Below are positions 1-41,040 of a stretch of DNA of 41,040 nt, piece by piece; the stretch's first letter is position 1; each line of letters begins with the position of its first letter. This DNA is from an uncultured Candidatus Berkelbacteria bacterium (lineage in GTDB: Bacteria > Patescibacteriota > UBA1384 > 2-12-FULL-50-11), in assembly GCA_903839975.1 (NCBI GenBank), contig CAIMEH010000005.1:1-41040 (forward strand), read 5' to 3'. Both the position numbers and the translations under genes were made by a program. The notes under the pieces were generated by a model. The model was given only the letters and a program-made list of their open reading frames with translations, ran no database searches and was not told where the DNA came from.

Positions 1-1256
1 CCGTCAACAACAAAATTGCCAGCGTTCAAGGTTCGATCGGTAACGTAATAACAATTGCCCCTGCCGGATTCGGTGGCGGTCAGGGTGGTGGAAATCCGCT
101 GACAACCGACCAGCTGTCTTTTATTAGCACCACCCCACACGTTACCGGCGTAGTAGAGACGCTTACCGACAGATTACAGCCGACGACTGACACAAATTTA
201 CAGTCGTCGATTGATGCTGGGGCTTTGGGTAAGCGCGCCGGTAACTTTCAGCAACGACAGTTTAGTGGCAGTACCACCGGTCGAACCAACTCGACAACCC
301 CGCCGACTAACTTCACCATTCCGATCTCTGTAACCGGTACCAACGACCCAACTGGCGCCATCGCTAGCAGCGATAAAATAACTATCACCTCCGGCGCCGC
401 CTTTGCTGATAACTCCACCGACAACGTTGCGTTGGTCGGTAAAGATCTGGCCACTAAGAATAATCTGACTGTCGGAAGCACCTTCACCGCCTACAGCAAA
501 ACCATTACCGTGGTCGGTATCTACGACACCGGCAATACATTCAGCAACTCCAACTTAACGATGCCGCTAGCCACCCTGCAGACACTCTCCAGCCAAGCTG
601 GTGACGTGACAACCGCAGTTGTGGGCGTGGATTCAATTAACAACACCAGCGCTACCGTCGCTGCCATTCAAGCCAAATTAACTAGCGATGTTGCTGATGT
701 TACTTCATCGCAAGACTCATCTAACAGTGCCTTAGCGCCACTGGAGAACATAAAGAACACCTCGCTCTATAGCTTAATTGGCGCCCTAATTGCCGGCTCT
801 ATTGTCATCCTAATGACCTTAGTGATGATCGTCCGTGAACGACGACGTGAGATTGGCATTATGAAAGCCATCGGCTCGTCCGATACCGCGATTACCGTTC
901 AATTCATGTCTGAGTCCCTAGTTCTAACTTTGTTAGGAAGTGCCCTAGGAATAGTCCTTGGCGCTATATTCTCTAACCCGGTTCTTAAAGTTTTAACAAG
1001 TAGCGCCACATCCACAACCACTGCTGCGACAACAGCAACCGGCGGTCCCGGCGGAGCGTTCGGTGGCGGCGCCCGACAGTTCGTTAGCTCTCTTGGAGTT
1101 AATAGCCAATCAATTAAAAATCTATCAGCCGTCGTCGACTGGCACATAATCCTTTACGGCCTCGGCGCCGCAGTGGCCATCGCCATAATCGGTAGTGCCT
1201 TGCCGGCAACAATAATCGCTAAAATTCGCCCCGTAGAGGCGATGAGAGGAGAATAA
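1..1256 (+). CDS. ABC transporter permease, MacB/FtsX-like (5' truncated by window edge)
   Basis: Frame 3 is open from the window start through the ORF at 225; C-terminal FtsX-like domain (IVRERRREIGIMKAIGSSDTAI...ATIIAKIRPVEAMRGE); followed directly by an ABC ATPase. Confidence 0.9.
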   Translation, partial: VNNKIASVQGSIGNVITIAPAGFGGGQGGGNPLTTDQLSFISTTPHVTGVVETLTDRLQPTTDTNLQSSIDAGALGKRAGNFQQRQFSGSTTGRTNSTTPPTNFTIPISVTGTNDPTGAIASSDKITITSGAAFADNSTDNVALVGKDLATKNNLTVGSTFTAYSKTITVVGIYDTGNTFSNSNLTMPLATLQTLSSQAGDVTTAVVGVDSINNTSATVAAIQAKLTSDVADVTSSQDSSNSALAPLENIKNTSLYSLIGALIAGSIVILMTLVMIVRERRREIGIMKAIGSSDTAITVQFMSESLVLTLLGSALGIVLGAIFSNPVLKVLTSSATSTTTAATTATGGPGGAFGGGARQFVSSLGVNSQSIKNLSAVVDWHIILYGLGAAVAIAIIGSALPATIIAKIRPVEAMRGE

Positions 1257-1257
1257 A

Positions 1258-1938
1258 ATGCTAGAAGTAAAAAAATTAAACAGACAGTTCGTGACCGAAG
1301 ACAATAAAGTTCACGCCGTCAACAACATCACCATGTCGGTACCAGATGGCATGTTCGCCGCCATCGTCGGCAAAAGCGGTAGTGGCAAAAGCACCCTGCT
1401 AAGTTTGATTGGCGCCTTAGACAAGCCCGACTCCGGCGACATTATGGTGGATGGCGAAGACGTCACCAAAATGAGCGTTGGGAAGCTGACTAAATACCGT
1501 CGGCAGAAGATTGGTTTTGTTTTTCAAGGCTACAATTTAATTCCAAATTTAACCGCCATTGAAAATGTGATGTTGCCGATGGAACTAAACCACGTGCCAA
1601 AAAAGGAACGCGTTGAGCGTGCTACCGCCCTTTTGGAAGAAGTTGGCCTAAAGGCCGATCGTCACGTTCGTGTACCCGGGAGGCTTTCTGGTGGTGAGCA
1701 ACAGCGTGTTTCTATCGCCCGCGCATTAGCAAATAAGCCAAGATTAATACTGGCCGATGAGCCAACCGGCAATCTTGATAGCCAGACCGGCAAAGTTATT
1801 TTCGAGCTGCTTCACTCCCTGTCACGCAAAGAGAATACAACCATCATTGTTGTTACTCACGATTTAGGTATCGCTGGAAAAACTGACAAGATTTTTCAAA
1901 TTATTGATGGTAAACTTAGTGAGAAGGGTGTGAGTTAG
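1258..1938 (+). CDS. ABC transporter ATP-binding protein (MacB/LolD type)
   Basis: Walker [10 protein letters not shown], signature [15 protein letters not shown], Walker [13 protein letters not shown]. Confidence 0.95.
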
Positions 1939-1962
1939 TAACAACTCCCCCGCTGGTACTAG

Positions 1963-1989
1963 AAAATACGGCTCATGAAGCCGTATTTT
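1963..1989. terminator. Intrinsic terminator
   Basis: aaaatacggct-catga-agccgtatttt, 11 bp stem followed by T run. Confidence 0.8.
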
Positions 1990-2011
1990 TTAATAACTTA
2001 TTTTTGTAAGC

Positions 2012-2482
2012 CTACTTAGTTACAGTATAGGAGCCATATTTGCCAATAGCTGGCGCACTAACAACAATCTTTCCGTCCGCTGCCTTTTGTATGGTGTAGC
2101 CTGAGCCATCTGTCGAATTACCTGCTGGATCTACCGGAATCTCCGACAAATATGCTTGGTTGGCAGTAAGACTGCTAAGATCTGCAAGCTTGGCAGTTGT
2201 GCAAGTTGCGGAAACTGTCGATGAGCATATCTCCAAAGCTGCAGTTGGAGCAGTTGGAATATTGGCTCCTGGCAGGGTGTCTTTATTATCGCTCATATAT
2301 TGCGTTACTGAGCTAATTAGTAAGTTCACGTCTGCCTTTCTTTGAGAAGCACGAGCATCACGAAGTAGTTTCTGCTGATTTACGGTAAAAACAACTACTC
2401 TAGTGAGTACTAATAGTGACAATACAACCAACAGGGCACTTAGTTTAGAAAATCCATTTTTCGAGCTCGTCTTGAATTGCAT
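2012..2482 (-). CDS. Type IV pilin-like protein (degenerate N-terminal motif)
   Basis: N-terminal GFSKLSALLVVLSLLVLT hydrophobic segment followed by pilin-like DARASQRKADVNLLISSVTQYMSDN. Confidence 0.65.
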   Translation of the reverse strand: MQFKTSSKNGFSKLSALLVVLSLLVLTRVVVFTVNQQKLLRDARASQRKADVNLLISSVTQYMSDNKDTLPGANIPTAPTAALEICSSTVSATCTTAKLADLSSLTANQAYLSEIPVDPAGNSTDGSGYTIQKAADGKIVVSAPAIGKYGSYTVTK

Positions 2483-2556
2483 TGTTTAATTCCTTTCGTT
2501 TACTTATATTCACTATATACACTTTTTGTCATAGTCAAAAGCATACTGACTTATTG

Positions 2557-2839
2557 CTCGTTGTAATCGTCGGCTTTTCAGCCTCGGAGTGCTTCGCAAT
2601 CACTTTCGGTTTCGTTATGAGAAGCGAGCTGGCGCAGCTTCGAACGGAAGGCGCAAGAAAAGTTATAATACTTTAAACTTTTCGCTGCGCCGAGTGCTAT
2701 AAGGCAACAGGTTAAAAACGGCAAAATTTCGTTGCGCTGGTTTGCCAACTCATTGTAATTAAATTTTTGGCAAACATAAGCCCCTCATCAAAAGCGATGG
2801 CTTTTCGGTGAGTGGGTATTTACTGACGAGTTCGTTGTA
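2557..2839 (-). repeat. Iteron-bearing dispersed repeat, copy A (expanded by two hairpin insertions)
   Basis: Shares tgtaatcgtcggcttttcagcctcggagtgcttcgcaatcactt, aacaggttaaaaa..gcaaaatttcgttg and gacgagttcgttgtaagggctttt with copies B/C; extra hairpins at 2650-2691, 2740-2775 and 2784-2812. Confidence 0.8.
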
Positions 2840-2847
2840 AGGGCTTT

Positions 2848-3174
2848 TTAGCGGGTCAGTCGGGCGGCGATGGCAAAGTTGGAGAAGTAACGATCAAGTC
2901 CAGTAATTTCTTTTGATTGCTCTGGAGTTAGCGCGCCAAGGAATTGCTCTTTCGCCTGCGACACTTCTCGAGCACGTGGTGATTTTTGCTTAACAAGAAT
3001 ATTAATTGTGGCGTCGAATAAATCTATAGCTCTAGTGGTCGCATATTCACAAGAAACAGCGTCTTTTCGTTTGTTGGCATTAAAAGCTCGGCCAACTTCA
3101 CTATAAATATTCCCCATTTGGGAAAGAATATCGAGATTCTCCCATTTTTTTCTGTCGATATTGTATCCGCTCAT
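2848..3174 (-). CDS. Small all-helical hypothetical protein, coupled to the DUF5674-like gene
   Basis: 108 aa; start overlaps the end of the upstream gene (3171-3174); helical sequence NIDRKKWENLDILSQMGNIYSEVGRAF..RAIDLFDATINIL.. Confidence 0.75.
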   Translation of the reverse strand: MSGYNIDRKKWENLDILSQMGNIYSEVGRAFNANKRKDAVSCEYATTRAIDLFDATINILVKQKSPRAREVSQAKEQFLGALTPEQSKEITGLDRYFSNFAIAARLTR

Positions 3175-3512
3175 TTCTTTATCTTTTTTAGCACAATTTC
3201 ACGGATTTTGTTTTGGATACTTACATCTTGAACGCCACGAGAACGATTGTTCTGACTTGGGCGGATATTAATCATCGAATCAAATTCTATAAAATCTTCT
3301 GAGCCAAATTTGCCTGGATAAAAGTTTATACCCCAAAGATCAGCTTGTTTGGAACCATTTTGGAGTAAGAATTCTTCTGCATCTACGTGCATCTCAACGT
3401 CGATAACTAGCAGCTCTTTTTCGATGTCAACAACAGCCTTAACTAAATCTCCGTACATCCGCTCTGCTAGTTTGGTTAACTCGCCCACGCTTATGGTATC
3501 CACTTGCTTCAT
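3171..3512 (-). CDS. DUF5674-like protein
   Basis: Recognised motif pattern DLVKAVVDIEKELLVIDVEMHVDAEEFLLQNGSKQADLWGINFYP...EFDSMINIRPSQNNRSRGV (family name from memory). Confidence 0.7.
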   Translation of the reverse strand: MKQVDTISVGELTKLAERMYGDLVKAVVDIEKELLVIDVEMHVDAEEFLLQNGSKQADLWGINFYPGKFGSEDFIEFDSMINIRPSQNNRSRGVQDVSIQNKIREIVLKKIKK

Positions 3513-3558
3513 TTGGTTATTATCATACCTTCTTGAGCCTGCTTCTGTCGAGACAGTA

Positions 3559-3633
3559 GTATGTCGTATACGTCATACGGAAAGTTTGTAGACACTGGGA
3601 ATATGACATATATGTCATATTCCTGCCTGAGAG
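3559..3633. repeat. Palindrome cluster B
   Basis: gtatgtcgtatacgtcatac (3559-3578, near-palindrome), perfect 26-bp palindrome ggaatatgacatatatgtcatattcc (3598-3623), then atatgtcatattcctgcctgagag (3610-3633), identical in cluster C. Confidence 0.8.
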
Positions 3634-3707
3634 CGCTATAGTTAATAAGCCATGAGGGTGTTTTTGTCGAGAAAATCAACGGCTCAGACGTGTGAGGCGT
3701 TGGAAAG

Positions 3708-3834
3708 TTCGATGTAATCATCGGCTTTTCAGCCTCGGAGTGCTTCGCAATCACTTTTGGTTTCGATGTAATGACCAGAATTAACAGGTTAAAAATGGGA
3801 AAATTTCGTTGTATTCACTAACGAGTTCGTTGTA
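3708..3834 (-). repeat. Iteron-bearing dispersed repeat, copy B
   Basis: ttcgatgta 3708, ttcgatgta 3762, ttcgttgta 3805, ttcgttgta 3826; extended identity to copy C. Confidence 0.85.
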
Positions 3835-3865
3835 AGGGCTTTTTTGAGTAGAAAAATTGCCCGGA

Positions 3866-4516
3866 CTAGCCGGGCTTTGAAAGTAAACCATCAATAACAG
3901 ACAAAGCGCTACTTAAGGGGTCAACGATGAAGTCGGGACGAAAACTATCAAGTTCGTTTACCGTCGAGAATCCACACGCAACACCAATCGTAAACACTCC
4001 AGCATTTTTACCCATCTCAATATCAGCCTTCATGTCCCCAATATATATTGCCTCAGATGGCTCGACCGCAAGTCTTTCCAGAGCAAGCAATAGTCCTTCT
4101 GGATGCGGCTTAAGGTCTGTAATGTCATCGCATGTCACGACAGTTGAGAAGTAGCGACTAATGCCAGATGTTTCTAGCAAAATGTGCGCATTATTGTGTC
4201 GAGCAGTAACAATAGCATTCTTTAGCCCAAGCGCCACAATCCTATCAAGAGTCGTAATTGTGTCTGAAAAAGGCTTTATAAGACTCAAGCTATTACCCTG
4301 GAATTCGAGATGAGCATTAGTTAGTTTTTCGACATCAATATTAGGATGAAAGTGTTTGTATGTATCGTGGAGACCTGCCCCACCAAGCTCCTGAATCATC
4401 TGCTCGGTAATAACTTTTATTCCGAAGCTCTCGCAAACGTGCTTGTACGATGCCACTATGAACGGCTTAGTGTCCAAGAGTGTGCCATCAAGGTCGAAGA
4501 CAACTGCTTTTAACAT
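3866..4516 (-). CDS. HAD-superfamily hydrolase, phosphoglycolate phosphatase-like
   Basis: DLDGTLLDTKPF, VTARHNN, KPHPEGLLLAL, YIGDMKADIEMGKNAG; start at internal ATG with SD taggagc. Confidence 0.9.
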   Translation of the reverse strand: MLKAVVFDLDGTLLDTKPFIVASYKHVCESFGIKVITEQMIQELGGAGLHDTYKHFHPNIDVEKLTNAHLEFQGNSLSLIKPFSDTITTLDRIVALGLKNAIVTARHNNAHILLETSGISRYFSTVVTCDDITDLKPHPEGLLLALERLAVEPSEAIYIGDMKADIEMGKNAGVFTIGVACGFSTVNELDSFRPDFIVDPLSSALSVIDGLLSKPG

Positions 4517-4594
4517 TATTTTGCTCCTAAAGTTCGTTACTAGGAGTATGACGAAAAAACCTGTATGAGTCAATTAGCGGGGGAGATACTGCGC

Positions 4595-4644
4595 TTAGTG
4601 CTTTTGGCTTTTGGCGCGAAGGGAGCCGTTGAGAATTTTTTTGC
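4595..4644 (-). pseudogene. Displaced duplicate of the typA 3' end ([15 protein letters not shown]-stop)
   Basis: Ungapped 43/50 nt match to 5808-5857 including the stop codon; minus strand reads [15 protein letters not shown] versus typ[16 protein letters not shown]. Confidence 0.85.
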
Positions 4645-4657
4645 AAAAAGTAGGAAT

Positions 4658-4768
4658 ATGTCGTATACGACATTAGATGGCTTAGGAGATTGTATGGCGT
4701 ATACGCCATACAACGTGCTTGAAAGCGCAACTGAAATATGATCTATATGTCATATTCCTGCCTGAGAG
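4658..4768. repeat. Palindrome cluster C
   Basis: Perfect palindromes atgtcgtatacgacat (4658-4673) and ttgtatggcgtatacgccatacaa (4690-4713); then atatgtcatattcctgcctgagag (4745-4768), identical to cluster B. Confidence 0.85.
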
Positions 4769-4806
4769 TTATATTGTTTTTAAGCTATATGAGTTGTTCG
4801 GTCTGT

Positions 4807-4834
4807 AGCGTTATATGTTCTAACATATAACGCT
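4807..4834. repeat. Inverted repeat
   Basis: agcgttatatgtt-ct-aacatataacgct, 13 bp perfect arms. Confidence 0.85.
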
Positions 4835-4846
4835 GGCTGGTTGTTC

Positions 4847-4872
4847 AAACACCTCAATCGACTGAGGTGTTT
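4847..4872. repeat. Inverted repeat
   Basis: aaacacctca-atcgac-tgaggtgttt, 10 bp perfect arms. Confidence 0.85.
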
Positions 4873-4877
4873 AAGGA

Positions 4878-5003
4878 GTCGTTGTAATCGTCGGCTTTCA
4901 GCCTCGGAGTGCTTCGCAATCACTTTTGGTTTGGTTGTAATGACCTGAATTAACAGGTTAAAAATGGCAAAATTTCGTTGTATCTACTGAATAGTTCGTT
5001 GTA
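4878..5003 (-). repeat. Iteron-bearing dispersed repeat, copy C
   Basis: gtcgttgta 4878, ttggttgta 4931, ttcgttgta 4974, ttcgttgta 4995; same spacing as copy B. Confidence 0.85.
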
Positions 5004-5008
5004 TTGAG

Positions 5009-5503
5009 TTATTTTGACAACTTATGATATTCAAAAGAGCCAACGATTCCTCTTGAGAAAAGTATTAAGAAAATAATTGGGAGTATTGATCTTGAGACTA
5101 AATCCGCGAAACTGTTTATTGGAATGGTTGAAAAATTATATACTTCTTCCAGGGCATACAACGCAAGAATAGCTACAGCGCAAGACCGATTGTACTTACT
5201 AACTCCATAGGCAAGCGCTGCAAAAATAATTGCATCTACAAGTGCTAATCCGCTCATTCCTGCAATAATTGTGCCCGTTGCAATAGATATAACGGCAAGT
5301 ATCCCCGACAAACCAGCAACTACATATCCAGCAATAGCGGATTCTTTTACTTCTTTTTTTGCCAGTTCAATTGGTTCGTTAATATTGTCACTAACTTTAA
5401 CCCCTGAACTTTTCGAGTCGCCAATCGAAATCTGTTTAGCGCCACAATTAGCACAGAAATTCGAATTTTCTTTCAACTCCTTGCCACAATTTGAGCAGTA
5501 CAT
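5009..5503 (-). CDS. Zinc-ribbon membrane protein
   Basis: MYCSNCGKELKENSNFCANCGAKQ zinc ribbon followed by several hydrophobic helices. Confidence 0.8.
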   Translation of the reverse strand: MYCSNCGKELKENSNFCANCGAKQISIGDSKSSGVKVSDNINEPIELAKKEVKESAIAGYVVAGLSGILAVISIATGTIIAGMSGLALVDAIIFAALAYGVSKYNRSCAVAILALYALEEVYNFSTIPINSFADLVSRSILPIIFLILFSRGIVGSFEYHKLSK

Positions 5504-5518
5504 TTTTACCTCTTCTAG

Positions 5519-5797
5519 CTATTTAAATTTCGTGTTCTCAACTCGAGTCTCTTTGCCCCTATTATCTATACTAGTATCAAAACCTTCGAAGCTACAATTC
5601 GTAATTGTTGTTCCTCTGCCACTATTAAGAATGCCTACTGTCCCTTGTGATTTATTTTTTCTAAAGTAAAAACGGCTGCTAACTGCGACAACTATTATTC
5701 CGCTACCAATAGCTACTGTCCATGGATTCATTAGAAAACTAAACATATTGTGATTATACTCTCCAAAGCCAGGGTACATCAACACAAACGAATACAA
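5519..5797 (-). CDS. Small single-TM hypothetical protein (internal start possible)
   Basis: TM segment WTVAIGSGIIVVAVSSRFYF, then polar beta-rich SQGTVGILNSGRGTTITNCSFEGFDTSIDN. Confidence 0.6.
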   Translation of the reverse strand: MYSFVLMYPGFGEYNHNMFSFLMNPWTVAIGSGIIVVAVSSRFYFRKNKSQGTVGILNSGRGTTITNCSFEGFDTSIDNRGKETRVENTKFK

Positions 5798-5807
5798 GGC
5801 TTCAGGC

Positions 5808-7628
5808 TTACTTTTTTTGGCTTTTGGCGCGCAGAGACCCGTTGAGAATCTTTTTGCGGAGGCGCAGATTCTTTGGCGTGGCTTCTAAGTATTCGTCTTC
5901 TTCCAAGAAGTCGATACACTGCTCCAAGCTCATGGCAATTGGCGGAGTTAGCGTAATAGCATCGTCAGCACCGCTTGAGCGAACGTTGGATTGTTTCTTT
6001 TCTTTGGTCACGTTAATCTCCAAGTCGGTGTCGCGCGAATTTAGGCCAACAATCATACCTTCGTAAACTGGGGTTTGTGGGCCAACAAAAGTGGCGCCAC
6101 GAGCCTGAGCATTGTTAAGGCCGTAGGAAACAGCCTTACCGGTTTCGGATGAAACCAAAACGCCGTTACGGGTTTTTGGCATGACGCCGCTCATCGGTTC
6201 GAAGCGTAAAAATGTTGAGTTAATTACGGCTGTGCCGCGAGAGACTGTGAGCAGTAAGTTGCGAAGACCCAAAAGTCCGCGAGTTGGAATTTCGAACATT
6301 AAACGAGCTGAGCCGTCTTCGTTTTCGGTTTGGCTCATTAAAATACCTTTGCGCTTGCCGCACTCGCCGGTAATGGTGTTGGCGAATTCTTTTTGAACAT
6401 CGACAGTTAATTCTTCGATTGGTTCGTATGTTTTTCCATCGATTTGTTTGGTAATAACGTGTGGCTTGCTGATCTGCATCTCGAAACCTTCGCGACGAAG
6501 CGTTTCTACAAAGACCGACAGGTGAAGTTCGCCGCGGCCGGAGAGAATATATTCGTTGCCTTCGCCTTTTTCCATTTTCAAGGAAACATTAATTTCTAAT
6601 TCTTTTAGAATTCTTTCGTAAATTTTTTGGCTAGTTAAAATTGTGCCGTCGTGGCCGACGAACGGTGAAGTATTGCTGGAAATGGCCATCTTCAAAGTTG
6701 GCTCGGCGATCTCGATGGTTGGCAGAGCGGTTGGGTTGGCGGCGTCAGCGACGGTGTCACCGATGCGGCAGCCTTTGATGCCGGTTAGGGCAACGATGTC
6801 GCCAGCGTGAGCTTCTTCAACTTGGAGACGTTTTAGACCTTGGTTAACATAAACGCGGTCGATTTTAGCGGTCTCGCGGAAACCTTCTGGGGTGCCAACG
6901 ACAACGCTTAAACCTGGTTTGGCGATACCACCGGTGATTTTACCGATAGCGTATTTACCTTGGTAGTTGTCCCAGTCGAGCGAAGTAACCAACATCTGGA
7001 ACGGCTCGCTGCTGGCTTCGCGTGGTGACGGAACGTCGCTCAAAATAGCATCAAAAATCGGAATTAAATCGGCTGGCTCGTTTATTTGCTCTTTGGTTGG
7101 CATAAATTTCCAAGCCTTACCTTCACGGCCGATAGCGTAATAAATTGGGAAATCTAATTGGTCGGTGTCGGTAGCTAAATCCAAAAATAAATCGGAGGTG
7201 GCTTGAATAACCTTGGCTATCTGAGCGTCAGGCTTATCGATTTTGTTAATAATAACGATTGGGCGAAGACCCATCTGTAGGGCTTTTTTCAAAACAAATT
7301 TTGTTTGTGGCATTGGACCTTCTTTGGCATCAACAATAAGTAGGGCGCCGTCGGTCATGTTAAGTGTGCGCTCAACTTCACCGCCGAAGTCGGCGTGGCC
7401 GGGAGTATCGACGATGTTAATTTTAACGCCTTTGTAAGTAACGGCCGTATTTTTAGCCGAGATAGTAATACCACGCTCACGCTCTTGATCGTTGGAGTCC
7501 ATGATTAGGACTTGATTCATTTGAGCTTCGTTATCTCGAAAAACGTGGGCTTGTTTTAGCAAGCCATCAAGCAAGGTGGTTTTACCGTGGTCAACGTGGG
7601 CAATAATAGCGACGTTTCTTACATCCAT
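5808..7628 (-). CDS. typA: Translational GTPase TypA/BipA
   Basis: [43 protein letters not shown], 606 aa, C-terminal domain with [12 protein letters not shown]. Confidence 0.97.
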
Positions 7629-7642
7629 ATTTAATTCCTCAA

Positions 7643-8845
7643 TTAATAGTGGCTAACAAATGTTAGGGCGATACCTTTATTATTGGCACGACCGGTTCGG
7701 CCGATACGATGGATATAATCCTGGTACGAATCCGGAGCGTCGTAGTTAATGACGTGGGAGACGTTAGGAATATCCAAGCCGCGAGCAGCGACGTCGGTAG
7801 CAATCATAATAGTTGCGCGGTCCTGTTTGAAATCTTGCAAGGCGCGCTGACGTTGTGGCTGACTCTTGTTACCGTGAATGGAGACGGTTTTGAAACCGCG
7901 TTCCAAAAGGGCGTCGTTTAATTTTTCTACACCATGTTTGGTGCGACCAAAAATTAGAACTTTTTTGAAAGCTTCGTCGGCCAACATGTCGTTTAGCGAA
8001 GTGAATTTACTGTAAGCGTCGGTGAATTTAACAACATCTTGATCGACATTCTCAGAAGTGTCGCGGGTTTTAACCGAAACGCTGGCTGGGTCTTTCATAA
8101 ACGAGTTAATTAAGCCACGAACTTCCGGCATAATCGTAGCCGAGAAGAAAAGTGACTGACGGTGAGCTGGCAACATCGAAACTATGGTACGAATGTCGTC
8201 GATAAAGCCCATTTCAACCATACGGTCGGCTTCATCTAATACGAGATTAGAGAAATCGCCGATACGCAAAGTTTTGCGATTTAAGTGATCTTTTAAGCGA
8301 CCCGGTGTGCCGATAACGAACTGTGGGCGACGCTGAAGCATGCGCAACTGGTTACCGAAGCCGGCGCCACCAATAATAGTAGCGGTATTTATGCCAAGGC
8401 CAGCCGAGAAAAGACGAATTTCGTCGTCGATCTGAACAGCTAGCTCACGAGTTGGCACAATAATAAGAGCCTTCTGGTTGCGGTCGCGAACCATCTTGTG
8501 AAGTAATGGTAGAACGAAGGCGGCGGTTTTACCCGAACCAGTGTCGGCTGAGCCGATAACGTCGCGTCCAGCCATCGCTAATGGAATAGCCTGATCCTGA
8601 ACGGTAGTTGGTGTTTCGTAGCCACGGCGAAGAACTCGGTCAACAATTTGCTGATCAAGGCCAAAATCCGTGAATTTGTGTTTAATAATTACCTCTTCGT
8701 GGGCAATCTGATCCTTGGCTCTATTTACATAGAGATTAGGGTTGACGGAGCTTGTTTTCTTTCCGCCGAAGTTTCCTCGTGAACGTCCGCCTGAGCGTGA
8801 CCCATGCGAAAAACGAGATTGTCGAGTTTTAATATTATTATACAT
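7643..8845 (-). CDS. DEAD-box ATP-dependent RNA helicase
   Basis: GSADTGSGKTAAF, PTRELAVQ, VLDEADRM, SAT, HRIGRTGR; basic Arg/Gly-rich N-terminus. Confidence 0.95.
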   Translation of the reverse strand: MYNNIKTRQSRFSHGSRSGGRSRGNFGGKKTSSVNPNLYVNRAKDQIAHEEVIIKHKFTDFGLDQQIVDRVLRRGYETPTTVQDQAIPLAMAGRDVIGSADTGSGKTAAFVLPLLHKMVRDRNQKALIIVPTRELAVQIDDEIRLFSAGLGINTATIIGGAGFGNQLRMLQRRPQFVIGTPGRLKDHLNRKTLRIGDFSNLVLDEADRMVEMGFIDDIRTIVSMLPAHRQSLFFSATIMPEVRGLINSFMKDPASVSVKTRDTSENVDQDVVKFTDAYSKFTSLNDMLADEAFKKVLIFGRTKHGVEKLNDALLERGFKTVSIHGNKSQPQRQRALQDFKQDRATIMIATDVAARGLDIPNVSHVINYDAPDSYQDYIHRIGRTGRANNKGIALTFVSHY

Positions 8846-8920
8846 ACCAATTACAGCCTTTCTACTGTTTAGAAGTCAGTCTTTAGGTGACTCTGGCTTC
8901 CAGACAGTAGCGCCGTTTGG

Positions 8921-9080
8921 GAGCTAATTTAGAATCTTGTCTTGAAGCGAGAGCGAGACAGTTTTGAGCGAAAAGCGCCGAATTACGAGGAAAGATAGTA
9001 TACCTACCTTGACGAGTAATTCGCGTTTTACAGCCAAAACTGGCCGATTGCAGCTATCTGACAAGATTTTAAATTAGCTC
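8921..9080. ncRNA. Candidate structured RNA, long imperfect hairpin (6S-like layout or helicase 5' UTR element)
   Basis: gagctaatttagaatcttgtc (8921-8941) pairs with gacaagattttaaattagctc (9060-9080); nested cagttttg (8959-8966)/caaaactg (9035-9042) and cgccgaattac/gtaattcgcg. Confidence 0.5.
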
Positions 9081-9257
9081 TAGGCCTAAATCCGAAAGCA
9101 ATTTCGCTGAAGCTTTTGCCTCAGAGAGAAGATTCCGTTATATATGGATCTCCATTGCCTTAGTGCATTCCGATGTGGAGATGACGTAAAGTAGAACCAT
9201 TATGACATGTATATGTGAAAAAGTCCAGTAATTAAGCTGTGGAATCCTAGAATCGGG

Positions 9258-9285
9258 TTGACAGGGTTTTTAATTGTAGTACACT
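9258..9285 (+). promoter_or_regulatory. Sigma70-type promoter
   Basis: ttgaca-16 nt-tacact. Confidence 0.65.
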
Positions 9286-9313
9286 TATTCTCGTCTAAAT
9301 TGTTAGGAGGTTC

Positions 9314-10369
9314 ATTTTACATCGCCACACAAAACGGAGTGCCAATTGGATCCGTGTAGGGAAAGTCAGGGAATCCCTTAGACCACAGACAGAAAAATTA
9401 AACAAACAGGTTCGCGACTTTACTAGCAATGTGCTCGGCTTTTTAGAGTTGGGTATCAACAGAATCTGGAAATATATTCGAAAATTTATTCGCAAACCGT
9501 CGACACGGCGCGCTTTAAAGTTTGTTAAAAGATACTCAGCCCAGCTGAGCTTTGCCATTTTAGTAACCATGTTCTTAACGGTTACTGTTGGTGAAGGTCA
9601 GGCATATGACGTTCAAACTCCGAAATTAGCTGCTCAGCTAAGTACTAACTCTAATGGTTTCTTCGGTAAACCACAGGTTCTTGGTGACCAGACCGTCTCT
9701 ACTGGTGAAGTTCAGCAGCAGGTGGCTATCGTTTACCAGGTTACTCAGGGCGACAGTATTACTTCCATCGCCGATCGTTACAGCTTAAGCGTTGGTACGA
9801 TTCTTGACGCCAATAGTATTAGCGCAACTAACGCCAAAAATATTAAACCTGGCCAAACCCTGCTTATTCCAGCCGTGGATACTAACACATCATTGGCTTG
9901 GCTAAGCGCTATTAACACTCAGCAACAGCAAGAACAGGCCGCTGCCGCAGCTGCCGCTGCCAAAGCGTCTGCCACTGCCAAGAAATCAAATGCAAAAATA
10001 TCTTCAACTCCTGCAGGAACAGTTATTAACGGCGTAATTTATATTGGCACCCAATGGGGCGCATATAACGGTGGCGTTCCTGGCCAATGCACTTGGTATG
10101 TTAATAGTGTTCGACACTTCCCAGGACCGATGGGTAACGGTGGCCAGTATCTTTCAAGCGCCCGTGCTTACGGCTACGCCACTGGCTCAGTGCCACGTGT
10201 TGGTGCTGTTATCGTGACCGCCGAATCTTGGTACGGCCACGTTGGTATTGTTGTCGGTGTTAGCGGAAGCAACGTCACCATAAAAGAAATGAACTACCTC
10301 GGCGCTGGCAAAATTGATGAAAGAAGCATTGACGCCAACTCCGGTTATATCAAGGGTTATATCTACTAA
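9314..10369 (+). CDS. LysM and CHAP domain cell-wall hydrolase (start uncertain)
   Basis: LysM YQVTQGDSITSIADRYSLSVGTILDANSI..IKPGQTLLIP; CHAP GQCTWYVNSVR..GHVGIVVGV; frame open from SD aggagg (9305-9310); predicted ORF start 9431 is GTG without an SD. Confidence 0.8.
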   Translation: MLHRHTKRSANWIRVGKVRESLRPQTEKLNKQVRDFTSNVLGFLELGINRIWKYIRKFIRKPSTRRALKFVKRYSAQLSFAILVTMFLTVTVGEGQAYDVQTPKLAAQLSTNSNGFFGKPQVLGDQTVSTGEVQQQVAIVYQVTQGDSITSIADRYSLSVGTILDANSISATNAKNIKPGQTLLIPAVDTNTSLAWLSAINTQQQQEQAAAAAAAAKASATAKKSNAKISSTPAGTVINGVIYIGTQWGAYNGGVPGQCTWYVNSVRHFPGPMGNGGQYLSSARAYGYATGSVPRVGAVIVTAESWYGHVGIVVGVSGSNVTIKEMNYLGAGKIDERSIDANSGYIKGYIY

Positions 10370-10390
10370 ATAAGTAGTAAAATTAGGCTA

Positions 10391-11155
10391 ATGGCCTATC
10401 TGCGCCGGAAAAACAAATATAAAAAAATATGGGTTGCAGTGATTGCGGCCGTATTTTTATTTGGAATTTTAGGGGCATATTATTTCGCAAATAATCACAA
10501 GGTTGAGTCACCAACAACGACAACAAGCGAAACTCCTGCTGAGCAATCAACTGCGCCCACAGCCACAACAACCCAACCTCCGGTTGCAACTGCTCCAACC
10601 CACATTCTCTTGACAGTGCCATTCACTAGCCAGGCACCGTTCAAAGTCTGGGACTCTTTGCATGAAGATGCTTGCGAAGAGGCAAGCATAATTATGGTAA
10701 ATCATTTTCTTAATGGCACTACGATATCAACGCCAACCCAAGCCGACAAAGAGATAAAAGATATGATTTCCTGGGAGACCGGACAAGGATACGGCGGCAG
10801 CATAACCTTAAGTGATTTGAGTACGGTTGCTAAAAAATATTTAAAAATAAATAACGGCCAAGTAATTAAAATTAATTCGTACCAACCGATCAAAGACGAG
10901 TTAGCAGCCGGACATCCGGTAATTCTGGGCATGGCAGGTAAAATATTGCCAAATCCTAATTATTCAAATGGCGGACCAAACTATCATATGCTTGTGGCTA
11001 TCGGCTACGATTCTACAGGTTTTATTACTAACGACCCAGGCACGAGGCTGGGCCAGAATTTTCATTATAATTACGCTGATTTTTACAACGCTATTCACGA
11101 CTGGGATCCAAATAATATCTTAAACGGGCAAAAGGCGTATCTAGTATTTAAATAA
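10391..11155 (+). CDS. Secreted/anchored C39-like peptidase domain protein
   Basis: N-terminal TM; VPFTSQAPFKVWDSLHEDACEEASIIMVNHFL...NYHMLVAIGYDSTGFITNDPG. Confidence 0.8.
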   Translation: MAYLRRKNKYKKIWVAVIAAVFLFGILGAYYFANNHKVESPTTTTSETPAEQSTAPTATTTQPPVATAPTHILLTVPFTSQAPFKVWDSLHEDACEEASIIMVNHFLNGTTISTPTQADKEIKDMISWETGQGYGGSITLSDLSTVAKKYLKINNGQVIKINSYQPIKDELAAGHPVILGMAGKILPNPNYSNGGPNYHMLVAIGYDSTGFITNDPGTRLGQNFHYNYADFYNAIHDWDPNNILNGQKAYLVFK

Positions 11156-11209
11156 GGCCGAAAACCAGTGAAAAACAGGACAGTTTAAGGTATAATTTAT
11201 TTGTATCTT

Positions 11210-11283
11210 GCCCCGGTAGCTCAGTGGATTAGAGCGAGACGTTTCTACCGTCAAGGTCGGGGGTTCGATTCCCTCCCGGGGCA
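11210..11283 (+). tRNA. tRNA-Arg (anticodon TCT)
   Basis: Cloverleaf: gccccgg/ccggggc acceptor, gctc/gagc D stem, loop tttctac, T arm ggggg-ttcgatt-ccctc; -10 tataat at 11191; CCA not encoded. Confidence 0.92.
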
Positions 11284-11292
11284 CAAATAGTT

Positions 11293-11316
11293 ATCCCACA
11301 CTCGTGGGGATTTTTT
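11293..11316 (+). terminator. Intrinsic terminator after tRNA-Arg
   Basis: tcccac-actc-gtggga followed by tttttt. Confidence 0.7.
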
Positions 11317-11339
11317 GTATTATTTGCTACACTGCATTC

Positions 11340-11906
11340 ATGACACGTGAACAAGCCTACAAACTACTAACCGACCACGTTAAGGGGCAGAATCTAATTC
11401 GACACTGTTTGGCAGTGGAGGCAGTTATGAAGGCCTTAGCAAAGAATTTCAACGAAGATGAGGACAAGTGGGGCAACGCTGGGCTACTACATGACGCTGA
11501 TTGGGAAACTACCACTGAGACACCAGAACGTCACACTCTAGAGCTCATGGACTGGTTAGAAGATTTCGATCTTGAAGACGACGACGCCCTAAAACAAGCG
11601 ATTCTAGCCCATAATCACTTCCATAACGGCCACGAGCCACCAAAAACCAACTTCGAATGGTCACTATTTTGTTGCGACGAGCTTACAGGGCTAATAGTTG
11701 CCTGTGCTTTGGTTCAGCCAGACAAAAAGTTGGAATCCGTAACAAAAGAGTCAGTTTTACGTAAATTTCCAGAAAAAAGCTTTGCTGGTGGAGTCGATCG
11801 CGAACAGATTCAGCTCTGTGAAGAGCACATTGGAATTGAGCTACCGGAGTTCATTGCCATAGCCTTGGAGGCAATGCAAGCCATCTCAGATCAGTTGGGA
11901 CTGTAG
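11340..11906 (+). CDS. HD-domain hydrolase
   Basis: HCLAVEAVM..LLHDADWE..AILAHNHFH pattern of HD-domain proteins. Confidence 0.85.
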   Translation: MTREQAYKLLTDHVKGQNLIRHCLAVEAVMKALAKNFNEDEDKWGNAGLLHDADWETTTETPERHTLELMDWLEDFDLEDDDALKQAILAHNHFHNGHEPPKTNFEWSLFCCDELTGLIVACALVQPDKKLESVTKESVLRKFPEKSFAGGVDREQIQLCEEHIGIELPEFIAIALEAMQAISDQLGL

Positions 11907-12019
11907 TTTTTCACCATTTCACAATATAACCCGCGGTTTTCTTATTATTAATGGCTTATTAGCCCATGATTTTCGAACTCTTAAAGAGTACAAAGGAGAA
12001 GGAAAGAAGGTGATGAAAA

Positions 12020-12388
12020 ATGGATTCAGACAGAGTGGCGACAACTAGATGGATAAGCGGGGTTAACCTATTGCTGGGCGTGTGGCTAGTAGTTGCACCG
12101 TTTGTTATGGGATTAACTTCAACATCTTCGTACTGGAATGAAATTGTTGTCGGTGTAATTATTTTAGCCTTGGCGCTTTACCGAATGTCGGCAGTGTCGG
12201 CAACATGGACGGGTTGGGTAACGCTAGTTGCTGGCTTGTGGTTAATTGCCTCACCGTATATGTTCAGTCCGGGTGAATCGGCAGCATATACCAACGCCGT
12301 AATCGCTGGTATTGTCGCCGTTGTTCTTGGTCTTGGGGCTGCAGCAGTTCCGGCAACCTCAGATGTAACTGCCCAACACCCAATGTAG
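12020..12388 (+). CDS. SPW-repeat membrane protein
   Basis: Two WLxxxPFxx/WLIASPYMF repeats within TM helices. Confidence 0.75.
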   Translation: MDSDRVATTRWISGVNLLLGVWLVVAPFVMGLTSTSSYWNEIVVGVIILALALYRMSAVSATWTGWVTLVAGLWLIASPYMFSPGESAAYTNAVIAGIVAVVLGLGAAAVPATSDVTAQHPM

Positions 12389-12408
12389 GAAAATTTTTAG
12401 CTAGCTTA

Positions 12409-12439
12409 GTAAAAACGCCTCGTGAAGAGGCGTTTTTAC
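12409..12439. terminator. Bidirectional intrinsic terminator
   Basis: gtaaaaacgcctc-gtgaa-gaggcgtttttac, 13 bp perfect stem with A/T tracts. Confidence 0.88.
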
Positions 12440-12440
12440 T

Positions 12441-12992
12441 TGGTGGACCTGACCGGAGTCGAACCGGTGTCCGGAAACTCACGGACCAAATCATCTACAA
12501 GCTTAGAGTGTTTATTTTCTTAGCGTAAGAAACTTGAAACAGACAAAATATTTCTTACGAGCAACAATTAATTTCGAATTAACGACTTGTTGGCGTTAAA
12601 ACTAATCCTTCTAATGTGACGCCCGGCTGCTCCAGAAGGAGTCAAGCAACAAGACGGCTATTCGGTTTTTAGGCGAAAGCTGGGGCAAAGACAGGAGCAG
12701 CAAACAAGTTTGCTACTGAGGCTTTAGCCTTAGAAAATGCGTTTGCATTTAATTTTTTGTACTCTCTGAACCCACCTCGCCAATATTGCCGATAGTTGCG
12801 TTGAAACTATTTTGGCTGCGAAGCAAAAATAACTCGTCACCTTAGTTCGACTAGGGCTCCTCGTTCTTTTTCCTTCTCGCTCAAAATCCTATTCAACTCA
12901 CTTCAAGAAATATTGGTGAGATGGGTTCTGGCAGATACTTTCCTACTTGCAGATTTGGTTGTAAATGTTCCCGTCGAAGCCATTACAGGCCC
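12441..12992 (-). ncRNA. ssrA: Transfer-messenger RNA (tmRNA)
   Basis: 5' GGGCCTGTAATGGCTTCGACGGGAAC, 3' CCGGTTCGACTCCGGTCAGGTCCACCA; tag ORF 12669-12746 = ANAFSKAKASVANLFAAPVFAPAFA*. Confidence 0.95.
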
Positions 12993-13001
12993 ATGTGGCT
13001 A

Positions 13002-13030
13002 TTTATAGCATATCACACCTGAAAAGTCAA
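13002..13030 (-). promoter_or_regulatory. tmRNA promoter
   Basis: Minus strand TTGACT-17 nt-TATAAA just upstream of the tmRNA 5' end. Confidence 0.7.
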
Positions 13031-13042
13031 TCGTAAAAGGTA

Positions 13043-13069
13043 AGAAAAAGCGGCGCTGTGGCACCGCTT
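13043..13069 (-). terminator. Intrinsic terminator of the pyrophosphohydrolase-like gene
   Basis: Minus strand AGCGG-tgccacagcg-CCGCT followed by TTTTTC. Confidence 0.6.
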
Positions 13070-13090
13070 GAAACACGTTCAGGAATCGAC

Positions 13091-13420
13091 CTAGTAAGTT
13101 TCGACAATCTTGCCCTTACTAAAGCAACCTCTTGACGTACGCTTAGCAAGCCTTGAAGCTTCAACTTTTTCCATATCAATACCATCGAACTCCAAAATAG
13201 CATCGACTGTATCGAGAAGATCTCCAATCTCCTCAATTGTTTTGGCCCGACTATTCATTGCCTCAACAACCTCCCCTGCCTCCTCCAGGGGTTTTCGAAA
13301 TAAATAACCCCTCAGTTCTTCGCCAGAGGCTTCGTGTTCCATGAAGCGAACACCCTTAGCCCTCATAACAGTTGGGTCATTATCACGTACTAACTTAGGA
13401 ACACCCTTTTCCATTGGCAT
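13091..13420 (-). CDS. PRA-PH/MazG-like nucleotide pyrophosphohydrolase
   Basis: PKLVRDNDPTVMRAKG..FRKPLEEAGEVVEA..EEIGDLLDTVDAILE. Confidence 0.8.
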   Translation of the reverse strand: MPMEKGVPKLVRDNDPTVMRAKGVRFMEHEASGEELRGYLFRKPLEEAGEVVEAMNSRAKTIEEIGDLLDTVDAILEFDGIDMEKVEASRLAKRTSRGCFSKGKIVETY

Positions 13421-13471
13421 GTTAACTTCATATAGCCGCCAACTATAGATGTCAAATTACCATTGAAAAAT

Positions 13472-13489
13472 TGTAAAGTTTGCTTTACA
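13472..13489. promoter_or_regulatory. Palindromic operator between -35 and -10
   Basis: tgtaaag-tttg-ctttaca, perfect 7 bp arms; ttgaaa (13463) and tacatt (13486) as -35/-10 with a 17 bp spacer. Confidence 0.7.
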
Positions 13490-13501
13490 TTATTGTTAAT
13501 A

Positions 13502-14197
13502 ATGACCGAGATAAAGCTGTTGCTTCGTCAGTTGCGCAACGAAAGAGACTTAAGCCAAGAAGAGCTGGCTAGAGCTTTGAATTTATCGCGCCAGTCTATT
13601 ATCTCACTTGAGCGTGGCGAATATCTGCCAAGCTCCCCCGTTCTACTGGCCTTACTGGAATACTTCAACTGTCCAATCGAGCGATTGGTGGACGGTATCA
13701 ATATTACTTACCACGAAATTAACAACATAGAGGAAGGAGGTGAGCAAAACATGCAATTAGTTCCATGGAGTCCTTTTGAAGCCATCGACAAGATGCACGA
13801 CGAGATGAATACGATGTTCGAGCGTAACTTTACCCGCGGAGATTGGTCGCACGCCTTGGGCACAGTGGCCGGAGCCATGAATATTCACGAGAACGAAACT
13901 GAATACGAGATTGAGATTCAAGCACCTGGCTACAAAGAAGATGAGCTTAACCTGGAGATGACCGAAGATACCTTAACTATCTCTGGCGTTAAAAAAGAGG
14001 AAGAGAAAAAAGAGGGCAAAAACTTGGTTCGCCGCGAATGGCAGCACAGCGAGTTCTCTCGCTCGGTGCGTTTTGCGACACCGATCAAAGAAGATAAGGT
14101 TGAGGCTAAACTTGAGAACGGTACTTTAACGATTACCGCGCCAAAAGTTGAGCCGGTTAAACCAAAAATAAAGAAAATTGAAGTGAAGAAAAAGTAA
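13502..14197 (+). CDS. XRE-family HTH domain fused to Hsp20/alpha-crystallin small heat shock protein
   Basis: LLRQLRNERDLSQEELARALNLSRQSIISLERGEYLPSSPVLLALLEYFNCPIERL (HTH), in frame to an Hsp20 domain (EYEIEIQAPGYKEDELNLEMTEDTLTISG..FSRSVRFATPI..AKLENGTLTITAPK); internal SD aaggaggtgag and ATG at 13751. Confidence 0.9.
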   Translation: MTEIKLLLRQLRNERDLSQEELARALNLSRQSIISLERGEYLPSSPVLLALLEYFNCPIERLVDGINITYHEINNIEEGGEQNMQLVPWSPFEAIDKMHDEMNTMFERNFTRGDWSHALGTVAGAMNIHENETEYEIEIQAPGYKEDELNLEMTEDTLTISGVKKEEEKKEGKNLVRREWQHSEFSRSVRFATPIKEDKVEAKLENGTLTITAPKVEPVKPKIKKIEVKKK

Positions 14198-14219
14198 AAA
14201 GGGCCTCTCGGCCCTTTTT
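14196..14219. terminator. Bidirectional intrinsic terminator
   Basis: aaaaagggcc-tctc-ggcccttttt. Confidence 0.85.
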
Positions 14220-14221
14220 CT

Positions 14222-14824
14222 TTACTTGATAGTAATTGTATTTATAACGTCGCCGACTGCGATCTTATGAACGACATCGAGGCCAGAGGTAACTTTACCG
14301 AAAATCGTATAGCTATGTGGTAGTTGTGTGTCGGCGAGCATAATAAAGAACTGGCTTCCGTTAGTGTCCGGGCCGGCATTGGCCATGGCTAGAACACCCT
14401 CTTTGTAACCGTTTTTGTAGCTATCGGTAGCCGCATTTAGCTCATCAGCAAACTTGGCGCCATAAATAGATGTGCCACCAGTACCGTTGCCGTTTGGATC
14501 GCCACCTTGAATTACAAAGCCCGGCTCAACGCGGTGGAAGGTTAGACAGTCGTAGTAACCATTCTTAGATAGTGTGGCGAAGTTTGTAACAGTCTTTGGA
14601 GCGTCGTTAGGATATAAATCGACGACGATATTGCCCTTGGCGGTCTCGATAGTCGCCGACGTGGCACTGACTTGGGTGAAAGTAGTTGGGTCGTTCTTGG
14701 CGTTTGAGTTGCTAGATACACATGCATTATTATTCATTGTTGTTGGTTTACTCCTTGGTATTAACAAAAAGGCACCAACAATAACTATGGCGCCAATTGC
14801 AATATATAATATATTTTTATTCAT
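14222..14824 (-). CDS. Cyclophilin-type peptidyl-prolyl cis-trans isomerase, membrane anchored
   Basis: [38 protein letters not shown]-terminal TM. Confidence 0.93.
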
Positions 14825-14827
14825 TCG

Positions 14828-14899
14828 TGGGCGGTGTAGGACTTGAACCTACGACCCTCTCTACGTCAAAGAGATGCTCTACCTCTGAGCTAACCGCCC
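14828..14899 (-). tRNA. tRNA-Val (anticodon GAC)
   Basis: gggcggt/accgccc acceptor, loop ttgacgt, T arm gtagg-ttcaagt-cctac. Confidence 0.92.
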
Positions 14900-15022
14900 A
14901 AGTTTTATTACGTGCTCTCCCGGGGCTCGACTGTTGTAGGTATGCAACAGAGTCTCGCCCGCCGCAACGACTCGAAGCCAAGCAGTTGGCTTCTCGTTAC
15001 CGCCGCGACCCGCTGAGCTATG

Positions 15023-15047
15023 AGCGCAAAATCGTAGATTTTGCGCT
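15023..15047. repeat. Inverted repeat
   Basis: agcgcaaaatc-gta-gattttgcgct, 11 bp perfect arms. Confidence 0.85.
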
Positions 15048-15128
15048 TTGAATCTTTGCATAAAGCAAAAATGCGAGCGCGAAATCTACTTAGTAAGTTT
15101 AGCTAAATTTAGCGTCCTTGACCAGATA

Positions 15129-15998
15129 CTATCCTCCAGTAACAGGAGTTGTAGTTGGGATTGCTGCAGGCGGCGTTGGATGATCAAGTAAATACAGTTG
15201 ATCATTTATCAGTTTGATTACGTCTGTGGTATTTTTCATTCTAACTCTTGGTAGTAATTGAAGATTACTTAAATCAGTTGCAATACCAAGCTCGGTAGTA
15301 ACTACTGCCTTAATTCCAAGTGATTCCGTTATCAGAACCGTACTTGGAGAATACTTGCCAGACGGATATGCAAAAACAGGGTCTCTGCCCTTTTGGCCGC
15401 CACTAATCTCCTTGTAAGCATTATCATAGGTTTGAGTTGCCATATCTTTATGGTCGATCGTGTGACCACCAATTTCCATACCGGCAGCTTTAAGCTGACC
15501 GATCTGCCACGAAGTCATATAAAGAGGTTGATCAACGAAGTTCTTTACAATAAAGAAAGTTCCAGTCATTCCCTCCTGCTGTAAAATCGGAAAGGCATCG
15601 GTAAACTGGTCGTCGTAGCCGTCATCAAAGGTTAGGATTATTGGTTTCGTACCATATTTATGGGCGGCAAAATCTTCCAGACTTATTGTGTGGTAGCCGG
15701 CAGACTTTATTGCCTCTAACTGCTTTTGAAAATTAACTGGCGAAACAGATAAACCGATGCCAATCGGATCGGTTTGATCGGTATAGTCACGAATATAGTG
15801 ATACATAAGAATAGGCACGGCAACAGAGTATTTTGCAACAACTTTATTACTTATTGGTGTTTGAGTAAGAGAATCTGAGACGCTATTTGAAGTGATATTT
15901 TGATTTTTTTGTTGCTGGGCATAGCCAAGCCGATAAAAAACTAACACATTAGCAACTATTAATACTGATACTAGAAACCAGAGAAAGCCTTTTGACAT
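15129..15998 (-). CDS. Polysaccharide deacetylase (NodB-like)
   Basis: VPILMYHYI, ILTFDDGYDDQFTDAFPIL, GGHTIDHKDM. Confidence 0.93.
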   Translation of the reverse strand: MSKGFLWFLVSVLIVANVLVFYRLGYAQQQKNQNITSNSVSDSLTQTPISNKVVAKYSVAVPILMYHYIRDYTDQTDPIGIGLSVSPVNFQKQLEAIKSAGYHTISLEDFAAHKYGTKPIILTFDDGYDDQFTDAFPILQQEGMTGTFFIVKNFVDQPLYMTSWQIGQLKAAGMEIGGHTIDHKDMATQTYDNAYKEISGGQKGRDPVFAYPSGKYSPSTVLITESLGIKAVVTTELGIATDLSNLQLLPRVRMKNTTDVIKLINDQLYLLDHPTPPAAIPTTTPVTGG

Positions 15999-16025
15999 GG
16001 CTTAAGTATACTTGAAGTAGCTGGA

Positions 16026-16331
16026 TTACTTAATCGCGTTCTGTTGCTGCCACTGTTTAAGGTAAGCTTGTGGATCGGCAATCGATCCTATCCCAGGAGT
16101 AAAATTACTTTCGAACGAGTAAGATTTTTGGCCAGCGCTTTTTGCTGTAATCTGGGCCAAGTCACGCTCCACCAAGCTAGATTGGACAACCTTTGGTTGT
16201 TTTTTTGAATTAAAATAGCTAGCAACACCAACAACAAAAACTACAACTCCTATTAGGAAAATAGCTTGAATTATCGCCTCGATTTTATCGGTCTTAGAAC
16301 GAACAACTTGAGTCACAGAGCTTGCCATCAA
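16026..16331 (-). CDS. Hypothetical single-TM protein
   Basis: 101 aa with one TM; overlaps the upstream gene by 38 nt. Confidence 0.6.
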   Translation of the reverse strand: MMASSVTQVVRSKTDKIEAIIQAIFLIGVVVFVVGVASYFNSKKQPKVVQSSLVERDLAQITAKSAGQKSYSFESNFTPGIGSIADPQAYLKQWQQQNAIK

Positions 16332-16929
16332 CGTGCCATTTTAGAGGAATAAGTAAACCAGCAGCAGTTTCTTTTCCGTCTGACGCTGTAGCAAAAGAGT
16401 GCCAATCAGTAAAACCATATGCGCCCGAAGCACCTACGCATTCAGAGTCGGTTCCACCACAACTTGACGTTATTCCTGGTGTCCGAACACTACCACCAGG
16501 AGTATTACCTAGTGCAGTACCAACAGGTGTAATCCCAAAAGTAAATACATATTGATTGATATTTGTAGCCCTCATTACGCCACCAAGCCATGATGCATTA
16601 TCCAGATTGGTCATAGTACCATTAGCGTTGTATATCGGAAAAGTAGTCATCGGTAATGTCCAGTTTTCTGCAAAATAAGTTCCACTAGCCGTTGAACCAG
16701 ACACCTTCCATCCGGCAACTCCAAGAGCAATATTGTCAGGAGTAATACCATTTCCGGTCCTTTTCATGGTTAATAGCTGTGAAGCAGTCCAATCAGTTGA
16801 ATACGTGTCGGTTGAGGCAGCGTTGGTTATAATCTGACCTGGGTGATTTTTTACTATTAATAATCCACCAGCTACAAACAACACTAGAGTTAGCAAAGAC
16901 GTGACGAGTAGCCGTGGAAACTTTTTCAT
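16294..16929 (-). CDS. Hypothetical secreted/anchored protein
   Basis: MKKFPRLLVTSLLTLVLFVAGGLLIV signal/TM; Cys near C-terminus. Confidence 0.6.
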   Translation of the reverse strand: MKKFPRLLVTSLLTLVLFVAGGLLIVKNHPGQIITNAASTDTYSTDWTASQLLTMKRTGNGITPDNIALGVAGWKVSGSTASGTYFAENWTLPMTTFPIYNANGTMTNLDNASWLGGVMRATNINQYVFTFGITPVGTALGNTPGGSVRTPGITSSCGGTDSECVGASGAYGFTDWHSFATASDGKETAAGLLIPLKWHVDGKLCDSSCSF

Positions 16930-17043
16930 TACATTATTAGCGTAGACTGTTTTCGCCATTCGCGTCAAGCAAACCAGCATTAGACCCTAAAGGATTGCCC
17001 CAAACACAAATTTTAGGTAAAATTAGTCTGTTATTAATGCTTT

Positions 17044-17117
17044 GGTCCCATCGTCTAGTGGCCTAGGACGCCTGGTTTTCATCCAGGAAATCACCGGTTC
17101 GACTCCGGTTGGGACCG
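17044..17117 (+). tRNA. tRNA-Glu (anticodon TTC)
   Basis: ggtccca/tgggacc acceptor, loop ttttcat, T arm accgg-ttcgact-ccggt. Confidence 0.93.
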
Positions 17118-17118
17118 C

Positions 17119-17157
17119 AAAGAAAATACTACCTCCCGAAGAGGTAGTATTTTCTTT
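17119..17157. terminator. Strong terminator after tRNA-Glu
   Basis: aaagaaaatactacctc-ccgaa-gaggtagtattttcttt, 17 bp perfect stem. Confidence 0.8.
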
Positions 17158-17294
17158 GTAGTACAGTCGAAACCGAAGGTTCGCTAACGACGTAATGAAA
17201 TGGAGGAGTTTTCCGAGGAGCTTGCGACGAGGGTTCCAGTTGCCATCGCCTTAGTCTGTTTGAAATTCCCCCTATTTTCAGTCACGCTAAATCT

Positions 17295-17903
17295 ATGAGA
17301 AGAGCTTTTACCCTTATCTTAAAAAATCATAAAGAGATTTTTTCTCGAAAAGGATTAAGCCGTTTCGGCTTCACCCTTATTGAAGTACTTATTACTATTC
17401 TTATTATCGGCATTCTAGTCACCATCACCCTAGCTTCTTATGGTTCGGCATTGGCCAATCAGCGAGACACAACCAGGCTCACCGATATGCATACAATCGC
17501 CAACGCCCTCGGGCAATTTTATTTAGATCATAAAGCTTATCCAAAAAACGTTACCGGTAGTGCCGTATATTACAATACGACCTATCAGCTTGATAAACCA
17601 ACAAGAGACACTAATAGTTGCAAAGGTTCTGGCGATTCATTGGTACCAAATTACTTATCAGCCATACCTCAAGACCCTCAAAACAAAAATACTCTATCGG
17701 CAGCTGTTGGTATTGGAGACTGTAGTGTTGGTAGCCAGAACGGCCAGTATCTTTATAGCAGTATCACTACTGGAATTAATAGTTATATTTTGGCCGCCAA
17801 AATGGAGAAATCTAGTAATATGAGTGCTAGCCCCCCTGTAGAAGCAAGCATATTTAGTAGCTTCTCAGAAAATTACTATCTCCAGCCCAAGGCCGGGCAG
17901 TAG
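17295..17903 (+). CDS. Type IV prepilin
   Basis: Canonical GFTLIEVLITILIIGILVTITLASY N-terminus. Confidence 0.9.
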   Translation: MRRAFTLILKNHKEIFSRKGLSRFGFTLIEVLITILIIGILVTITLASYGSALANQRDTTRLTDMHTIANALGQFYLDHKAYPKNVTGSAVYYNTTYQLDKPTRDTNSCKGSGDSLVPNYLSAIPQDPQNKNTLSAAVGIGDCSVGSQNGQYLYSSITTGINSYILAAKMEKSSNMSASPPVEASIFSSFSENYYLQPKAGQ

Positions 17904-17933
17904 CCCAAAAGTCCTTAAGGCTGTAACATAAGA

Positions 17934-19643
17934 TTGATGAAGAAACGTCTGTTTCTATTCGGTTGTATACTCTTACTGGTTGCCCAACTTGGCGTTCAGC
18001 TTTATCTAGCAAGACACGATTCACAGACTACCGATGAGGGGGTTCATATTTCTGCTGGATATACTTATATTACTCGAGGAGATTTTCGTTTTAATCCCGA
18101 GCATCCACCACTAGTAAAGATATTAGCCGCATTGCCGTTGCTGGCAATAAAACCAAATATAAATTCAACCGCAGAAGGTTATTGGAATCAATCAAATGGC
18201 TTCTTCTACGACTCTTGGCGCGAGAATCGAGCCTTTGGCGAACAATTACTGTATGACTCTGGCAACAACCCAAGCAATGTTTTATTTGCCGCAAGATTAC
18301 CAAATGTAATAATCACCTTTCTGCTCGGCTTAACAATTCTTCTTATAACACGAAAACACTGGGGAGAATTTGCTGCCCTCGTTGCCGTTTCTTTATACTC
18401 CACCAATCCGATAGTTAATGGCCATGGCCACCTTGTAACGACCGATGTGCCGCTTGCCTTAACATTTCTACTAACAACGTATTACGGCTGGCGATTTTTT
18501 GAGACTCCTTCTTGGAAAGGCGGAATATGGCTTGGGATTTTTGCAGGGTTAGCATTACTTACCAAGCATACGGCAGTAATTTTATTCCCTGCATTATTCG
18601 TAATGCTACTTGTTGGTTGGTATAAACAGCGTGCTACGAACGCTCCGTACTTCAAGAACGTAATTCCAAAGTTAATTATCGGGCTTATTGTGGTTTGGGC
18701 GATGATTTGGGCCGGCTTTGGTTTTCACGATAGAATAATTCCAAAAAGTAATTCCGTTACTACCGACGTCAGTACCGCAAAGGTTACTGATTTAATTGAG
18801 GGTAACGGTTACAACACCATTACCACCGCCAACACTCATTTAGATAAAATCTATAAAGTTATTAGACCGATATTTATGTTCCTACCAGGAGATTACGTTA
18901 AAGGAGTATTCCTTGTCTTCTCCCATGTGAATTCTGGGCAGAGCTCATTCTTACTCGGCCAACTTTCATACACCGGCTGGTGGTACTACTTCCCAGCATT
19001 AATGCTTTTCAAGATTCCTATTCCGTCGTTAATTTTGTTTGGCATGGCAATATATTATGTATTTAAGATACGGCCTGTGAATTGGACTGTTGTTGGCCTA
19101 CTCTCAGCTGCGGGGGTATTCCTTGGCGTAGCCATGCTTTCTAAGGCCAACCTTGGTATTAGACATGTACTGCCGGTAATCACACTTCTTATATTTGTAT
19201 CTGCTTGGGCAGCTATCCAGAACGAGAAATTTAAACCTTTTATATACGCATTACTTATTTGGTCGGTTGTAATATTTATCGCCACTTTTCCAACATATTT
19301 GGGTTACTTTAATGAATTAGCAGGTGGAAATAATAATGGCTACAAAATTGCTACCGACTCTAACTTGGATTGGGGCCAAGATCTTTATAGAATTCGTGAT
19401 TACGTTAAAGCGAATAATTTAACAAATATTTATACCGAATATAATTGGGACGGGCTAACTTCTATGGACTATTATTTCGGCAAGGGTAACTACCATCAGC
19501 TACAAGATTGGCAACCGGGCGAAAAAGGCACGGCCATTATTGGGGCATCGGCTTTCGACGGACCAAATTATATTAATTTAAAAAATAATTGCGTCAACGG
19601 TAAAATGATAACCAACGCCGTATTTACTTGCGAATTAAATTAG
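17934..19643 (+). CDS. GT39/ArnT-like membrane glycosyltransferase
   Basis: Multi-TM; DSQTTDEGVHISAGYTYITRGDFRFNPEHPPLVKILAALPLL. Confidence 0.85.
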   Translation: MMKKRLFLFGCILLLVAQLGVQLYLARHDSQTTDEGVHISAGYTYITRGDFRFNPEHPPLVKILAALPLLAIKPNINSTAEGYWNQSNGFFYDSWRENRAFGEQLLYDSGNNPSNVLFAARLPNVIITFLLGLTILLITRKHWGEFAALVAVSLYSTNPIVNGHGHLVTTDVPLALTFLLTTYYGWRFFETPSWKGGIWLGIFAGLALLTKHTAVILFPALFVMLLVGWYKQRATNAPYFKNVIPKLIIGLIVVWAMIWAGFGFHDRIIPKSNSVTTDVSTAKVTDLIEGNGYNTITTANTHLDKIYKVIRPIFMFLPGDYVKGVFLVFSHVNSGQSSFLLGQLSYTGWWYYFPALMLFKIPIPSLILFGMAIYYVFKIRPVNWTVVGLLSAAGVFLGVAMLSKANLGIRHVLPVITLLIFVSAWAAIQNEKFKPFIYALLIWSVVIFIATFPTYLGYFNELAGGNNNGYKIATDSNLDWGQDLYRIRDYVKANNLTNIYTEYNWDGLTSMDYYFGKGNYHQLQDWQPGEKGTAIIGASAFDGPNYINLKNNCVNGKMITNAVFTCELN

Positions 19644-19644
19644 T

Positions 19645-20358
19645 ATGGATGTATCTGTAATTATTCCGGCATATAACGAAGAAAAAAGAATCGGTAAAAC
19701 TCTGCCAATTATTCATGATTTTTTCGATAAGCTAGAACTTTCTTATGAGATATTAGTTGTTGATGATGGCTCAAAGGACAAGACCGCTCAAAAAGTCGAA
19801 GACTTAAATCTAAGTAATACAAAAGTAATTTCCTACGGTGAGAATCGTGGCAAGGGCGGAGCAGTTAATTTTGGCGCCAAAAACGCCCAAGGTGACTGGA
19901 TCTTAATTGCCGATGCCGACAACTCAACCCCTATCGAAGAATTTAGTAAACTATTTGCCGAGCATGATAAATTCGAGGTAATTATTGGCTCGAGATATAT
20001 AAATGGGAGTAATATTGCCATTAAACAATCTTTTTCCAGACGATTTGCTTCAAGACTGGGGAATATATTAATTCAAATATTAATTCTGCCAGGAATAAAA
20101 GACACTCAATGTGGATTTAAGTTATTCTCAAAATCAGCGGCAGAAAAAATATTTACTAAACAAACTATCTGGCGTTGGGGTTTTGATTTTGAAATTTTAA
20201 AGATTGCCAGAGTACTTGGTTATAAAATAAAAGAAGTGCCAGTGACTTGGTACAACGACGAGGGAACGCGCTTACAATCAAGCCGGGTTTTTACCAAAAC
20301 ACTTTCTGAATTATTGACGGTAAGAAAAAACTCAAACAAAGGCTTGTACAAAAACTAG
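19645..20358 (+). CDS. GT2 family, dolichyl-phosphate glycosyltransferase-like
   Basis: VSVIIPAYNEEKRIGKTL, VVDDGSKDKT, NRGKGGAVNFGAKNA, DADNSTP, DTQCGFKLFSKSAA. Confidence 0.92.
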   Translation: MDVSVIIPAYNEEKRIGKTLPIIHDFFDKLELSYEILVVDDGSKDKTAQKVEDLNLSNTKVISYGENRGKGGAVNFGAKNAQGDWILIADADNSTPIEEFSKLFAEHDKFEVIIGSRYINGSNIAIKQSFSRRFASRLGNILIQILILPGIKDTQCGFKLFSKSAAEKIFTKQTIWRWGFDFEILKIARVLGYKIKEVPVTWYNDEGTRLQSSRVFTKTLSELLTVRKNSNKGLYKN

Positions 20359-21884
20359 TTTTCGCTTGTTCGCATTATGCCGCCAGGAATAGCGGCTTTT
20401 TTAGTTACGTTAAAGACTGTGAATGGTTTGTTAAACAACATCCTAGTCTGGGAGTCGATAGCGGGGACAGCTGAAAATAGTACTGCGGTTACTGTAAATA
20501 ATACTGGCGACAATATCCACTCCATAAGGATGAAACCGTAGTAAGCCCAGCGACCGCCAGGACGTGGTGGCACCAACAATGCCGCAATTAACATATTAGC
20601 AATCATTCCAACCCAAGCGGCCTCCAGCAGGATTCGATAGACATCTGGAAAACTGTAGCCAATAACCGTGTTGTGAAAGCCTGTATTTAAGATTAAAGGT
20701 AGCCACCCAATAAGCAGGATGAAAGATTGTGTCGCTAAACTGTAGTGAGATTCCACCAGTCGACCGAACTGCAGCCACTTATAGAAAAATGGTAGCTTCC
20801 TGTTGCGAAAGGTGTGTTCCCAAACAAACGGCACGTCCGAGACTCCCCAATACCAACGGCGGCGCTGAAGATATTGCTCACGAAGAGAATCATAGAGGCT
20901 ATCGCCTTCTACGGCATCCATATATATAGGAACAAAAATTGGAACGACGTTGTGATTACCGTTAAAGGCAAAGTACGAACGCCAGTACTGGTGTCCATCT
21001 TCGACTATTGTTTTAACCGACCAAAAGTCCGTCTCAACCAAGGCGGCCAAGCTTTGGGAGTGGGCGGCAAAATTTCTGGCATAACGTGGTCTCATAGCTT
21101 GTGTAAGCTGCCAGAAGGAAGAACCTAAATGCAGAAGCTTAATTGGCAGCGGAACTCGCCAGATATTATTAAAGAACATCGGGACAGGTTGAAAACTCTT
21201 GTGAATTGGGTCTTCGGCGTTAATATAATTCCAGGTTAAGTTGCCAAAATAATTCTTATCAACCCGGTTGTCGGCATCTATTGTGGTAACGATAACATCC
21301 TCAACCTTAATGCCACGTTTCTCGATCTCTTCCGTTGATCGTTTGCCGGCCCAGGTAATGTTCGGCCCCTTGCCTTTTATTTCACCCGGAGTATCCGAAG
21401 GGTGAAAGGTTGTAATATACATGCCAAATGAGTTCTCAAACTCATGGGTAAGTAGCGGGGCGTATTTATGTGCGTTCTCCTTATCGCGCTCTTCAAAGGC
21501 CACATTCACAATTATTTTGTCTAGTGGATAGTTGCTGTGTCTTATAGCATCGATTGTGTGGCGCAAAATAGAAATATCTTCTTTGTAGGTAGGAATAATA
21601 ATTAATTGGTAGAAATTTTTATACTCTTCTGGGTGTTCGTGTTCGAGCTTGGCTAGCCAGTCAATCTTTTGTTCATAGATATATCTAAAGCTACCGACTA
21701 TTAGGTGGCCAGTGACGATGAAAATCTTTATCAACCAGTAGATTGAATACAATAAAATAATAATAACCAGGGCCGTAGGGCTATAAACTGCTAGGATAGT
21801 TAGCCCAATTATTGTTCCCCAAGTCATTAAACCGGGTAAGATCTCCCATAATCGTGTCGAAAAAGGCTTTCTCTTGTCTTCCAT
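20355..21884 (-). CDS. GT2 family processive-type glycosyltransferase (membrane)
   Basis: LIIIPTYKEDISILRHTIDAI, TTIDADNRVDKNYF, QYLQRRRWYWG; C-terminal TM helices. Confidence 0.85.
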   Translation of the reverse strand: MEDKRKPFSTRLWEILPGLMTWGTIIGLTILAVYSPTALVIIILLYSIYWLIKIFIVTGHLIVGSFRYIYEQKIDWLAKLEHEHPEEYKNFYQLIIIPTYKEDISILRHTIDAIRHSNYPLDKIIVNVAFEERDKENAHKYAPLLTHEFENSFGMYITTFHPSDTPGEIKGKGPNITWAGKRSTEEIEKRGIKVEDVIVTTIDADNRVDKNYFGNLTWNYINAEDPIHKSFQPVPMFFNNIWRVPLPIKLLHLGSSFWQLTQAMRPRYARNFAAHSQSLAALVETDFWSVKTIVEDGHQYWRSYFAFNGNHNVVPIFVPIYMDAVEGDSLYDSLREQYLQRRRWYWGVSDVPFVWEHTFRNRKLPFFYKWLQFGRLVESHYSLATQSFILLIGWLPLILNTGFHNTVIGYSFPDVYRILLEAAWVGMIANMLIAALLVPPRPGGRWAYYGFILMEWILSPVLFTVTAVLFSAVPAIDSQTRMLFNKPFTVFNVTKKAAIPGGIMRTSEN

Positions 21885-22184
21885 TTATCCTAGTAAGCTA
21901 ATCGAACTAAAGTAGTAATAACCGAGAATAGAAAGATCGAAGAAAAGGATAAAAACAAGCATTGTTAATCCCAGTTTAGGGTAATGTCGGAAAAGTGCCA
22001 AGAAGACCGCTGCATTAATAATATACAAGAAGATAAACTCCCAGGTAAGCGTCGGTGGTGCATACTGACGTACGCCATAGAAAACAATCCCAGCGAAACC
22101 TAAGGTTAGGGCTACGAATACTATCGGCTGCCATCCAATTTTTGCAAGAATACTATCAACAAGGCCTGATAACCTGTTTTTCAT
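21885..22184 (-). CDS. Hypothetical small membrane protein
   Basis: 99 aa, three hydrophobic segments, adjacent to GT2 gene. Confidence 0.6.
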   Translation of the reverse strand: MKNRLSGLVDSILAKIGWQPIVFVALTLGFAGIVFYGVRQYAPPTLTWEFIFLYIINAAVFLALFRHYPKLGLTMLVFILFFDLSILGYYYFSSISLLG

Positions 22185-22249
22185 ATATCTTATTCTAACT
22201 CTTTAGTAACGGTACTGAAATACTCTAGGTAAAGTGCTACATTATAACC

Positions 22250-23383
22250 ATGAAGAAAATATTTTTACTAATTTTTGGAGTGGTATTTGTTTTGTCCTTT
22301 GCTCGAAACGCATATGCGGCACAATTTCAAAGCAGTAACGATCCGAACGGTTCACTGACAGTAAGTAAAACCGAATCTCCAAAAGATCTTCATTTAGTTG
22401 GTAACAACATTACCGTTAATGCTCCTGTAACCGGTGATTTACTTGCTGCAGGGCAAACAATTTTAGTTTCAAACTCCGTTGAAAACAGTTTATTCCTTGC
22501 CGGTGGCAATATCACCGAGGAAGGAGACGTTGGCCATCATCTAAGAATCGCTGGTAACAACGTTACAGTCTCTGGGCACATTTACGGAGATGCGTACGTT
22601 GCCGGAAATACAGTCGAGATAGCTAAAGGTTCTACAATTGACGGTAGTTTATACATCGCTGGTCAAACTATTACGATCGATGGTAATGTCGCTGGTGACG
22701 TAAAAATTGGGGCAAGCGATGCAATAATTAGCGGAACAATTGGTTCTCTCTCCGGTAATGTCCAAACATTAACCCTAGACAGAACAGCAGTTGTTAACGG
22801 CAATCTAACCTACTCCTCCCCAGCAGAAGCATCTATCGATAGTAACGCTAAAGTCTTGGGACAGACAAAATACACCCACAAAACTAGCACGGTAGCCTCT
22901 AAATTTGGCCTAACTTACTTTCTACTATTAATAGGGAATATCCTTCTTTTGCTTGGTTTTTGCCGCTACTGGCCAAACGCCAGCAAGAAACTTATCGCCA
23001 ATTTCACAGAATCACCAATAGCTTTATTCGGCTGGGGATTACTAGGCATGATTGGGTTGCCAATACTGGGAATAGTTCTACTGGTTTCAAGCATTGGAAC
23101 TCCGTTTGGAGTTGCTATAGGGCTTGTTTGGGCGATTGCCTTGTTCCTAGGTGTTGCCCTGAGTAAACTTGCCGTTGGCTCGTTGCTGGTAAAGAGCCTA
23201 ACTAAAGACAAGGAAATACCTATCGACTGGCAAGCTGCTGTTGTTGGCGTCATCGCCACTGCATTGATTGCCTTAATTCCAGTTCTTGGCGGGCTGACTA
23301 TCTTCGTATTAACTACAATTGGTTTTGGCACAATTGCCAAAAAGCTGCTTGTTGTTGAGAAGAAGCCGACCGTGATCGGTTAG
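22250..23383 (+). CDS. Bactofilin-like beta-helix membrane protein
   Basis: Repeated G-D/G-N beta-helical repeats (GDLLAAGQTILVSNSVENSLFLAGGN...GDVKIGASDAIISGTI) followed by four TM helices. Confidence 0.75.
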   Translation: MKKIFLLIFGVVFVLSFARNAYAAQFQSSNDPNGSLTVSKTESPKDLHLVGNNITVNAPVTGDLLAAGQTILVSNSVENSLFLAGGNITEEGDVGHHLRIAGNNVTVSGHIYGDAYVAGNTVEIAKGSTIDGSLYIAGQTITIDGNVAGDVKIGASDAIISGTIGSLSGNVQTLTLDRTAVVNGNLTYSSPAEASIDSNAKVLGQTKYTHKTSTVASKFGLTYFLLLIGNILLLLGFCRYWPNASKKLIANFTESPIALFGWGLLGMIGLPILGIVLLVSSIGTPFGVAIGLVWAIALFLGVALSKLAVGSLLVKSLTKDKEIPIDWQAAVVGVIATALIALIPVLGGLTIFVLTTIGFGTIAKKLLVVEKKPTVIG

Positions 23384-25287
23384 ATCTTTTGGAAGCGCTT
23401 ACCTCGAACAATTATCATTCCTGCCAGGAAACTGCCAATAGACATAAATACACTGTCGTATTCATGATTTTGGGCGACTGGTAAAACTTTTGGAATTGGG
23501 TCAGCCTCCATGGTCAACCCTGATACCAACGGTTCTATATTCGTGCTATCTGCTGCAACTATTTCGCTTGGAACAGACACTGAAGTTGTTTTCGTTTCTG
23601 CGCTTACGACTGTGTTTATGCTGTTATCGGTCTTCGAAACTGTTTCCACAACCGGTGCGGTCCTAGAAAGTAGCTCGCCGTCAGCGGTCGCCCAAGCTTC
23701 AACGTTGTGAGTGCTGTTATTATAGTCAACTATTGTAGCAAACAATGCCGTGTCGTTGATTTGAAATTTTTGTGTAGTTGGCAGTGGGTGTAATCTAATA
23801 AAGTTATCAAGTGTTAAATAGTCGCTGCTAACAGCCGAGACTGTATTTTTTAGCTTAACTAGTAGCCCAAGATAATTAGACGCGTCGGTAATGTCAATTG
23901 TCGGCACATCAACCTGACTCTCATGACCAAGTATAAAATCGTTGGCGCCGTTAAGGATAATTCTTTTAGCGTCATTGAGTTTCAATGTTCCCCAAACTGT
24001 TATTTGTGAACCAACTGCTTTGGGAAGACTACCTTTGGTCGGGCTAAGATATACCTGAATTCCACCTGTTGTATCTTGAATATAAATAACACCATCAGAC
24101 ACTACTCCCGGCAAAGTTGTAATCGTCCCAGTTGCCTCAACTAGATTGCCGTCAGAAAGATTTCGAATATCGGCAATCAATCCATAATTTGTTGCTGTGG
24201 ACGGTAGTGAAGAGAGTGACCACTTAGTGAAATCAGTCGTGATATAAAGATTGGGATTCTTACTGCCGTTTAATAGGTAGAGATAGTACAAACCGCCAAA
24301 GCTAGAAACGTCCTGAATCATAGCGCTCTTTGCCCAAGTACTTGGAACAATCTGAAAGTTATTCATGTCTCCATCCTTGGCATATTGTGAAGCGCTGTTG
24401 TTGGTAACGTTGCTTTGCCAAAGAAGATGGCCGCTATCAGTTCGAAAAGCTGAATCAAAGCTCGTGGTAATCGCATATGTCGTACTCTGCCAGTTTGAAG
24501 TACTATCGGCGGAATATTTATTTTCACTACCCGATATGAATATTCCATCCGAACCTCGCTCGCTAATTATTTTTACTTTATTATCTGCAGATATAAGTAC
24601 AGGGTTTTGGTCCGACTGCCAGAAAACTTCATAAACTCCAGCGGACGATCTGGCAAAAATTCTCTTGCCAAAAAGCTCCAACGAGGTAGTGTCAGTTGGG
24701 ATATTTTGGCTAGGCAAACTTGTTTTAATCCAGGTGTCTAAATTATTTAGATGGTAAAAACATAGCTGACTACCATCTTTAGCTATTATCTCGGGTGTTT
24801 CACCGTTCTGAACAAGACTAAAGTCACTTAGCGCCGGTGAGCCCGACAAACTTTTTTGATTAAACTGGTTATCGATCTGAAAGCTTTTATCGCCATCAAA
24901 TATATATAAATAATTACCAGATATTTTTAAAGTTGCGGCTGATATCGGAATATTTAACGGAGTAAAACTTAGTCCATTATCACTAAAATAGACCGCTTCC
25001 TTACCAGTCTCCATAACAACGAGGAAGAGGTGGTTGAAAAATACTTTGCTGTCTATTATTGTTTTATTTTTGTCGGTAATGAAGTCGCTAAGTTGCCATG
25101 CAGAAGAGGATTTATCAAGATTATAGACCTGAGTAATCGGCACAGGGTTGGGCGGCGGAGATAAGAAAGTTGTCGTTAGGAAAAGCCTATCGGCTGACTG
25201 ATTAAACGCAGCTAGACAAAAACCTGGCAATAAAACAACAACTGCAAGTATGAGCAGCTTATTCGCCACGGTCCTCACCACCAACAA
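23380..25287 (-). CDS. Large secreted/anchored protein with OB-fold-like region
   Basis: Signal peptide; LVEATGTITTLPGVVSDGVIYIQDTTGGIQVYL..VGSQITVWGTLKLNDAKRIIL; C-terminal TM. Confidence 0.65.
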   Translation of the reverse strand: MLVVRTVANKLLILAVVVLLPGFCLAAFNQSADRLFLTTTFLSPPPNPVPITQVYNLDKSSSAWQLSDFITDKNKTIIDSKVFFNHLFLVVMETGKEAVYFSDNGLSFTPLNIPISAATLKISGNYLYIFDGDKSFQIDNQFNQKSLSGSPALSDFSLVQNGETPEIIAKDGSQLCFYHLNNLDTWIKTSLPSQNIPTDTTSLELFGKRIFARSSAGVYEVFWQSDQNPVLISADNKVKIISERGSDGIFISGSENKYSADSTSNWQSTTYAITTSFDSAFRTDSGHLLWQSNVTNNSASQYAKDGDMNNFQIVPSTWAKSAMIQDVSSFGGLYYLYLLNGSKNPNLYITTDFTKWSLSSLPSTATNYGLIADIRNLSDGNLVEATGTITTLPGVVSDGVIYIQDTTGGIQVYLSPTKGSLPKAVGSQITVWGTLKLNDAKRIILNGANDFILGHESQVDVPTIDITDASNYLGLLVKLKNTVSAVSSDYLTLDNFIRLHPLPTTQKFQINDTALFATIVDYNNSTHNVEAWATADGELLSRTAPVVETVSKTDNSINTVVSAETKTTSVSVPSEIVAADSTNIEPLVSGLTMEADPIPKVLPVAQNHEYDSVFMSIGSFLAGMIIVRGKRFQKI

Positions 25288-25858
25288 TCTCCTCTTTCAA
25301 ATCCAATATTGCCCTGGCAACTCGATTAGGATCCGGAACATCTTTAACGGTAAAATATCCCGGTTTTATTCTGGCTCCGCTAGTTCCGCCACCAGCTGTT
25401 TCAACAACTAATAGTCCGAAGTTAAAGGCGGCTTGCAAAAAGCCATCCACATCGGCCGAAACATTTTCAATCTCCGGGAAATCTAGTTCTGCTGTTTTTC
25501 GGCTTAGTAACCCTTCTTGAGCCACGTTAATTAATCGGTGGTTAGTAATAATAATGACGTTGTAGTAGTAATTAATCCAACTGGTAAATAGAAAGGTTAG
25601 TAGAAAGAGATAGTATGAGGTGGCATAAATTGCAATTATTGAGAGACTGTTAAGCAACTGGGGATTTGCTATAAATAAAACCAGAAGAGCAGCCAATGGG
25701 ACAATTGCCATGGCTAGGACTATCACTAAACTACCCAAGAATCCTGCCCAGTGATGACGAATAACATAACGAACATTCTCGTCCGGCCTTAAGTTTAAAT
25801 ACAAGAACGCTGGGTCGTTGGTGTCTATTTGAGTTTGAATAAAGTGTCCGTTATTCAT
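25259..25858 (-). CDS. Membrane protein with bacterial PH-like domain
   Basis: Two TM then YNVIIITNHRLINVAQEGLLSRKTAELDFPEIENVS. Confidence 0.7.
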   Translation of the reverse strand: MNNGHFIQTQIDTNDPAFLYLNLRPDENVRYVIRHHWAGFLGSLVIVLAMAIVPLAALLVLFIANPQLLNSLSIIAIYATSYYLFLLTFLFTSWINYYYNVIIITNHRLINVAQEGLLSRKTAELDFPEIENVSADVDGFLQAAFNFGLLVVETAGGGTSGARIKPGYFTVKDVPDPNRVARAILDLKEEIVGGEDRGE

Positions 25859-25861
25859 AAT

Positions 25862-26053
25862 TTATTTCACCATAAATAATCCGCCAACAAACAAAGTAAA
25901 AATAATAACCGCTAAGTAAATACTAACCATCCATAATGAGGCATCGCCAGGTAAACGATAGCGAAAAATCTGAAAAAAATATAATAAATTAATGACCAAT
26001 AAAATTACCAGAAATATTCCATAAATAATTAATGAGTAATCGTAAACTGTCAT
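25862..26053 (-). CDS. Hypothetical small membrane protein
   Basis: 63 aa with two TM segments, tightly packed in an operon. Confidence 0.55.
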   Translation of the reverse strand: MTVYDYSLIIYGIFLVILLVINLLYFFQIFRYRLPGDASLWMVSIYLAVIIFTLFVGGLFMVK

Positions 26054-27261
26054 TACATTCCTGGTGGATAGATGAATAGTGGCGTGCCCATACCGCCATT
26101 AGCGGTGCTAGTTATACGAGTGTCGTACTTACCACCAAATGGAGGGCTAAAGTTGTACTCCGATACCTGGAACGAGCCACCACCAAGAACCTGTTCAACC
26201 ACTGCGACGTGGCCGTAAGTTCCGCCCGACCAGACAGCAATCGATCTGGCAATTGGCGTTGAAGAAACTGTAAAACCTCTACTACGGGCGATTGTGGCCC
26301 AGTATTGAGCGTTTCCACTTGGAACACCGTTTGGTAGCGGGTTACGGTTCCAAGAATAGCCATAAACATTATTCCACTTCCAGGCAACATACGAGGTGCA
26401 TTCGCGAGTTAGAAAACTCCACGGATCAGGTAAGTCTTGCGCCCAGTTAGCATAAGGATAGCCACCGGTACCGCTAGCTACTATTCCCGAACTGTTTCTA
26501 GCAGCCTCTTCGTAAATCTGAATAATTTGGTTATTAACGGTACTAATGTCTGATTTTAGACTCTGAAGAAGAGTAGCGTACTGAGCTTCCTGTCCTTGAG
26601 TCTGCGACAATAACTGATTCTTCTGATTCCTTTGGGTACTCAAACTGCTTACCGACTGGCTCAATTGATCGTTAAGTGCCTTCAAACTAGCCTTCTGACT
26701 CTCGTTTGACTGCTTCTTTGACAAGAGATCGGCCTGGAGTTTATTAGCCTCGTCAATATTTCCTTGAAGATCTGTTTGAATTGACTCGATGTACTGGCTC
26801 TGGCTAAGCATATCGTTCAGAGAGTTACTCTGAAGAATCATCTCAATAGTACTGGTTTGGGATAGCTCATAAAGGTTGGCGTAGGCAGTTTTTAATCTTG
26901 AGTTAAGATCATCGAGCTGTGCCTGAGTAGTTTGAATACTACTGTCTAGATCAGCAATGATTGCGTCTGTAACCTGAATCTGACTTTGGGTGTTATCAAT
27001 TTGGTTAGTAGTATATGTGATACTAGAATCAATACTACCGATTGCATCTTGAAGATTGTTGATACTGCTTTTAGTTTGGCTGAGCTGCTTATTAACCTGT
27101 GCCTGCTGAGCCTGGAGACTGTTCTGCTGATTAAGAAGACATTGAAGATCGCTCGAACTACAGGCAGAGACAATGCTGCCGAATGGAGCAAACAACCAAG
27201 TTAGCGCTATCAGCGCCACGGCAAACAGGCTTACAAATTTAGCTCGCCCTCCATTCTTCAT
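26053..27261 (-). CDS. PcsB-like coiled-coil + CHAP peptidoglycan hydrolase
   Basis: Signal peptide, long coiled coil (QQAQVNKQLSQTKSSINNLQDAIGSIDSSI..), CHAP (ECTSYVAWKWNNVYG...GHVAVVEQV). Confidence 0.88.
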   Translation of the reverse strand: MKNGGRAKFVSLFAVALIALTWLFAPFGSIVSACSSSDLQCLLNQQNSLQAQQAQVNKQLSQTKSSINNLQDAIGSIDSSITYTTNQIDNTQSQIQVTDAIIADLDSSIQTTQAQLDDLNSRLKTAYANLYELSQTSTIEMILQSNSLNDMLSQSQYIESIQTDLQGNIDEANKLQADLLSKKQSNESQKASLKALNDQLSQSVSSLSTQRNQKNQLLSQTQGQEAQYATLLQSLKSDISTVNNQIIQIYEEAARNSSGIVASGTGGYPYANWAQDLPDPWSFLTRECTSYVAWKWNNVYGYSWNRNPLPNGVPSGNAQYWATIARSRGFTVSSTPIARSIAVWSGGTYGHVAVVEQVLGGGSFQVSEYNFSPPFGGKYDTRITSTANGGMGTPLFIYPPGM

Positions 27262-27322
27262 GCCAACCCCAACGTAACAGGGTGCAGGTTTGTAGTCAAA
27301 CAACAATCGTCTAAAAAGTTAT

Positions 27323-28270
27323 TTAAGCCTCCAGGAACCGACGAATACTCAGAGAGCTTACAACAATACCAAGCAGCACACCTATTCCCAACTGAATTAA
27401 TACTAGATCGAATAGGTGAGCCAAGACGTACTGGAAAATGTCTAGGTTTATCATCTGTAAGAACGATAGCGCTCCAGAAGAGGTACCGGCATAGTATGAG
27501 CTGCCGTAGCCTATGGCTAATAAGAATAAGGTAGTGAATATAGTTCCAAAAAGTCCATATAAAATTCCCTCCACAATAAATGGACCCCGAACAAAGGCAT
27601 TGCTGGCGCCAACGTAGCGCATAATTTCAATCTCGTCAGAACGAGCGGTTATGGTAATTCGAATAATATTCATAACGTTAAAGATTGCGATCAGACCAAA
27701 GAACATACTAAGTACCAGTCCAGCCCTCTGAACAAACTTTGTAATTGAGATTAATCGATTAACCGTATCTTTATTCTTCGAGTACGAAACGCACTCGGTA
27801 CAGATTATTTTATCGGTATCAGTTGCCCCTATCTTATCGACAACGCTTTGGATACTGTCGGGACTATTAGTGCTTATTTCGATACTTCGAGGTAGTGTGT
27901 TATTAGTAGCGGTAACTGGTTTCTTGATATTTTCGTTAATTGGCAAGCGATCCCAGATAGCTAGAGCGGCTGCTTTATCGACGAAACGAGCTGAAGTGAC
28001 ATCTGGCAAGCCCTGAATTCTTGTCATTAATGCGGTTATTGAATTATCCACGACGGTGTCGTCTCGAAAATAAATCGTTAGATCGATTTTGGAATTAATT
28101 AATGCCGCAGTATCTCGAAGTAGGTAGGTCATTAAAATCGAAACACTAATCATTGTCAGTGTTAACGTCATTAGTAGGGTTGCGCCGAGTGTTAGCCAGC
28201 GATTACGCCAAAAATTAGTTAGACCGAGCTTAATAATTCTTTTTATTGTCGGGAAAAAACTAGATGACAT
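27323..28270 (-). CDS. ftsX: Cell division protein FtsX
   Basis: Four-TM topology, N-terminal RIIKLGLTNFWRNRWLTLGATLLMTLTL, overlaps ftsE. Confidence 0.88.
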   Translation of the reverse strand: MSSSFFPTIKRIIKLGLTNFWRNRWLTLGATLLMTLTLTMISVSILMTYLLRDTAALINSKIDLTIYFRDDTVVDNSITALMTRIQGLPDVTSARFVDKAAALAIWDRLPINENIKKPVTATNNTLPRSIEISTNSPDSIQSVVDKIGATDTDKIICTECVSYSKNKDTVNRLISITKFVQRAGLVLSMFFGLIAIFNVMNIIRITITARSDEIEIMRYVGASNAFVRGPFIVEGILYGLFGTIFTTLFLLAIGYGSSYYAGTSSGALSFLQMINLDIFQYVLAHLFDLVLIQLGIGVLLGIVVSSLSIRRFLEA

Positions 28271-29102
28271 ATTTACCCCCAAGTTCATCACTAATAATTT
28301 TGCCACCCTTCATTAAAATAACGCGCTTTTTGATTTTATCGACTACTTGACGGTTGTGAGTTGAAAGTATAACGGTGGTGCCTCGTTGATATATTCGATA
28401 AAGCAGCTCAACAATCTCCCAAGTATTAACTGGGTCTAAGTTTCCGGTTGGCTCGTCTGCGATTAAAATCTTTGGAGAGTGGACAAGGGCACGGGCAATA
28501 GCTGTTCGTTGTCGTTCGCCACCAGACAGTTCTTCTGGATAATTTTTTCTACGGCGACCAAGATTAACCAACTCAAGTGCTTTAGTTGTTCGGCGTTCAA
28601 TCTCGTCTTGAGAAAATCCGCAGACTTCAAGGGCAAATGCGACATTCTCCCAGACAGTTTTTTGGGGTAATAGTTTAAAGTCCTGGAACACTACACCGAT
28701 TTTGCGGCGATAAAACGGCACTTCTTTAGCTCGTAAATCAGCTAAATTTCGTCCGGCAACAAAGATTGAACCATGAGTTGGTGGCTCTTGTTTTGTTAAG
28801 AGTTTAATAAGGGTGGTTTTGCCGGCACCACTCTGACCAACAATCGAGACAAACTCGCCCTCATTGATTCTGAGGTTAACATCGCTAATTGCCACTTTTC
28901 TAGCATATGCTTTAGTAACGTGTTGGAAGTCGATGAGAGGTGTCTGGCTGTCTGAGTGTTTTTCTTTCGGAGTCTCTAATTTTGTCTCCTCGGGAGCTTT
29001 CTCTGGTTTTAGTTCTGGCTCAGGTAATTTACCTTGCTCTGCTTGAACCTTGTTTTCCGTCTCGTTGCCTATGTGTAGAACGTCATCCATCATAGCCAGC
29101 AT
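28260..29102 (-). CDS. ftsE: Cell division ATP-binding protein FtsE (extended charged N-terminus)
   Basis: [67 protein letters not shown]. Confidence 0.9.
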   Translation of the reverse strand: MLAMMDDVLHIGNETENKVQAEQGKLPEPELKPEKAPEETKLETPKEKHSDSQTPLIDFQHVTKAYARKVAISDVNLRINEGEFVSIVGQSGAGKTTLIKLLTKQEPPTHGSIFVAGRNLADLRAKEVPFYRRKIGVVFQDFKLLPQKTVWENVAFALEVCGFSQDEIERRTTKALELVNLGRRRKNYPEELSGGERQRTAIARALVHSPKILIADEPTGNLDPVNTWEIVELLYRIYQRGTTVILSTHNRQVVDKIKKRVILMKGGKIISDELGGKYVI

Positions 29103-29188
29103 ACCAGTCGTGGCAGGTATTTTCCAACCAACTTGCTATATTGTCCGGGAAGCGGACATTAAGCAGCTACTGCTGCTATACTGACCGA

Positions 29189-30910
29189 ATGACACAGGAA
29201 GAAGCGCTTTCTATTTTAAAAACCGGCGAAAGTGTTTTCTTGACTGGTGAACCAGGCAGCGGCAAGAGCTATACCGTCAATAAATACGTCTCGTATCTGC
29301 GCGGAAAAGGTATCGAACCGGCAATTACCGCTTCAACTGGAATTGCTGCCACTCATATCGGTGGCATGACGATTCACTCCTGGACCGGTATCGGTATCAA
29401 GAACAAACTTACGAAATACGATCTAGCTGCTTTGGCTGACAATAAGAGAATCGTTTCCAGGATCAAGAAGAATAAAGTCTTAATTATCGACGAGATTTCA
29501 ATGCTGTCGTCTACGACCTTCACAACTATCGATCAGGTTTGTCGATTCCTAAAAAAATCTGAATTGCCTTTTGGCGGGCTACAAGTGGTTTTAGTGGGTG
29601 ATTTCTTTCAATTACCGCCTATCGTCAAAAAAGAACAACAGAGCGAACAGATGGAGATTCAAGATTTAGATCCGGACTCCCAAGACGACGGCACGCCATT
29701 TGCTTTCCGTTCCCCGGCTTGGCGAGCACTCGATCCGACCGTTTGCTATCTGTCCGAGCAGCACCGTCAAGAAGATTCGGTTTTTCTGGATGCTTTGAGC
29801 GCAATTCGTCGAGGAGTGATAACTGATGAAGCGAGAGACTGTTTTAATAACCGCCGTGTTGTAGACGCAGCCAAACTGCCAGAGAAAACCACTAAATTAT
29901 TTCCACATAACGCCAACGTAGATCTTCTAAACGACATCGAACTAAATAAGCTTTCGGGCGAGAAAAAAACTTTTGTCATGCTAGCAAAGGGAGCGCCACC
30001 GCTAATCGAAAGTTTAATTAGAAGTTGTTTGTCGCCAGAGAATTTGGAATTAAAAGCTGGTGCCAAAGTAATGTTCACTAAAAACAGCCCTGACGGTAAA
30101 TTTGTGAACGGCACTACCGGAGAAGTAATTAGTTTTTCATCAGAGAATGGCAATCCTGTAGTCAAGATAAAAAATGGCAAAACTATCGAAGTAAGTTCAA
30201 CCGAGTGGGTTATTCAAGACGGCGACAAAACCTTGGCTGCCATCTATCAACTACCGCTTCGTTTAGCTTGGGCGATAACGGTACATAAAAGCCAAGGAAT
30301 GTCGCTCGACGCCGCCATTATCGATTTGCGTAACGCATTTGAATTCGGCCAAGGCTATGTTGCCTTATCTCGCGTTAGAGACTTGGCCGGTCTCCACCTA
30401 CTCGGTTTCAACGAGAGAGCCCTGGAGGTTCATCCGGCTGTGTTGGAACAGGACGCCCATTTTCACTCTTTGTCACATTCGGCAACGATTAGAGTTCGAG
30501 CCGTTGATTCCATTAAGCAAGAGGCTGCGCACAAAGAATTTATCGACAGTTTTGGAATCGATTTAAGCAATCTTCCAAGCGTTAAACCCAAGAAAGAGTC
30601 AACGTTCGAGATAACAAAAAGAATGTTATTAGATGAAAAACTTTCACTTCCGGAGATTGCCGAGAAACGAGCCATGACAGTCGGCACCGTAATTTCGCAT
30701 TTGGAAAAGCTAGTTGACGATAAAATAATCAAACCAGAAAAAGATTTAACAAATATTCGGATGGCGCCGAAAAAAATTCAGGAAATAAAACAAGCTTTAT
30801 TAACTATAAGAGCCCGGGAAGGCGAGATGTATCTTTCTCAAACTAGAGAAATTCTCGGCCCAAAATATACCTTCGACGAGATAAGATTAGTTAGACTTTT
30901 TGTAGTCTAG
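29189..30910 (+). CDS. PIF1/RecD-like helicase with C-terminal HTH
   Basis: FLTGEPGSGKSYTVNKYV, IIDEISMLSS, VGDFFQLPP, SEQHRQ, AWAITVHKSQGMSLDAAIIDL; C-terminal LPEIAEKRAMTVGTVISHLEKLV. Confidence 0.9.
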   Translation: MTQEEALSILKTGESVFLTGEPGSGKSYTVNKYVSYLRGKGIEPAITASTGIAATHIGGMTIHSWTGIGIKNKLTKYDLAALADNKRIVSRIKKNKVLIIDEISMLSSTTFTTIDQVCRFLKKSELPFGGLQVVLVGDFFQLPPIVKKEQQSEQMEIQDLDPDSQDDGTPFAFRSPAWRALDPTVCYLSEQHRQEDSVFLDALSAIRRGVITDEARDCFNNRRVVDAAKLPEKTTKLFPHNANVDLLNDIELNKLSGEKKTFVMLAKGAPPLIESLIRSCLSPENLELKAGAKVMFTKNSPDGKFVNGTTGEVISFSSENGNPVVKIKNGKTIEVSSTEWVIQDGDKTLAAIYQLPLRLAWAITVHKSQGMSLDAAIIDLRNAFEFGQGYVALSRVRDLAGLHLLGFNERALEVHPAVLEQDAHFHSLSHSATIRVRAVDSIKQEAAHKEFIDSFGIDLSNLPSVKPKKESTFEITKRMLLDEKLSLPEIAEKRAMTVGTVISHLEKLVDDKIIKPEKDLTNIRMAPKKIQEIKQALLTIRAREGEMYLSQTREILGPKYTFDEIRLVRLFVV

Positions 30911-31713
30911 TCTTTGGTAAGTTCTTCGAGGTCTTTCTCCAAAACTTTTTCAGCTTCGGAGTCGAGCTTACCAGATAGATCCTCGTAGTCGTCACCAGCT
31001 TGGCGGGCTTTTTTGTCGTCGCCAACCTTGTCGTAAATAAGAGACAATATCCCGTAAAGTTGAGCTTTACGGCGACCGTACTGCTCTTGGTCATGATCGG
31101 CCTCGAACCAACTCAAGCTTTCTTCGGCAGCACTTTTAGCGTCTTCGTAACGTTTTTGTTTAAATAATACTCTGGAGAGATCGTAAAGAGCCGTGGCATA
31201 GAAAAAGCCCGCTTCTGGTTTTTGTTTTAGAAGTTCTATCCCTTTTACAATTTCCTTCTCGGCTTCATCAACCTTGCCTGATTTGAGGTAGTGTAGGCCA
31301 AGTTTATCTGTACTTATTCCAAGATGCTCGATTGCATCGGTCTGTTCTAATATTTCAATACTTTTCTTTAGCCAAGGTTCAGCTTCCTCGAAACGCCCAG
31401 CATAATCCAGGATAATGCCACAGTCTCTATACAAGGCGCCCAAACCAACCTTGTCTTCAGTCTTAGAATATACTCTTTCAGCTTGCTTGAAGTAGTCTAT
31501 CGCATCTCGCAGACGTGAACCCTCGCCTAAAACGTCTTCCTTAAGTGATACTCCGGCCATGTGTAATGCCCGAGCAATGCTTGGCATATCGCCTTGCTCT
31601 TTTGCCACCTCGGAGATATATACGTAGGCGCTGACAGCCTTGTCTACTTGGGCGTTATTACGAAAGTTGTCGGCTGCCAAAAACATTTCTTGAATTGTTG
31701 GTTCTTTAGACAT
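30907..31713 (-). CDS. TPR-repeat protein
   Basis: Serial TPR-like repeats (ALYRDCGIILDYAGRFEEAEPWLKKSIEILEQ..). Confidence 0.85.
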   Translation of the reverse strand: MSKEPTIQEMFLAADNFRNNAQVDKAVSAYVYISEVAKEQGDMPSIARALHMAGVSLKEDVLGEGSRLRDAIDYFKQAERVYSKTEDKVGLGALYRDCGIILDYAGRFEEAEPWLKKSIEILEQTDAIEHLGISTDKLGLHYLKSGKVDEAEKEIVKGIELLKQKPEAGFFYATALYDLSRVLFKQKRYEDAKSAAEESLSWFEADHDQEQYGRRKAQLYGILSLIYDKVGDDKKARQAGDDYEDLSGKLDSEAEKVLEKDLEELTKD

Positions 31714-31721
31714 CTTGCTCC

Positions 31722-34316
31722 TTATCTCTTATGATATGGCGCATTAATGAGGCCACATTTCTTATATTTGTAGACTTTGCCGGTTTTCGGGTCAATAGCA
31801 CCGCAAGGACAAGGGTCGTTTCGACCAATTTTGTTTGGGTTTAGTTTGGTTTCGGTTTCTGCCTGATCGCCTGAGTACTCGACTTTGTTCGGTTGTTGTT
31901 CGGCTATTTGCTGGACTGGTTGTTCAACGTTAACCTCAACATGGGTCAGCATTGTTATTATTTGGTTATCTATCTCGGATTCTAGGCCTCTGTAAAGACC
32001 ATAAGCCTCTTGTTTATACTCAACAATTGGGTCGCGCTGACCGTAACCACGTAGACCGATACTTTCGCGCAAGTCCTCTAGGTTCTTTAGGTGTTCAACC
32101 CATAACACGTCGATGGCACGCAAGGATATGGCTCGTTCAACTTGTAATTGAACCTCTGGCGCCCATCCCTTGGCTTTCTTGGCGTAGGCAGCTTGCTGCT
32201 GCTCGTTCATAATACTCAGAACTTCTTCATGCAGGGCGGTAGCCTTTTCTGGTGTATTGGAATGTAAAATTACCTGACGGCGACGATAGATAGCCTCTCG
32301 CTGCTTATTAGTGACATCGTCGTACTCAACTAGTTGTTTACGGATATCAAAGTTGTGACCCTCTACTCGGGATTGCGCCTGTTCGATAGCCCGGCTTAAC
32401 ATACTGTTATTAATCGCCATATCGTCTGGAACATTTAATCGCTCCATAAGTCCCTTCATGCGATCGCCACCGAAAACACGCATAAGATCATCTTCCATAG
32501 AAAGGTAGAACTGCGAGACGCCAGGGTCACCCTGACGACCGGCACGACCACGGAGCTGGTTGTCGATACGACGAGATTCGTGGCGTTCAGTACCAAGAAC
32601 AAATAGACCACCTAAAGAAATTACCTTGGCGTGATCCTGCTCCCACTGTTTGAAGGCGCCTTTTGGTTCAGTTGGATTTGGCGGTGTACCACCAAGAACA
32701 ATGTCGACGCCACGACCGGCCATGTTAGTGGCAACAGTGACGGAGCCGACGTGACCGGCCTGTGCCACAACTTCGCCCTCTTTTTGGTGATGCTTGGCGT
32801 TCAAGACTGCATGTTTAATATTATTGGCTTTTAAGACTCGTGACAGGCGTTCTGATTTGGCAATCGAAACCGTACCGATAAGTACCGGCTGACCAGTTTC
32901 TTGTAGCTCCCTGACGTGATTTGCGATGGCCTGGTATTTCGCGTCTTCTGTTTTATAGATAGCATCGCCACGATCGTCGCGCTGGCTTGGACGGTTTGTT
33001 GGAATTGAAACAACTTCCAAATTGTAAATCTTAGCCAATTCCTCGGCTTCAGTAACGGCAGTTCCGGTCATACCGGCTAATTTAAAGTAAAGTCGGAAGT
33101 AGTTCTGAAATGTGATTGTAGCCAGAGTTGTTGATTCCTGCTGGACATTAACGCCTTCCTTGGCCTCAATTGCCTGGTGCAAACCTCCGTTGTAGCGTCG
33201 GCCAACCAACATACGACCGGTAAACTCGTCAATAATTACTACCTCGCCGTTCTTAACGACGTAATCTTTGTTTTTCTTATACAATGCTTGCGCCTTTAAG
33301 GCTGAATCGGCGTGGTGAACCAATTCAACTGTTGATGGGTCATATAAATTAGCTATTCCAATCAAGCTCTCGAGCTTCTTAATACCGTCGTCTGTCAATG
33401 AGGCGCTACGAGCTTTCTCGTCAATAGTGTAGTCCGTTTCGGCTTTTAGTTTTGGCATCAGCTCGGCAAATCTTTTATACAAATCTGCAGACTGACTAGA
33501 GAAAGTAGAGATAATAAGCGGGGTTCTAGCTTCATCAATTAAGATGGAGTCAACTTCATCGACAATAGCATATGCCAGTTCTCTTTGAGAAAGTTGTGCT
33601 GGATCTTGGGCCATATTATCGCGCAAGTAATCAAACCCGAATTCATTGTTAGTGCCATATGTTATATCGGAGTAATAAGCGTCTCTTCGTGAAATTGGCC
33701 TTAAATGCTGGAGACGTAGGTCTGTTTCGTCGTTAATAAAATCTGGATCGTAAGCGTATGAAAATTGTGGGCCGATAACAGCAACAGATAGTCCGAGAGA
33801 AGTATAGATAGCACCCATCCAACCAGCATCACGACGTGCTAAGTAATCGTTGACTGTAACCAAATGCGAGCCCAAACCAGTTAATGCGTTCAAAAATAGC
33901 GGCAAGCTGGCCACAAGCGTCTTACCTTCACCGGTCTGCATCTCAGCAACCTTACCTTCGTGCAAGACGGCGCCACCGATAAGCTGTACATCGAAATGTC
34001 TCATACTAAGTTGGCGTTTAGAAGCCTCGCGAACTAAAGCATATGCTTTAGTTCTATAATTATTTAATAAATGTGTTAGTTGCTTGTGGCGGAGATCGTG
34101 TCGTTCCTTTGGATCAATTACCGCTTCTGTCTCGTCCACAATCTTGGCTGCCAAAGGTGCTATCTCAGCCTTGAGCGAAAGCGCACTCTCTTTGAGCTGG
34201 TCGTTTGTTTTCTGTTCGAGTTCAGGTTCTAATGCGTTAACCTCTTCAATAAATAACTTATATTTACCAATTTCTCGCTGGTTTGGATCGCCCAAAAATT
34301 TGCTAAACAGGCCCAT
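31722..34316 (-). CDS. secA: Preprotein translocase SecA
   Basis: MQTGEGKTLVASLP, VDEVDSILIDEARTPLIIS, ATNMAGRGVDIVLGG, RGRAGRQGDPG; C-terminal CPCG zinc motif. Confidence 0.98.
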   Translation of the reverse strand: MGLFSKFLGDPNQREIGKYKLFIEEVNALEPELEQKTNDQLKESALSLKAEIAPLAAKIVDETEAVIDPKERHDLRHKQLTHLLNNYRTKAYALVREASKRQLSMRHFDVQLIGGAVLHEGKVAEMQTGEGKTLVASLPLFLNALTGLGSHLVTVNDYLARRDAGWMGAIYTSLGLSVAVIGPQFSYAYDPDFINDETDLRLQHLRPISRRDAYYSDITYGTNNEFGFDYLRDNMAQDPAQLSQRELAYAIVDEVDSILIDEARTPLIISTFSSQSADLYKRFAELMPKLKAETDYTIDEKARSASLTDDGIKKLESLIGIANLYDPSTVELVHHADSALKAQALYKKNKDYVVKNGEVVIIDEFTGRMLVGRRYNGGLHQAIEAKEGVNVQQESTTLATITFQNYFRLYFKLAGMTGTAVTEAEELAKIYNLEVVSIPTNRPSQRDDRGDAIYKTEDAKYQAIANHVRELQETGQPVLIGTVSIAKSERLSRVLKANNIKHAVLNAKHHQKEGEVVAQAGHVGSVTVATNMAGRGVDIVLGGTPPNPTEPKGAFKQWEQDHAKVISLGGLFVLGTERHESRRIDNQLRGRAGRQGDPGVSQFYLSMEDDLMRVFGGDRMKGLMERLNVPDDMAINNSMLSRAIEQAQSRVEGHNFDIRKQLVEYDDVTNKQREAIYRRRQVILHSNTPEKATALHEEVLSIMNEQQQAAYAKKAKGWAPEVQLQVERAISLRAIDVLWVEHLKNLEDLRESIGLRGYGQRDPIVEYKQEAYGLYRGLESEIDNQIITMLTHVEVNVEQPVQQIAEQQPNKVEYSGDQAETETKLNPNKIGRNDPCPCGAIDPKTGKVYKYKKCGLINAPYHKR

Positions 34317-34317
34317 G

Positions 34318-35517
34318 CTAACTCAGATTTCCTGGCAGATTTACCTGACCGTCCTCGGTCTGGTTGTTTTCAACAACTGCAAGTAAGAGTCTTTCTGTTG
34401 CTAGAGTTCCATTAAGGGTGTGTGCGATAACTTCCTGACCGTCTTTTTCAACCTTTATCCCAAAGCGCCTGGCTTGGTAATCGCCACAATTACTAACTGA
34501 GTGGGTTTCGCGATATTTGCTCTGAGATGGGAACCAACATTCGACATCATATTTTCTGGTAGCTTTAGCCTCCAAGTCTCCGCTACCAATCATGAGTACT
34601 TGGTAAGGGAGATTAAACTTTTTAACAAACTCCTCCTGCATAGAAAGCAAGAATTCGTGTTCGCCCTTGGATTGATCTGGGGTACAGATAGAAACCATCT
34701 CGACTTTATCAAACTGGTGTTGCCTAAACATTCCTTTTGTATCCTTGCCGTAAGAACCTGCTTCCTTTCTAAAACAGGTAGAAAAACCGACGAATCGGAG
34801 CGGTAAGTCTTCAGCCTTGTAGGTATTGCCGGCACCCAAGGCCACCAGCATCGGTTCTGAGGTTCCAACTAGATAATCGTCTTCAACTTTGTAAGTATCT
34901 TCTTTGCCAAACGGGAAAAAGCCACCTTTAACTAGAGTCTCTTCTTTTAAGATTACTGGCGGAATAACTGGTGTAAAACCTTTCTCGACAGCAAACTCAA
35001 CGGCCAAGTTCATCATCTTCATATGAGCCAAAACAGCTTTGCCTTTAAGATAACGAAAACGGGCGCCGCTCATTTTAGCGGCAGTCTCAAGGTCTAGCCA
35101 GCCGAGGGCTGTCATTATTTCGTCGTGACTTTTGCCCTCTTTAAGTTTAATATCACCTTCGGTTCGAAGTGGATAATTGGCGGATTCTCCTAGACCAACA
35201 GGAATATCTTCATCGATTACCTGAGGGATACTAAGAAGTAACTCAGACCTTTTGGAAGATACTCCTTTGGTTTTTTCTTCCAATTCTTGGAGTTTAGTTT
35301 TTAGACCTTGAAGTTTATCGCGATTTTCGGTGGCCGATTCTTTAGTGGTGGTAAGAGTGTTTCGTTCTCCTCGCAATTTTTCAACCTGTTGAATTATCTC
35401 GCGCCATTCGGAGTCGAGCTTCAAAAAATCATCTACGAGTTCTGTTTTGCCGCCTCGCTTTTTAATGGAGTCTTTGACTACCTCCGGTTTTTGACGCAAC
35501 AAATCTAGGTCTAACAT
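34318..35517 (-). CDS. serS: Seryl-tRNA synthetase
   Basis: MLDLDLLRQKPEVVKDSIKKRGG; motif 2 FSTCFRKEAGSYGKDTKGMFRQHQFDKVEM; motif 3 TLNGTLATERLLLAVVENNQ. Confidence 0.97.
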   Translation of the reverse strand: MLDLDLLRQKPEVVKDSIKKRGGKTELVDDFLKLDSEWREIIQQVEKLRGERNTLTTTKESATENRDKLQGLKTKLQELEEKTKGVSSKRSELLLSIPQVIDEDIPVGLGESANYPLRTEGDIKLKEGKSHDEIMTALGWLDLETAAKMSGARFRYLKGKAVLAHMKMMNLAVEFAVEKGFTPVIPPVILKEETLVKGGFFPFGKEDTYKVEDDYLVGTSEPMLVALGAGNTYKAEDLPLRFVGFSTCFRKEAGSYGKDTKGMFRQHQFDKVEMVSICTPDQSKGEHEFLLSMQEEFVKKFNLPYQVLMIGSGDLEAKATRKYDVECWFPSQSKYRETHSVSNCGDYQARRFGIKVEKDGQEVIAHTLNGTLATERLLLAVVENNQTEDGQVNLPGNLS

Positions 35518-35557
35518 GAGATTATTCTACCAGACTGTAGCACCCTACAACAGGTAC

Positions 35558-36031
35558 TTAGCCGACAGAGACTATTTTGTAATTAACGGCACCGTCAGGT
35601 GTCTGAACGGAAACTTTGTCGCCTTTTTTGTGACCAAGCAAAGCCTGACCAACTGGTGAATCTATAGAGATTTTGCCTTTTTCCGGATCGGATTCGGTTG
35701 GGCCAACAATCTCAAAATCATCAACTTCACCATCAATCTCAACCTTTACTGGACTACCGATACCAACAGTGTCTGAATTACTATTTTTTACAACTTTTGC
35801 GTGCTTTAGGAAATCTTCTATCTCTTCAATTCTTCCTTCTATAAAGGACTGCTCATCTTTGGCAGAGGAGTATTCGGCGTTCTCGCTTAGATCGCCTAGT
35901 TCCTTGGCGGTTTTGATACGACTAACAATTTCCGGGCGGCGAACTTTGGTAAGCTCAGCTAGCTCGGTTTTTAGTTTCTCCAATCCCTCTTGAGTCATTA
36001 GAACGTCTTTTTTCATTTTTCTCTCCTTCAC
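35558..36031 (-). CDS. greA: Transcription elongation factor GreA
   Basis: MTQEGLEKLKTELAELTKVRRPEIVSRIKTAKELGDLSENAEYSSAKDEQSFIEGRI. Confidence 0.97.
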   Translation of the reverse strand: MKERKMKKDVLMTQEGLEKLKTELAELTKVRRPEIVSRIKTAKELGDLSENAEYSSAKDEQSFIEGRIEEIEDFLKHAKVVKNSNSDTVGIGSPVKVEIDGEVDDFEIVGPTESDPEKGKISIDSPVGQALLGHKKGDKVSVQTPDGAVNYKIVSVG

Positions 36032-36184
36032 CAGAACTGATGTTTATCTTAGTTTATTTACAGCTAATACCTTATCTTTTACAACAAATAATCCCTCCCT
36101 CGAACGTCGAACTTACGCGTTGAGGCACAATCTTATCTTTGAACCGTACTGCTTTCCGTTGTTGAAGCGTATTAACTTGAGTAA

Positions 36185-36212
36185 AGTTTAACAGAGCGAG
36201 GGACCTTGTCAA
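36185..36212 (-). promoter_or_regulatory. greA promoter
   Basis: Minus strand TTGACA-16 nt-TAAACT. Confidence 0.7.
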
Positions 36213-36333
36213 GGGCATCCAATCCAAACCACTGTTGTAAGAAAAACTTTGTGTAAAGCTACAAAAACAACAATAGCTATAGTGATAGAATACCATTCTT
36301 TCTCGTAACAAACCCATTAGCCTGTGCTAGAAT

Positions 36334-36388
36334 GGGGCAACTAACAAGTTAGTTCGGGGCAACTAATAAATTAGTTCGGGGCAACTAA
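36334..36388 (+). repeat. 2.5 tandem 22-bp repeats with internal hairpin in histidine kinase leader
   Basis: ggggcaactaacaagttagttc / ggggcaactaataaattagttc / ggggcaactaa..; preceded by tagaat at 36328. Confidence 0.85.
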
Positions 36389-36412
36389 CTCAATATCAAA
36401 GCATAAAATAAA

Positions 36413-38140
36413 ATGGCAGTAAAAAAGAAGAAAGCACCTAGCCACGAGCAGTCTCTATGGGAGCAGCTGATTGATAGAATCAATACTGCAACTTTGCCAG
36501 ACTCAAATATCGAGCGAAATAGATTCGAGTTACTGGAACTACTAAGCCAGAGCATTATCAATACACCTCAATTTTTTGCACGCCTCGGAACTATTCTGTC
36601 GCACTCAGTCTACGCCGACGCAATTATCATTTACGAGCAGACCAACGATCAAATAAGAACAATCTTTTCCAATATGCCAAAAAAGCAGGAGCAGCAGCTA
36701 ATGAGTAGCCCAAGCGTCCGCAATCGTCTAAATCGAGCCAAGAAGCCTGTCCAGACCGACAAGATTAATGAGAAGATCCAAGTTAACCGCCAGGAACGAA
36801 CTATAGATAGGATTACTAGAGTCATATTAGACCACTCCCCGAAAAGCGAGATTTCTATGGCGGTCTTCAGTGATGAGTCACTTTTGAAAGTAGATATAAA
36901 GTTTTTAACTTTTATTAACGCGATGATGAATATACGCCGCCGTCAGCATCAGATGGGCAAGGCACTTACTAGTGAGGCTGGCCGACTTACTACTTTAACC
37001 CACCATCTAAGCGAAGGGTTAATAATTCTTGATCGAGATTTAAAAATCACCCTTTGGAACCGACCACTACAACGATTAACTGGTTATTCGCCAAGAGATG
37101 CCGAGAATAAACCATATTCACAAGTTTTTAAAAGGTTGAGTTACCCCAACTGGCTAACCGAAATAAGAAATGAGTACGACAATGATCCGCTTAAGAATGT
37201 TTTTTACGCCGATTTTGAGATTGCCACCAAACAGAAAAGTCGAAGCTGGGTTAGCGTCTCTGGCTCATTTTTGCGAAGCGCCGATTCTAGCATCGACCAA
37301 ACTGTTATGATAGTCCGCGACATCTCAAAATCCAAGGAGCTAGAGAATCTCAAAAGCGAGTTTATTTCTATTGCTACACATGAGCTGCGCACTCCAATTA
37401 CTGCCATTAAGGGTTATCTTAGTATGCTTGAGGGCGAGTCGAAAAAACTTTCCGGCAAGCAAAAACTCTATCTCTCGCGAGCCGTTGAAGCAAACAATCG
37501 CCTTGTTGGCCTGGTTGAAGAGCTATTACAGGTTATCCGTATCGAGGAGAACCGACTTCAGTTTAGTATTCGAGCGGTTAATGTTTACCCAGTTATTGAA
37601 AAAGTGTTGTTAGATTTTAGCGTCAAGGCAAAAAGAAAATGCCTAGAGACTAAAATTATTCCAACTGACTTTCCAACAACTATTATGGTTGATCCTGTTA
37701 AATTCGAGCAGGTAATCGCCAACTTGGTAGACAATGCCCTAAAATACACTAAATGCGGCCGAATCGAAATTAGCTTCTCCCAGGTTTACGATCGTAATAC
37801 CAGAGAAACTCTGTTGGCAATCCACGTAAAAGATACTGGCACAGGAATTAGCGAAGCTGACCAGAAACAGATATTCGAAAAGTTCATCCGAACGGCTAAT
37901 GCCCGAACTGGCACCGAATCAGGAGCGGGGCTGGGCTTGTTTATTGTTAAATCCTTCATTGAAAAGCAAGGTGGGAAAATTACAGTAAGAAGCAGGCTCA
38001 ACCACGGCAGCACCTTTACGGTCTTGTTCCCGATTATTGAGGAACGAAAGAGTAAGGCAGATCCAGAGGAAAAAAGTATCCTGGAACGCCTCACCGCATC
38101 AAGTAATTTAGGTAAAATCAATTGGAAAGGAAAAAAATGA
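36413..38140 (+). CDS. Cytosolic PAS-containing sensor histidine kinase
   Basis: PAS LDRDLKITLWNRPLQRLTGY; H-box FISIATHELRTPITAIKGYLSML; N box LVDNALKYTK; GAGLGLFIVK; no TM seen. Confidence 0.93.
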   Translation: MAVKKKKAPSHEQSLWEQLIDRINTATLPDSNIERNRFELLELLSQSIINTPQFFARLGTILSHSVYADAIIIYEQTNDQIRTIFSNMPKKQEQQLMSSPSVRNRLNRAKKPVQTDKINEKIQVNRQERTIDRITRVILDHSPKSEISMAVFSDESLLKVDIKFLTFINAMMNIRRRQHQMGKALTSEAGRLTTLTHHLSEGLIILDRDLKITLWNRPLQRLTGYSPRDAENKPYSQVFKRLSYPNWLTEIRNEYDNDPLKNVFYADFEIATKQKSRSWVSVSGSFLRSADSSIDQTVMIVRDISKSKELENLKSEFISIATHELRTPITAIKGYLSMLEGESKKLSGKQKLYLSRAVEANNRLVGLVEELLQVIRIEENRLQFSIRAVNVYPVIEKVLLDFSVKAKRKCLETKIIPTDFPTTIMVDPVKFEQVIANLVDNALKYTKCGRIEISFSQVYDRNTRETLLAIHVKDTGTGISEADQKQIFEKFIRTANARTGTESGAGLGLFIVKSFIEKQGGKITVRSRLNHGSTFTVLFPIIEERKSKADPEEKSILERLTASSNLGKINWKGKK

Positions 38141-38526
38141 GCAAGAAGAAGAAAAAAGTTTTAATGATTGAGGACGAGCCGCTACTGATAGATATGTACT
38201 CGGAAGCCTTTGAGAAAGAGGATTTTACTCTGGAGATAGCTGAAGATGGTAACGAAGGCATAAGAAAGGCTGCTAATACGCCCGATTTAATACTGCTAGA
38301 TATTTTATTACCTGGCCTGAATGGTTTTGAAGTACTAAAAAGGTTAAAAGATAACTCTCGTACCAAGGACATTCCAGTAATTGTGCTAACTAATTTGGGC
38401 AGTGAGCAAGCCGATAAGGATAAGCGACTGGCTCTTTCATTAGGAGCTATCGACTATCTAGTGAAGTCGTATCACACGCCCGAAGAGATGGCCAAGATCA
38501 TTAAAGATCGCCTCAAAAACGAGTAA
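38137..38526 (+). CDS. Single-domain response regulator
   Basis: VLMIEDEPLLIDMYSEAF..DLILLDILLPGLNGFEVLKRL..VIVLTN..K; overlaps kinase stop (ATGA). Confidence 0.93.
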   Translation: MSKKKKKVLMIEDEPLLIDMYSEAFEKEDFTLEIAEDGNEGIRKAANTPDLILLDILLPGLNGFEVLKRLKDNSRTKDIPVIVLTNLGSEQADKDKRLALSLGAIDYLVKSYHTPEEMAKIIKDRLKNE

Positions 38527-38599
38527 ACTACAGAGCTTTTGGCAGAATATTGCTTGCCGACAGTTAAAACAAGCACAAACACAGGAGTTTAATCTAAAG

Positions 38600-38842
38600 C
38601 AATCCAGCTAGCATTTGCTAAGATGGTTTTAGAACGTTAATAGCTTGGCTGCCGGGATGCAAGAAGTATTAATGGTGCTACACCAAGAAAAGAGCTTTTG
38701 CGATTGGCGCGAGGTACAAACGAGGCCAATTAGGAAGTTATTTACGTTAATTACTCTCAGGTGGCGAAAATTTTAGTACAAAGAGGTTTTGCGACTTCTT
38801 TGCCCAGTTTGGCACATATGCCGATTGTACTGGGTTTAAGAG
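38600..38842 (+). ncRNA. Candidate structured RNA upstream of a terminator
   Basis: No supported ORF; stems attggc..gccaat (38704-38730), cccagt..actggg (38803-38834); ends at the strong terminator 38843-38900. Confidence 0.35.
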
Positions 38843-38900
38843 CTTAGGCTAGCGAGAAGAGTTTGAACATTATTCAGACTCGCTGGCCTAAGTTTTTTTA
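38843..38900 (+). terminator. Intrinsic terminator
   Basis: cttaggctagcgag / ctcgctggcctaag (14 bp with one G-U) followed by ttttttta. Confidence 0.85.
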
Positions 38901-38944
38901 GTTTATTTATTTTTAATAATATCATTCCGTGCAAGCGCATTTAT

Positions 38945-38992
38945 TGCAGGAGATAAGGGGACTACTTGCGAAGCGTCCCCCTACCTCCTGCA
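38945..38992. repeat. Inverted repeat hairpin
   Basis: tgcaggag..ggggac-tacttgcgaagc-gtcccc..ctcctgca. Confidence 0.8.
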
Positions 38993-39111
38993 CCTCCACC
39001 CCTGCACGCTCTCACTGAGGTAAAGAGAAAATCCTGGCAAAATTTCCAACATTGAACTGACGGCCAACGGGAATTTTTTGGATTTTCAGATTAATAGTCC
39101 AAAAAAGATAA

Positions 39112-39184
39112 TACAACGAAATTTTTTGAATTTTAACCTGTTATTTCAGGTCGTTACAACGAAACCGGAAGTGAATAAAACGAA
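39112..39184 (+). repeat. Iteron-bearing dispersed repeat, copy D (short, opposite strand to A-C)
   Basis: tacaacgaaatttt..ttttaacctgttatttcaggtcgttacaacgaaacc..aagtga matches reverse complement of copies B/C; iterons at 39112, 39155, 39176. Confidence 0.8.
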
Positions 39185-39279
39185 CTTATTTTTAGATATT
39201 CACATGCTTAATGGCTTGATTTTCTCCTAGATATGTGCTAGGATATCGGCAGTACTTTGGTATCTTTGGAGGTTTTCAA

Positions 39280-39843
39280 ATGAGTCAACTGAACATCGCC
39301 CTTGTGGCACGAGTGAAACAGGGCGACCTTTGGGAAGCCCTACAGAAACGAGGCTGGAGCCAGACCGCCGGTGCAAAATTCATCGGGATGAACCCATACG
39401 CCTTTGGCGACATGATAAATCTCAGGGCAGTTCCAAATCTGACAATGGAGCAGGAGTGCAAGCTTTTTGAGCTTACAGGCAAGACGCTGGAAGAGATTTT
39501 CCCGTCCGAAATCAGGACTAAGGAATTTCTTCAAGGCCAGCGCGTATTTTCTGCGCTAAAGAAATGTTCAGTGGCGGCCCTTGCCTCGTCTGGAATCAGA
39601 GCCCTACCGATGAACCAGCCAGAAATGGTCGAAGAGCTCGCAGAAGAGATTAGAGCTTGCATATCTTTTCTGAGCGGACGGGAGCGCGATGTTATGTCCT
39701 TGGTCAACAAGGGCAAATCTGACCAAGAAATTGGAGTTAAGCTTTCTTTAAGCGTTTATCAGGTGATTAGGTCAAAGACACACGCTTCGGACAAGATTAA
39801 GGAAATCATCAAGCAAAAACGCCCCGATCTCAAGGGGTACTGA
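39280..39843 (+). CDS. Two-HTH regulator (N-terminal XRE-like, C-terminal sigma70-region-4/LuxR-like HTH)
   Basis: RGWSQTAGAKFIGMNPYAFGDMINLRAVPNLTMEQECKL; C-terminal LSGRERDVMSLVNKGKSDQEIGVKLSLSVYQVIRSKTHASDKIKE. Confidence 0.7.
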   Translation: MSQLNIALVARVKQGDLWEALQKRGWSQTAGAKFIGMNPYAFGDMINLRAVPNLTMEQECKLFELTGKTLEEIFPSEIRTKEFLQGQRVFSALKKCSVAALASSGIRALPMNQPEMVEELAEEIRACISFLSGRERDVMSLVNKGKSDQEIGVKLSLSVYQVIRSKTHASDKIKEIIKQKRPDLKGY

Positions 39844-39850
39844 ACTTTCC

Positions 39851-39873
39851 AGAGGGGCTAAATGCCCCTCTTT
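39851..39873. terminator. Intrinsic terminator
   Basis: gaggggc-taaat-gcccctc then tttaatttt. Confidence 0.8.
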
Positions 39874-39880
39874 AATTTTA

Positions 39881-41032
39881 CTAAGGGTAAATCTTAATTA
39901 GTTGCAAGGCTAAGTAGAGCTCCACTGCTTCGGTAAATTTTCGGGGATCTTTGTCTAATTTTTCGGTAATTTTATCAAGACGGTAGATAACAGTGTTTCG
40001 GTGGATTTTTAGCATCTCCGAGGTTTGAGTGAGGTTTAGGTCGTGTTCCAGAAATGCCTCAAGCGTTTCCGTTAATTCTGGGTCATCTAGGTTAGCTAAG
40101 ACATTTTTGGCGTGCTCTCTTTTTTGGCTGGTTGAACTGGATATTACTAGCGGTAGAACCCCTAAAACATCACTGCGATAGACCGAGTTAAGACCTTGGA
40201 GCTTACTGCCAACTTCCAACACTTGCAGCGCCTCCTGGACCGACTGGAGCAAGCCAGCGACCGATGAGGACGGCGAGCCTATCCCAACGGTTACGTCCTT
40301 AATGTAAATATTTTTTAGCGGCAGAACGACCTCGCCATAATGAGTGGTTATTAATTTACTAAAATTATTAAAGTCTGTGCTTGAAAGGTCCTTGAACACC
40401 AAGAAGCGATCGTTACCAATATAGCCGATAACGTTGTCTTGGTTTTTACTAAAGAAGCTAGTTAGACTCTGCTCAATATCATGCTTTTTGGCGTCGATTA
40501 AATTCTTTTTCTCTCCAAGTGGCTGGCCAATGGTCTGCAGATAGTTGTTCCAGAACCCAGAGAGCTCAAAGATAATTGCACACCGCTGGACATCGAGACG
40601 ATAGCCTAGGGCCGCCATCTGTTGCTCTAGCTCTTCGTCGTCGATAGTCATCGGTCGGTAGGCCAGCCTTGCCATCAACAGATCAACCGCATCAGGACGT
40701 GGTTTGTGAATAGTCATAAACTGCTGAATTATTAACTCGGCTAAGCTATTTGTAACCTGAATGGTTTGGATATCTTCTTCACTGGATTCGGTCACAACCA
40801 TGCCGATAATTTTTTCATCGTTATAGAGGGGGACAGCCCTGAGCTCTGGATGATCTTCGACTGCAAATGAGGTTTTGTCGCGAGTTAGTGCACCTTTTAC
40901 AATAAACCCTTTAATTCTTGGGAAGTCGTTAACTTCGTCAAATGGCTTGCCATTTGGATCACAGATTACGATGGGTTTGGCTGTTATTCTCTTAATCTGT
41001 TGATAAAGTTCTTTAAGCAAAAATGGTGACAT
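39881..41032 (-). CDS. CdaR/PucR-family transcriptional regulator
   Basis: N-terminal diacid-recognition-like domain; C-terminal PucR HTH ETLEAFLEHDLNLTQTSEMLKIHRNTVIYRLDKITE. Confidence 0.88.
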   Translation of the reverse strand: MSPFLLKELYQQIKRITAKPIVICDPNGKPFDEVNDFPRIKGFIVKGALTRDKTSFAVEDHPELRAVPLYNDEKIIGMVVTESSEEDIQTIQVTNSLAELIIQQFMTIHKPRPDAVDLLMARLAYRPMTIDDEELEQQMAALGYRLDVQRCAIIFELSGFWNNYLQTIGQPLGEKKNLIDAKKHDIEQSLTSFFSKNQDNVIGYIGNDRFLVFKDLSSTDFNNFSKLITTHYGEVVLPLKNIYIKDVTVGIGSPSSSVAGLLQSVQEALQVLEVGSKLQGLNSVYRSDVLGVLPLVISSSTSQKREHAKNVLANLDDPELTETLEAFLEHDLNLTQTSEMLKIHRNTVIYRLDKITEKLDKDPRKFTEAVELYLALQLIKIYP

Positions 41033-41040
41033 AATTTCTC

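Follow-up and report, generated by a model that had tools for sequence, protein, structure and literature searches.

Known heat-shock repressors are either titrated by separate chaperones or melt themselves. The HspR/HAIR system relies on a MerR-family repressor that takes DnaK as its co-repressor and controls chaperone and clp genes. ClgR is an actinobacterial XRE-type regulator of clp genes that acts as an activator and carries no α-crystallin domain (ACD), and RheA, the Streptomyces repressor of small heat-shock proteins (sHsps), controls hsp18 as a protein in its own right. The HrcA/CIRCE system works through an inverted repeat in the dnaK and groESL promoters, is autoregulated and is modulated by chaperones in some species (PMC8533110, PMC6032397). 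GroE stimulates HrcA of Campylobacter jejuni, which is itself an intrinsic thermosensor (PMC8533110), and chaperone feedback on HspR and HrcA is established in H. pylori (PMC6032397).

Here we describe a gene of an uncultured Candidatus Berkelbacteria bacterium (Patescibacteria) that joins an XRE-type helix-turn-helix (HTH) domain to an Hsp20-type sHsp in a single reading frame. The gene lies within a 41,040-nucleotide stretch of DNA (contig CAIMEH010000005.1), hereafter the window, to which all unprefixed coordinates refer. Taken as a whole, our observations are best explained if this fusion is the master heat-shock repressor of Berkelbacteria, released from its promoters by heat, and we consider this probable. 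The likeness to HrcA/CIRCE is close, with an inverted repeat in the dnaK and groESL promoters, autoregulation and a possible coupling to chaperones, but the protein family and the operator are different, and HrcA, which serves the rest of the phylum, has no chaperone domain. ClgR offers a parallel in XRE control of protease genes and RheA in being a dedicated sHsp repressor, although neither is an HTH–ACD fusion set over a whole chaperone regulon. With HspR the Berkelbacteria protein would have in common that a repressor coupled to a chaperone controls chaperone and clp genes (PMC6032397), but its chaperone module is covalent and a sHsp, and its DNA-binding domain is of the XRE rather than the MerR type. 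Judged from sequence, the fusion would act like HrcA from outside the HrcA family, as a kind of heat-shock repressor with a built-in chaperone. The open-access literature that we searched gave no account of an XRE–Hsp20 fusion, nor any of how Berkelbacteria control their heat-shock response.

The fusion protein and candidate modes of stress sensing

An HTH–Hsp20 gene or a clear derivative of one is present in 44 of 55 genomes of the class (Candidatus Berkelbacteria, Patescibacteria), a count that includes two genomes retaining only a remnant of the ACD (G011 and G028) and one (G025) where the end of a contig truncates the gene. In the window the full-length product, or long form, is a protein of 231 residues encoded on the forward strand (13502–14197, stop codon 14195–14197). 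By its domain content it is a member of both the XRE and the Hsp20 families: residues 8–61 (13523–13684) match the XRE/Cro-C1 model HTH_3 (E = 2.8e-15; 56.5 bits, cut-off 23), residues 128–229 (13883–14188) match HSP20 (PF00011; E = 1.7e-19; 70.2 bits, cut-off 20.8), and all Pfam models that match the protein are of the HTH or HSP20 type. The second region comprises the ACD and a C-terminal I-x-V motif (IEV). AlphaFold2 modelling on 21 relatives shows both domains with high confidence and residues 69–121 (13706–13864) with low confidence, the latter corresponding to a linker and sHsp N-terminal arm whose length varies among relatives. The top Foldseek matches are sHsp structures, and the closest solved relatives of the HTH are a PbsX-family protein (9k3w, E = 2.4e-20) and CylR2 (1utx, E = 6e-17), small XRE regulators of about 66 residues that lack an ACD.

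The ACD itself is well conserved. Residues A202, G207 and L209 of its A-x-x-x-x-G-x-L motif are invariant in 30 sequences, and 39 of 42 fusions carry an I-x-I-like motif at the C terminus (I/V/L-x-I/V/L within the last 20 residues, a loose pattern). ACD features are also kept in fusions that are unable to make a free sHsp (G005, G007, G022, G035, G019, G040 and G027), which implies a role for the ACD inside the long form. At L149 (G028:C6:162782-163949) and L150 (G011:C10:1804-3085), only an ACD remnant follows an intact HTH, in ORFs of 144 and 154 amino acids; both genomes still have operators upstream of dnaK. These two derivatives provide a natural test of whether regulation needs the ACD.

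In the mechanism that we propose, a dimer of the HTH would bind the operator TGTAAAG-N4-CTTTACA and block RNA polymerase at every promoter of the regulon, its own included. From one and the same mRNA, a near-leaderless first start devoid of a Shine-Dalgarno (SD) sequence would yield little repressor, and a strong internal SD would yield much free sHsp. The ACD would serve as the stress sensor, with the repressor co-assembling with the free sHsp. Upon heating, the repressor would be pulled off the DNA into complexes of sHsp and client proteins (or its dimers would dissociate), and the chaperone genes would be switched on; once free sHsp, DnaK/GroEL and Clp had cleared the clients, the repressor would be freed and the regulon turned off again. 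Sequence comparison shows the anatomy of the gene, its conservation, the regulon, the two start signals and the exchange of regulators, and from there we infer occlusion of the polymerase, the low ratio of repressor to chaperone and sensing by the ACD.

The main rival to this scheme accepts the protein as a heat-shock repressor and differs in where temperature is sensed: by the HTH dimer, which may itself melt with heat, or through the stability of the protein overall, leaving the Hsp20 part to provide dimerization and a co-expressed chaperone. A precedent is HrcA of Campylobacter jejuni, which senses temperature intrinsically and binds better under the stimulus of GroE (PMC8533110), and the retention of operators at dnaK in the two genomes with a mere ACD remnant points the same way. 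Conservation of the ACD in the other fusions, even those without a free sHsp, argues against it, and we regard this rival as a serious but somewhat unlikely alternative to sensing by the ACD.

Two predicted translation starts in one gene

The promoter of the fusion gene is compact. A −35 element, TTGAAA (13463–13468; TTGACA in most relatives), and a −10 element, TACATT (13486–13491), are separated by a 17-nt spacer that harbours the operator TGTAAAGTTTGCTTTACA (13472–13489; TGTAAAG-TTTG-CTTTACA), a perfect 7-bp palindrome whose right arm overlaps the −10 element. The palindrome occurs once in the window, with no mismatches, against 0.26 occurrences expected with two mismatches allowed. The ATG of the long form (13502) lies 10 nt downstream of the −10 element. 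The HTH frame then runs open through the junction gaggaaggaggtgagcaaaacATG, which contains an internal ATG (13751, Met84) preceded by an SD sequence (aggaggtgag region, core aaggaggtga, 13735–13744). From this ATG a short form of 148 residues, a free Hsp18-type sHsp, can be read to the common stop (13751–14197). A hairpin resembling an intrinsic terminator (GGGCC-tctc-GGCCC followed by a T run, 14198–14223) follows directly, and the gene appears to be monocistronic. It is flanked by two genes on the reverse strand, one for a secreted-looking cyclophilin-type peptidyl-prolyl isomerase (14222–14824) and one for a MazG-like protein (13091–13420). The palindrome, the −35 and −10 elements, the SD and the two ATG codons are all found where the original prediction had placed them, as is the open frame from the HTH into Hsp20, which is conserved in relatives.

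Comparison among relatives supports the proposal that the gene could make both a fusion and a free Hsp20, and the dual start is well supported in silico. The predicted pairing of the internal SD with the anti-SD averages −10.5 kcal/mol over 32 loci, as compared with −6.5 kcal/mol after synonymous recoding (combined p = 6e-8, the p-values of individual loci being modest). The corresponding values are −2.6 kcal/mol at 179 other in-frame ATG codons and −1.6 kcal/mol at the long-form start. Among relatives the SD is encoded by differing residues (EGGE, KEAT, EEVR or KKGD), indicating that it is the DNA, rather than the peptide, that is conserved. Its length, its ACD, a PWSPF-type N-terminal arm and the C-terminal I-x-V motif mark the short form as a full sHsp of the Hsp18/Hsp20 kind, from which it differs in starting inside a repressor gene. 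Positions 3–147 of the 147 in the NCBIfam model Hsp18_Clos align to residues 85–229, at a similarity far below the model's cut-off, and Met84 is therefore where a complete protein of the Hsp18 type would be expected to start.

It could be argued that the internal SD and ATG are relics of the fusion event and that the long protein alone is made; nine relatives have in fact lost the internal start and kept a shorter fusion. We find this improbable, since synonymous recoding over the 32 loci yields weaker SD sequences than those present, whichever residues encode them, and since eight of those nine relatives have also lost or broken the sHsp N-terminal motif (the exception, G027, has a PWEP motif), as would be expected if start and motif belonged to one translated product. 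Together, the nine relatives and the two ACD remnants indicate that a free sHsp and an intact ACD are both dispensable for the circuit, a point that counts against our reading.

The long form was also expected to be nearly leaderless, and the comparison agrees: it often lacks an SD and begins 0–5 nt past the transcription start predicted from the −10 spacing. The predicted leader is 0–5 nt in 16 of 29 relatives, the window (about 4 nt) included. Of the 29 relatives for which the distance could be measured, eight have their first ATG exactly 8 nt past the operator, so that the predicted transcription start falls on the ATG itself; in G036 the ATG is only 3 nt past the operator, and the promoter must sit differently. 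The start codon of clpP likewise lies exactly 8 nt past an operator, and is thus predicted to be leaderless, at L163, L164, L171, L180 and L183, in five genomes belonging to the same family as the window.

The operator and its regulon

We searched for the operator in its exact form and with one single-base variant in either arm (TGTMAAG-N4-CTTTACA), a pattern that misses weaker sites. Forty-nine of the 55 class genomes contain between one and six sites each, mostly perfect palindromes, and the reversed pattern used as a control was positive in one genome only. Outside the class the operator was found in 5 of 136 genomes. The window's own genome has six perfect sites, located at the fusion's own promoter and upstream of groES–groEL, dnaK, dnaJ, clpP and a Clp ATPase gene.

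All 113 sites outside fusion genes were examined, with the identity of target genes checked against Pfam, and 105 of them lie upstream of a recognizable gene. Chaperone and protease genes make up 97 of the 113 (dnaK 36, groES 24, dnaJ 12, clpP 11, Clp ATPase 7, grpE 4, ftsH 2 and hsp20 1), and the further targets are ABC-transporter ATPase genes (four), nusA (two) and HTH genes (two), one of the last (in G025) being probably the fusion itself, cut by the contig end. TTGAC, whose place just upstream of the operator is what one would expect if repressor and RNA polymerase compete, occurs within 10 nt upstream at only 64 of the 105 target sites. From sequence comparison, the regulon is well supported in silico.

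The gene had been envisaged as a self-contained, autoregulated switch. Autoregulation is supported, as the operator is predicted to sit in the spacer of the fusion's own promoter in nearly all relatives. The self-contained part of the claim is wrong, given that the same operator precedes dnaK, groESL, dnaJ, clpP and Clp ATPase genes.

Another DNA-binding protein might read the palindrome, with the HTH–Hsp20 gene just one of its targets. This possibility draws on G001, a genome in one contig (95% complete) that has neither an HTH_3 gene nor a match to dnaK, yet carries sites at clpP and at a Clp ATPase gene; either the repressor has recently been lost there or a different protein reads these sites. 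A congener, G006, has six sites, dnaK and groES among them, which makes recent loss of the repressor in G001, with its sites now decaying, a plausible explanation. Three observations stand against a foreign reader and lead us to hold it quite improbable. Nearly every genome has the operator in the promoter of the fusion itself. The operator and the fusion are jointly absent from six genomes (G008, G012, G014, G026, G031 and G034), so that the operator is missing from 6 of 11 genomes without the fusion and from none of 44 with it (hypergeometric p of about 1.6e-5, a value that ignores kinship, family f6 accounting for three). Finally, HTH proteins of the same type have the same palindrome at their own promoters in distant bacteria: of 58 standalone XRE proteins belonging to this subfamily, from Bacillota and others, 13 have GTAAAG-N4-CTTTAC within 250 nt upstream of their own gene, where the remainder of these loci would predict about 0.9.

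Individual genomes depart from the common pattern in various ways. G010 carries the fusion with its own operator only, a pattern suggestive of a regulon reduced to autoregulation. DnaK was not found at E ≤ 1e-30 in G001, G008, G010, G014 and G053, the first four being 82–97% complete and G053 71%. In G024, where the fusion is divergent, three operator-like sites (L218–L220) have no recognized target, some being apparently intragenic, and a fourth (L221) lies at a second HTH gene. The ABC-transporter ATP-binding proteins downstream of operators (L167, L182, L187 and L194) come from four genomes in two families, and nusA follows the operator at L229 (G041) and L233 (G028). A second, standalone Hsp20 (L031, G000:C20:25085-25399), 30% identical and without an operator, belongs to a paralogue present in most Patescibacteria genomes.

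Heat control could also act on the message, since RNA thermometers are common for sHsps, and one of the ROSE or fourU type over the internal SD would then govern the short form. The SD region of the window is indeed predicted to be mostly paired (0.79), but predicted pairing is inconsistent among relatives, ranging from 0.29 to 0.79 with a mean of 0.53, and positions 13400–14300 gave no Rfam match. We have rejected an RNA thermometer as very unlikely.

Distribution of the fusion and the absence of HrcA

HrcA (PF01628) is absent from all 55 class genomes, the window's included, in a search whose control was positive in 7 of 14; of the 136 other Patescibacteria sampled, 122 have it. CIRCE follows the same division, with none in seven class genomes sampled as compared with 74 of 99 others. 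These absences are a further argument for linking the fusion protein to its operator. The best reading is that, specifically in this lineage, HrcA gave way to a repressor that carries its own chaperone. Five genomes (G008, G012, G014, G026 and G034) have neither the fusion nor the operator nor HrcA, and in family f6 dnaK sits closely behind grpE.

Open fusions come from relatives in more than 15 families. On a DnaK tree most branches of the class carry the fusion, which is missing in at least two separate places, from family f6 and from the incomplete genome G031. In 380 genomes of the phylum an HMM of the fusion found no case outside the class, only standalone Hsp20 or HTH proteins, and a GTDB-wide motif scan of 423 relatives, which used one HTH motif and was not exhaustive, likewise gave no convincing case outside it. 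The distance from the HTH to the internal start takes 20 distinct values in 32 loci, and the long frame is open in all 32; read in the other frames, the same linkers contain stops in 24 of 32 (+1) and 31 of 32 (+2). Among the relatives surveyed, no separate HTH and hsp20 genes split by a stop codon were found. A junction with a perfect SD and a start codon does look like two adjacent genes, but more than 40 genomes independently show an open fusion, the linkers come in 20 lengths and an in-frame stop never occurs; the joining of two genes by a sequencing or assembly error, and with it the loss of a genuine stop, has next to no chance of being the explanation and was rejected. The fusion is real and conserved.

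Tentatively, and at somewhat less than even odds in our own estimate, we would go further and suggest that the repressor senses stress through its own chaperone domain, as a minority subunit within the sHsp oligomers of the cell. Binding of unfolded client would then directly remove it from heat-shock promoters, the ratio between the two starts would set the threshold, and one gene would encode the whole feedback loop of sensor, repressor and first effector, having displaced HrcA throughout the class.

The gene is a conserved case of a near-leaderless start combined with an internal SD, through which a regulator and an effector may arise from one gene. It supplies a candidate heat-shock circuit, together with a regulon defined by its operator, for a branch of the Candidate Phyla Radiation that is uncultured, and the exchange of HrcA/CIRCE for XRE–Hsp20/TGTAAAG-N4-CTTTACA would represent a clean, lineage-wide swap of regulators. 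Because the chaperone lies within the repressor, the idea of titration can be put directly to the test, for which a single protein, a single operator and an unfolded client would suffice. A covalent fusion of repressor and sHsp would be a new implementation of chaperone feedback.
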